Shown here: piece by piece, positions 1 through 64,000 of the stretch
Position numbering within the stretch: the stretch's first letter is position 1
Layout of the letters: each line of letters starts with the position of its first letter
Source of the DNA: Portulaca oleracea
Lineage: Eukaryota > Streptophyta > Magnoliopsida > Caryophyllales > Portulacaceae
Direction of reading: 5' to 3'
Assembly: GCA_029582165.1 (NCBI GenBank)
Contig: CM055888.1
Span: 12,964,001-13,028,000, forward strand
Length of the DNA: 64,000 nucleotides
Program-made: the position numbers and the translations under genes
The notes under the pieces: generated by a model
Databases searched by the model: none
What the model was told of the DNA's origin: nothing
Seen by the model: the letters and a program-made list of their open reading frames with translations, nothing else

Positions 1-1148
1 ATTTAAAGGGTTTCCAATCCATAGTCTCAACATTATACTAAAGGTAACTACTTGGTCCGGTCTTCTCATAGGGTGCTAAACAATACGAAATCGTAATTCT
101 ATTTCACCAAGTAATTTCTTATGTCAACAGTCTATTTCATGAATTCTCATCACATATTGAAAGGTCACACAATAGTATTTCTATACACCAATGTAATCAT
201 GTACAATATTTCCAGAAGAAACAACAAGCCAATATTCAGATTATATCACAGTTTAACAAAATATCAACATAACAACTATACACCAACACTCAACACATAG
301 TAGCCATCCCACTCAGATGATTCTCCTGCATCGAGGGTTCTTCCTCAGGGACCGAGTCCACTCAGGATCACTCGTCTCATCCCCCGAGCCCTCCTCGGGG
401 TCTTCTCCTGTTTCCCGGTCCACCTCATCCTCCTCCTCAGGTGGAATATCATGCTCGGGCTCAACGGCGGGTGCAGCCGTGACCCTAGAGGTTACCTCGG
501 GCTCGGGATCCTGGGCGCTATCCTCGGCGGGGTCCTCCTCCGGATCTTCTTCAGGGTCATCCTCATGATCCTCAGCTGGTGCAGTGCCGGGTTCACTGAC
601 CCTCTCTACTGGCGATCTCAATCCGGCGATCTTAGAAAGACCCGGAATCGATGCTCGACTCCACCCTGCACTCGACACCAACAAAGACGGTGTGGATACC
701 TCTCCTCCGGAAGCAGGGGTGGCAGCAACGACGGCACGGTATGGCCCCACCAGGGATCATCTCGTAAGGTGAGCAGGAAAGCGTTAGCCTGGGCTTCCTC
801 GTTGTCACGCAAACAGGAGTTCGGGACATCCTTGGTGTATCGTTCGATCTCATCGTAAAAATTCAGCATGTGGGTTCCCAAATACCCACCAGGAGGAATG
901 GGTGTGTAACGGTGAAAGCACGGCGTGGGGTGCTGGTGACAGTGTGTGCGTTGTGCCATCCTACAAGGTTAGAACGCATTACTCATAAAATACTGATGAT
1001 ATAATCAAAATAAAATATTTAGGGAAAGCATGAAACCATTTTCCCCCATCCTACGCTCATCACTCCGAACTTAGCTTCCTAGGGTCCATCTAAACCTAAA
1101 GGACTCTGAGGAGCTACTAGGTCGCAACCCAGAGCTCTGATACCATTC
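1..1148 (-). mobile_element. Partial internal region of a minus-strand LTR retrotransposon
   Basis: This stretch follows the long LTR at 1149-4791 and its primer-binding site, so it is the 5' internal part of a minus-strand element cut by the window edge. Two overlapping minus-strand reading frames are open: 959-618, starting MAQRTHCHQH, and 750-313, which carries a Glu/Asp/Pro-rich stretch (repeated EDPEEDP-like units). They are in different frames, so a frameshift or intron may separate them. I cannot match either to a specific gag domain. The position, PBS and long LTR fit a Ty3/gypsy-type element such as Tekay, but that is inference. Confidence 0.5.
1134..1145 (-). other. Primer-binding site, initiator-Met tRNA type
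   Basis: Read on the minus strand, TGGTATCAGAGC lies 3 nt after the LTR end GGGGCGTTACA. This is the standard plant retrotransposon site complementary to the 3' end of initiator tRNA-Met, and it fixes the orientation of the element. Confidence 0.8.
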
Positions 1149-1623
1149 TGTAACGCCCCGAAAATTCAATTATAGAAAGTCAAAGTCAAACTAACGTTAA
1201 CAGACAAAACTTAGCGGAAGACTTCAAATTTAGTTTGGGCGTCACTGCCGTATCCCCGAAGGAATACAAGGCGAGAAAGGAAAACACAACTGTCTGCTAA
1301 CGGTAACTACTAACAACTCAAAACAACTTTAAGAATTCATAACGAAAACAATATAAAAGGTTCAAGGACTTCTAGACTCGTCGTCCTCACTTCTAACTCC
1401 CGTCCCCAGCATTTAGATCTTCACCTGAAATCAAAACATTTCAGAAAATGAGGGGGAAATCTCAATAATGTCTACCCCTAACGTTTAAAACAGTTTAAGT
1501 TCATTTCAATTCATTTTGGGGGAGGGATCAAATCAAACATTTTACAAACCTTTAACCCTTAACTGTTTTCTTCAACCCATCCAATCCATATTTTAATTTG
1601 CGGGATACCAAATCCCTTAAAGT

Positions 1624-1716
1624 AACATCGCCTACCAAAGGCATCAAGAACATCGCCTACCAAAGGCATAAACATCGCCTACCAAAGGCATCAAGAACAT
1701 CGCCTACCAAAGGCAT
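1624..1716. repeat. Tandem repeat, four copies of a 21-bp core
   Basis: The core AACATCGCCTACCAAAGGCAT starts at 1624, 1649, 1671 and 1696. Spacers are 4, 1 and 4 nt. It lies inside the long LTR. It is not a CRISPR array, because the spacers are too short and this is plant DNA. Confidence 0.85.
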
Positions 1717-3824
1717 CAAAATACTATCCTATATCAGGGAAGGAAGCCCTGATCTCCTGGTCCATAACCCTGCAGGTTGTTACACCTGCACAACAGGTTA
1801 TCCCCCGAAACCCGCTTAACGTTTCCACTTGAATTAATAATATTCAAACTCAACTCACGACTCTCAAGTCAAACCACCCCAAGTTATCAAAACCATTAAC
1901 AAAACTTTGAATAAAAGACCATCCAATTTCTCAACTCAAATAAACCAAGATCACAATCGAATCAAAAAGAAGATTATCAAAACAGATGGTCGTATTTCCA
2001 CAAAAGTCCCTTTTCGGGATGCAATTCTCAAAATAGATTATAAAACATCAAAACACATTTAAAGAGCATCCCGGTGGGGATTAGAGCATAGACAATTACC
2101 TGGTATACTTCACAGCACAGCAAAAGAAGAACACACTTGAGCTCACTAACGTCTCGCACTAACTCGGGCCTAGAATAAAAGTAATTATCTAATCAAAACG
2201 CGTTCTAACGAAGTTAGAATTAACTATTAACTACCTAACCCATCCCCTAGGAACACTTAGGTTCCTATCATTTATGAAATTACACTTAACACCTCCAAGA
2301 AAACACATAACAAGATCACATATTATTTTCACTCAACAATTATTATAAAAAGAAGCAAGCAAAGGACAGATTATAACGTTCACATAAAACGGGTCACAAC
2401 TCGACTTCCCGACATCCTATGGGAATGGTTCTGGACTTTTCGGAAACTTCAGGATGTCTACTAAAACTTCTATGTTGATGGTTAAGCCCAACTCAGTCCC
2501 GAAGGACCTCAAAAACACCCGTCTTTCCCATTGGTCCAGATCTGACAGGTTCCGGTAAAACGGTTATAACTCGGGCTATACAAATCAAACGTTCGATCCG
2601 TAAAATTCCTATGGTTCCTAACATCTAAGGGAACCTCCATTTCAAAGGGTTTGATCAAAAGGTAACTACACTAGCCGTGGCAACCCGATCTTTAGACACT
2701 AACAAAACTGTCCCGTTAACGGTTATCAATTAATTAATACTTTCGGTTCTAACTTCCACCATTCGATCCCGGGGTCCTAATTTGGGCTCAAAACGGTAAC
2801 TAGGGTCTAAGATATAAAGTCCAACTTAGCTTAGGTCCAACAATCAACCTTCCCATCATAAGAATCAAATTACAACACATGAAATCAACTTTAATAATTT
2901 ACTCTAATCCTAAAACATGCATAAAATATCATACACTAACATGGCATACCTTATGTACATAAATTCTAATACTAACCTTATACTAATCATGCATGAAATA
3001 TTAACGCTATCCTAAACATGAATTTCTTAACCAATAAACAAGAAAACTTTAAGAACATGTGAATAAACTATAAAGAACATATAAACATTTAAACTTCTAA
3101 TCAAGAATCCTAAACAAACTAATTTCTTTTAAACAAGATTAACTCAAGAACCAAGAACTAATAAACATAAACTCAACCTAACTTATTTAGGCAAAATTAA
3201 CATGAATTAAACAAGAAAGAACCCTATGAAAATAAAAGAACATAATATTTAACTTAATGAAACAAGAAACCCAACTTATTTACAAGAATCAAGAAGACTT
3301 AGGTTTTCATGTACAAGAACCATAAAGAACTTAGTAACATTAAACTACTAATCAAGAACCTAAGGTTTTAAATAACAAGAATCAACCTCATTCATGTAAC
3401 CAACTTAACAAGATTTAATCCCTAGGAAACAATAATGGACTTAACGATTAAACAACTAACATTCAAGAATTTAACCTAAGTAATAAATTTCCAAATTCGT
3501 ACATACAATAATATTGTGGTCTAACGATTCATGTAAAGAATATAACGAATATTAAAGAATCACTTTCAACCCTAATAATCAACTATTACAACCTAAATCT
3601 AATTACAATTTATAACATAAAATTACACATAACAACTAGAAAAATTTACACATAATTACATCAAGAAAATAATTACAATTAATTTTCCTAATTACAACAC
3701 TAACAATACAATAATTATAAAAACAGAATATTAATAACAATAAAAATTACAATTATATAAATCAGATTAATAATAATAACACAAGAAAAGGAAAAGGAAA
3801 AAGAAAAGAAAAGAACAAAATATA

Positions 3825-4400
3825 ACAGTTAGGGTTAGGGTTAGAGTTAGGGTTTACGTAGGTATTAGGGCTCGGTGGTCTGGCTGCGGTGGCGGTGTGC
3901 GACGGTCGGAGGTGCTGGGGGCGGCGACGACGTCAGGCGACGGTGAGAGCGGTGGTGGTTGGAGCGCAAGGGTGGCTGCTGGGCGCGGACGATGACAGAC
4001 AAGGGGGTCGTGGCGGATTCCCTTCGTGCGGACGGCGACTGGCCGATCGAGGTTGGAGGCGGCGGCAAGGCCGACGACGCAGTGGTCGTCGGTGGTGGCG
4101 GCTGGCGAGGCAGGGGAATCGAGAGGGTGAAAGAGAGGAAAAGAAAGAGAAAGGACGAGAGGGAGAGGTTGCGGCGATGTCTGCGATGGTGGGGGCCGGG
4201 GTGGTTGTCGGCGTGGCGGCAGTGGTGGGCTGTGGGCGAGAGAGGAGAGAGGAGGAAGAGAGAGGAGAAGAAGAAAAGAGAAAGAGAGGGAGGGTTGGTC
4301 ATGGTGGGCTGCGACACCACTACCGGGCGTGGTGGCCGGTGGTTGCCGGTGGCTGCTGGCCGAGGGGAGAGCAGGGAGGGAGAGAGAGGTGGTAGGTTTA
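3825..4400. other. GC-rich island with telomere-like repeats inside the LTR
   Basis: A run of TTAGGG/TTAGAG units at 3831-3854 is followed by about 540 bp rich in CGGCG and GGTGG, in sharp contrast to the AT-rich flanks. Frames are open on both strands (3865-4593 minus, 3889-4395 plus), but the predicted peptides are Arg/Gly- or Pro/Ser-rich and look like composition artefacts. It may be the transcribed leader (R/U5) of the LTR. Confidence 0.4.
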
Positions 4401-4791
4401 GGGTTTGGTAATGAGAGGGATTAGGGTTTGAGAGGGGTTTAGGGGGGGTTTTTATATTAATACCCAATTTAGGCCCAAAACTAATCCTAATCCAACCCAA
4501 ATAACAAATAAAAACTGATTTTTCTAAAAACCTAATAATTCTAATAATAGTAATAATAATATTAATTTTAATAATCATATAATCACATAACAAATAATAT
4601 TCACGTAATTATTCACATAATAATATTAACCAGCGGAAATTACTATTCTACCCTTGTTAGTCCCTCAACGGTCCTACGAGCTCAAGCGTTAGCATAAATA
4701 AACACATTACGAACAACAGTAAATAACGAAGTCAAACCTATTCTTTTAACGACGTCACGGTCAACATCGTTGGATTTTTCGGGGTTTTACA

Positions 4792-4924
4792 TTAATAATT
4801 AATATAATAATTATAAAAATTAATAATAATAATAATAATTATAATTATAATAATAATTATAATAATAGTTATAATAATTATAATTATAATTATTAATAAT
4901 AATTATAATAGTTATTATTATAAA
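4792..4924. repeat. TAA/ATT-rich microsatellite, left part
   Basis: Degenerate TAA/TTA triplets fill this stretch. The same composition continues at 6514-6615, so the tract is interrupted by the probable solo LTR at 4925-6513. Confidence 0.8.
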
Positions 4925-6513
4925 TGTAAGTTATAAGGTCGAGAATCAGAGTCACAAAAACTAGAATTTTCTGGGTAATTTGTATAAGTACATTAAGGAG
5001 TTAAATGTGATTATTAAGGTCTTGTAAGTGGGTTTAAGAGTGGCCAAGCTAAGGAATATATTATTATTTGTGATATGGTTTTGGTAAGAACCTTAGAGCT
5101 CAAAGTTGAAAGACCCCGAGACCTTGAAACTATTTTACCGTTTTAATTTACCGAATTTCGTAACTCTATTTAGAAGCTTTTATTGTTCTTGGGAGTTTTA
5201 AAGCCTCTTTGGTAACTTGAAAGTTTATATTTTACAAGTATTCCTTGATTCATAAAGCCCTCATAAACTGAAGCATTTATCGAAGCCTCTTGATTTTATC
5301 TCAAACGGCCGAAAAACCCCGTTATTACTATTGTCGGTAATTTGCTGCTACTGTCCGGGGCTCTTTTTGAGCCTTTTTCATTCTTTTTAACCTCTGCCCC
5401 GACCATCAAACTTGTAGAACGTATTTTTCCCTTTCCGAAAAGTACTCGCACAGCGAAATCCGAGTTCTATAGCCCGAGTTACGATCAAAATACTATTGTC
5501 TTTAAAACCTGAAATTCCTATACGTTTTATTGCCGAAACTTTATTGCGAGGTTCTACGCCCTTACCTTTTCATAGCTCCTATTTTAATACCGAACTCTAT
5601 TATTATAGCTCAAAGTCCCGCTCGACCCAAGCCATTCCCACCGAGATCGCGACCGGACGGCTCACTCGCCAGTGCACGCAAATTGTCCAACAAATACTCT
5701 TACTTAACTTACGATGCTTTTATTGCATAAGTTCATTCTAATGGTTTTTAATGTTTTGTTAAGTGGCCCCGATCCTCATTTACATGAGCTAGAATTTAGT
5801 CTAGCATTCTACAGCTCCTTCCGAGTAACCTGCACTGCGATGTCGATCGCCTATGATCACCATCCAAACTTAGGATCGCCATGCGTCTGCGAGATGTTCT
5901 ACATCGATCAATCAGGGAGCCCAAATCTATTATATAGTAAAGTCTATAAAGGGTACATATCATAAGCATATACCAGTTTATCGTAAAAGATTGCATTGTC
6001 TTAGCATGATTTTGAACCCTTCCCGCTTTCAAACGCTTTTAAAGGTCGGCATGAAAACCGTTTTGAAACGGTTTTATGTTGAGGTTTGTGTCTCGAGTGT
6101 TTCCACTCATCTTTGCGTTGTTTTCACTGCTTTGTTTTAGGCAGTCCGAGATCACGAGATAAAGGCAAGGGACTTCACTCAGCGTCCAGTTCAGCAAAGT
6201 GAAAGGTAGAAATATGCTTAAGTACAGGAGTTATGATAATCCTAGGAGTAATGTCATTAGTAATGTGGGATTTGTATGTGGATTATATGCTCGACGTGTA
6301 ACCTTGGTTTTTGGGATGTCATGATGTATGGGAGTTCTCTGGTTATGTGATATTAAATGTTTTATTGGGTTACTTTGTGTATAGTTAAGGGATGGATGAC
6401 GTAGGTTGCCTTGTCCTTTAGGGGACGCGTAACGCCCGACGTTATCATTCGCTAATCAGGTGATTACTATTGTATTTGGGGTAATGACGTGATTAAGGTT
6501 TGGGGGCGTTACA
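4925..6513 (+). mobile_element. Probable solo LTR (about 1.6 kb)
   Basis: The segment runs from TGTAAG to GGGGGCGTTACA, the same type of end as the neighbouring long LTR. It is embedded in a TAA-rich tract, and its flanks (ataaa left, ataat right) could be a 5-bp target duplication with one mismatch. No PBS, polypurine tract or coding region follows. Short open frames (5496-5741, 5714-5965) show no recognisable domain. The left end is the weaker one. Confidence 0.55.
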
Positions 6514-6615
6514 ATAATATTATTAATTAATATGTAATAATAACTAATTAATAATTGATAATTATTAATTATTAAAATTTTATTATTGTCATAATAATAA
6601 TAGTAATAATAATAA
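6514..6615. repeat. TAA/ATT-rich microsatellite, right part
   Basis: Continuation of the TAA/ATT tract after the solo LTR. It ends in the 9-bp taataataa that borders the MULE element. Confidence 0.8.
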
Positions 6616-7600
6616 GGGTTTTTTGCCTCAAATAATACGTACTGAGGGGCTTGTGACCGAGAATAATCTAAAGTGACTTTTAGACCACTGACAGTTTGTA
6701 CTTTTTCAATATTTTCTCCTAGTAGTCCAGATTAGTTTCCGGCGCCGGAAATCTGACGTGGCCACCGTAGCACGTGGTCCTTTAATGAAAAGCATGTCAA
6801 GTCAGATTTTAGTATTTGTTTCTGATTTTTTAAAAGCCAGTGAAGGTTTTTTTAATTCCATGTCATAACCGTTGTTTTGTTTAGGCTGACGTGCAGTGGT
6901 CGGCGACGCAACACGGGCAACAGATGGAAGGCGCAACGACGAGGGGTAGAGGTGTGAGGAGGTGGCAGATGTCGGTTTAGGGCAACGTCGCCGACCGTGG
7001 TCCATGTGAGGGAGAGACAGTGAGGGCGGTTATGGCAAACAACAACAATGGATCTGGACTGAGCCTACGGTGGTGGGCGGCGGCGCACAAGGCTGGGACG
7101 TCGATGCAATCAGCACTGTGGCTGCGGTGCGAAAGGCGTGCGAATGGTCGCGGTGGCTAGCCGTCGAGAATTGCGCTGGAGTGGGGCGGTGGAGGCTGCG
7201 ATGCGGCGGCTATGGTGGTGAGAGTGAGGGAGTTTTCTGGGCGGATGGAGGGCTGAGCGATGACGTCGTTGGGCGGTGGTGTGGGATGTAGGTTAGGGTT
7301 GAGGGAAGAGTAAGAGAAATGAGACAAGGAGGTAATTGGTGTTGAAATTTTTTTTAATTAAAAAAACCTTCACTGACTTTTTAAAAAAATCAGAAACAAA
7401 TACTAAAATCTGACTCGGCATGCTTTTCATTAAAAGACCACGTGCTCCGGTGGTCATGTCAGATTTCCGGCGTCGGAAAGCTAATCTGGACTACTAGGAG
7501 AAAATATTGAAAAAGTACAGACTGTCAGTGGTTTAAAAGTCACTTTGGATTATTCTCGATCACAAGCCCCTAAGTACGTATTATTTGAGGCCAAAAACCC
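6616..7600. mobile_element. MULE-type element with long TIRs, non-autonomous
   Basis: About 245 bp at the left end (from GGGTTTTTTGCCTC) is an inverted copy of the right end (to GGCCAAAAACCC at 7600). The flanks show a 9-bp taataataa on both sides (6607-6615, 7601-7609), the size typical of Mutator-like elements, although the site lies in a TAA repeat. The interior, 6880-7300, is GC-rich and unlike the TIRs. It has short open frames on both strands but no transposase motif. The same TIR family builds the small element at 14242-14584. A captured host fragment (Pack-MULE) is possible but unproven. Confidence 0.75.
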
Positions 7601-7609
7601 TAATAATAA

Positions 7610-7950
7610 TAATAATAATTATTATAACAAATACTATAACTCTAGCTTTGATTCCATTCCACTGGTCACCAAACACTTTCATTTTAGGATTTTAATTCCA
7701 TACCCAACCCTCTAAAATTCTAATTCCATACCCAACTCATTCCACTTTTCTCTCCAAACAAGCCCTTAAATGATCAGGAGGGAGTAGACATTTGTATTTA
7801 TTCTTGCAAACTTTTCCAAGTCCACCATCCCATCACTTTGAAATATTCTATTTCTCCAAACCCTCTCTAAAACCCCTATTTGCTGTTGCTGCATCCCTGA
7901 TTCCTTTTCCCTCTTTCTCTCTCTCCTGCGCGCTAGCCGACCAGACCACC
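7610..7950 (+). promoter_or_regulatory. Promoter and 5' leader of the adenylosuccinate synthetase gene
   Basis: AT-rich upstream DNA followed by a pyrimidine-rich leader (TTTCCCTCTTTCTCTC region at 7905-7925), common in plant 5' UTRs. A possible TATA-like TGTATTTATT lies near 7793. An in-frame upstream ATG at 7792 would add 53 residues. Confidence 0.4.
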
Positions 7951-11666
<3,716 letters not shown>

Positions 11667-12449
11667 CTCTTGTATTAGAATTAGACACCGAGTTTGGGTG
11701 ATAAAGAAAAAACAATGATGTAGACCAGAGCAGAGCAGGTATTCTTCACCTTTGATCCCTGGAAAAAGGGATAGTAGGATTGTTTGGCTTCAACTATAAG
11801 TGCGACGTACTACCTTTGCCAGTGTGCCCAGAATATGGCTGGGATGCAAAACAAATTCATAATTTGCTAACATGCATTTTGTACTACTTTACATCGCAGA
11901 ACCTGTTTACAGTGCTGTATCAACTATTCGCTCTCACTCTCGCTCTCTTGTCAATTGTCATCTCTCATCCTCTGTTGGGATAAATTTATTGTGAGTTGTA
12001 TCTTTTTTTGTGGTTACTTTTTATGGATATAAGTGAATGATAATTATTTGGGGAGAATTTAATGAAGTTAATTTTTAGTTTTAGTGTAACTTATTAGTTA
12101 TAGCAAAACTCTTAAATAGTTACCTTGTCAAACAAAGACAAACGAAGTGATCTGTCTTGAGATGCTAATGACTTGGTGTCGATTTTGTTGCGTTTTGTGT
12201 GTATTTACTCAACTCTTTTGGTGATTGTTCGTCGCTTGTGACGGGGAATGAGTTTGTATGCCTAATGACATCTATCTTTGACTTTATCCCACAAAGGGGC
12301 TGAAAGAAAAAGACCCCATATTGCAACTGCATGCTTTTATTGAATACAACTGGTACACTAATCCCTCCAAGCTCTAACATCAGCATTTCAAGTACATCCT
12401 AACACTAACTAGTCTAAAGCTATCAGTATAACTCTTACACATTAAACTT
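11667..12449. other. Convergent intergenic region: 3' UTRs of the PURA and DREB2F-like genes
   Basis: The two genes end toward each other with about 780 bp between stop codons. The segment contains an imperfect CTCTCACTCTCGCTCTC run near 11930 and no gene of its own. The open frames here are short and lack features. Confidence 0.5.
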
Positions 12450-13274
12450 TCAACAATCCCAAACTGGTGGCATCTGGAAAGACAGCAGATCATCCTCAAA
12501 GCTGTAATCTTGAGACAACCAGTTGCTGTTTGATTCCACCTGTTGATGACCGTCTCTGAGAATCTCAACCAGTTCATCCCAATCCGAAGAGCCTGTCTCA
12601 CCCAATGAATTCTCCGTAACTTCACCAGGTGTTACATCGCCCTTATCTTCACAACTTCCCAGCTCACGATTGCCAGTCCTGTCCAATACGTCAGCACGAC
12701 CCAACCGATCATTTTTATTCTCGAGCACCCCCATTTGCTGCAGAAACTCGTGCAGATCAATCTGCGGCTTCTCCTCCCGGCCCACCTTTTCCTTACCGGT
12801 CTGAGAAACTCTCGATCCTGATCGTACGACCCCGGTGCTCTGAAACTCCTGCAGCCTGCGGTGAATAACGTCAACACTAGGCTGCACATTGAGGTTCAAC
12901 CAGTACCCACCGAGCCCCTTGGAGGAGTAGAAGGTTCTAGAAGACAACCAGGGGCGCATCCTGTGGGACTTGTTGAGAGGGTTGAAGTTGCACCTCATGT
13001 GTGGTAGGTTAAGGTACGCGTCCGGCCCATACAGCCGCCTAGCAGCTTCGTCATAAGCCATGGCTGCCTCTTCGGCAGTGGCAAAGGAGCCAAGCCAGAG
13101 GCGGGTCCTCTTCTTGGGCTCCCGGATCTCAGCCACCCACTTGCCCCACGTACGCTGCCTGACACCCCGGTATGTACAGCTGGCATTCTGGGGTCCGCCC
13201 TTGCCCCTCGCGGGACCCTTCTTCCATGGCTTTGACGGGGACTTTCTCGAGGTATTGGGCTCCATTGGGATCAA
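12450..13274 (-). CDS. DREB2F: AP2/ERF transcription factor, DREB2F-like
   Basis: A single-exon gene of 274 residues. The AP2/ERF domain is at about 35-91 ([19 protein letters not shown] through AYLNLPH) and has the Val and Glu that mark DREB proteins, which bind DRE/CRT elements in dehydration, heat or cold-response promoters. The basic stretch [17 protein letters not shown] just before it matches the DREB2 group and probably serves as a nuclear signal. Downstream blocks resembling Arabidopsis DREB2F include [31 protein letters not shown] and an acidic C-terminal end ([16 protein letters not shown]), likely the activation region. Met-4 is an alternative start. Assignment to the F subgroup is from recalled similarity and is less certain than the DREB2 call. 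Confidence 0.93.
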
Positions 13275-14232
13275 CAGATGATGAAGAGAGGAAGATGGTG
13301 ATGGATGGATGGATGGGTGTATGGGTGGAGGTTCAAAGGCGCGGGTTAAGTAGAGAAAAGAGGGAGTGGGAGTTTAAATGCAATCACGTTTTGAAGAATT
13401 GGGTTTTATTTGAAGCCCATGTGACCGTTGGTAATTTTAGCTCTACTAGTCTACTTTGTTGTATATCCATTTACAAAATCCATCTGTGACTTTTTGGGAT
13501 TTGCCTTGCCCTATTGGCAACAAATATTCAAAATGATTTCCAATTCCTTCAAGCCTTTTTTATTTCATTTTTTGGAGTTATATTGTTTTTCTTTTCTTTT
13601 TTTGGGAGTGAGGGTGATAAGAGAATTAGTGAAGACAATCATAGTACGTAGTGCGAATATGAACTTTGCTATAATTGAATTCTTTTCATATTTAATCGTA
13701 TAGGTGTATTTAATTGTCTCTCCTTGTAGACGAGTTGCAATTGATATTTTCGTCTTAAATTTAATTTGAATGATTTTTGTTATTGATTGACAATTTGATT
13801 TAGTTTTTTTTTTTCTTTTGATCAATCAAAAGTGAAAAAGGATGTTTAATGTACAAATATATTCTATAAAGTTTAGCATGAAGAAACAGCAGCAACAAAA
13901 AAAAAAAAAACAGCACAATATCACAACTCCTAACATCAGAGGAAGCCCTGTACGTCTAAAGCTCCCTAGTACATCACACATCATTTACCTCACACCTACA
14001 ACCCAAAACTTGCTATTCCTTTGAGAGATAATCTTTTTATTTAGGATTTTGTAAACATTTATTCTGTATTTATGTGACAATTACACTTGGTGGTATGGTT
14101 AAAGACATTGGAGAAGATCAACTTCTAATTGGTACATTATGAATTGTGAAGCCTTCAAGAGGGCCGCGGGGAAGCATAAACTCAAATCTAAAGAGACTTG
14201 GTTTATAACCTTATTCATCTCAAAACAAAGAG
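13275..14232. other. Upstream region of the DREB2F-like gene and intergenic DNA
   Basis: The first few hundred bases to the right of 13274 should hold the promoter of the minus-strand gene. I see no clear TATA box or stress element that I would defend. The rest is AT-rich with poly-A and poly-T runs (13805-13820, 13898-13910) and has no gene. Confidence 0.4.
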
Positions 14233-14241
14233 TTTTTTAAA

Positions 14242-14584
14242 GGGGTTTTGACCACAAATAATCCGTACTGAGGGATTTGTGACTGGGAATAATCCAAAGT
14301 AACTTTTTGGCTACTGACAGTCTATACTTTTTAACTATTTTCTCATAGCAGTCCAAAGTCGATTTTCAACACCGGAAAGCTGACGTGGCGACTGGAAAGT
14401 ATGTTTATTCATACTTCAAAAAGGAAGTTTTTGGTCGCCACGTCATCTTTCCGGTGTCGGAAATTGATTATGGACTGCTATGAGAAAATAGTGAAAAAGT
14501 ACAAACTGCTAGTGGCCGAAAAGTCACTTTGGATTATTCCCAATCACAAGCCCCTCAGTACGGATTATTTTTGGCCAAAAACCC
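14242..14584. mobile_element. MULE-derived foldback MITE (343 bp)
   Basis: The whole element is a near-perfect inverted repeat starting GGGGTTTTGACC and ending GGCCAAAAACCC. It is flanked on both sides by the exact 9-bp duplication ttttttaaa (14233-14241, 14585-14593), which supports a Mutator-like origin. Its arms match the TIRs of the element at 6616-7600, including the block around CTTTCCGGTGTCGGAA. Confidence 0.88.
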
Positions 14585-14593
14585 TTTTTTAAA

Positions 14594-15516
14594 TTATAGA
14601 AAGTGATCTTATAACCTCAAACATGAAAGTCCACCAAAATGCCAATATAATACCTCGCTCTTGTTATATCTTTGGAAATCACAACTTTAAATAAAGATCC
14701 AGTTTGATTAACATTGACGCCCAATACAATATTTCTCAGACTAATATTAGTTTGAAACCTTGATCACCTTGATAAATGATAGCGCATACCAACAACCTAG
14801 GAAGTAAAAGTAAATCACTCTCTTCCTACCAACTAAAATACTAAAAAAAATCTCATAATAAATTTTTTTTTTTCAAATATTGCATACTGGCTCCTCATGC
14901 CAGTTAAATATTAAAAATTTCAACCATTAACTTTTTAACATAGATAATGTTTTAATATGTAAAACTACTATCATTATGTTATTATGAAAATATTATCATG
15001 AGAATATTACATTGTAATTTTTGTTAAAATATTAGGTGACAAATAACCACTTAGAGAATGACACTGAATACTATAAAATATTCAAGAATTAACAGATAAA
15101 ATGTAAATGAGGGAGGATGACTGTGAGAAGATCCATTGTAAAATTGGGAAATGTAATTAGATGGAGTAGTAGTTTCCTAGGATTCTGATCTAAATAACTC
15201 AAGTACTGTAGCAATTGAAGCTGGATCAGTCACTACAAGTAGTAGTAAGATCCAGCAAGAATGATCGAGCATTTTAACTCTCACGAGTTGCAATTTGTAA
15301 TGTCACATGCCTTGTTTCATCCCATTCTCCTCCTGATTCTCGATGCCCTCTTCACCTTTTCTCCATCTCTATCACTCTCTCTCTCTGACCATGGGTCAAA
15401 AAGTTAAGTACTGAAATTTCCATCATATGAGCGTTATTACTCCTTTCCACAGGTACGGATAGAATCCGAGAATTCTACCAAAAACTGTATAATAATCTAC
15501 ATATATGTATGGAGTA
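14594..15516. other. Intergenic DNA, nothing recognised
   Basis: AT-rich sequence without a convincing reading frame, RNA gene or transposon end. It includes a short CTCTCTCTCT tract near 15375. Confidence 0.4.
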
Positions 15517-15828
15517 TGTTGAGTTGTCCCACATCGGCCTTTGACAACCATATTGTGGTGTTTATAATGGTTTGGGTGTCTCAACCTCCTAAGCTAGCTT
15601 TTAGGGTTGAATTGGGCTCAAGTCCATTATTTCACACGGTATCAGAGCCAGGGTCATTGATGTTGGGGCCGCGTCCGCAGTTGTCTGCCCCTCGTGGTGA
15701 GGGGAGCGTGTTGAGTTGTCCCACATCGGCCTTTGACACCCATATTGTGGTATTTATAATGGCTTGGGTACCTCAACCTCCTAAGCTAGCTTTTGGGGTT
15801 GAATTGGGCTCAAGTCCATTATTTCACA
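15517..15828 (+). mobile_element. TRIM: miniature LTR retrotransposon (312 bp)
   Basis: Two 120-bp direct repeats (15517-15636 and 15709-15828) begin TGTTGAGTTGTCCCACATCGG and end TTTCACA. Between them are a PBS-like CGGTATCAGAGCC at 15637 and a purine-rich GGTGAGGGGAGCG just before the second repeat, the two priming sites a retrotransposon needs. There is no coding capacity. Flanks gagta and cagta share 4 of 5 bases. The LTRs differ at only a few positions, so the insertion is fairly recent. Confidence 0.9.
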
Positions 15829-16346
15829 CAGTATTGTAGCTGTATACGAGTGTTTATTATTTGAACTAATAATATCGATCCAAAGACGACCAAACGATAG
15901 TCACCTTTCGATCAATGTGTGCTTGAGTTGAAATGCTCGAACCCTATTAGAAATTTAGAAGAACAGCATGCAAAGGATTCTGCTGGAATCTCTATTCAGA
16001 TGTTGAACCCCTTGTTACTAAGCTTAGACAAGCCATTTTTGTATCACTATTATTCTCTTCTATTAATTATAATCAACGTAACTTGTCCTTCATCATAGTT
16101 TATCCCGTCCACCTTGGTGTATCTATCTAGGTACACCAAATGTATTGAAATGTATCAATTTTTCATGCGATGAATCTTTGTAAAAAATTTGATAACTTTA
16201 ACAAATATTGATAAATTTTGTAATAGTATTAATAAATTTTATAATTAATATTGATGATTATTTTAAAAAATTTAATGCTTGGGTCAGGTTGTGGTTCCAT
16301 TCGGACTTAAAGTCTCGGGTTAGTTTTACGAGGCCATAGAACCTAA
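15829..16346. other. Intergenic DNA, nothing recognised
   Basis: AT-rich DNA with no supportable gene. The right boundary is the TAA target site of a Tourist-like element. Confidence 0.4.
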
Positions 16347-16766
16347 GGGGGCGTTTGGTATGTGGGAGTTGGGAAGTGGGAATGAGAATACATAAATAGG
16401 TAATACAACTCCCATGTTTGTTTTATGGAATGAAAAAAAATGAGGAATTGGGAATGGGAATAGAGACTCTCAACTCCCACCACTCTATTACCCGGGGGAG
16501 GGGTGGTAATTGATACTGGGAATTCATAAATCATCTTAAATACCAATATTATCCTCGTACTTAATTAATATTACCAATACTACCTCACTCTATTCAAATT
16601 AATCAAGGATATTTTAGTAAATGTGTATTTATTTCCAATTCCACCTCTACTTTGAATTACCATGTAACAAACGAAGAGTTTGGGAGTTCATAAATTCATT
16701 CTTATTCTCATTCCTATTGTTAATTCCAATTCCCATTCTCATTCCCATTAGATACTAAACGGGCCG
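16347..16766. mobile_element. Tourist-like (PIF/Harbinger) MITE
   Basis: The ends GGGGGCGTTTGGTATGT and ACTAAACGGGCCG are inverted copies, flanked by TAA on both sides (16344-16346, 16767-16769). The GGG..GTTTGG end and the 3-bp TAA/TTA duplication fit Tourist-like MITEs. The interior repeats blocks of AATTCCCATTCTCATTCC in both orientations and has no coding region. Confidence 0.75.
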
Positions 16767-16769
16767 TAA

Positions 16770-17494
16770 ATGCTTATGGGCTAGTGTGACAATGAACATG
16801 TGTGATAGACTCAACTAGAAAACCTAAAATCAAAAGGCAAGAAATGAGCCACATTGTTCAAAGGTGTTATGGTCATAGAATAGTGGAGTTGGGGAGAATT
16901 TGGAGTTACTGTTACTATGGAACAACAAGGATTATGGATGTGTGCATGACAAGTTACGGACAGGATCACAGGGCTCATGTTGCTCCACAAACGCATGTAC
17001 CACCGCTTCCCTTGAACACCCCATTTAATACCAATTCCTCTATCACCTCACTAATCATTTTATTTACACTTGAAAACACTCTACAAATCCCCCCTTCCAC
17101 ACACCTCATCCACCCCATCACAAATTGGGATCATAACAATTTGATTTTAGCCTCTATTTGGCAAATAATTGTTAGACGACATTAGCTCCTGGTTGTTTAT
17201 CCATTGGAATCCTTCTCTTCATGCAATTATGTGTGTGGGAAGGCTGCCTATGTTTAGATCACCACAAACCTTGCATTACTACGGATTGTTCTTGTTGCAG
17301 TTGGTTGTTTACATTGGGTGTTTGTTATTTTAATTGTTTGAATTAGCTATTTGGAAAAAACAAATGTTTGGTGAGACTAACTGTTTTCAAAAATGATATT
17401 GGGTGAAATTTCATTTATATCCTTTGTCAATAATTTAAAATAATATGTATCAACTATTTAACTTGGGTATTTGCACACCACTTATATATTGTAC
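16770..17494. other. Intergenic DNA with a weak open frame
   Basis: A plus-strand frame at 16802-17185 (127 residues) is open but has no recognisable domain, and its composition is that of non-coding DNA. No transposon end was identified with confidence. Confidence 0.35.
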
Positions 17495-17497
17495 TTA

Positions 17498-17982
17498 CAG
17501 TCTGTTTGGTTATTAGAGGGGGAGGGAAGGGGAGAGGAGGGAATGAGAGGGGAGGGAATGAGAGAGGATCTATTTCTATTTTGTTTGGATTATAAGTGGG
17601 GGAACGAAAGGTAAGAGGAGTTAATTATTGTGTTTGGATTAGAAAAAGGAGGGAAGGAGGGGACGGGAGAAAAATGTAGTTACTATATTAATAAAGTTAT
17701 TTTTTTTAAATGCATAATGAGTTTTCCTCCCCTCCGTTAACCCTCATATCAGAGGTTAATAAAAAGGGGGGGGTTAATGGAGGGGAATGGAGGTAAATGG
17801 TTCCCCTCCCCTCCGTTAACCCTCATATCGGAGGTTAATAAAAAGGGGGTTAATGAAGGGGAATTGAGGCAAATGGTTCCCCTCCCCTCCCCTCCTATTT
17901 ATTTTTCCAAACAAGGGTAGAGGGGGTTATTTGATATTATTCCCCTCCCTTCCCCTCCTATAACCTCTATCCAAACAGACTC
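17498..17982. mobile_element. Tourist-like MITE with duplicated interior
   Basis: Inverted ends CAGTCTGTTTGGTTATTAG and ATCCAAACAGACTC are flanked by TTA on both sides (17495-17497, 17983-17985). The interior carries two copies of a block of about 70 bp containing CTCCGTTAACCCTCATATC and GGAGGTTAATAAAAAGGGGG (about 17725-17795 and 17800-17870). No coding capacity. Confidence 0.75.
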
Positions 17983-17985
17983 TTA

Positions 17986-18574
17986 GGCATGACATTCATA
18001 TCTAAATCCGAAGCAAATACGTTCCAATTCGATACTAGAAAGTTGATCCTAATATGACAAAAAAATATACGATAGTGAACAACAACAACAACAACAACAA
18101 CTACTACCACAACAACAACAACAACAATAACAGTTATGCCTTTTTAGGCCATTTTACATTCACTATTTACTCTAAACTCTAATTTTCCCGAACAAATATT
18201 TTTTTGCAAACAACTGCTTTAACAACTATACGCTACTGCAACAACTATCCGCTACCTAATCTGTTTTTTCTGCCAAACATGGCCTAAATAGAAATGGAAG
18301 TAATACAATATTTCGAATAAAACATAAACCTTGCACACTTAAGCGCAAGATCCTGAACCGCACATACCCACATAAAATAATTAGCTGGATACATTAAGCA
18401 TGAACAATTAACCTTCCATAACCCACAAATCTCAATCAAACAAGATGATATAATAGCACCCACGGCTAAAAGGAATATGTCACCGTCGTCTTCCATTCCC
18501 ACATCAATTAAACTCTTCTCCTTAAGCTTTGAAAGCGGGAAACCTGGAGAAATCAGCTCTGTATGTATATATAT
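17986..18574. other. Intergenic DNA with a CAA microsatellite
   Basis: A CAA-rich tract lies at 18078-18130. A possible transposon end, CCAAACATGGCCTAAATAG, is near 18272-18290, but I could not find its partner. Nothing else is supported. Confidence 0.4.
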
Positions 18575-18719
18575 ATATTTTTTTTGGAAAATTTATAAGA
18601 ACTTTCCATTACTGAAACTGATTTGTACAAAGCTACTCTAGGCATACCTAGAGGGGTTTAACAACCCAAGACAAAAGACCAAACACCACCCCAAACAAAA
18701 CCATAATTACATCAAAAAA

Positions 18720-20651
18720 TCAAGAAAGACGATATCTAATGTCATTCACAATGAAGCCCACAATACACTCCAAGCTACGCTCCTGGTTATGGAACGCACG
18801 AAGATTTCTTTCAAGCCAAAGGTAGTAGACTGTAGTTGAAATACCCAAACCCATCTTATGGCAAATCTTCCTGGGCATATTCACACAAGCCTCCAGCCAG
18901 TTCTCCCAATCTAAAGTAGCATCGAAAACAGAGCTCAAAACAATTACCCCAACCTGTCTAGAGACATAACACCCATAGAACAGGTGAGAAACTGATTCCT
19001 CCTCCATCTTGCATAGAAAACAACAAGCAATAAAAGAAAATTTGTGTACTTTGAGGCCATTCCAAATAAATTGGAACCAATCTACTCTATCACCATGATC
19101 TTTTAAGTAACGGTAATCCTCCTGGATAGTATAAGATCTATTCTGAGCAACGAGATCATGAAATAGACCAATCAATTCATCTCTCACATGAACTAATTTC
19201 CTCCAGTACCAACTATTGTTTTGCTTGATTGAACAATCCCAAATAGATTGTCTCTTAAGGTAATGATGATGTATCCATTTGACCCAAAGAGATTCCTTGT
19301 CAATTATCAATTGCTATAATAAGTTCCCCAAAGCTGCTGAATTCCAAGCATGAGGATATCTGATATTTAGACCACCTTCCGGCTTTGACAAACAACAAAT
19401 AGACCAAGCAATAGGGGGAGCTTTCCTCTGATTATTACCCCATAGAAATGATCTATAAATCTGAATCATACTATCCAAGATGGATTTAAGTAAAATAAAG
19501 ATTTGAGACCAATAAGTATGGATAGCCATCAACATACTATTCACTAGCTCCAATCTGCCAACATCAGTCAACCTACGCACAGCCCAACCTTGAATCCTCT
19601 TAGTCATTTTCTCCAATAGTATTGCACAGTCATTCCTATTCAACCTTGTAGGTTTAACAGGAACACCAAGATATCTAATAGGGAGATTCTCTTCAACAAA
19701 ACCAGTAATCCCCAAAATTTCAACCTTTGTGTTGTCATCAACACCAGCAAAAATGATACTAGATTTAGCCTTGTTAGGAAACAGGCCAGTACAATCAGAG
19801 AAATGCGATAAGGCAGAAACAAGAAGTTGCAAACTATAAGGATCACCATTGCAGAATACAAGAAGATTATCAGCAAAACATAAGTGGGCCAACTTGGAAG
19901 ACTTACAATGTTAGTGGAATTTGAAAAGATCACTAGAAGTAGCCTCCTTTATAGCTTTTCCCAAGTAGTCCATAATCAGCACGAAAAGTAAGGGGGAGAT
20001 AGGGTCGCCTTGTCTCAAACCCCTACCACTTTGAAAGAAACCATAGGAGCTTCCATTCACACCAACAGAGAAAGTGGCAGAAGAAATGCAAGCCATAGTC
20101 CATTTGATAAACTGCAAAGGAAAATTCAGAGCCAATAGAAGTTGTTCAAGAAACTTCCAGTCCACAGTGTCATAGGCTTTCTGGATATCAATTTTGATTA
20201 AACAACTGGGCTTTACTCCTTTCCGATTATACAACTTTACAATGTCCTCCGCTATTAGAATGTTGTGCAAAATAGATCTTTCATGAACAAAAGCGGATTG
20301 AGAGATATCCACTATATCTGGAAGAACCAACTTCAATCTATTGCAAAGGATTTTAGTAATAGCCTTATATAGAACATTGCAACATGAAATAGGCCTCAAA
20401 TCCCCTACCACTTTTGGATTATTAACCTTAGGAATGAGAGCAAGCAAAGTAGTATTAACTAGGGGTGGAAGAAAAATCCGGAATCGACACACCGAACCGG
20501 AAACCGGATAAAAAAACCGGGAACGGGCAACACCGAACCGGTTTAAAAATCCGGTGCACCGCACCGGAAAAACCGGATACTAAACGGGGCGGTTCCGGTT
20601 TGGGATATTCACACTGACAGGGAACCGACACCGCACCGTTAATATAATTAA

Positions 20652-20711
<60 letters not shown>

Positions 20712-22655
20712 TAAAAAAAATTCTACCCAAAAATTAATACAAAAATAATATAAATTAACTAGTTAAAAAAAATAAAGAACATTAGGTGTTAATGTGTTAT
20801 TGGGCTTATGTATGGGCTAGTAAATTTGGCTCTTTGGCTCACACTCGGTCCTCACAGTCTCACTACACTGACTGTCGAGTAATGGCCAAAGGGGAATTGA
20901 GCAGTGACTCTAGTGAGCACAGCAGCCCAACATTCCAGCAAGCTATTAAATTTGGCTCTTTGGCTAGTAAATTAGGTGTTAATGTGTTTTTTTTTATTAA
21001 ATAGAGATTTTTTGATGTTTAATAGAAATTTATGCGGTTCCGATTCACCGATGAAACCGCATCGTTAAAGCCGGTGCACCGGTTTTTAAAAACCAGGTGA
21101 TTCGGTTCCGCTCCGTTTCATCCAGACACGTTTCATCCGCTTGCCAAGACCGAAACCGCACCGCATCGTTTCCACCCCTAGTATTAACCTCCTTCAATAG
21201 CTTCCCAGTAGAGAAGAAATCCAGAATAGCTTTACAGACATCATGGCCAATAATAGACCAAGACTTCTTGAAAAAAGTAACATTGAACCCATCAGAACCT
21301 GGACTTTTCTTCCCATTCATTGCAAAAAATACATCTCTGATTTCCTTTGCAGTAATAGGAGCACATAAAATCGATTGATGTTCTGCAGTGACCATATTAC
21401 CATGTTGGATAGTACTCCACTTGACTCTGCTAATACACTTCTTTTCAGCAAAAAAAAAACTATCAGAATGAGATGCCAAATAATTTCCAATATCATCAGG
21501 TTCAAGTAAAACAGAACCATTACCATCTTTAATGCTTACCACCTTATTTTGATAAGATTTGGCCTTCAAAACAGAATAGAAGAAAGCAGAGTTCTGATCA
21601 CCATGATGCAACCAATCAAACTTGGTTTTTTTGCTTCAACAGTTTAGCAGCATTAGACAGAGAAGTCAACTATGCCTTCTTAGCTTCTGATTCGGCAGCA
21701 AATAATTCAGCAGTAGGATTCAAGTGTAAATCCTTTTGAATGGTAGTCAAGGCAACATACTCATTTTGAGTTTTTGCAAAAATATCACCATACTTCGATT
21801 TATGCAGTTTCTTCAATGGAGATTTCAGTCCTTTCAGTTTAAAGACAAGAGAGAACATAGGATGGCCCTTGACATCAGTAGACCAATTCTCGGAGACAAT
21901 CTTTATAAATCTTTATCATCGGCCTACATATCACAAAATAAAAATCTCTTGCAAATCTTCTTGGGAAACTTACAAAGCATAATGTGTAAAGGACAATGAT
22001 CAGAGCAACCTTCATCCATTACATGATAAAAGATGTCAGAGAAGATAGTGAGACCTTCAGAGTTAATCAGAACTATGTCAATGCAAGAAAAGATCCTACT
22101 ATTATGCCAAGTAAACCGATGACCAGTGGACTTAACCACATTCAATTGATTACCATTCAAAAAATCCTGAAAATCTTGAACATCCTGAACTGTCACAACA
22201 TTCCCACCAATTCTTTCATCAATATACAGGAGATGATTGAAATCACCAGCAAGTAACCACGATTCACAGACAGAAGAAGCAATATTGGACAGAGAAGACC
22301 ATAGTTGCAATCTTGCGGACATATCATTATCACCATAGACAAAAGTAACCAGAAAAGAAGTATTACCATGAGTAATTCGACAATGAATGAATTGTCTATG
22401 AGAATATTCACATTAAACCTCCACTGGATGCCTCCATAAGATCCAAATTTTGCTCCTTTGAGTGCTCGATGCATTATGTAGTAGATGCCAATGGTGACCC
22501 AAATTCCTTTTGATTTCCTCGCAATTCTCCAGCAAAACTTTGGTCTCCAACAAACCCACAAGAGAGACTTTATTCTGAAACAAAAAAGCTTTTATACCTT
22601 CCTGTTTCCTAGGGTCATTCAGACCCCGAACATTCCAGCAGAAGAAACTATCCAT
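18720..22655 (-). pseudogene. LINE ORF2 (endonuclease and reverse transcriptase), broken
   Basis: ORF2 supplies target nicking and reverse transcription. The start MDSFFCWNVRGLNDPRKQE is the typical endonuclease N-terminus. AGDFNHLL and DEGCSDHCPLHI mark the rest of that domain (about 22320-21925). The polymerase part shows SPGSDGFNVTFFKKSW, LIPKVNNP, DLRPISCCNVLYK, KIDIQKAYD and GLRQGDPISPLLF. The catalytic box reads FADN instead of FADD, so the second aspartate is lost. A zinc-finger tail with LCKMEEESVSHLFYGC follows at about 19010. Several frame changes and the hAT insertion at 20460-21180 break the gene. Confidence 0.88.
20460..21180. mobile_element. Non-autonomous hAT element nested in the LINE
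   Basis: Terminal inverted repeats TAGGGGTGGAAG and TTTCCACCCCTA are flanked by an exact 8-bp duplication gtattaac (20452-20459, 21181-21188), diagnostic of hAT insertion. The LINE reading frame resumes on the other side. The subterminal regions repeat CCGGT/ACCGG and CCGCACCG motifs, as expected of transposase-binding sites. A TA microsatellite occupies 20656-20707. No transposase is encoded. Confidence 0.92.
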
Positions 22656-22837
22656 TATCAGTTGCTAAAGCATTAGTCCTACCATTGTTACCTTTCTCGA
22701 TGGGGGAAATAACAAGACAGTGATCTCCAACCATCACACACCCAGAGGAAGGAACATTAGAAGGACCACTTTTAGATGCTTTTTCAGATAATTTCTTCAT
22801 CTAACACACCCTTATTAGACTTCTTCTGAACCCATTT

Positions 22838-23781
22838 CTACTTTCCCTTTTTCTTCCTGCAATTCTCCATTTTATGGCCAAACATATGACATTCAGAGCA
22901 CACCACAGGCTTCCATTCATATTCAACAGCTTGCATACACACAAAATTATCTTCATCCATGAATGAAACTATTTCAGGGAAAGAACTATCAAGTCTGATA
23001 TTCACCAAGATCCTAGCAAAATTCATTAGGACTTTGTCTTTTGCGTAGAGATCAGCTTCAATAGGTTCACCCAATAAACTTCCAATTTTGCTCAGACCAG
23101 AACAGCTCCAGAACCTCCACTCTAAGTTTGGAAGTTTAACCCAAATAGGATAGTCGACACCACATCAGGACTAGTCGATTGACCTAGAGACCAAGCCTTC
23201 AAAGCCATGGGTTTCTTGTCAAAATATACCACTCTCCTGGCCAAAATCAAATCCTTAGCTTCAATAGAATGGCAACGAAAGATGAAAGTACCTTCAGATT
23301 TCCAAACTACTCTATCAAAACCCAACGACCCCCACATTCGAGTAGCAAAACTTTCAATGATATTCAATGGAGGATTAGCACCAATAACAAACCCCAATAT
23401 AGAAGATTCCCAGAAATTCAATTCAGACCTAGTATCATCACCTGTCAATTGATGCGTAGAAACACCATTAACAGAAAGAGGTTGGATGAAGTTCAACTTC
23501 ATCGGGCCTTGAACTTTGGTCGAGGACTTCTGTATTTCCACATCTTGACCCGAAGCAGATGATAACGGTGGTGAATCATCATCATTTGAAGGCTTTGCGT
23601 CAGGATTTGGAGTCACAAATACCTCTTCCAGAACAGAAGGAACAGCAACAATATTGGTATCAATAGATTCAGCTAGCGAAGAAGAATCCAGCTCCACCAT
23701 CGACGGGATCGAAGACTCACCGGACGGCAGGAGCTTCTTCTTCTTCCTTGACGAACGCTTTTTCCTTTTGTTTCGCCCCAT
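22838..23781 (-). pseudogene. LINE ORF1 (RNA-binding protein with CCHC knuckle)
   Basis: ORF1 proteins of plant L1 elements bind the element RNA. Translation starts with a Lys/Arg-rich nuclear-type segment ([18 protein letters not shown]). A DUF4283-like region follows, with GFVIGANPPLNIIESFATRMW. The CCHC knuckle is CSECHMFGHKMENC. A one-base frameshift near 23155 separates the frame ending in ILFGLNFQT from the continuing frame (IWVKLPNLEWRFW), and a stop follows KKKGK at 22838. The protein cannot be made intact. Confidence 0.8.
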
Positions 23782-23830
23782 TTTCGCCTGGAGAACAGAG
23801 CGAAATTATCGTGAAATTCATATCTGTATA

Positions 23831-23895
<65 letters not shown>

Positions 23896-23906
23896 GTATG
23901 TATATG

Positions 23907-23980
<74 letters not shown>
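23831..23980. repeat. Compound microsatellite (TA, TATG, GA)
   Basis: A TA run, then TATG units, a second TA run and a GA run lie next to each other just upstream of the LINE 5' end. Long Ile/Tyr or Arg/Glu frames across it are artefacts. Confidence 0.95.
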
Positions 23981-23981
<1 letters not shown>

Positions 23982-23982
23982 T

Positions 23983-25000
23983 AACATATCTCACTCTCGC
24001 TTTATTTATCACTCTTGGCTAGACAGGAATACGAGAATATATATTTGTGAAAAGGCATGGATAGGATGTTACGATTTGTTATTTCTGATTTCAAAGCTAC
24101 AGTAGAGGATTATCCAACTTCATTACAATCGGAGTTGGAGGTCTGTTTTCGTTTGAGGAAACAATTTAGCACCTTTCTTGTAGTCTCCAGGTATGCATGC
24201 ATAGAATGTGTGCATATATATACACTAGTAAGAAAAAAGCGCGCGATAAGTATATTATATGACAAAGCATAATTAGAGAACAAACATAAAGAAAAAGAAA
24301 GTATTCCTGTATCAACTTCAATTTAAAATCGTGTAAATTTTTGAAAAAAATAACTAATTTTGATAATGTGTAATACGAGTATTTACTATATGTTTTGAAA
24401 AATTTTCAAAGTTCTACACCTCTTCCCAACACTTTGCCAACCAATATTAGCGAAAAACTTACCTAACCTAAATCAACCATCCAAAAAACAAAGTAAATAA
24501 AATAATAAAACTATAGAATAAACATTCAAGTGGGTAAATTCATTAAATGTCATATGAACAATACCAACAACAATACTTAAAGCAAAGTAAGTGCAAAGTT
24601 CTAACATAGACATTAAGCAACTAAAATGAAGGATAAATAAATAAAATAATTAAGCCATAAAATAAACTCTCAACTTGGGAGTATTTGCTAAAATATCATT
24701 TGAATAGTAGTACTCTTTGTATTTTGAATAGTAAAAGTATATGTAAATTTTTTATTTAAGGATTGAAGTAAAATGAAACAAAATAACAAAAATCTTAGAA
24801 AATAACCCCTAAAGTTGAACAAAATTACCAAAATGCAATTGGAATAGTAAATGTGCATTTATAGTTTTTAATATTTAAGGATATATAAACCATTTGCTAC
24901 ATACTACTATATGACATAGAAATAGGGGAAATTTAGCGAAATATTTTACTTTAGTCCATTACAATCCAAGTTGAAACAATAATCGTTTTTTCAACTATCT
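23983..25000. other. AT-rich intergenic DNA
   Basis: No reading frame or RNA gene can be supported. The short frame at 24057-24272 has no domain. Confidence 0.4.
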
Positions 25001-25220
25001 AGATCATGGACATTACACCCCGCAAAGTGATGTTACAAAAGGATACCCTGTACAAAGAGCAATATTGGGGTCATTTCACAAAAGGCAATCTACTAGCATT
25101 GTACCCAAAACCCTATTGCTATGTCAGATTCTACCCAAAAGAACATTACAATGTCAGATTCTACTTCCCAGTTCCCAGCAGGTGGGGGTTCTACAAAAGT
25201 GTACCAAGGTTGTTGTGGCT
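25001..25220 (-). other. Probable 3' UTR of the PHD/Myb gene
   Basis: It directly follows the TGA at 25221-25223 on the minus strand and contains two copies of GTAGAATCTGACAT. The plus-strand frame at 25006-25353 overlaps it and is judged spurious. Confidence 0.4.
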
Positions 25221-28200
25221 TCATTTGACTTTGGGAGTTCTGGTAAGATTCCTCCATTTGTCCTTCAGATCAACAGGTGTTCTGCCTTTCTGGAACACAG
25301 AGCTCCCATATTGCAGAATTTCTCTCCATGGAATGGGTTTATTATCCCCTTGAAAGAACTTTTCAACCCCTTCCTGCAGCAAAGCAAGAGTGCTATTGAT
25401 CAAGACAGAAATATTCATACAACAATTTTATACTATATCAGATATTACTAAACAACTCCTCTTATCTGTGATGGTAAGACCTTAAAAAATTAAGTATGGT
25501 GATAGCTAGCTAGTACCTTTAATATTGCTTCCTCCTCAGGTGTCCACTTTCGCCTGGGTGGTTTAAATACAGGAACTTCTCTGCAGAGCCACACGATTAT
25601 TTGGAATTTATTCTACATCTAACGGTTTTTTGAACAATTAACAACAGCTTGCAGACTGCACGCATTATTAACCGAAAAGGACAGGTACCCAGTAGAAATA
25701 ATTTATCAAGAGCAAAACAAGCAATCGGACTGCATTGTTGCTAAGTGCTAATACAAACCATCTTGTCAATTTTATACGACATGAACGATCACCATTTGCC
25801 TGTAAATGATTTTCCCTCAGACAGTTTGAACGAAGCAAGGAACATAAAGGAAGCCAGCCAGTGGAACAGCAGCAGGGAACAAAAAAGGAAAGGGAACAAA
25901 ATTATGCAGATAGTTAATAACCTATTTTTCTAACCCACTACATTCACAAAACTAACAAAAAAGTAAACAAGATCCCAGAAACAACAAGAACATCAGAGAC
26001 TACTGATAGAAGACAAAAAACATCTACATTGACATAGCCAAAGTTAAGGATTATGAGTACCACTTGCAACACAGAAAACAGAGCACATCAGCACCAGCAA
26101 AATCTACCTTATGGGAGTCGGAGACAATACAGAATCCTTAGCCTTTTGCTTCTCACTTTCTGACGTTCCATCAGCACTGCTAATTGACTCAGAGGAGGCG
26201 ACATCCTCATCGAACTCAGCAGCTTGATGCCCAGCAGGCTCCCCCGTCCTTTTCGGGTCGTCGCTTTTCTGACTGGTTTCAGTGATCTTCTCATTCGCAT
26301 GGGAAGGATTACCAACAGTTTCCTGATCATGTCCAGGATTTAGGATTCTGATTGTGTTTCTTGCAAGCTGGATCATTATTTCCGCCCCTTGTTGGTCACG
26401 CACAGAAACATTATCCGCAGCAGCTACGAACGCATTTTCAGCTGCACCGGTAGGAAAGATTGGAACTTCTGGCTGCTTATTTTTCAAACTCCTGAGCTGA
26501 TGATGATTAGCCGCTGGGGTTGCAACCTTGTCATTGTTTTTCTGTTCAGTTGTTTTGTTGATACCTTGCCTTTGCATGTTAACATCATCCCTTGATGCCA
26601 TCATGGAGTCAGGTTCTGCCTGACAACCAACTTTACCTCCAATAAATAGAGATAAATCTTTTCTTGCTAGGGACACTTTTTCCTTTGCTCTTACATACTC
26701 AGAAATGGCTCGTGAATATGCACAAAAGGGGCAGTAAAACTTGCCTTCATCATCAAAGCTGACTGAGACACCCAAGCAGCCCTTATGGAAAGCTAAGGGA
26801 CATGCAGTAGCTCCACAAATTAACAACTCGCCAGCTTTATTACACTTCATACAATGGTTTATCTCAGTCTCAGTCAATATAGGGGAACCATCAGGGAGGA
26901 TGCTTGGAGAATTAAAGAAGGTCAGCATCTTCTTGGCAACATCAGTCTCCTTGGGCTTATGCCTATCATCATCATGTAATGTTCGAGGTTGATTATCAGA
27001 ACGAGCATTACCGTTTCTGAGATCACCCAAAATTAACCTGTTGGATATCTCATTGCCATTTCGACTTGCACTTGGGAGTTGATGATTCTCAGCACCTTTG
27101 GAAGCGTTAGTACCACTGCCATCACAAGAAACCAGAGGCTGTTTCTGAGGCTGCTTATCCAATTTAAGCTTTTTCACCGGGGTTTTATGATTGTCCGTAA
27201 CATATCCGGTATTGTCAACCCCTTGGACCTCATAATTACTTCTACCGCCCGTAGGGAGTGGTGAATTTCCATTTGGTAAACTGGCTTGTTCAAGCTGATC
27301 ACTAGATCCAATTTTCGCTGTATCTTCATTCTCTTCTGCTGGTACTGTATCACCACCAGAATAATTTTCATTCACACTTGGAAAGCTGGGTACTGAATCA
27401 GCTGCACTGCAAGGAATTCCACTGCAAGGGATAGATGCAGCACGACGAAATGGATGTGCAAGCTCAAGTTCCTTCTGTGATGGAAGGGTGCCTTCTACAA
27501 TCATACTCTTAATCTGCTCATTGAAAAATAGATACAGAAATTACTGTACACTCAGGCAATTTCTCTCTGAAATCAGCCAATAGAGAAAGAAAAGCTTGCA
27601 TACCATTTCTAAAGTGCATTTAGGCTGGCTGGCTTTCTTAAGCGCAAGAAATGTCTGAACATCCCTTTTTAATTCATCGGATGCATCCTTTTGCAGATCA
27701 GAGCCTGAACCCTGTAAAATCATAAATGGTATTTACTAGAAGTCACATTGAAGGAGTACCCGATTCCGATTTCAAACTCATACCAAGAAATTCTCTCTAA
27801 TGAGCAGAAGGGCAGTGCAGCGGTTAACCCTAAGCTGCTGCAAGATTAATAGTTTTGGATTCTAGGTAAAACATTCATTTGCTTATTACTCCGCAGAAGC
27901 AAGAACAGAGATCACTGTGAAGAGAGATTTTGCTATAGTCTACTGTAATCAAGGCTCAAATTTCAGATTACTCCCAATACACATTTTCTAGCTCTCAGAT
28001 AAAAGCAGTCACATTGAAGTAGAATGCTTGCCTCTAATCAGATGTAGCTTTCCCTAACATTCAAGCCTAGAGCTAACTCATGATCTGAGTAGAAAACGCA
28101 AGCAAATCATTTGATTCACTGAAAGTCACCTCACACAACACGCGTTGAAGAACATCTTCACACTTATCCAAGGCAGCAAACCCAGCGTTCGATGCGCACA

Positions 28201-28512
28201 ATGTAGGATGATCATCTTTCGATCCAGTGGAACCACCAAAAGCTTCCTCCAAACACCTCAAAGCAACTGCTTCCCTTGCTGCTTCACCCGATTTACCTGA
28301 CGGCGGCGGAAGGGTCGAAACCAAATCTGCACAAAACAAACTAAAAATTGAGACCCACCTCCAGACAAACATTAACAACTAAAAGGGATGGATATTTAAC
28401 TGTGCAACAAGGTCTCACCACGCAAAAGAGAAACCCCAATGTCCTGAGACCTGGCTAGGGCTTCAATAACCCAAGAACATGCCAGTGCAGAAGCAGAAAC
28501 TTCTTCTTCCAT
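25221..28512 (-). CDS. PHD-finger and Myb/SANT domain protein (six exons)
   Basis: Spliced from minus-strand exons 28512-28419, 28326-28130, 27711-27604, 27513-26108, 25580-25517 and 25373-25221. Every border is GT/AG and phases agree, giving 673 residues. The N-terminus (MEEEVSASALACSWVIEALA) is helical. A PHD finger of the C4HC3 type lies at about 354-400 (CMKCNKAGELLICG, then ACPLAFHKGCLG, then FYCPFCAYSRA), a fold that usually reads histone H3 tails. A Myb/SANT domain closes the protein at about 611-668 (RRKWTPEEEAILKEGVEKF, IPWREILQYG, RTPVDLKDKWRNL), matching the telobox-type domain of plant telomere-repeat-binding proteins. The middle is Ser/Asn-rich and probably disordered. A nuclear chromatin or telomere-type DNA-binding role is inferred from the domains. 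I do not assign a gene symbol. Confidence 0.88.
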
Positions 28513-28850
28513 CTACAACAACCCGAGATTACATTTACTTAAATTCAGCATAATCAACGGAAGTAAACCCTAACTAACACCCTAAGGGCGGTAGAAGTAA
28601 CCCATAAAATTGAATGCCTGTAGTTTTGGGGGAATTTCAACACGCTGTAAACCCTAGTTAACACGAAACCCTAAAATGAGCACCCGATAACAAGGAGGGA
28701 TTAAATAACTTAATCGATGAACACCCATTGAGGGAGGGGAGGATAATGAACGCGAAAGAGGGGTTTGAAGCCTAACCTTATCGGAGAAAATGGCGCCTGT
28801 GCCGTCGATGTGAGAAACAAGCGCTCAGCTACCGAACGTCTTTCTGTAAC
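28513..28850 (-). promoter_or_regulatory. 5' leader of the PHD/Myb gene with a possible UTR intron
   Basis: Upstream of the ATG the minus strand reads TTGTTGTAG immediately before ATG, an acceptor-like end. CGATAAG/GTTAGG near 28776 could be the matching donor, making an intron of about 264 bp in the leader. The promoter would lie to the right, up to the Stowaway cluster at 28925. Confidence 0.4.
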
Positions 28851-28924
28851 CTGTTGAGTGCTGCTTTCTTCGGTCACTGCGTATTAAACAACGAAAAACT
28901 TTACAATGAGTTTCATATTAATTA

Positions 28925-28968
28925 CTCCCTCCGTTCCATATTAACTGTCGTCTTTGGAAATTGTGCGA
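28925..28968. mobile_element. Truncated Stowaway end
   Basis: CTCCCTCCGTTCCATATTAA and about 20 more bases match the terminal 40 bp of the neighbouring Stowaway elements, then the similarity stops. Confidence 0.6.
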
Positions 28969-29005
28969 CGGTATGTCTTATATTCCCTCCGGTTCATACT
29001 AAATA

Positions 29006-29521
29006 CTCCCTCAGTTTCATATTAATTACTCCCTCCGTTCCATATTAACTGTCGTCTTTGGAAATTGTGCAGTCAAAGTTCAAAAATTTTGACCATAAAT
29101 TTCTCAATATATACAATGAGTTGCTATATAAAATTATCACCATTAGATTCGTGACGAAAAATGTTATCATAAAAGTATAATATTGCAATTGTTAATAATA
29201 TATTATATAAGAAATTATTAATCAAAAAGTAACATTGGAGACCGTGAAAGTCAAAATTATGACAATTAATATGGAACGGAGGGAGTATCATTTTATTAAC
29301 TATCACGGTGTTCAATATTAATTTTTGGTTGATAATTTCTTACATAATATTTTATTAACAATTGTAATATTATATTTTTATGATAGTATTTTTTGTTACA
29401 AATCTAATGATAGTAATTTTATATAACGAATCATCGTATATATTGAAAAATTTATGGTCAAAATTCTGTATATTTGACTGCACAATTTCCAAAGACGACA
29501 GTTAATATGGAACGGAGGGAG
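29006..29521. mobile_element. Middle Stowaway MITE of the nest
   Basis: The left end CTCCCTCAGTTTCATATTAA and right end ATATGGAACGGAGGGAG are flanked by TA. It is itself interrupted at TA by the innermost element (29029-29285); the two halves join into one family-length copy. Confidence 0.82.
29029..29285. mobile_element. Innermost Stowaway MITE (257 bp)
   Basis: A complete Tc1/mariner-derived MITE. TIRs CTCCCTCCGTTCCATATTAA and ATTAATATGGAACGGAGGGAG are flanked by TA on both sides. It is AT-rich with no coding capacity. Confidence 0.9.
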
Positions 29522-29853
29522 TATCATAATTTTAACCTTCACAATCTTTAATATTATTCTTTTATTGATAATTTTTCACATAATATGTTATTAACAATTG
29601 CAATATTATACTTTTATGAATTATGATTTTTCATTACGAATGTAATGATAGTAATTTTATACAACAAGTCATTATATATATTGAGAAATTTACAGTCAAA
29701 ATTTTTAAAATTTGATTGCATGATTTCTAAAAATGACAATTAATATGGAATGGAAAGAGTAAAATCTTATTAAATGATAAGGATAGGTAGGATAAGGATA
29801 CCCGTTTCTATCAAATGGATGTCCGATGGGTATAAAACGAATTATATAATTTA

Positions 29854-30154
29854 GGGGGTGTTTGATTGTGAGATTTTTGGGGTAACTTTTAACTTTTTGG
29901 ACACTGTTATCTTTTTTGACCAATGTGGAAAAACTACTTGAGGTGTTTGGTAACAAGCTTTTCATATTAGCTTTTTGGACCCAATAAGCTAGTTTTCAAA
30001 AAACTACTTGAGGAAGCGTTTTGAGGTAGCTTTTCACAAAAAGCTAGTTTACCAAACATTTTTCCTACAATCAGTTAACCCAAACAGCTAAATTCAAACA
30101 GCTAATCCAAACAGACACAAGCTAACAGCTAACAGCTGGTTGACAAATAAGGCC
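29854..30154. mobile_element. Tourist-like MITE
   Basis: Starts GGGGGTGTTTGATTGT and ends GGTTGACAAATAAGGCC, with TTA on both sides (29851-29853, 30155-30157). The interior carries AGCTTTTTGG and its inverted copies. The TIR match is only partial. Confidence 0.6.
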
Positions 30155-30157
30155 TTA

Positions 30158-33000
30158 ATCTTCAATAATATCTTAATTGTACCTATTACATTTGCAATAT
30201 CTACGCAAGTAAGGATAAAGATACTCATATTTACTACCCACTAACGGATAAGAAGGGTCAGCTTTTTTGAAAGAAAAACTAACTTAGTTTAAGACTACAT
30301 GCACCGGTGGAAACTTAGTCTTGAAACTTGTGCACACAAAGTGCATTTTCTCACAGCCCAGAATGAAATTTTGGGAACGACGTTCCCAGAACGCCACACC
30401 GTTCCTCCACTCAAACATTTTTCATTTATTTGTTTATATGTTTTATTGTATTAAATGATTCTATTTAACACTCCTTAAAAAAAAAAAAGAACACTAGTAT
30501 TGATGTTAACAAAAATTTGAGTTCGGGTAAATTTGGGTGATAAAATTTAGACAATGTTAAAATTCATATTAAAAATTAATGTCCGATGCAATTTTTTATC
30601 CGAGTTGGACCGAGTTGATAATTCAGACGGAACTAAATTCGGCTCAAAATCAGGTTCAGACAATAGAAAAAGATAAATATTTTGTCCGCATATTCGGTCA
30701 GTGCTACAATCGGGTACAGATCAAAGCCATATTTCTTTTCGGGTCAAAAAAATTTAAAATATTTATTTGTAACAATAATAAAATTAAATTTGAAGAGTAT
30801 AAATATAAATAAATATATAATTAGGATAAAGTGGACTTATTAAATGAATATTATAATGTAAAAAAGTAGAATTGAGTTCCTATTGTTGCAGAACAAATGA
30901 AATAGAGTTCCAAAAAGTATGAATGATTTGTGATGTGGAAGGAGTGGACCCCCACTTAAAATCCAAAAACTTTGATTGCTATAGCACTTGCTTTTAGAGC
31001 AAATACCATGGTGATCCTGTTTTTGGAATGAAATTGGTGTTCCCCTCCTTCCACATCACCCATAATTCTTATTTTTTGGAACTTCATTCCATTTATTCTA
31101 CAACAATAAGAACTCATTCCTACACTTTACTATAAAATATTTGTTTGGTTAGTTTACTTTTTTCCTTTTACCTATATTAATTTCACCTTTTAATTTGTTG
31201 AAAAAGAAATTAATGGTGAAGTTCCAGCAACTATGGAGTGTTCCAAATTTTACATTCCTAAATTTTCATTCCCCATTGCACTAAAACTTGGGAACTTGGC
31301 ACATGTTCCAATGTAGTGTTCCCCCTATTGCATTTGGTCTTAGAAGTTAGAACTATTTTGACAGTTAAAAATAAATATATACTAAATTGTGGCTTAAATA
31401 TACAAGAAAGCGTAAAGTAGCTTCATAGTTTAACTGCTGCCCCATTTGAGCGCACACTTGGTTACCGTAAGTCATGGCCTCATGGGTTTGATCCTCCTCC
31501 TTAGTAACTTGACCTAGTGTTTTTTTTCCCTATTGCGTTTTAACTTCCTCCACCTCGTCAGGAGTCAATTCTGCCATTTCGCCTCTTCAATATTCGACGA
31601 CCGGCGACTGTACTATATCGTGACTGCACACCCCACGCCCCCAACCCCAGTCATCCTCTTTGGCCGCCCACCACTGCCGTCAACCACCGTCTACATTGAT
31701 AGTCTAACACAGCAATCACCAAATTCTCCAAATCAAAGCAATATTTAAATTGAGGTATGCTGCTTTGTAGGTTATTATGATTAATTTATTAACTTTGGTT
31801 AAAATTTTATTGAATAATTAGTAAATTGCTAATTTAGTGATGAAATTATAATCTATGAATCGAATGATTACGGTTCTTGGTTATATTTTGCTCAAATATT
31901 CATAATCCAAATTATCTAGATTATAGATTATTGTTTGATTGATTGGTTACAAGTTAAAATATTGTCGCGAGGTAATGATTGAGTTATTGTTGATTTCTAA
32001 TAATCATATATGAATATGCTTTAGTGGAAGTTTTGATTTATAAAGTTAATTCATTCTTTTAATTGTTTGTCAGTTTCAAACGGAGAAGATTTTCAGTACG
32101 AGAGTAAAGACATCACATGATTCAAGCTCTGAGAGTACTGCGACACGAGATCCTCCATCGCCTCAAGGAAGTACTCATCCATCATTTGGTAATGAACCGA
32201 CCCCTGTTGCTAATCCCACTTCTTTTGGGAGAGTTCATGTTGACATAAATACGCTTTCGTCAGATCGGGGTGAAAGAACACCAATTTCAAATTATCATCC
32301 AAATGATCACAAATAACTTTAGGTTTAAGGTATGTGTATTTATTTTTGAAACTATGCCATTAAATTTTGTATTATTCGAATATGTTAAAATTTCATAATT
32401 TGTTTGAATATAATTTATCTTTTTTTAGTAAAATTTCGGGTTTGAATCTTGACTCCGCCACTAGCTAATATGAGTAGGATAAGAATACAAACACTATCCA
32501 CCCCAAACCCGACCCATTGTATCCCTACCCGCGAGAGTATAAGTTTCGCTGGTGCCTGGACGAGTAATCCCACGTCCGGTTGTATTAAGTTCATAAAATG
32601 CGCGGCAATCTTACGATCTAACCTTATACGCAGCTAATGGGTCTTAGCTTTTATGATATATGTTGAGTTCTTGGATTAAATTGTCACTAAACTTGTTAAA
32701 AAAATGTCAACAATTGTCGTTGAAATTATTTATATCACAAAAATGACATTTAACATGATAAAATTGTCAAATATGTCATTCTAACCTACTATAACAGGTT
32801 GAAACCTTAAATAACCAGTCAAAACATAACCTAACTAAAAAAGAAAACAATTAACCCAAAAACATTTTTTAAATCAATTGTTCTTCTTCTTCCCCTTTCA
32901 CTCCATCAAACCATCAACACTATTCAACATAATCATCCAGCCACTATTGCTTTCCAGTAGAACCATCGAACCACGATTATCTTCTTCATTATCTTCATGA
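30158..33000. other. AT-rich intergenic DNA with an imperfect inverted repeat
   Basis: Around 30865-30960 and 31035-31130 two segments are inverted copies (GATGTGGAAGGAG against CTCCTTCCACATC; GGAACTTCATTCC against its complement), so a foldback element is likely. Its outer ends were not fixed. The rest, including open frames at 31533-31748 and 32449-32637, shows no domain. Confidence 0.4.
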
Positions 33001-33639
33001 CTCTTCCATGAGCAATCGATCTTCCGAGTTTCATCATCTTCTTCAAATTGCAAAGCCCATTTTTTTTCTATCGCCTTTTCTAGCTTTACAACTATACAAA
33101 TGCCGAAAATTTATTCAATAAAGGGATCGAAAAGAAAGAAAATTGGGCAAAAACCGAGTCAAATACTTAGGCGTCAATATCTTTCGATTTGAATTGACAC
33201 ATTAGTGATGTGAGGAAACAACCAACAATCAAACAAGTGGACAAAGTCTTGAACTTGAAAGACCTTGATCGAGACCCCCACAACACATATCAACCCTATA
33301 GAAAAACACTTGCGTCTTTATGGTCATGCGCACACCTTGGGACTCATAAGTGCTCGAGAGAGACATCCTTAATATCTCATAGAAGGTAAACCTTCACATT
33401 TATGTAGGTAATTCCATCAAGTATATACCAACATAGACCATCACACATGTGACTGTAGAGTTTTAAGAGCAAAATAGCTCAACTTCACAATATATAATCA
33501 GTGAATCCATCAGTGCGTCTCACAAGCACCCCTTACAATGGGCGTGGATTCATTAAGAAAATGATCTCAACCTTAAAGTACTACTTAACACCATAGAGAT
33601 AGGAATGTAGTGCACCTCAAAGATTAGTATCGTTTCATT

Positions 33640-34622
33640 TGACCAAATAATTGGTATCCACCATACCTCTTCAATCCATAGGCTTAAGCCATATCCCCCT
33701 CGATGCCTCGAGAACAATTCGTCTAGTCAATTACTTAGTGAGAGGATCCGCCAAATTCTTCTCGGATTGCATATACAACAAGGATATGACACCATATTAC
33801 ATTAACTGTCTCACTGCACTATGTCTAACATGAATATGTCTCCTATTTCCATTATAGACACAATTATGTATCACTCCAATTGCTGCTTGCGAGTCACAAT
33901 GTAGACATAGGTGTCTCTTGAATTTCCCATAATGGCAAGTTTGCTAATAGACCTCTAAGCCACTCTACTTCTTAACCTGCCAACTCAAGAGCAATAAATT
34001 TAGATTCCATGATAGAGCGGGCTACGCAAGTCTATTTTGCAGACTTTCATGAAATAGCTCTTCCACCCAACGTAAACACATATCGACTAGCAGAACTAAC
34101 TTCATCATTCTTAGAAACCCAGTTTGCATCACAATATCCTTCTACAACAATAGGAAATTTGTTAAAATTCAGACACCAATCAATAGTACCTGTAAGATGC
34201 TTAAGTAAACGATGAAGAGCATTCCAATGTTCTTGACTAGGATTATGTGTATCTCAATCTACTCACAGCATAAGCAATATCGGGACGAGTAAAGTTCACT
34301 AAGAACATTAGCATATTCAGATTGACAAACACTAGGACCGTTGTTCTTCTTTAATGAAATGTTAGGATCATAGGGAATTCTAACAGGTGTTCACATCAAA
34401 ATAGTTAAATTTCTTGAACACTTTCTCAATATAGTGTGACTGGCACACAACATAACCAGTGATGGCTTTTTAAAATTTAATCCCTAAGATCACATCAACT
34501 TCACCCATATCTTCCATTTCAAGCAAAGAAGACAATAACAATTTAGTCTCATTGACTACAGGCAAACTTATACCAAAGATCAGCATGTCATCAATATATA
34601 AGCATATAAGTACACAATTTGA
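33640..34622 (-). pseudogene. Ty1/copia pol remnant (reverse transcriptase and RNase H)
   Basis: Minus-strand translation shows the reverse transcriptase core CLYIDDMLIFG followed by LLEMEDMGEVDVILGIKF (34622-34470). After frame changes come RNase H-like pieces VEGYCDANWVSKNDE, MESKFIALE and EVEWLRGLL (about 34150-33900). Stops and frameshifts abound. It is cut exactly at 34623 by the LTR of another copia element, so the upstream part of the polymerase is missing here. Its own LTR may lie toward 33000-33400 but was not delimited. Confidence 0.8.
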
Positions 34623-35196
34623 TGTTAGGATCGAAGAGCACTCAAGCAAACCACAAACAATAAGAAATAATAGCGGAAAAGAAATAAGAAATTTGACACC
34701 AGGAATTTTAACGTGGAAAAAAACCCAAAGTGGGAAAAAAAACCACGGAATCGATGCACTAGTAATTTGAGGATTACAATACAAAGGTTGTGTTTCTCTC
34801 TCTCTCACTTGATCCCAATTCTCTCTGGGATATACTCTGGGATATCTAGGGATAGATCATAAGGAGAACTTGACCCCAATATATACTGGGGAGTACAGAA
34901 GGGAAACCCTAGGTTGCAACCTAGAAAATAACCGCCACAAGAAAAACACACACGTGGGCTTTTATTTTCGGCCCAACAGAGCAACGTCCAGCATGCACCA
35001 GGCGCTAGTAGCGCACCAATAAGCACTGGCAGCGCGAAGCTTCTCAAACTCTCTAACCAAGGCGCTGGTAGCGCCAGCTTGACAACGCGTGAGACAAGGG
35101 CGCTGGTGAGGCGCTGGGAGCGCCGCTTCAGGCACTGGTAGCGCCAGCTTCTTCGCCTCGTACCTTCTTCCCCTTATTTGGTCTCCACACCCAACA
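34623..35196 (-). mobile_element. LTR of a copia element (copy B), inserted in the older copia
   Basis: Runs from TGTTAGGATCGAAG (34623) to CACACCCAACA (35196) on the plus strand. The polypurine tract CCAAGTGGGAGAT adjoins it at 35197 on the minus strand, so this is the 3' LTR of a minus-strand element. Its U3 carries the palindrome array at 35001-35145 and a TATA box (TATATATT) at 34885-34878. Its ends and first bases resemble copy A at 40593-43926. Confidence 0.8.
35001..35145 (-). repeat. Array of short GC-rich palindromes (stem GGCGCT) in LTR U3
   Basis: Units of GGCGCT-NNN-AGCGCC type lie at 35001-35015, 35023-35035, 35061-35075, 35110-35124 and 35131-35145, with a half unit at 35099. 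Centres of the first two and of the last two are exactly 21 nt apart. Two units with GCACT/GGCACT instead of GCGCT/GGCGCT keep G-U pairing only when read on the minus strand, the sense strand of the element. Confidence 0.85.
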
Positions 35197-35930
35197 ATCT
35201 CCCACTTGGAGACCAAACCTCTAACATCCTCCATTTTCAGCACAAGTTCCCCTAGTGCATCGACCGACCCCTTCATCAGTCTGAGAGGCCTCCTGAGACC
35301 GCACCGGGCCTCAATTTCCCAACATCCACTGGCTTACCCTTGATCCTGTAGACCCACTTCTTCACGGCCTTCTTCCCTGCAGACAATCTCACCGGCTTCC
35401 AAGTTCTCTCAAGTGACACAATCTCATCAACCATTGCGTGCTCCCACTTGAACCGAGCCTCCGCCTGCACAGCCTTAGTATGTGACTCTGGCTCACCAAC
35501 ATCTCTGATAGCCCTCCTGGATCTCCTCACAGTAGATGGTGCGCTAGAGCTTTAACCTAGTTCCTGTGGTTCAGGTTCTTCAATAACCTGATCTGCAACA
35601 TGTGGAGCTTCCTGTGGTTCCTCTGTTTTCTCTCTAGGCACACCAAGCCTAACAGAAACCTCGACCGCCTAAACTCCCATTGGTTTCTTGTCACTTGATT
35701 CACTCCATACCTCCTCAAGTTTCCCGTCAGTTTTGGCGAAACTGACCCTCTTCTCATTCCTGCAATGCCATAAGCTAGAACAAGAAGCATTAGAAATTAT
35801 GTTAGTGCTATCCCTGGTGGAGTACAACGTACCGGACTTCAATCCATTCGCCACTACCATAGCACCCTTCACGATCTTCCACATCCCATTCTCGAAGCCT
35901 GTAGTGTAGCCAATCTCATGATAACACTTA
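35197..35930 (-). pseudogene. Copia element B internal fragment lacking integrase
   Basis: Read on the minus strand it starts within the region after the protease (EIGYTTGFENGMWKIVKGAM then VVANGLKSGTLYSTRD), runs through KRVSFAKTDGKLEEVW and ends in the first part of the polymerase (RFKWEHAMVDEIVSLERTW, KKWVYRIKGKP). Integrase and the polymerase core are absent. The order agrees with copy A (41195-42340), which has the same gap. Several frame changes are present. No 5' LTR is seen on the right side. Confidence 0.75.
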
Positions 35931-36425
35931 CTCCTTCTTGATGGGGAAACGATGGATTGTGATCACAACCCTCTTTCCTACCCGACTCCACAAAAATCAA
36001 ACCAGGATTGGAAGTGAGAATAAAGGCCTCCTCTACATGAGTGAAACACGGGATGAGAGTGCTTTGAGCGAAAGGAAGCATGTTTGGCTTTACTTTTGCA
36101 AAAAGGTAATCCGAGTAAGGTTGTGGAGCGTACCAGGCTGGGGCCCGAGCCTCGAGATTCATGGTTTCCAAGTCTGTCCTCACCCCCTCCAAAGAACACG
36201 AAGAAATCAACTCCAAGGTCGGGTGTGGAGTGCATTTCAAGGTGGACCCGGGACCCTAGAGGCATGGTTTGATCGGCATTGGGTGTGGTATCCACTTCAA
36301 ATGGACCCTGGACCATGGGAGTAGAGCTACGGGTCCTCACTGGGACTTACTTCGGGCCTTTAAAAGGGTTCGAAGTCCTTCGGCAAGAATAAGCGCAAAC
36401 GGGTCAACGTGGGATGTTGGAATGG
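35931..36425. other. Unassigned segment, possible retroelement tail
   Basis: Both strands have open frames over 100 residues (35938-36324 plus; 35869-36240 and 35978-36340 minus), which suggests moderate GC content rather than a gene. I recognise no domain. Confidence 0.3.
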
Positions 36426-36948
36426 ATGTGCCTTCACTCTTTGGGTCATAACTCCTTTGCTATAACTCCGATTGATCTCAAATTTAGGGAGCTTAAAGTA
36501 CACACCGAGAGCTTTCCATCGATATCTTATGGGCTTAAAACGGAGTTCGGATGAAGAAGTTATGCGTGTTTGAAGTCGGCAGAGAAAAGTTGTCCAGAGG
36601 AATGTCGCGCCCGCGACGCCTAGGGTCGCGCCCGCGACACCCTGCTGCCCAGGGATGTCGTGCCCGCGACTCCTAGGGTCGCGCCCGCGACCTCTTTCTG
36701 CCCAGACCTGCTCCTGCTACTGCGTGTTGTCCCCCCCCCCCCACCCCCATTCCTATATATACCCCCTCCCTTGGCATTGTTTAGTAGCTTTTGGACATTG
36801 TATATTTGATGCTTTAGCATTGTGGGTTTTTCCCAACTTTCTCAAAAATCTTGTTAACTTTATCCAAGTGATTTGGTGGTGTTTCAAGTCATTCCTTTAG
36901 TGATTATTGGTGGATTATCCTTTAGTTTCAAGTCATTTCTTTAGTGAC
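36426..36948 (+). promoter_or_regulatory. LTR/promoter-like module with conserved block, palindrome array and TATA box
   Basis: In order: a block of about 150 bp (36426-36575, from GTGCCTTCACTCTTTGGG) that recurs in inverted orientation at 38510-38665, the palindrome array (36604-36691), a poly-C run, a TATA box TATATATA at 36754-36761 and a transcribed-looking leader. A Cassandra-like LTR cuts it at 36949. This order suggests U3 plus start of R of an uncharacterised LTR element read on the plus strand. Confidence 0.5.
36604..36691 (+). repeat. Array of four short palindromes (stem GTCGCG, loop CC)
   Basis: GTCGCG-CC-CGCGAC occurs at 36604-36617, 36625-36638 and 36678-36691. A fourth unit at 36657-36670 reads GTCGTG-CC-CGCGAC, which keeps a U-G pair in plus-strand RNA. 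The pairs 36604/36625 and 36657/36678 are each spaced exactly 21 nt, joined by linkers ending in CCTAGG. Confidence 0.95.
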
Positions 36949-37241
36949 TGTAACACCCCGGATATGTGGTTAAAGTGTGGCTTAAAAGAATTGAAATGAC
37001 TACTCATATCACCAAGGTGCACCTTCTTTTATGGTAGCTCATCCGTTGGGAACTCCCCAGTTAAGCGTGCTTGGCTGGGAATAGTCTCAGGATGGGTGAC
37101 CTCTTGGGAAGTTTTCCCAAGCAGCGTGTGAGCGAGGACGAAGCACGCTGGAAAGACTCGTGGTGATTTGTAGGGCCAGTCAGCAATCCTTGAAGCAGTT
37201 ATCAGTAATGTCCGCGGCCTAGGAGGGGTCAGGGCGTTACA
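36949..37241 (+). mobile_element. Cassandra-like solo LTR with a 5S rRNA-like domain
   Basis: The LTR begins TGTAACACCCCGG and ends AGGGCGTTACA (293 bp). Inside, 37051-37112 resembles the 5S rRNA gene promoter region: CCCAGTTAAGCGTGCTTGG (A-box part) and AGGATGGGTGACCTC (C-box part). Cassandra elements carry such a polymerase III-type region in their LTRs. No PBS or second LTR follows and the flanks (gtgac, ctcta) do not match, so it is a solo LTR with a lost or altered target duplication. Confidence 0.82.
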
Positions 37242-38286
37242 CTCTATCTCAAAACCCTAAAAATTAATGGTAGTTTTATGAGTTATAATTTGAGTTTTCT
37301 CAAACCCTAAAATAATTGTGATCATTAGGTGATTAATCTTGCTTCCCTAGTCATTTTCGGATCAAAATCAAATAAAGATCCCTTAGGACCATATGTTAGG
37401 GCTTTATATAATTGCCTAGAAACCACCCAAATGTGCATTTGTGTATTGCATGACGGCAAAGGAGCTCCCTACCTGCATGTCATCTAGGCAAGGATAGAGG
37501 TGGCTCAAGCTAAATTCATCAGCTCAGACCTCCTCAATCCTCACCGTAATGAAAGACAAGTGATCGTTGTTCGGTTGTAATTTTTGTGGTTTTATAAGTA
37601 AGGATTGTCGATCTCAGGGATGGGTGTGAGGCTTGATTAAGGTAATCGGTTTGTGTAAGGGGTTTTCTCATTGCGGAAAGTTATAAATTATGTAAATTAA
37701 GCAATAAACTAACTTAGACATGATAATAATCAAGGAAGCAATTAAAGATGAAGCAATTAAGAACAAGAAATAAGAAAGCAATAAAAAAGCAATGTATTAG
37801 AAAGCAATAAAACTAATAATGAAATTAGGCACAAGAGATTATACCTTTGATGATCTAAACTTCAAATCTTCAATTTACCTTTGCAATTTCCCCAGAACAA
37901 ACAAGAAATTGTGGATTGGATTACCAAGGATCCCCCCAAATTCTCACTAGGAAGTAGAATTGGAATTCCTTGACCCTCCTCCCCACTAACAGATGGATTT
38001 GATTTGGCTAACCCTAGAAAGCTTTTGAAATCAACATCAATGGAGAATAGAGAGAGAGAGAGAGAGGAAGAGAGAGAGAAAGCTTGTAAAACTTCAATGA
38101 GATTACTTGAAAGAAGAGTTTAATAACAATTGCAAGAAGACTTAAAGAAAGCTTGAAGAACAATGAAGAAAACTTGAAGAACAATTAAAGAAAGCAATTA
38201 AATCTAATCTAATCCTACTCCTAAAACTTAAATAAAAGCTAAGCTAAAAGATAAAAACTAAGATAATTAGTTCTGAATACATTTGG
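37242..38286. other. Non-coding retroelement-like DNA
   Basis: On the minus strand this lies downstream of the TATA box at 38287-38294 and includes a CT-rich leader-like tract (GAGAGAGAG at about 38048-38085 on the plus strand). No gene is supported. It probably belongs to the same non-coding element as the module at 38287-38665. Confidence 0.35.
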
Positions 38287-38665
38287 TATTTATAGAAGAA
38301 GGAGAACGAAACCCAAAACCCTAAAACTAACTCAGCAAAACGCGCATCAGCTTCGCAGAATTTCGGGTGACTCGGGCGAGTCAATAAGTGACTCGAGCGA
38401 GTCAGTGTTCTGTCCCGCTCCCTTGGCCTATGTCTTTGTTGCCCCAAAAGCCTGACTCGGGCGAGTCAGCAGATGACTCGGGCGAGTCACTGTTCTCGGC
38501 AGCTTTTCCCTGCCGACTTCAAACGCGCATAATTTCTTCATCCGAACTCCGTTTCAGACCCGTAAGATATCGATGGAAAGCTCTCGGTGTATACTTTAAG
38601 CTCCCAAAATGTCAGACCAATCGGAGTTGTAACGAAGGAGTTATGACCCAAAGAGTGAAGGCACA
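38287..38665 (-). promoter_or_regulatory. Second LTR/promoter-like module, inverted relative to 36.4 kb
   Basis: Read on the minus strand: conserved block 38665-38510 (GTGCCTTCACTCTTTGGG, CCGAGAGCTTTCCATCGATA, GAAGTCGGCAG), then the palindrome array (38489-38368), then a TATA box TATAAATA at 38294-38287. The order is the same as at 36426-36761, and by eye the conserved block is roughly 85% identical. Confidence 0.5.
38368..38489 (-). repeat. Array of four short palindromes (stem TGACTCG, loop GG)
   Basis: TGACTCG-GG-CGAGTCA lies at 38368-38383, 38453-38468 and 38474-38489. At 38389-38404 the loop is AG, with the stem unchanged. Centres within each pair (38368/38389 and 38453/38474) are exactly 21 nt apart. 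The stem is unrelated to that of the 36.6-kb array. Confidence 0.95.
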
Positions 38666-39980
38666 CATATTTCAAACCTTTGAGTCTGTACTGTTCCCCT
38701 ATTTTGCGCCAATCTTGACATGGAATTTTCGGCTTCGGTTTCGCCTCGGCTCTTGGCTCGGGTTGACTTAGTTCTCGGCTCGGGTTGACTTGGTTTGACT
38801 CGGGAAATCGCTCGGGATTCCTTAAAAACCTTCAATTAAGCCCAAACTTCTTCTAACTCCTTATTTTCCTACAAAACACCAAATCACTATATCTAATATA
38901 TACAAAAGGACTAAAATAAACACAAACACCCTATAAAGGAGATAAAATTCAGCTCGGAACGAGACCGAACAGTCGTTTTCTAAAAAACCCAACCTAAATT
39001 CCCTTAACAAACCCCAACTATGCGTTTGTGAGAAAGAAGGGTTCCAAGGTTGCAGTCTAGCACACGAGATTACACCCCAACTAGATTGCGCTCCTAAAAC
39101 CCATTATATCGGAGTAAAATTCACAAATGCAAGCTAACTTCCGCACAACTAATGCTTAACCTAAATTCAACAAAAAATAATTACATTTATGTCAGAAAAG
39201 AATGATGGTGCTTGGAGCTAAATTCATATGACCCAATCACTGCCACTCTCTATAGAACGAAATAAAAGGTTTTTGGTTGAATTAGTACATCTAAATCCAA
39301 CTAATATACTTACACCTTGTTTTTGAAAACTCAACCAAAATGTAAGGTCGAAACAAGAACAAGAACAAGAACAACAAACCTCATTATAGTCCCGTTAATG
39401 CAATGTTTGAAGGGATTCAAATGTAAGGCATTTTTTCCTTCATGCATGAAAGTGCATGAAGAGGTTGATACTGATGGACCCAAAACAATATTTTAAAAAA
39501 TCAAAAAATAACCTCTTTGAAAACTGGAGGGTAAACTTCTTGGGAATTGGTAGAAGAGAATAAACATGGACAAAGAAACTCCATATATGTATGTTGTAGA
39601 CACCAAATTCTATCCCAATTTTTGCATAATTATTTTGTAACATTTTTTTATTTTTTAGATTAAATTAGAACTCGATTCAATCAATCATGTGATAACACAC
39701 ATCCTCATACCACCAAAAAAATACCTCACTTCCCCAAATTTCTAAGCCTCTCAAAAAAGGTCTCCCATTTCTCATTATTTCAACTTCAAAAACCTTCATT
39801 TTTCACCCTTCCCACATTTATTTATAGGTTTACTATTTTGAATGTCATTTTTTCCACATACCTACGGTCGCTAAATCCTTTTCACAAGCTTAAGGTAAAC
39901 TCTATAAGCTTCAATTCCCAAGATTGGTTGAATCAGGTCAATCAAATATTAGACATAGAAGATATGGTCATTTTAGCGTA
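38666..39980. other. Intergenic or retroelement-derived DNA
   Basis: A GGCTCGGGTTGACTT repeat lies at 38755-38785. The remainder is AT-rich and has no supportable gene; frames such as 39838-40044 lack domains. Confidence 0.35.
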
Positions 39981-40260
39981 TGATGGGTTTCTACGTTGGG
40001 CAGCCCAACCCAAATTCCTTTTTCAGCCCATCAACAGGCTATGATTCATAAAGTAGACTGGCTGATCTACCCATGGTGCCATATAGGCTGCCCCAACGTT
40101 ATCATGATGCGAAACCCATCCCGTTGCGGTGCTAACCGGCCGGTTAGTTAGGCGTACCCTAACAGAAACCCTAAATCCTCACCACTATAAATATAGCCCT
40201 TCAGCCTCCATTATTTTCGACCCAAGAATTCCCAGGAATACTGACCCAAGAGAGGGAAAA
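39981..40260 (+). promoter_or_regulatory. Promoter-like segment with palindromes and a TATA box
   Basis: GTTGGGC-A-GCCCAAC at 39995-40009 and the perfect palindrome CTAACCGGCCGGTTAG at 40132-40147 precede TATAAATA at 40186-40193. Segments 39982-40005 and 40087-40120 are also inverted copies of each other. No coding sequence follows before the copia element at 40593. Confidence 0.35.
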
Positions 40261-41194
40261 TAGAGGACACATGCTTATTTGGTGACTATGACACTATGTG
40301 AGAGATCAATTATTAAAAAATTGGTCAAATTTTTCCCGGCATGCCTGGTTAACAAACAATTGAATCATTCTCACATAACTCTATGGCAGTCCAAAAAAAT
40401 CCAATGGATTGATAGATGAGATTGTTGATGCATATTTTTAAAGTAGGGATTATTATTATCCAATAGTCTGTGATAGGAATGATTGGAATCCAATTTTCTA
40501 AAACATATGAAGTTTTTTTTTAAAAAAAACTTACAAGTTAACATAACTCAACAACAATTCTCTAGTTAAACAATTATATTGGATTCTAATTCTGTTAGGA
40601 TTCTCAGGGCGTAGTTAGCAGAAAAACAATAATAAGGGCGAAAAATAAATAAAGATTCGACACAAGGAATTAACGTGGAAAAACCCAAACCGGGAAAAAA
40701 CCACGAACGATGCACTATCAGAGGATTACAACAGTGTTTCAGAGATTCCTAGACCTCCACAATCTCTCACAACCTCCCTAGAGTTACAACCTGAGAACTC
40801 AACACTCACAGATGAGCCTCACACAACTCCCTCAGGAACACAGAGATTACAGGTCAATCTCTTGTGGTATAAGATGAAACACTCTCAATTGCTATATAAA
40901 TAAACCTAGCACCTAGGCTCTATTTATAGTACAAGGCTGACACAATTTAGGATTAATAGAGTCCCTACAGCAAAGGAATTACAAAAAAGAAGTGGAACAA
41001 ATCAACAATCTGATTCCCATTCAAACTCTTCTACCTTGCTCCCCAAGAGATAGAGACCAACCCAAAATTGGTCTCCACATTCAACCCAACAATCTCCCAC
41101 TTGGAGACCAATTGTAAACGCACTCTGGCCGATTATCATTAATCACCACTTCAACACCTCCTTGAATCCTTTAGTGCATCCATCTCGATCTTGT

Positions 41195-42340
41195 TCAGCA
41201 AAGATCAACAGAGGTCCCAGTTGACCTCCTATCAACTCCTCTTTTAGCAACAGGCTCCCACTTGAACTGATCACGCCCCTGCAATTTCGACATACGCATC
41301 ATCGTCAACAACTTAGGGGAATTTTGGATTGGGATTTTACCTCGTGTTGAACTTGTCGAATTCTCATGCAGGTTAGATGCGTTCCTCGGCTGATCATCCA
41401 TTCCCGTAGCCTCGACCTGAAACCTCCTCGTTTTTGGTTCCCTTCTCTCATCAGAGAAGCTAACACGCCTTTGACGAGCATGAACCGGCATGTTAGAGTT
41501 ATCAATGACAGAATATAGCTTCCCCTCTTTCCTGCCATTTGCAATTATCAGAGATCCTTTCGTTACCCTCCAATGACCATCTTCAAATCTCGTCGTGAAC
41601 CCCTCCTCATCCAATTGACTCTCAGATACAAGGTTCTTGGTCAGACCCGGGACATACCGAACATTGTTCAACCTCCAAGTTCCACCCTTAGAAGTTTTAA
41701 TGTTTACATCACCTCTTCCTAGCACCTTTAGGTTGTGACCGTTTGCAAGCCTAACCCTGCCAAACCTCCCACTCACAAAATTGTTAAAGGCCTCCTTGCT
41801 AGACGAAGAGTGAAACGAAGCACCCGAATCTATCACCCAACCCCCTTCTAACTTGTCAACACAAACAGTTAGGGCATCACCAAAATCCTCAACAGAATAT
41901 ACAAAGTCCTGGTCATTATGGCTGCTCTTCTTAGGTTTGGGACAATCCCTACGAAAATGACCTCTATCACCACAGTTCCAACACAACACTTGCTCCATGT
42001 TTCGACCTCTAGATTTTGATCGACCCCGACCCGAACTCCCACTATTCCTCCTACCTGACACAAAGCATCCCAAGACTCGCACATCGGAATCTTTCCTGCG
42101 AATACTTTCATTCAGGACCAAGTCTCTAATTTCCCCAAACTTCAGTTTCTCATCCTTCTTAGTTGAAGAAGTTACAGAAGTCACGAAATTTTCCCATTAC
42201 TTAGGTAGGGTAGCCAATAGTATATTAGCATTCATCTCATCGTCGAACTTAAATCCCACAGAGGTTAATAGGTCTTCTCAAGAGCAAGGGACGACAAGTC
42301 TTAGCCGAGTGAGGTGCTCTAGTGTTCCCTTCGTTGTTGG
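41195..42340 (-). pseudogene. Copia A gag (3' part), zinc knuckle, protease and fused RT start
   Basis: Minus-strand reading: gag end (VGFKFDDEMNANILLATLPK, then KKDEKLKFGEIRDLVLNE), zinc knuckle CWNCGDRGHFRRDCPKPKK, and aspartic protease WVIDSGASFHSS with the active-site DSG intact. After GKLYSVIDNSN the frame runs into RRVSFSDERREPKTRRF and then DQFKWEP, the first part of a polymerase, so integrase is deleted. From the Met at 42184 the frame is 329 residues long without a stop; upstream of it stops occur. Confidence 0.85.
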
Positions 42341-43168
42341 TTCTTAAGGGCTTCTCAAGACTTTGCCCTAATGCTGACTTGAGCAGGGTGGCGCCCCTTG
42401 GTGAATACTTGGTTGGCTCGAAGATTGTTGCAATTAGGGCTGAGTATCGGTCCAGGATTGGATCGAGGACCGAACTGAAGGACTGGCCTGGACTGAAAAA
42501 GGTTCAATCCTCGATAGGACCGATCGAATGGACCGACCTTTGGCGGCGATCGATGAAGCAGCGGGCGGTCAATTGGAGTTCTAGGCGAGCTCTGGGCGAT
42601 TTACAACGATTGAAGCAAGGAGGACTGACTCAGTGTGGGAGGTTGGGGAATGGGAAAATGGATTGAGGGAGTTAGGTAGCATAAATCCTAAAAAATCGAT
42701 AATGTCATTAAAGAGTTTGGTCCTTCAGCCGGTTCTCATCTCTTCAGTTCGGTCCTTGAGTTGGACCAAGAACCGAAAATGAAAATTCTTTGGATCAAGG
42801 ACTGGACCGAAATTTTTCAGTTTAGTTCGGTCTAGACCTCAGTCCAGTCCAAATTTCGTTCCGAACTGGACTGTCCTCAACCCTAGTTGCAATGGTGCTC
42901 AGCGGCGACATCTTTGAAGAGGGTAAGCACAACGTCATCTTCTCCCATGGGAGGAAACTTGTTCTATATGGGCGAATTCTTTGGATCTTTAGGACTTATC
43001 CATTGGTAGTTGCTCCTGAGATAGGGGCTCACGGTTACATCACTTTGCATTTCACTCAACACGAGGAACTGAACGTACATTTAGCAATTTATTTAGCTTA
43101 TCACTTTATTCTTCAGACAAGCTGTGAACCCACAAAGTGGTCGTGATGACCTCAACCCAATCTAGATA
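42341..43168 (+). other. Foreign segment inside the copia gag, possible captured fragment
   Basis: The copia gag similarity stops at about 43170 and resumes at about 42340. The intervening DNA, once the hAT element at 42435-42885 is set aside, has a continuous plus-strand frame of about 115 codons ending at the TGA 43144-43146, with pieces VAPLGEYLVGSKIVA, LSGDIFEEGKHNVIFSHGRK and GAHGYITLHFTQHEE. I do not recognise it. It runs opposite to the retroelement. Confidence 0.45.
42435..42885. mobile_element. Non-autonomous hAT element (451 bp) nested in copia A
   Basis: Inverted ends TAGGGCTGAG and CTCAACCCTA are flanked by the exact 8-bp duplication gttgcaat (42427-42434, 42886-42893). Subterminal repeats GGACCGA/TCGGTCC occur many times in both orientations. 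No transposase. Confidence 0.92.
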
Positions 43169-43171
43169 GAT

Positions 43172-43399
43172 CTATGTTGTATAGACCTCCCATGAAGGGT
43201 GAAAATGTTCTAGCGTCAGCCTGACCGTACTGAATGCCTGACCATCAAACTCTTCCCAATCCTTCTGTTCCATCTCTTTTGGCTTATCACCCATCGCAAG
43301 ATGCAACCTTTGCTGGCGGAGCACATCCTCAACGCGCATCCTCCACCATGCGTAGTCTTTCCCATCGAACTCCGGAATCTTCACAATAGCGCCCGCCAT
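43172..43399 (-). pseudogene. Copia A gag N-terminal fragment
   Basis: The minus-strand frame begins MAGAIVKIPEFDGKDYAWW and continues VEDVLRQQRLHLAMGDKP and WEEFDGQAFSTVRLTL, the typical copia gag start, 40 nt after the PBS. The frame leaves the family after FHPSWEV where the foreign segment begins. Confidence 0.85.
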
Positions 43400-43926
43400 T
43401 GCTTCTCAGTCTGCAGATCAACCACGCTCCAACCAAAGCTTTGATACCACTTGTTAGGATTCTCAGGGCGTAGTTAGCAGAAAAACAATAATAAGGGCGA
43501 AAAATAAATAAAGATTCGACACAAGGAATTAACGTGGAAAAACCCAAACCGGGAAAAAACCACGAACGATGCACTATCAGAGGATTACAACAGTGTTTCA
43601 GAGATTCCCAAACTCCACAATCTCTCACAAGTTCCTGGCGAGAACTCAACACTCAGATGAGCCTCACACAACTCCTCAGAACACAGAGATTACAGTCAAT
43701 CTCTTGGTATAAGATGAAACACTCTCAATTGCTATATAAATAAACCTAGCACCTAAGCTCTATTTATAGTCTGACACAATTTTAGGATTAATAGGTTCCT
43801 ACAAAGAAAGGAATTACAAAAAAGAAGTGGAACAAATCAACAATCTAATTCCCACTCAAACTCTTCTACCTTGCTCCCCAAGAGATAGAGACCAACCCAA
43901 AATTGGTCTCCACATTCAACCCAACA

Positions 43927-44336
43927 AGTTCCAATCAATTATTTTGTAAAATCCAACACTTTAACTTAAACCAGATGAAAACATATGTCATGTTTTAACA
44001 AAACCCAAAATCATCAAATCATATATTAAAGAAATGCTTGTGTATTATTATTTTTAGTAGAAGAGTCAGCATCTTATCCATTAATGTAGGTCCAACCCAC
44101 TAGTTATGGAGCAACATGTCCTCTCTAACCTCCCCCCTTTTTTCTTTCTTTAATTACTATTCTAACTACATCAATATTTTAGATAATGGAGCATGCATTC
44201 ATGCTAGATCCGGCCATATATTTTGTTCCAGCACCGCAATCTTATCTAAACCAATTATACACTACTAAATAAAAAGAACCCTCTTGTTATGGGGATGACC
44301 CACATGACCATACATATTTGATCAACTCTAGTATGA
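43927..44336. other. AT-rich intergenic DNA, nothing recognised
   Basis: No frame, RNA gene or transposon end was found between the copia element and the MITE pair. Confidence 0.4.
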
Positions 44337-44550
44337 CCTTGTCCTTTGATTTGGTTATTTACAGGTTTGGAGGAATAAGTTAGGATAAATTGGGATAAGT
44401 TATGTTGTTTTTTTAGGGAATTATGTTTTTAGAGTGGATTTTTTTTAGAAATTGTGTTAGGTTTGCATGAGTTTGGATAAACTTGGATAAATTTGGATAA
44501 ATTAGGATAAGTTGGGAGAGTTATATCCAACCTGACCAAAAAACAAGGCC
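44337..44550 (+). mobile_element. MITE, first of an inverted pair
   Basis: Ends CCTTGTCCTTTGATTTGG and CTGACCAAAAAACAAGG are imperfect inverted repeats. The body has repeated TTTGGATAA units. The copy at 44702-44886 is the same sequence in opposite orientation. Confidence 0.65.
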
Positions 44551-44701
44551 TATATATGATAATACACTCCTTTTGCTCCATATTTTATGGAGTCTCAAAT
44601 TATTATCGGTTCAGTTTTTTTTTTTTTATTTTGATAGAGTCTGTTTAGTTATTATTAGTAATAAAAGTTCTATTTTATTCAAAATTAATATAAAATATAT
44701 A

Positions 44702-44886
44702 GGCTTTGTTCTTTGGTTAGGTTGGATATAATTCTTCCAACTTATCCTAACTTATCCAAACTTATCCAAACCTAACACAATTCCCCAAAAAATCATTCAC
44801 TCTGAAAACACAATTTCCCAAAAAAACATAATAATTTATCTTAACTTATCCATCCAAACCTAAAAATAACATAACCAAAGAACATG
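44702..44886 (-). mobile_element. MITE, second of an inverted pair
   Basis: Starts GGCTTTGTTCTTTGGTTAG and ends ATAACCAAAGAACATGG. Reverse-complemented, it aligns along its length with 44337-44550, so the two form a long hairpin with a 151-bp spacer. Confidence 0.65.
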
Positions 44887-45744
44887 GTCAATGTATTAAT
44901 ATTCTTTTAGATAAATTTATTTTTAAGAAGGGACATTAGTTATATGGAAAGGAGTTGTTGAATTTCTTTTATTAAGACAAAAACTAGGAGTCATGGATTA
45001 TGGATATGTAGTTATAATCTCCATTACAAAGAATCTATATAATTTTTCTTGTACCTTTCTATAAAATATAAAATATTTAAAAGTAATTAATTGATGTAGT
45101 TATATGAACATAAAATCAAGATATAAAAAATTAGACAACTGGATCATCTAGACAATTAATATGATGAAAAGATAACTGGTCGTTTAACAAAACAATTTGT
45201 ATGAGATCACCCTTATTGAGAATTACTAATGATATACTGTTAAAATAATTAAGAATTGTTCTAGAAAAAGTTTGATGTGGATGTGCAAAATATCTTTCTG
45301 TTGATTGCCACTAACTATAAGGTTTAAAAAAATAAATATCCCGTCTATCTCGTAATATTTATCATTTTATCTAATCTTTTCTGTTTCATAATATTTTTTT
45401 ATTTCATAAATTCAATATCAATTTATCATAGTCGACTACTCTTTTTTTTCTCTTTCTACCTTTTTAATTTTTTTTCTAATATAAAGCATTATAAATCTAT
45501 CTACTCCAACTTTTATTTGTTTTATTAAATTTGTTTTTCATTTGTTTTATCAACTTTTTCAGTTGGATATTGGTTCCTAAATTTCTTTATAAAACGTCAA
45601 CCATTGCAGATAGATGAGATATGAGCTCAACAATAGTAGAACGGGACAAGGAAATTAAATTGAAATACAGAATTCATTACTCCAAGGTATATGAGAATGA
45701 CTCGACTGTTTATTGTTTATTTTTTACTATTTTTTATGGAAAAA
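44887..45744. other. AT-rich intergenic DNA
   Basis: Contains weak Stowaway-like ends (CCCGTCTATCTCGTAATATTT near 45342) but no delimitable element or gene. Confidence 0.35.
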
Positions 45745-46114
45745 CTTATAGTGGTTGTCAACCATGACAATCATCACAATAAAAATAATATTTATTCATA
45801 TATATGTCAACTTTTATCTTCGCTATTCATTTTTTTATTTAGTATGTCGTTATAAAATATATTTTCTTAATTAAAAACAATTTTCTGAAATTTTTTAAAA
45901 TTTAGATATCGTAAATCTAAAATTTTGCCTGGTAAATAAGCATATTTTGAAAAATATTTATTTTAAATTTTTTTAAATTAAACTAAAATTGAAAAAAATA
46001 TATTTCAAAATTTATATTAAATAAAAAAGCTAACTGTCAAGATAAAACTTGACACATGTACGGATAAGATTTATTTTACTTACGGTGGTTGTCATGGTTG
46101 ACAACTACTATAAG
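45745..46114. mobile_element. MITE with long TIRs (370 bp)
   Basis: Left arm CTTATAGTGGTTGTCAACC and right arm GGTTGACAACTACTATAAG are inverted copies that extend over about 100 bp. A truncated relative lies at 60994-61297. The target duplication is unclear, so the superfamily is not assigned. Confidence 0.7.
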
Positions 46115-46260
46115 TGTATTCTTTTTTTATTATGGAGGAAACATTATTCTTTATTATAAACAATTCTTTAATGAAAGATACTTATCTTTAAGTAGGAACT
46201 AGGAAGAACAACTAATGTGTGAATCATAATTTTCAAATATGTAACCAAGGAAATGTTTTA

Positions 46261-47022
46261 GAGTGTGCTTGACAGAGGAAAACACTTTTTAGGAAAATCT
46301 TTTCCCAATTTTCTGATGTTTGGTATTAAAAAAAATTGAAAAATCATTTTCAAAGAAAATCATTTTCCCCTAAAAGAAGGAAATTGACTTTATTTGTTCA
46401 ACCTAGAAAAAATATTTTGCACGCTTAATTGTTGGATCGATTTTCACTACTAACTCTAATTGAAATTTGAGGGCGAAATTCAACATTAAAGGTTTTGCTC
46501 GAAATTTTGTAATACAATAGAATTGATTAAAAAAACTCAAATATAAATTTTTAACTCAAAATATTATTATCTGATAACATCCATCGCGGGATATACCAGA
46601 ATTTTTTTCCGCTAAAACTAACTGAAACTTTGAAAAATTCAAACTAAACTGTGTTGGATCGAAATTTTATGATTTGATAGTGTGGGCTAAGAAAAGCTCA
46701 AATATAAAGTTTGAGCTCCAAACATTTTCATTTGTAACATATATCGTCACTTTTATTGACATTTTTTTGCGATTAAATATGACTGAAACTTAAAAGAAAA
46801 ATTCAATTTTATCAATTTGTCACGAAACTTTGCAATACGATAGAAATGATTAAAAAAAACCTCAAATATGAATTTTGAGCTCCAAATATTTTCATTTGTA
46901 ATATATATCGTTATTTATGTCGACATATATGGTCATTTTTCGAAGAACCATTTCCTTGGAAAACCATTTCTCCTGGAAAATGATTTCCACATAAATCATT
47001 TTCCTTCCAATCAAACACACCC
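46261..47022. mobile_element. Tourist-like element with internal repeats (762 bp)
   Basis: Ends GAGTGTGCTTGACAG and CCAATCAAACACACCC are flanked by TTA (46258-46260, 47023-47025). Inside, a unit of about 160 bp occurs three times in degenerate form, anchored by CAATAGAATTGATTAAAAAA near 46513, GATAGTGTGGGCTAAGAAAA near 46676 and GATAGAAATGATTAAAAAAA near 46839. No coding capacity. Confidence 0.65.
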
Positions 47023-47221
47023 TTAAAATAAATGTGATTCAAAAAATTGTTGATATTGCAACGTACCCAAAATGTAGCCCTTAACGTTGCTGGAATTTTA
47101 TGAAAGTAAGATCAACTACTAATCTCAAACAAAGCCGACCCAGAAGAGTTGTTGAAATGGCTATTTAAATATTGTGAGATGGCTACTTGTTATTGGCTAA
47201 TAAATTTCTTTGGTATATTCT

Positions 47222-50200
47222 CAGGCCCGTTCCTGACAATTTCGAGGCCCCAGGCGACATAATTATCGATTTCTAAAGTGGGGCCCTTTTTGAAAAATTA
47301 TATTGCCATTTTTACTAAACAACGATACTAAAAATTTAGTCAGAATGCGTACCTGCAAAAGCATAATTCTTTTTCCCATAAAACGATACCAAATGTGGCT
47401 CTTCTATGCCCGACAATGCATCGCAAGATAAAATTTCTCGTTCAACTCTGCTTAAATAAAAATATAGTCATAATCTTATCTAAAAAGTATTTTCGAACAT
47501 TCACATAGCGTCAATTAAATAAAAAGAAAACAAGCAAATATTCACAAGTACGATGATATTACCAAAAAAACCATCATTTTTCATTATGATAAATTGAGAT
47601 ATAACAATAACATCAAAACGTTCACACTTAGAATAATTATATACTACAATAACTATGAATCTCTAAAACATAAACTCGTGACAACTCTTACACCATATCA
47701 TTTAGTATAACAACTCAAGAAAAATCATAAGGGATGTGTTCTACGAGCATTTTGAGAAGCAAAATCATTAATGAGTACATCAACATCGACGTTTTCCAAA
47801 AAGTCTTTCTCGATTGATAAAATTGCAAGACCATTTAATCGCTCTTGTGACATCGAAGACCTCAAGTATGTTTTGATGAGCTTTAACTTTGAAAAACTTC
47901 TTTCCGCTGATGCCACAGTCACTGGTACCGTCAAAAATATTCTATAAGCAACTAAAGTATTCGGGTAACAATCTGCAGATTTCACAAACTCGAGAATTTC
48001 AGTTACTGTCATAAATTCATTTGGCAAAGTATATTGCAACACTTTCAATTCCGAGTAAAGATCATCTAAATTAACATCCGATGAATCTCGATGAGAAAAA
48101 GTAGAGTGAAATTTAGTACAACACTCTCTTAGTTCCTTTTCATCTAATGACTTCAATTTGTTTGAATCAAACAAAAATCCAAAAATACTTTCAAAGATTT
48201 TCAGTTGCTCTGCTTTTCAAAGAAGCAATTGCCATATCAACAACAACCAAAAAATACTCAATTCTGAATAATTCTTCGGGTGATAAATTTTGTTCATCCT
48301 CATAACTATTTTCATCAAATTGTTTTTTTCTAAAAATACGACGCTTTGTTGGAAGGGATTGGTCAACTTCCATATCAAGTGCAATACTTTTAGCAATATT
48401 CATATTAGAAGTAAAACCTTCATCTCTAAATTTTTCAAAATATGACATCATACCTTCCACTTGTTTTATAGTGGCATCAATAGACATAGACTTAGATTGC
48501 AAAATCTTACTTACCTTATTCACAACAAATAAAATTTCATACCAAATAACCAAGCTAAGCAAAAACTCAAAACTTCCAAGTGCATCATACAAAGACTCTG
48601 CTTCACTCTTTGACTTTGCATCATTACCACAAGAATCATATAACTTTGACAAAGCCAATCTTAATTTAGGAGTTTGAAATCTAATAGCTTTAACACTTTT
48701 GATTCGACTCTCCCAACGAGTATTTGACAAACATTTAAGAGTAAGTTCAGATACATTATCAAGCAAAATGTTCCATCTTTTTGTAGAGCTAGAAAACAGT
48801 GTATATAAGCGTTGAACAATTCCAAAGAATGAAATAGCTCTAGTGCAAGAATGCGCCATATCACTTAAAGCAAGATTCAAACTATGACAAGCACAAGGCA
48901 TATATAATGCTCTCGGGTTTATTTCAAGTAAACGCTTTTGTACACCTTGATGCTTCCCTTTCATATTAGAGCCATTGTCATAACCTTGACCCCTTACATC
49001 GTCAATCTTGAGACCAAGAGACTCTAGAGCATTTTGCAATTCAATAAAAAGTCCTAGTCCTGATGTATCATTCACCTCTAAGAACTCTAAAAAGTACTCT
49101 TCAATTCTTATTTTATTTGTTGACATGTTAACACAACGAACTATCAGTGTCATTTGCTCTTGATGAGCAATATCAGGAGTACAATCAAGGATTATGGAAA
49201 AGTATTTTGCCTCTTTGATTGTTGTGATTATAGAACCTTTCACACTTTGAGCCAAAAGAGAAATCAATTCATTTTGTATTTTAGGCCCAAGATAATGATA
49301 ATGAATTTCACGGTTCTTAATCCGTCTAATATGATCTTGCATTACAACATCAAATTCAGCAATCATTTCAATTAATCCTAAAAAATTACCATTACTGTCT
49401 TGATAAAGTTTGTCATTGGATCCCCTAAAAGCTAAATTATGAGTAGCAAGACATTTTACAGCTGAAAAAATTCTAAGCAACACTTGCCTCCATCGATCTT
49501 TTTCCTTTGCAATAGCTTCCTGTAAATTCTTATCGATTGTTTGATTTTTGTTTAGCCTTACCCTTACTTCATTCCAAGTAATCATATTATTCATGTGCTC
49601 AACACTATTTTCATGTTGTTTGAGCCTATCGCTAACATGCTTCCAATCACGTAAACCCTCATTTGATAACAAACTTTTATTATTAATAGATTTGAATAAT
49701 TTGCAACAAAAACAAAACACTTTATCAGCATGTTTAGAATAAACTAACCATTTTCTATCACTAATCTCACCATTACTTAGCTTTCTAGAATAATGAGCAT
49801 AAGAGAAATGCCTATTGTTAGCATCAAGAGGAAATTCAAGGTTCAATTCTCTTATGGGTCCTTTCTCAACTAAGATATCTCTTAATCTATTATCAAGATT
49901 GACCCAATTCACAGGATCATAAGTACTAAAAGGAGGAGTTGCTTGTTCATCAATGAAAACATCCGGCATATCATTTGAATAGGCATTTCTTTCGGAATAT
50001 CATTTGGTAGATCACTTGGAATATCATTTGGCACTTCATTTGGAACCTCATTTGAAATATCATTTGACAATTCATTTGGAATATCATTTGGCACTTCATT
50101 CGAAATATCATTTGACAATTCATTTGGCACATCATTTGGCACATTTCTAACAATAAATTTGTGAATAGCACCTTGTTGTGATTTAACAGGCTCTTCATCA

Positions 50201-51724
50201 CGTTTTCTCTTTTTTCTTTTTTCACTTCCAGATAAATACTTTCTAGGCAACATTGTTTAGAAAAATGCAAAAAAAAAAAAAGAGAAAATGAAACAATAGC
50301 ACCTTGAATCCTTTGCACAAGAAGCTGTAGCAGTAGCCAGACAGCAACGGCGGATCAAAATACTCAACGCCACATCAAATCTATCACCAATTTAACAATA
50401 TTGAATTAACTAATTAGCAAAAAAGCTAAAGTCAAATATTAAATTAACTAATTAGCCTACAATTATGGATAATATAATAAAATTTTATTTCCCTTTTTCT
50501 TGTGGTTCCCTCAAATGATTGTGGATTTAATAGATGACACAAGCTGACCAAACTCTACTAAATCAACATAATCAACAAGAAACTCTACTAAATGAAATAT
50601 ATTACCACAATGAAATTATATTATCAAATTCAATAGAAATGATTATCACATCAACAATAACTAATTAATTTTTGGTTTCTTGCCACACCCAAAAAGTACG
50701 TAACAAATTATACATATAATTATATTATATGTCCTTAAAACATATACCACTATGAAAATTATGAAATGAAATTGATTCTCTAATTCCACACAATACCAAT
50801 AAATGGGTGTCATGTTTGATTGATTCACCTTTTTTTTTTATGTCATCAATCATCATCATCATCTATCATCTAACATCATCATGGTACAATTCTCAAACAA
50901 TAACTAATTAATCCTAATGCTAGTATGCTACTGCCAGTGCCCTAACATGCACCTCAAAGATAGGGAAAAAAAGGTAAATGCCCAGAATTCCAGAAACGAA
51001 GTTAACAAACTGGAAACCACCCACCGAAAATATCAAGCAGCAAGGACAAGGAAATTGTGAGACATAAAGATCACAGTTAACAATCTGCTTGAGAAGCGAT
51101 ACTAACCCGAGTCCGCCGCCATCGAACGGTTGTTGGTTGAGACCACGATCGGCCACAAAAGATCAGAATCGCACCGTCCTTCACACCGTGGGCGATCGTC
51201 ATAAACCCCAATGACAATTACCAAAACTAAATTGGGAAAAAGATGAAGCCTTGAGCAGTTGGGATTTGGGGTTTAGGGTCGAGATTACAAACTCAATGTG
51301 ATTATTATTCAACAGCAGGGGAATTTGCTTAATATAACAAGAAAAACTTACCGTTGCCCATTGATTTGAGACACCATGACTGAGGGTGAGGGAGAGAAGG
51401 CGAGCTCGGTCGTCGAGAGGAGGACGGCTGAAAGGACGTGACCAGAGAACTGAGAGAAGGGGAGCTCGGTGGTCGAGAGGAGGATGAAGACTGAAGAGAC
51501 GTGATGCTGATTGAATGACGGAATCGTCTTTCCCGTTGGATTTGAGGCCCTTCAGTGTATGTGCTTTGTCCAGGGAGTTGGGCCTTATTATTTGGGCCTA
51601 TTACTACTTCTATAGGTTCATGATATTATATTGCAGTTTGGGGCCCTAAAATTTAACCAGCTTTTATTTAACACATTGGGCCTTGGGCGGTCGCCCCTTG
51701 GGCCTACCCCCAGGGCCGGGCCTG
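47222..51724 (-). mobile_element. Complete hAT element (4.5 kb) with transposase gene
   Basis: Inverted ends CAGGCCCGTTCCTG (47222) and CCAGGGCCGGGCCTG (to 51724) are flanked by an exact 8-bp duplication tatattct (47214-47221, 51725-51732). The transposase gene fills the left half on the minus strand. The right 1.5 kb holds the leader and promoter, including GC-rich leader-like segments at 51110-51180 and 51370-51500. Structurally complete, though the gene has two frameshifts. Confidence 0.92.
47725..50253 (-). pseudogene. hAT transposase, TTF-type/ZMYM1-like, two frameshifts
   Basis: Transposases of this group cut and paste the element by binding its ends. From the Met at 50253 there is a basic start (MLPRKYLSGSEKRKKRKRDE) and a run of four-residue repeats (NDVPNELSNDISNEVPNDIP). 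A frameshift near 49985 leads into a 592-codon frame (49969-48191). It has a TTF-type zinc finger ([11 protein letters not shown] to [12 protein letters not shown]) and a DUF4371-like region, with catalytic-type motifs [31 protein letters not shown] and [13 protein letters not shown] second frameshift near 48200 leads to the hAT dimerisation tail (VASAERSFSKLKLIKTYLRS, LAILSIEKDF). Each break looks like a single indel, so inactivation is recent, or they are sequence errors. Confidence 0.9.
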
Positions 51725-51787
51725 TATATTCTGATAATCATTGTGTCACGAAGGAATTCCCCCCCCCCCCCACCCCCAAATATTGTA

Positions 51788-52021
51788 CTACCTTCGTTCT
51801 TTTTTATCTGTTATTTACGGTTTTCATTGTCAATTTTTAATTAATAATTTTTAATATAAAATTTTTATAAAAAAATAATATTATACTTTTTGAATAGTAT
51901 TTTTTATTACGAATCTAATGATACCAATTTTGTATGATAAATAATTATATAAATTAAGATATTAACAGTTAAAGTTTTTAACACAATTTTCTAATCGACA
52001 GATAAAAAGAAATGGAGGGAG
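51788..52021. mobile_element. Stowaway-like MITE (234 bp)
   Basis: CTACCTTCGTTCTTTTTTATC and GATAAAAAGAAATGGAGGGAG are inverted ends flanked by TA. It belongs to the same subfamily as 56426-56662, sharing the body around ACAATTTTCTAA. Confidence 0.8.
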
Positions 52022-52023
52022 TA

Positions 52024-52450
52024 ATATCTTATTGCCGTATGTCCCAATATTCCAAATTCAGTTTTGCAGATAGGAGCCTTTTTGACAACCCCCACCACCC
52101 AACACACAATGTTCTGTTCTTGGAAAAAATACAAATGGTTAAGTATGCATGTCTCACTTTGCCAATTGGCAAACACCCCAAATAGTATTGCCTCATCACT
52201 TCGAAAAATGTGAAGAAATCAATGCACCATAAAAATTATTATTAATTTAAAAATTATTTATTAAGATTTATGTGAAATATAGTTAGCGGTTAGTAAAGAA
52301 GTTAGATTGTTAAAACTAACTTCGAGCTAAAGCTCCTTACCTTCATCTATCATACTTTGTTCGCCTCAGTATTCGTGTGTGTCCTCGTATTCATTCATTT
52401 TGAGTAATCAATAATATTGAATCTCTTTCTTCCTGTTGTTATCTAAACTT
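52024..52450 (+). other. Possible copia 5' LTR remnant
   Basis: The sequence just before the PBS-like TGATATCAGAACTC at 52455 ends ..AACTTCACA as LTRs do. The LTR start was not found, and the left part has no recognisable content. Confidence 0.35.
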
Positions 52451-52599
52451 CACATGATATCAGAACTCATAGATTAAGATTCTAGCTCTTTTCATTTCTC
52501 TGTTTTTGTGATATTATGGAGAATCATTCTTTGATTTTGTTATAAGCCTTTGTTTCTTGTGAATCTTTCTTTTGAAAATTCATCTAGTTCTCTATTGCT

Positions 52600-53040
52600 A
52601 TGGTTGATAGCAATTCTACTAGTGATTCAAGGAGAATCAATCCAAACTGATACAATAATGATCCACTTTACTTATAGCTTCCAGATTATCCTAGAATTCC
52701 TCTGACCGATATCAAGTTCAATGATGCCAACTTTCATAAATGGAGTAAACCGATTAAGATTGCACTCAAGACGAATGTGAAACTCAATTTCATTGATGGA
52801 AAGTGTCCAAAACCAACAAAAGATTCAACAACTTATTTGCAATGGATTAAAGTGGACAACATGGTTGTAAGTTGGCTTCTTAATGTCGTGATTCCTTACT
52901 TATCTGATGCTTTATTGTATGTTTTTTCAGTTAAAAGTTTGAGGAATGAACTGATAGAAAGATTTGGTCAGTCAAATGGTCCTCTATATAGTTTATCACA
53001 ATATTCAGATTTTAAGAAAATGAAATATTTTTATTAATAA
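52600..53040 (+). pseudogene. Ty1/copia gag remnant
   Basis: Plus-strand translation reads YPRIPLTDIKFNDANFHKWS, then LKTNVKLNFIDGKCPKP, LQWIKVDNMVVSWLLNVV and LRNELIERFGQSNGP, the order seen in the copia gag family that begins DPLYLHPSD..LTGDNYNSW. A stop precedes the fragment and another follows KKMKYFY at 53035. A PBS-like site lies about 150 bp upstream. No protease or polymerase follows. Confidence 0.78.
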
Positions 53041-53898
53041 CTAACTAAACAAGATCCACAAGATATATTCTAATTGAATATATATAAATTCTTATGCCAA
53101 AATACAATCTACAATCCAAAGGTTTTACTTTTTCATATATTGATTCATTGTCTTTTTCACACCCGCTATTTCAAACCATAGTATAAGGAAGTGTCTGCCA
53201 TGTAACTTCTTTGAGCAATATCTTCCAATGACATAAAAATTGTTAATGAATGTGTCAAAAAATTTAAAAAGTACATGCTCAAATCCAATATCCCATTTCA
53301 ACTACAAATAATATATGGTATCGTTATAATATTTATGTTGATTTGAGAGTCACATTGAAGGGCTGTTAGAGATGCACAATCCTTTTTTTGCTAAAAAGCA
53401 AGATGGTTAAGATTTATCCCTGAATGGAAGTACTTAATTACGAGAAGTTTTTCCAAAGCAAGTGTTATAAGGTGTTTAATCCTTCTATTATGTGTTACAG
53501 GCTAGTGAAAATCAAATCATCCCCCATATTTACTTCTGTTGACAAGAATGGCATGAATCAAAATCAAGGGCAGACAAAAATCATGAGTACAATGGAAACA
53601 ATGTCCAACACTCAGATCTGTTAAGTCTTAGAAGCAACATTCAACTGCAGTGACCAAATAGGCAAATATCAAGGACTAACCACAACTCTCACAAGCATCG
53701 TTTGTCATTTGACATCATCATTCAAGAGGTGAATGAAATACTCAAATTTTATTTTAATTTTTATTTTTGCAAGATACAAAGAAGAGCTAACAATAATTTT
53801 TATAGTAGTGATTATGAAATTTTTAAGGAGTCAAGTGTCTTGTAATAAAAATCATGAAGGTGCTAAGTTAGATAGGTCTAGTTTGCAAACTAGCATTC
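53041..53898. other. Decayed DNA after the copia gag remnant
   Basis: Possibly degraded copia sequence (short frame 53424-53624), but no domain is recognisable. Confidence 0.3.
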
Positions 53899-53909
53899 TA
53901 AGCTAGATG

Positions 53910-53988
53910 TTGTGGTGGCCAAGGATCAAACCCTTGGTGGGGAGGATAAACCTCCCACCCTCATGCCATTTGAGCTAAAGCTCATTGG
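53910..53988 (-). mobile_element. SINE-like tRNA-derived unit (79 bp)
   Basis: On the minus strand it has an A-box-like TTAGCTCAAATGGCA and, about 35 nt later, a B-box-like GGGTTTGATCC, the polymerase III promoter of tRNA-derived SINEs. It is flanked by an exact 11-bp direct repeat taagctagatg (53899-53909, 53989-53999). It is much shorter than usual plant SINEs and lacks an A or T tail, so it is a head-only or truncated copy. Confidence 0.55.
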
Positions 53989-54320
53989 TAAGCTAGATGC
54001 CGTGAATTGTTGTTTATTGTTGTGTTTTTTTTTTCCCTTGTCCATAACTCCACTATCAAGGAAAAATACATATTAGCACCTTGCTATGTGATTTTGTCCA
54101 GTACAGCTTGCCAAATTCAAAATATATGCCGGCAAAATCTTAAGACAGTGATTTGTGCATGAACTTCATACAATTAGATCTTAAATCAATTCTAATATCA
54201 CCCCCCCCCCCCAAAAAAAACAAATGTAATTCCAAAATCTCACTTTCAAAGTGGTAAGAAAAGTCCAAAAATCTTAAATATCCATTGGCCACTTCTAAGA
54301 TCACAACATTAAAAAACTTG

Positions 54321-54630
54321 AGGCCTTGTTCTTTTGTGCGGAAAATTGGGTGTGAAGTGTGATCAATGGTATGGAATGACAATGTTGTGAAAAGTGTGGT
54401 ATGATTTGGTAAAATATGGTAAACTTTGTGGTAAGAATAATTAATGTGGTAGGTGAGTAGAAAGAATGTAAAAAAGTAGGGGAGAAAAGTGAGGAGAGAT
54501 AAAAGTGAGGAAAGAGAAAGTTATGATTGTTGTGGTAAAGTGTGGAATGATATGGTACGGTATGTAAAGATTGTGGTAAGTGTAGAAAAATATAGTAGAT
54601 AGGTGTGGAACCGCACAAAAGAACAACACG
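54321..54630. mobile_element. MITE with CTTGTTCTTTTGTGCGG ends
   Basis: Left CTTGTTCTTTTGTGCGG and right CCGCACAAAAGAACAACACG are inverted. The interior is rich in GTGTGGTA/TGGTAAAG motifs. It belongs to the same group as 56768-57026, 61587-61881 and 62260-62514. The target duplication is not clear here. Confidence 0.65.
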
Positions 54631-54988
54631 ATTAGAACTCCTCCCCCCCCCCCCCCCAAAAAAAAACCTTTAAATCCCAAAATCAATTTTAAGAAAAGTT
54701 CAAAATTTGTCCCGCACTTATTATAAATGGATAGAATCTGAAATCCTACTCAAATTCAACCAGAAATTTTGAATTTTGAACACGATATTTTGGCCCAATT
54801 AAAATTGAAAATAACCAAACCCCAAAAAGTTGCAAATTAGCAGGTCTAATTCGAACCCAAATCGTCCGACTTGTTGGCTTAAGCCGTTAAAAATAATACT
54901 TTTGCATCTCATATTATTTTTCTATTATAATAATCTTTATAATTTTGTACATTGTGGGGTTGTTCTTTAAGGGTATAGAATTAAGTTA

Positions 54989-55367
54989 TGGTGTGTTTGG
55001 TTCCATGAGTTTCCTGGGATAGTTAGTCAACTTTCCTAAAGTTAACTAACTTTTCCATGTTTGGGAGTAAAATATGTTGGGAAAATTTTTAACTGTGACC
55101 CACAATTTCCCTATGAATCACATGGTAAAAACTTTCCCAAGGGGGGTATGAGAAAGTTTCTTTCCCATTGGAAAGAAAAATTATTTATAACTCAACTTCC
55201 CAAAATGCCTCTGAAAAAATATTTATAAATTAATATATAAGGAGAGTTTAGACATTTCAAATAAATTTTCCTACAAACTTTAGCATGTTAGTCAAACACT
55301 GTAAAATATTTTTTGCGGTAAAAACTTTCCTGGAAAAAAGTTTCCTGGGAAAGAACTAAACGCACCC
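54989..55367. mobile_element. Tourist-like MITE inside another MITE copy
   Basis: Ends TGGTGTGTTTGGTTCC and GAACTAAACGCACCC are flanked by TTA (54986-54988, 55368-55370). The surrounding sequence (TTCTTTAAGGGTATAGAATTAAG before, GGTAAAGTAAGATTATG after) matches the MITE around 55671-56400, so it inserted into a copy of that element. Confidence 0.72.
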
Positions 55368-55684
55368 TTAGGTAAAGTAAGATTATGTTAAGTTAGGAAA
55401 TTTAGGTAAGGAAAGTAGTGAAAATAGGTAAATGTTACATCATCTCTTTCTTTTTTATTTTTAAATAAATTCTGTGAGTTGAATAAAGAATTTTAAATAT
55501 AACTTATCTAAAAGTAAGTCTTGTTCTTTTGGATGGTAAGGTAAGGTAATGTTAGATTATGTTAGGTTAGGCTAGAATAATCTTACCAAATTAAAGAACA
55601 TGGCTTATCTCATTTAATAATTATCATACAGTATAAAGAGATGTTATATTTACTCTTTTAGGCCTTGTTCTTTAGAATGTTAGT

Positions 55685-56337
55685 AGAGCTGGCTAATAGG
55701 TCAGATCGAGTCGAGTTCGTGTTCGTGTCAAACTTAAACGGGTTCAAAATCCTCAGACCTGAACCTAATCCATTTATTAAACGGGTTGGAAATTGAAACC
55801 GTTTACCGTTTAAATTTTAAGCGGGTTGACCTTATTTTGACCTATTTATCCATTTAAGTAAATGTGTTCCAATATGTTATCAATTTACCCATTTACTCAT
55901 TTATGCAAAACAACTCATTATGGGATCGAAATAATGACATATTATACTCAATAATTTGTGTGGTAATATAATTCGAGTTATATATAATGAGATGTCTTTT
56001 AATTCATAGTCAAAGATAAATATAAGTTAAAATTACAAGTCCTACATATATTTTAAAGAGTATTAACGATAACTTTCACTTAAGTTTATTGATAAACGGT
56101 ATAATTGGCTAACAATTATCGAGCAAATGACTTGACCCATTTAACATGCCTAATTAAACGGGTTAAGTAGGTGTTTTTTCGTGTCGAAAATCCTGACCTA
56201 AACCTAACCCATTTAATTAAATGAGTTTACTGTGTCAACCCATTTAATTAAACGGGTTGGAAATTTCTACTTAAACCCGCTTAATATCGTGTTCGGTTCA
56301 GGTCGGTAATCGTGTCGGATCAGCTTTCCCCGCTCTA
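55685..56337. mobile_element. Non-autonomous hAT element (653 bp)
   Basis: Inverted ends TAGAGCTGGC and CCCCGCTCTA are flanked by aatgttag and agtgttag (7 of 8 bases). Subterminal repeats such as AAACGGGTT and CCCATTTAATTAAA occur in both orientations. It splits a MITE beginning CCTTGTTCTTTAGAATG. Confidence 0.82.
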
Positions 56338-56425
56338 AGTGTTAGAATTAAGTTAGGTAAACTAAGATTGGTAAGGAAATGATATGAAATAATTTATGGT
56401 AGGTAAGATAGTGGTAGAGTAAATA

Positions 56426-56662
56426 CTCCCTCTGTTCTTTCTTATTTGTCATTTATGGTTTTCAGTGTCAATCTTTAATCAATAATTTCTCATATAAAAT
56501 TTTTGTTAAAAAATATAATATTATACTTTTTTTAATAGTATTTTTCATTATGAATCTAATGACATCAATTTTGTATGATGAATCATTACACAAATTAAGA
56601 TATTTACAGTCAAAGTTTTTAACACAATTTCCTAAATGACAGATAAATACAAATGGAGGGAA
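56426..56662. mobile_element. Stowaway-like MITE (237 bp)
   Basis: CTCCCTCTGTTCTTTCTTATT and ACAGATAAATACAAATGGAGG are inverted ends flanked by TA. Close relative of 51788-52021. Confidence 0.82.
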
Positions 56663-56767
56663 TATATTTTATTATCAAATTCTGAAAATTTTGTGAAAAT
56701 AAAATGACATTTATTTGAGTGTTTCTAAGGGATTCAGATAAGGGAAAGGAAGATAAGGAAAACATAA

Positions 56768-57026
56768 GATCTTGTTCTTTTATACGGTACGGTATGGTGT
56801 AGTACCAACTCACCATACTAGTCAATATTCTTCCACGCTTCACCATACTTTACCACAATCATTACCAATATATCTCATCACTTTTCTCTTCTACTTTTCA
56901 CATTCTCTCTTTTGACTATCACATCAATCATACTTACTGTACCATTCCACACTTTACCACACTTTTCACAATTTTACCATACCGTACCATTTCTACATCT
57001 TACTTACCGCACAAAAGAACATGACA
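56768..57026. mobile_element. Tourist-like MITE with TGTTCTTTTRTRCGG ends
   Basis: Left GATCTTGTTCTTTTATACGG and right CCGCACAAAAGAACATGACA are inverted and flanked by TAA (56765-56767, 57027-57029). The interior is made of ACTTTACCACA/TACCATAC-type repeats. Confidence 0.7.
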
Positions 57027-57029
57027 TAA

Positions 57030-57780
57030 ACCTAATTTACCATTCTAAAGAACATGAACTTACTTTATTATTCTTGAGAACAATGACAATAACAAGTCAA
57101 AATCATTTTGAGCAGTTAAAATGGGAGAATAGAAAACATTTAGAGATCAGCTTAACGTCCAATAATTCTAGTGTAGATGGAGTGGCTATATGGGTAATTT
57201 GCTGGTGGAATTGGAATTGAAGGAGATACATTGCATTTGCATAAGGGGTTCATTTAATTGCATAAGGGGTTCATTCATTACAATTTACAATTATTAAAGT
57301 TTTTGTTTTCTTTGATAATTTGGTACAAAGGGCATTTTATTCAATTGAGCAGGCAATAGCATGTGCCAAGAGCGCTGGAAAATTACTCTGCCAAAAGTTT
57401 GAGGGGTATTACAAAATTTAAACAAGACAAACACCTTGACCTTAGGGCTTTTTTTTCCGATTGTTAATAGTCAAAGGCCAAAAGTTCATAACATATAACA
57501 ACCCGCAAAACACAACAGCAAGCACCACCACTAAAAAGGCGACAATCAATCTGCTAGAAAATACTACAAGGACTTAACAAGCACCATAGTCAAACAAACT
57601 ATTACGTTGCAAATAGAAGCAAGATCAACGAATTTAGCTGTTTGGGTCATCAAGGAATCGCATACCAATATCGTTGCCAATAGTCACCTTCCTTCCTTCC
57701 TTCGTTCTTTTTTTTTTTTTGCCACACCGAACTTTCCTTCGTTTTATATCAACTTCAATGTCATCAAGACTATAATTTCC
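57030..57780. other. Intergenic DNA, nothing recognised
   Basis: The frames here are short and have no domain. A CCTTCCTTCCTTCG plus poly-T run lies near 57690-57720. Confidence 0.35.
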
Positions 57781-58219
57781 ATGACAAGTGTAAGATATAG
57801 GCCCTGTTTGGCAAACAGTTGATAGCTGTTGACTATTGGCTGATTGTTGTTGGCTGTTTGTATTGGCTGATTGTATTGGCTGTTTGGAAAAGTTGTGATT
57901 GATAAAGTTAGCTGATTCTAAAAAAATTTTTTGCTAAAATTCCATTTATACCCTTTATCACTAATATGATAAATATGCATCAAATATTGGGACCAATAAG
58001 CTTTAGGATGGCATATGGTGTAAATTTAGACAACTTTTGGACAAAATGGTCTTTTCCACAATTAGTCAATTCTCCTCAAATTTATTGAAAAATGGCTTAT
58101 TTGGGGCAAATAATTTAATAGAATGGGTTGTTTCACCCTCTAATAGCTCCAAATTTACAATTTCTGATAAGCGAATGAATCGCATTTCTGCGCCATAATA
58201 TCATGACAAGTGTAAGATA
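57781..58219. mobile_element. Truncated MITE between 17-bp direct repeats
   Basis: ATGACAAGTGTAAGATA occurs at 57781-57797 and 58203-58219. Just inside the left copy is TAGGCCCTGTTTGGCAAAC, a Tourist-type end, followed by GCTGTTGACTATTGGCTGA. The right side has no matching inverted end. Confidence 0.45.
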
Positions 58220-59350
58220 GCCTGCATAAACACATGAGGGTAGCTTTGTACAAGCTCACACCTATATCAATAGGTCTCGTCAGTAACTGTAATATGTGGG
58301 TCATTTATTCAGGATTGCGACATTAGACATAGATTCGATGTTTCACTTTAATTAATGTTGTTTTGAATTTTAAACTCTGATTTCATGTTAATTATCATTT
58401 TTTAAATTATTTAGTCAAACTTTAAAATCTTGATCATAAAATTTTCAATATATATAATAAATTGTTATATAAAATTACTATAATTATATTCAAAACGAAT
58501 AACAAGTGAAAATCAAAATAATGACAATTAATATGAAATAAAGAGAGTATTTATAATTTTTTAATATGAATGCAAAACAATTTAATAAAAAATTTGGTGA
58601 AAAAAACAATAGAAATTTGATGAACACAATGGAATTCTAGTCCCACCTTTCTAGTGGAATTTTAATATTTTATTTTAAACTTGCTATTATAATAAAATTT
58701 TTTAATTATTTAAACATTTTTACTAAGTTATTTTAGAATAATATAATACTAATTGAGTAATTGATCTTACAATAGTATTATAAATAAAAAATTAATAATT
58801 GTTTATTTGAACCTGAAATACATCCCACGCAAAATATACCAACTCGTATTAAATTCTACAATTCATCCTTCCGAATTGGATTTCTATCCAAGCCCTTTCT
58901 TTAATCAATTACAAGTTTGAACCATAATATTCAAAGGAAATGGCAAAACAATTGCTTATACCTTCAAAATATTGGGAAAGAATATCATTTTTTTTTAGTT
59001 ACAAAGTTACGAAAAGTTACGCTTGTAATATCACCATCATCAACATCAAGTTATTTTCAGACGAGCTTAACTCGATGACATATGATTAAAAAAAAAAGTA
59101 GAAATTAAAGTTTACGTCATCCTTAACAAAATGGTAACTTAGGATTATTTTTTCCAATACCCAAATAAGATTTTTTTTTCCCCAATTTTCCAATATTCAA
59201 AACTTTCAAACAAAGGTAAATAATCAACAGAACACAGAAAAGTTAGCCATTCACAGATCCACAGCTAAGAAAAATTGCAGAACAATACAGACAAAAATAT
59301 AAAAATAAAATAAGAGCAACCACGAACAAACAAATAAAATTGAAATCCCA
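58220..59350. other. AT-rich intergenic DNA with a decayed Stowaway copy
   Basis: 58365-58558 resembles the Stowaway body of 29029-29285 but its ends have decayed. No gene is supported. Confidence 0.4.
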
Positions 59351-59610
59351 GAAGTAGAGGAACGACGAATGTAATTGAACCTGAGTCTTGGATTCATTCA
59401 TGAAGAGAAAAAGGAGGAGAAATTTACAACTCAGATCTATCTATCTCTCCCACTTTTCCCCCTCAAACAGTCAAGCCATGCCCATGGCTGCCCATAACAC
59501 CCACAATCCAGAAAACAGCTCTCCCCAAAACTGGGCAATTCCAAAAACAGAAAAAAAAAAAGAGAGTAGAAGTTTCCAGAATGTACAGTTGGGTTGAAGA
59601 GAAGAGAGAT

Positions 59611-59814
59611 CTAGAAGCGGAGGCGTCGGAGGAGGTGAGCGAAGAAACGGGAGAAGGCGAAGCGTACGCGAGGGTAAGCGCGTAGAGCGTACGAAGACGT
59701 CTGATGAAAAGCGTCTTCAACGGTTTCAACGAACAGGTTGAGGCTCCGAATGGGAGGGATGTATAGGGTTAATGGCACAGCTGAGAATGCCACCGCCAAA
59801 AACAACTGCAGCAT
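59611..59814 (-). CDS. Small conserved-looking plant protein, 67 residues
   Basis: The frame starts MLQLFLAVAFSAVPLTLYIP (hydrophobic, a signal peptide or membrane segment at about 1-20) and continues PPIRSLNLFVETVEDAFHQT, ending in an Arg-rich tail (YALRAYPRVRFAFSRFFAHLLRR). An in-frame stop lies two codons before the Met, which fixes the start. On the minus strand a TATA box (TATAAAT, 60107-60101) lies about 290 nt upstream, and a long 3' UTR-like region follows. I recall similar short proteins in other plants annotated only as uncharacterised membrane proteins; the function is unknown. Overlapping longer frames on both strands are rejected. Confidence 0.6.
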   Translation of the reverse strand: MLQLFLAVAFSAVPLTLYIPPIRSLNLFVETVEDAFHQTSSYALRAYPRVRFAFSRFFAHLLRRLRF

Positions 59815-60100
59815 TCTTCACTTTCTGCGTCTTCTTCTTCGATACTTTTTCTATGAATCTGCGTTTTATCCAGAGAAGCTTTGTGATGGTGGCCGGTGTA
59901 TTCCAATGGATGTCCGTGATAATAGCCGGCGGAGCTTTTGCCGTCGTCAATGGAGGATAGAGAGAGAAAGGGCTGGATGGATGGATGGATTGATTTTGAA
60001 TTGATATTTGGTCGGCTGTGAATTTTGGGTCTTTTTTTTTTTTTGTTTTTGTTTTGGTTTTTGATATTTGAGTTGGGAAAGGATGGAAAGTGGAGATGGA

Positions 60101-60107
60101 ATTTATA
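60101..60107 (-). promoter_or_regulatory. TATA box of the small-protein gene
   Basis: On the minus strand CACTATAAATTCC sits in a suitable place upstream of a pyrimidine-rich leader and the ATG at 59814. Confidence 0.5.
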
Positions 60108-60286
60108 GTGGGTGGGACACTCGGGGGTTTTTGGTTGGCTTCTTCGGATTCTTCTCTGTCTTGGACCACTTCTAAATCTTTTTTGCACTATTTACTTTTT
60201 TAATGCACTTTTATAGCAAGTGTCAACATTATAACGTCCATCAGTAAAATAATCTTATGCATATTCTTCCTTCATTTCATATTACT

Positions 60287-60731
60287 TCCTTTATTTTATA
60301 TTAATTACAATAATTTTAATTTTCACAATTTTTAATGTTACTCTTTAATTGATAATTTCTTACATAACACTATTTTTATCCCAAAATATTTTTTATTTGA
60401 CTAAATTTTGATCGTTAATTATTCAGAAATTATGAGTTAAAATATGAAATTACCTCCAGTAAAAAGATAATTTACTAAAAAATTACAATGGCAATAATTT
60501 TATATTGTGACCAATTATAATTTGAGAGTATCAGCGGTCAAAATTTAGTCAAAAGACAAACATTTTGAGACTGAGGTAGTAATTGCAATATTATACTTTC
60601 ATGATAGTATTTACATTATAAATATAATGGTAGTAATTTTATATAACAACTTATTGTATATATTGAGAAAGTTATGGTCAATTTTTTTAAAAGTTGGTTG
60701 TGCAATTTCTATTATATGAAATAGAAGGAGC
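60287..60731. mobile_element. Stowaway MITE interrupted by a second Stowaway
   Basis: The left end CTTCCTTTATTTTATATTAA and right end ATTATATGAAATAGAAGGAG are degenerate TIRs. The body matches the 29029-29285 family, and it is split at 60370-60579. Removing the insert restores the family motif AATTGCAATATTATACTT. Confidence 0.7.
60370..60579. mobile_element. Inner Stowaway-like MITE (210 bp)
   Basis: CTATTTTTATCCCAAAATATT pairs with CATTTTGAGACTGAGGTAG. Internal arms TTTGACTAAATTTTGATCG and GGTCAAAATTTAGTCAAAAG are inverted, making it almost a full hairpin. The TA flank is intact only on the right. Confidence 0.7.
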
Positions 60732-60744
60732 ATTTGTTGCCTTA

Positions 60745-60988
60745 ACTTTATTTTTTTCCATAATATTTTTCACTTTATAATTCCAATAATACATTAATTA
60801 CTAATTTATCAAATTATTCTTATTAATTACATCTTTTTCTTCCATTTTCCCTTTTTATTCAAATTTCCTTTTTTATTCACAATTTTATTTAATATTTTCA
60901 TATTTCCAATAAGGTAAATTAATGTAGAGTGAAGATTTTTTCTGTCTTGTAAATCATGTATAAAGTGAAAAATAATATGGGAAGGAGG
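60745..60988. mobile_element. Stowaway-like MITE, different subfamily
   Basis: TTCCATAATATTTTTCACTT and AAGTGAAAAATAATATGGGAA are inverted ends. The right side finishes GGAGGGAGTA. The left end is degraded. Confidence 0.6.
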
Positions 60989-60993
60989 GAGTA

Positions 60994-61297
60994 TGTGTCA
61001 AATTTTATCTTGATCATTAGTTTTCTTATTGAACATAACATTATTTTCTAATTTAGTTTCTTTAAAAAAACTAAAATAAATAATTTAAAAAATGTACTTG
61101 TTTACTAGGCTAAAACTTAGAGTTAAAATATTTAATTTTTAACAAATTCATAAAAAAATTTTAATTAATAAAATATATTTTATAATGTTGTATTAAATAA
61201 AAAAATAATAGTGAAGATAAAAATTGACATGTGTATGCAAGGATATAATTTATTTTCATTGTGATGGTTGTCATGTTTGATAACCACTATAAGTTTT
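60994..61297. mobile_element. Truncated copy of the 45745-46114 MITE
   Basis: GTTTGATAACCACTATAAG at the right end and GTGTCAAATTTTATCTTGATC at the left match the arms of that element; the left outer 60 bp are missing. Confidence 0.6.
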
Positions 61298-61586
61298 TCG
61301 ATTATTTTAAACATTGTATACATGTTCTTATGTGAGACGACCTTTCCAAATCTTGTTTGAACGAAATTTTGGAGTGTGCTTATTTTGGTAAATATCAATA
61401 ACTATTCCACATAAATTGGCACATTTCTAGCTCTTATATCAGAGGTAATCCCCAATAAATTTTATACGACAGAAAGGGGAGACTAAGTTGCTTGGAAGAT
61501 GGGGTGGTTGCCACCTCTTTAGTGAGAGATTGTATATATTTTGGGTAGATTTGACCAATTTTTTTGTAAATTTTGATACTTACTTA

Positions 61587-61881
61587 AGCCCTATTCTTTT
61601 ATGTTGTTGATTTGGTCGGAAATGGCGCGGTATGGTGAAATTGGAAAAAATGCGGTAATGTATAAAATGGTATATGATAAAATTTGTGGAAAATGTAATT
61701 GATGTGTAGATGAGGATTAAGAATAGTAAAGGAGTAAACTTAGGAGAGAGAATAGTGAGGACCGAGGAGATATATTGTTAATGATTGTAGTAAAGTATGG
61801 TGTGGTATAATAAATGTGGAAGAATATTAAGTGGTATGATAAGTTGTAGTACCACATTATACCATACAAAAGAATGGGGCC
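61587..61881. mobile_element. Tourist-like MITE (295 bp)
   Basis: AGCCCTATTCTTTTATG and CATACAAAAGAATGGGGC are inverted ends flanked by TTA (61584-61586, 61882-61884). The interior is of the TGGTATG/GCGGTA type shared with 56768-57026. Confidence 0.72.
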
Positions 61882-62259
61882 TTAGTTTCTAATTATCTGT
61901 TGTTGTAGGAAATATACAATCAACTTCTACATACTTTAACTATAATTATTCAATATATACAATAATTTAGAAGACAAAATTAATATTGCTAAATTTGTTG
62001 CAAAAAATAGTTTCATATAAATATAGTGATGCAATTTTACAAATATATTGTGTAAAAAATTGAAGGTAAAAAGTACATTAAAGATGGTAAAAACTCAGTT
62101 GTGACATATATTAAAAGATGGTGGAGTAATTTAAAGTTCTTGATTTTTCCTAACTTACCTAAATTTATTTAAATTTTAATTTACTCAATTCAACTTTAGT
62201 ACTTTACATGCCAAAACCCCTAAGTTCCTACACTCCTATTAATACTTTAGTAGTACTAA

Positions 62260-62514
62260 GGCCCCTTTTTTTCTATGTGGTAGGTTGCGTGCGGTACCAC
62301 ACCGCACTCTTTAATGTATACTACACTTCATCATACCACACCACACCATAATCATTACTAAAATATATCTTCACTTTTCTTTTTTATTTATCACATTCTC
62401 TTTTCTCACATACCACAACTGTCACCGCAACTCACCACACTTACCACACTTTTTTTAAATTCCATCGCACCGCATCATTAGCATACTGCACCTACTGTAT
62501 AAAAGAACGGGACC
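62260..62514. mobile_element. Tourist-like MITE (255 bp)
   Basis: GGCCCCTTTTTTTCTATGTGG and ACTGTATAAAAGAACGGGACC are inverted ends flanked by TAA (62257-62259, 62515-62517). Same group as 61587-61881. Confidence 0.72.
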
Positions 62515-62802
62515 TAAATTAATACTTCATCCTTTTCTCAATATCAATTATTGTACTGACATTTAATTTTTGAAAATTATTACTAATTTTTTTAAAATAT
62601 TTATACATTATCTATCTTACAAAATTGGGTGGCGTAAATATTTAACTAAATCTTTTTTAATATTTATACGCCCTGATAAACCAATATATATCATATGCAC
62701 CTTATATATATGTTTCAACTTTCATGTGCCATATATTTGTACACATGGCAAACAAATAATAAAAAAGGAAAAATTATTTTACAATTAGGATTTTATATAA
62801 TA

Positions 62803-63147
62803 ATGTTAATTTTTTTTATGTTTTCTTTGTTAAAGTTTGTAATGTTTTATTTCTTATTTTATGTTTAAAATATTATAATATATTTTCTCGATAATTTTTT
62901 CTTCGTTACATTTGCCTTATTATAGCATGTAACACATCACGTTGACGTTGAATTTCTAAAATATATATTTGAAAAACTATAACATAAATATATTTATGTG
63001 GATCTTTTTATAATTACACTTATTCATCTTGACAAGTAATAAACATTCTATCTTACTTGTACAAATAGTTTATTTATTATACAAATATTTTGATAAGGTC
63101 ATGATCCATGTAACTATAATAATTGTTACTTCTACAAATAGTTAATT

Positions 63148-63223
<76 letters not shown>

Positions 63224-63632
63224 ATGTATGCATATTTATAGTAAATTAACTACTATTTGTAGGAATAATAATTATTATAGTTACAATATATGTCAAAAGA
63301 AAAATATAGTTACAATATATGGATCATGATCTTATCAAAATATTTGTATAATAAATGAACTATTTGTACAAGTAACATAGATTGTTTTATCACTTGTCAA
63401 GATAATTAAGTATAATAAAAAAAATTTCACATAAATCTATTTATGTTATAGTTTTTTAAATATATTATTTTGGAAATTCAACAGTAAAGTGATGTGTTGC
63501 ATACTGCAATATGGCAAAAGTCACAAAGAACAAATTATAAATAGAATATAATTATAATATTTTAAGCATAAAATAGAGAAGAGAACTACAACAAAACTTA
63601 ATAGAGAAAACATTACAAAAAATCAACATTAC
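62803..63632. repeat. Large AT-rich foldback with a TA core
   Basis: The left arm (62803-63151) and right arm (63225-63632) are inverted copies over about 350-400 bp, e.g. ATAAGGTCATGATCCATGTA against ATGGATCATGATCTTATC, and GCATGTAACACATCACG against its degenerate complement near 63495. The centre is a pure TA run (63152-63219). The element type is not assigned. Confidence 0.8.
63152..63219. repeat. TA microsatellite at the hairpin centre
   Basis: Uninterrupted TA dinucleotides between the foldback arms. Confidence 0.95.
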
Positions 63633-63649
63633 TATTTAATATAAAATGT

Positions 63650-63900
63650 TTTATCACGTGTGAAGATGTATAACTATAATAAGAGGCTTTCACATAAATT
63701 TATTTATGTTAAAAGTTTTTTAAATATTATCTTCAGAATTCAATGTTAAAGCGATGTGTTGCAGATCATAATAAGGCAAATATAAGAGAAAACATGTTAT
63801 AAAGATAATATTATTATAATATTTTAATTATAAAAGAACAAATAAAATAAAATAAAATTTAACAGAGATAACATAAAAAAAATCAACATTGCTATTTAAA
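63650..63900. repeat. Third, direct copy of the foldback right arm
   Basis: Repeats the 63390-63632 sequence in the same orientation: CACATAAATTTATTTATGTTA, then GCGATGTGTTGCAGATCATA, then AAAAAAATCAACATTGCTATT. The remaining bases to 64000 are AT-rich and unassigned. Confidence 0.7.
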
Positions 63901-64000
63901 TCCTAATCGTAAAAAAATTAATTTACTGTTACAAGATTTATAACTAAAATTTTTATTTTCTAGCGAATCTTTATTAGAAATTTGAATATTTTTTTATTAA

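Follow-up and report, generated by a model that had tools for sequence, protein, structure and literature searches.

Three arrays of paired short palindromes lie upstream of TATA boxes in the analysed window (64,000 nt of Portulaca oleracea contig CM055888.1), with the centres of paired palindromes 21 bp apart. Arrays of this kind, showing the same pitch, a helical phasing and independence of the spacer sequence, are carried by LTRs belonging to at least three families whose ends differ. We propose that they are upstream promoter elements of the U3 region, in which pairs of putative protein dimers would sit on one face of the DNA; as judged from sequence, we assign this reading a probability of about 0.6.

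Palindrome arrays in three LTRs

The 21-bp centre spacing described in an earlier note on this DNA was re-measured and holds for six of six pairs (Table 1). In three of these (36610.5/36631.5 and both pairs of array 3), both members are perfect palindromes with a stem of at least 6 bp; in the other three (both pairs of array 1 and 36663.5/36684.5), comparison of the 5-base arms shows a single mismatch in one member. Array 1 contains an additional perfect unit at 35068, which is unpaired. Scanning the window for palindromes with a stem of at least 6 bp, a loop of 0-4 nt and at least 3 G/C per arm yielded six pairs no more than 60 bp apart, three of them at 21. Dinucleotide-preserving shuffles of the window (n=200) gave on average 0.385 pairs within 60 bp, and a pair at 21 in 0/200. 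A chance origin of the 21-bp pairs is ruled out by these shuffles and those of random regions (see below).

Table 1. Features of the three array-bearing LTRs in the window (distances in bp)
Feature	Position	Strand	Remarks
Copia-type LTR carrying array 1	34623..35196	-	start TGTTGGGTGTGGAGACC after polypurine tract, end CCTAACA; from sequence
Array 1, GGCGCT-NCC-AGCGCC dyads	35002..35145	-	centres 35138/35117 (21), 35068 single, 35029/35008 (21)
TATATA of array 1	34880..34885	-	123 downstream of last unit centre
Truncated family A LTR carrying array 2	36124..36948	+	start TGGAGCG; followed by 5S-like insertion
Conserved block upstream of array 2	36427..36592	+	common to the LTR of array 3 and many genomic places
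Array 2, GTCGC-NCCC-GCGAC dyads	36604..36691	+	centres 36610.5/36631.5, 36663.5/36684.5; 21 each, 32 between pairs
TATATA of array 2	36754..36759	+	69.5 downstream of last unit centre
Solo LTR of family B carrying array 3	37568..38971	-	TGTTCGGT...ACCGAACA; flanks ATCGT/GTCGT, 4/5 alike
Array 3, TGACTCG-CC-CGAGTCA dyads (one with CT centre)	38368..38489	-	centres 38375.5/38396.5, 38460.5/38481.5; 21 each, 64 between pairs
TATAAA of array 3	38289..38294	-	81.5 downstream of last unit centre

All three arrays are located between the start of an LTR and a TATA box, the latter being found downstream in the sense direction, as had been described. According to our reading of the element ends, it is not a single array that resides in an LTR, as first thought, but all three. 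The proposal of a shared architecture without shared sequence applies to array 1 in comparison with the others; it does not extend to arrays 2 and 3, whose upstream flanks are 88% identical over 187 bp in inverted orientation. Duplications of 53 and 85 bp are present in the window, and array 2 belongs to the 53-bp tandem duplication.

The LTR of array 1 has its 3' part in common with related LTRs at 40624-40731 and 43483-43590, which enclose an ORF (41195-42196) with gag/zinc-knuckle and Pol_BBD regions; Pol_BBD is taken here as a copia marker. In L041, a relative of the family A LTR, CGCTCCA is followed by TTTGGTATCAAAGC, which we read as a primer site, presumably of the tRNA-iMet type. The conserved block upstream of array 2 gave 40 scored genome matches out of 3234 first-look candidates. 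In relatives of the family B LTR, ACCGAACA is followed by ATGGCGACGTTGCCGGGG (L044) or ATGGCGCCGTTGCCGGG (L036), likewise read as a primer site and assumed to be of the tRNA-Asp type, as in Athila/Tat. One family B copy has a gag-like ORF of 475 aa between its LTRs, for which no Pfam match above the cut-off was obtained. Besides copia-type LTRs, those with two further types of primer site carry arrays as well.

Spacing and helical phasing across the genome

In the 1.13-Gb assembly that holds the window, a search for two exact copies of GTCGCGCCCGCGAC separated by 1-30 nt gave 334 places, against 0 for the reversed-pattern control. Among 100 listed of the 334, the pitch was 21 in 74 cases, 22 in 12, 20 in 4, 31-32 in 5 and 42-43 in 5, and no other value between 15 and 44 was seen. 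The 74 listed pairs with a pitch of 21 have 54 different spacers, which retain a length of 7 while the five middle positions carry at most 0.05 bits. The spacing is hence kept over varying spacer sequence, as would be expected of protein sites on the same face.

For 25 arrays (5 returned directly and 20 hand-picked from the 100 listed places for diverse spacers), sequences were fetched; shared descent inflates some of the counts obtained from them. No fetched segment has more than nine units, which excludes a long satellite array. Distances between units peak at 21, 32, 42, 53, 64, 74, 85, 95, 105 and 116-119. For non-anchor units at up to 130 bp (n=48), the Rayleigh R at 10.6 bp was 0.80; for the second homology group alone, it was 0.60 (n=22, p about 4e-4), and two small homology groups (4 and 5 units) showed no phase on their own. 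A more conservative test considered gaps between neighbouring units, left out steps of 20-22 and tried periods from 5 to 25. The best period was 10.6 (n=45): 38 of the 45 gaps deviate from a multiple of it by no more than 1.5 bp, where about 28% would be expected by chance. Restricting the test to the 23 distinct values gave p about 5e-4. Distances are therefore mostly multiples of the helical repeat, with few at half turns, and the effect is weaker outside the largest homology group, which by blast comprises 17/25 arrays (12/18 gaps in phase outside it, p about 0.0125).

The baseline of this phase analysis is raised: for the 27 tetramers that occur 40 times or more, the median R at 10.6 bp was 0.34, and the ten with the highest values (0.51-0.76) are parts of units. 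NCCC centres without complementary arms gave R=0.32 at 10.6 bp. A TATA-like word was present downstream on the same strand in 22/25 fetched arrays versus 5/25 in the mirror control, LTR starts having been located for part of them. Its distance is also phased (R=0.64, n=22, p about 1e-4; p about 0.005 for the 17 distinct distances).

Random regions and scope of the spacing rule

Twelve random 10-kb regions (120 kb in all) contained three more arrays, built from other palindromes. These contributed 4 counts at a pitch of 21, 2 at 22 and 1 at 20, with no more than 2 at each remaining distance and a shuffle mean of 0.013 per distance. The genome-wide excess at 21 bp anticipated in the earlier note is accordingly visible in this sample, if small (4 at 21, 7 at 20-22), and no clear excess emerged from a looser scan of the first 80 kb. 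There, all perfect palindromes with a stem of at least 6 bp formed one pair each at 21, 22 and 23, and three each at 8 and 11. The excess shows up for pairs with like arms, and a rule for every palindrome of the genome is not supported by the looser scan. L070 and L076 have no common flank at E 1e-3, yet both carry the ACACGG class at 20-21 bp. Spacer diversity and the same pitch in different flanks rule out a single 21-bp duplication followed by descent as the only cause.

Proposed arrangement on the DNA

According to our proposal, each palindrome would be a 13-16-bp site for one protein dimer, and two dimers would lie adjacent on one DNA face, two helical turns apart and probably touching. 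Further pairs would join at whole helical turns, with the phase between array and TATA box kept; the bound proteins would then offer the transcription machinery a single surface. Dimer binding at two helical turns had been suggested from the three arrays of the window; the pitch over diverse spacers, the 10.6-bp multiples and the TATA phase back it beyond these. We infer protein binding, the dimeric state, cooperation of neighbours, activation and a factor of host origin. We favour a host factor because the array-bearing families differ in primer site, and in one of them the copy examined has nothing but a gag-like ORF between its two LTRs. The readers of different palindromes may be distinct proteins of a single family, or may come from several families.

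Several observations count against this proposal. The centre of the units is strand-specific (see below), a property not required of a simple homodimer site. Arms vary within one array, and a single sequence-specific protein would therefore not bind all units. Some spacings are copied, as in the 53-bp and 85-bp duplications of the window. Finally, the signal from random regions is thin (three arrays in 120 kb), and the phase baseline is raised.

If the proposal is correct, plant retrotransposon promoters would follow a spacing rule readable from sequence alone, with dyad pairs at a two-turn distance and in phase with the TATA box, and a motif free to vary. This would open a route to host factors needed by large transposon families, and promoters could be found in LTRs too diverged for alignment. 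The arrays also offer a natural case for asking whether helical phasing alone is selected.

Unit design and alternative explanations

GCCC flanked by at least 4/5 complementary bases was found in 54/145 cases on the CC strand of the anchor, and GGGC in 0/51. Perfect units with an NCC(C/T) centre have the arms GTCGC, GTAGC, GGCTC, GACTC, TGCTC, ACCGT, ACCGC, GTTGC or GTCAC. It is conceivable, if unlikely, that negative supercoiling extrudes such units as DNA hairpins (cruciform arms): a protein would read the loop of the sense strand, the stem would only have to pair, and phasing would align the hairpins on one face. The centre that stays constant on one strand while complementary arms change fits this idea, as do homologous family B LTRs, where both arms switch together (TGACTCG..CGAGTCA versus TGGCTCG..CGAGCCA). 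On the other hand, the stems measure 5-8 bp, a short length for extrusion in chromatin, and the arms fall into few classes without free drift. The ACCGT class (L072) shows the opposite behaviour, constant arms with a varying centre (GGTC, AGCC, GACC, GGCC, GCCC). We consider it equally improbable that a host or element protein reads a shape code, i.e. a fixed centre on one strand plus any pairing arms, stacked at whole turns, on which families converge. In that case the motif might change, e.g. in escaping silencing, with promoter activity retained.

Quite unlikely is an origin as a functionless mutational by-product, in which tandem duplication of blocks of about 21, 32, 53 and 85 bp spreads the units and template switching during reverse transcription keeps the palindromes perfect. 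The duplications in the window would agree with such a process, and so would the gain and loss of units in the related LTRs L021, L022, L033 and L037 and the joining of 17/25 arrays in one blast group. It is difficult to reconcile with a spacer length of 7 kept in 54 sequences, with the class common to L070 and L076, or with a retained TATA phase; multiples of 10.6 are not accounted for by duplication alone.

Paired hairpins in the transcript, the other option raised in the earlier note, would be U3 elements at the 3' end of the genomic RNA with a role in packaging, dimerisation or polyadenylation. We regard them as very unlikely because RNA hairpins need no 10.6-bp phasing, be it between pairs or to the TATA box. 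What speaks for them is the strand-specific centre and a weak wobble lean in single-mismatch stems (G-T 24 versus A-C 15 in 63 segments, including redundant copies), but the commonest mismatch there is the non-pairing C-T (42). Covariation of the arms is seen, which an RNA stem and the DNA site of a dimer predict alike. An Rfam scan of 34000-39500 gave no gathering-level match, which is weak evidence against RNA hairpins and leaves room for an uncatalogued RNA element. The single weak match in a permissive scan of 36930-37260 corresponds to the 5S-like part of the insertion and not to the arrays.

Least probable are host silencing targets that nucleate small RNAs or methylation: the units are rich in CpG and plants have small RNAs of 21 nt, but it would be of no benefit to an element to maintain phased sites of this kind ahead of its TATA box, and distances of 31-32 and 53 are off a 21-nt register.

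Relation to known systems

The earlier statement that no named system resembles the arrays is consistent with our limited literature searches. Pairing palindromes with LTR/U3, with tandem repeats plus promoters or with helical turns, these returned no such arrays as judged by titles and abstract starts, and motif words of 12-15 letters in full texts led only to papers unrelated by title. Repeated promoter-proximal sites for dimeric or clustered factors, some of them helically spaced, are known from as-1/ocs (CaMV, opine genes), the heat-shock elements of ONSEN and the 21-bp repeats of SV40 and HTLV-1. Each of these systems has one fixed motif, whereas here several palindromes obey one spacing rule across element families.

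VANDAL elements are DNA transposons. In Arabidopsis, their non-coding parts contain dense tandem motifs bound by VANC (YAGTATTAY) in one orientation, and motif classes turn over between related copies via tandem repeat formation (PMC5735166). The likeness lies in short one-orientation motif arrays in non-coding DNA of mobile elements with classes turning over; YAGTATTAY, however, is not palindromic, its effect is anti-silencing, and neither "palindrom" nor "spacing" appears as a word in that text (PMC5735166). Tandem repeats in U3, thought to be transcriptional, are described for Tnt1 and retroviruses; repeated sites in U3 are found here as well, but palindromic pairs or a two-turn pitch do not feature in that part of the account (PMC3601003). 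In Sire LTRs, a PPT-containing stem-loop is formed between a U3 repeat and sequence preceding the polypurine tract (PMC3601003). U3 inverted repeats are common to both, but each palindrome described here is self-contained.

A pattern derived from the flanks had 0 matches in viral and 0 in prokaryote contigs, a search in which records near this genome were possibly left out. A protein search with a spurious LTR reading frame returned a relative, P0001, which is not counted as another species; its LGRA words lie 7 residues (21 nt) apart in two instances, with differing residues in between.

Palindrome arrays and the LTRs that contain them

Three arrays, with six pairs of short palindromes (units or dyads, each of two complementary arms around a centre of 2-4 nt) whose centres lie 21 bp apart, were found where an earlier note had described them. 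The reading of all six as palindrome pairs holds strictly for three, whose members are both perfect palindromes with a stem of 6 bp or more; the remaining three each include one member that is mismatched in a 5-base arm. Among the perfect palindromes of the window there are six pairs not more than 60 bp apart, three of them exactly at 21, while 200 dinucleotide shuffles of the window gave a mean of 0.385 pairs within 60 bp and zero at 21. The TATA box that had been noted downstream in the sense direction is present for all three arrays, 123, 69.5 and 81.5 bp past the last unit centre of arrays 1, 2 and 3, respectively. The interval from array 1 to its TATA box contains a perfect 16-bp palindrome, CTAGGTTGCAACCTAG.

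Only one array had been assigned to an LTR, of copia type; this applies to array 1, but arrays 2 and 3 are located in LTRs as well.

Features of the window around the three arrays
Feature	Position	Strand	Remarks
Array 1	near 35002-35145	minus	
Array 2	near 36604-36691	plus	
Array 3	near 38368-38489	minus	
Copia-type LTR with array 1	34623-35196	minus	polypurine tract precedes TGTTGGG; ends CCTAACA
16-bp palindrome	34909-34924		
Truncated LTR with array 2	36124-36948	plus	family starting TGGAGCG (family A)
Shared flank, upstream of array 2	36427-36613		
Element of about 293 bp beside array 2's LTR	36949-37241	plus	TGTAACACCCC...GGCGTTACA
5S rRNA-like stretch within this element	37013-37129		Rfam 5S, 29.3 bits; below gathering score 38
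Solo LTR with array 3	37568-38971	minus	ends TGTTCGG and CCGAACA; flanks match in 4 of 5 bases (family B)
Shared flank, upstream of array 3	38479-38665		

In L041, a locus elsewhere in the genome that is related to array 2's LTR, the end CGCTCCA continues into TTTGGTATCAAAGC, which we read as a tRNA-iMet primer site. Relatives of array 3's LTR are followed by ATGGCGACGTTGCCGGGG (L044) or ATGGCGCCGTTGCCGGG (L036), presumably the tRNA-Asp-type primer site known from Athila/Tat elements. After this sequence, L044 has a gag-like ORF of 475 aa (5656-7083 of that locus) between two LTRs, without a Pfam match above cut-off and with a zinc-knuckle-like CSLCDSPYHSSISC recognized by eye; this copy could represent a non-autonomous element of gypsy type. 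Since the LTR behind this ORF (L036) itself precedes primer-site-like sequence, the arrangement may be a tandem one. In another locus, L055, the array reads by eye from the anchor pair (two copies of GTCGCGCCCGCGAC) downstream in one open frame into a gypsy-gag-like protein; no TATA-like word occurs there within 450 bp, and a deletion has probably fused U3 to gag. The element beside array 2's LTR looks to us like a Cassandra-type solo LTR, and a 297-bp stretch similar to it (84.5%) lies near the array of locus L042.

Arrays 2 and 3 have in common a 187-bp upstream flank with 88% identity, in inverted orientation. Because this block is shared by LTR families that differ in their ends and primer sites, an upstream promoter cassette seems to have been moved or exchanged between element families.

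Conserved pitch without conserved spacer

A search of the whole 1.13-Gb genome for two copies of GTCGCGCCCGCGAC separated by 1-30 bases yielded 334 matches (173 + 161), and the reversed control pattern none. Among the 100 matches listed, some of which overlap within triple arrays, the centre-to-centre pitch is 21 in 74, 22 in 12 and 20 in 4 cases; longer pitches are 31 (2), 32 (3), 42 (4) and 43 (1), some of the 42-43 cases having a decayed unit in the middle, and no other pitch from 15 to 44 occurs in these 100. The 74 seven-base spacers at pitch 21 comprise 54 distinct sequences, whose five middle positions carry 0.01-0.05 bits and whose end positions carry 0.27 and 0.43. Spacer length is thus conserved, spacer sequence is not.

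Of 120 random 10-kb regions selected in advance, the first twelve were searched for paired dyads that are alike and nearly perfect. A small excess at 21 bp appeared for such pairs (1, 4 and 2 at 20, 21 and 22 bp; all other distances between 13 and 119 at most 2; block shuffles 0.013 per distance), but not clearly for palindromes as such: with all palindromes of stem at least 6 in the first 80 kb, a single pair fell at 21. The spacing rule is therefore a property of like-dyad pairs and not of palindromes at large. Three arrays account for the signal: L070 (GACACGG-TC-CGTGTC type, four units spaced 21, 21 and 21 bp apart with differing spacers), L072 (ACCGT-N4-ACGGT, pitches 21 and 22) and L076 (AACACGG-NN-CCGTGTT, pitch 20). 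The flanks of L070 and L076 share nothing detectable by blast at E 1e-3.

Helical phase within arrays and towards the TATA box

Longer distances were analysed in 25 arrays, namely five returned with the pair search and 20 of the 100 listed matches picked for differing spacers; blast (E 1e-10, over 150 bp) groups them into 17, 5, 2 and 1. With a unit defined as a 5-base arm, NCC(C/T) and the complementary arm, one mismatch being tolerated, unit-unit distances peak at 21-22, 31-32, 42-44, 52-54, 63-65, 73-76, 83-86, 95-98, 104-106 and 116-119; isolated single counts fall between these peaks. Non-anchor units up to 130 bp from the anchor (n=48) have a resultant of 0.80 at 10.6 bp. In a stricter test, restricted to gaps between neighbouring units and excluding steps of 20-22, the best of all periods between 5 and 25 was again 10.6 (n=45), 38 of the 45 gaps lying within 1.5 bp of a multiple (p ~5e-4 for the 23 distinct values).

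The second homology group is phased by itself (n=22, p ~4e-4). When the largest group is left out, the fit is weaker (12 of 18 gaps, p ~0.0125), and no separate phase is seen in either of the two smallest groups, which have 4 and 5 units. For 27 tetramers occurring at least 40 times around the anchors the median resultant at 10.6 bp was 0.34, the top ten (0.51-0.76) being parts of the units; NCCC centres with non-pairing arms (at most 2 of 5) gave 0.32, those with 4 or 5 paired positions 0.86. As both controls are raised and the smaller groups weaker, the phase measure starts from a non-zero baseline, and part of its strength is due to shared descent.

A TATA-like word follows within 450 bp in 22 of the 25 arrays (mirror control: 5 of 25). 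From the first anchor centre to the first such word on the sense strand we measured 91-93 bp (6 arrays), 103, 112-113 (3), 143, 164-168 (5), 174, 180, 271 and 291-297 (3), corresponding to a resultant of 0.64 (p ~1e-4; 0.005 for the 17 distinct values).

Proposed function

The arrays are most likely upstream promoter elements of U3. Every dyad would be a putative site for one protein dimer, binding would be cooperative between neighbours, and the aligned dimers would together help to recruit the transcription machinery. The two-turn pitch, the longer distances, close to three, four or five turns, and the preferred TATA phase favour such dimers on the same face of the DNA; RNA hairpins, the less likely working form of the arrays, would need neither whole-turn spacing nor a TATA phase. 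The binding factor would more likely come from the host, as the arrays are common to LTRs that differ in primer site and to a copy whose sole ORF is gag-like.

The arrays may resemble as-1/ocs, the heat-shock elements of ONSEN and viral 21-bp repeats. Tandem motifs bound by VANC are known from VANDAL elements (PMC5735166), and tandem repeats from the U3 regions of Tnt1 and retroviruses (PMC3601003); unlike here, the available parts of the two papers mention neither palindromic pairs nor helical spacing. In line with the earlier note, which knew of no named system of this kind, a limited literature search on palindromes in LTR U3 and on the motif letters found no report, although a published description may exist.

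Dyad classes and their centres

Among homologous LTRs the arms covary (TGACTCG-CC-CGAGTCA, TGGCTCG-CC-CGAGCCA, TGCTCG-CC-CGAGCA, GTCGCG-CC-CGCGAC), and classes can be mixed inside one LTR (L003, L005). Perfect arms in the 25 arrays, anchors included, are GTCGC (65), GTAGC (5), GGCTC (4) and ACCGT (2), as well as GACTC, ACCGC, TGCTC, GTTGC and GTCAC (once each). On the strand where the anchor has CC, and with the anchor pair excluded, at least 4 of 5 flanking bases are complementary around 54 of 145 GCCC and 16 of 98 ACCC centres, but around 0 of 51 GGGC and 0 of 100 GGGT; the remaining tetramers tried reached 0-7%. In the NCCC class, arms are thus exchangeable around a centre that is fixed to one strand, a pattern that a simple homodimer site does not explain. 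Related factors of one family may all contact CCC, or else a hairpin may be read at the palindromes; we consider the latter improbable.

The ACCGT class of L072 has the opposite pattern, with constant arms and the centres GGTC, AGCC, GACC, GGCC and GCCC. Upstream of the anchor pair in L051, an additional class, CGCTGGCAGCG / CGCTGCCAGCG, is seen by eye at 21 bp, and more weakly in L042, L054 and L059. In contrast to the NCCC class, its two members can have their centres in opposite orientation (GGC then GCC); its core resembles the copia units of array 1.
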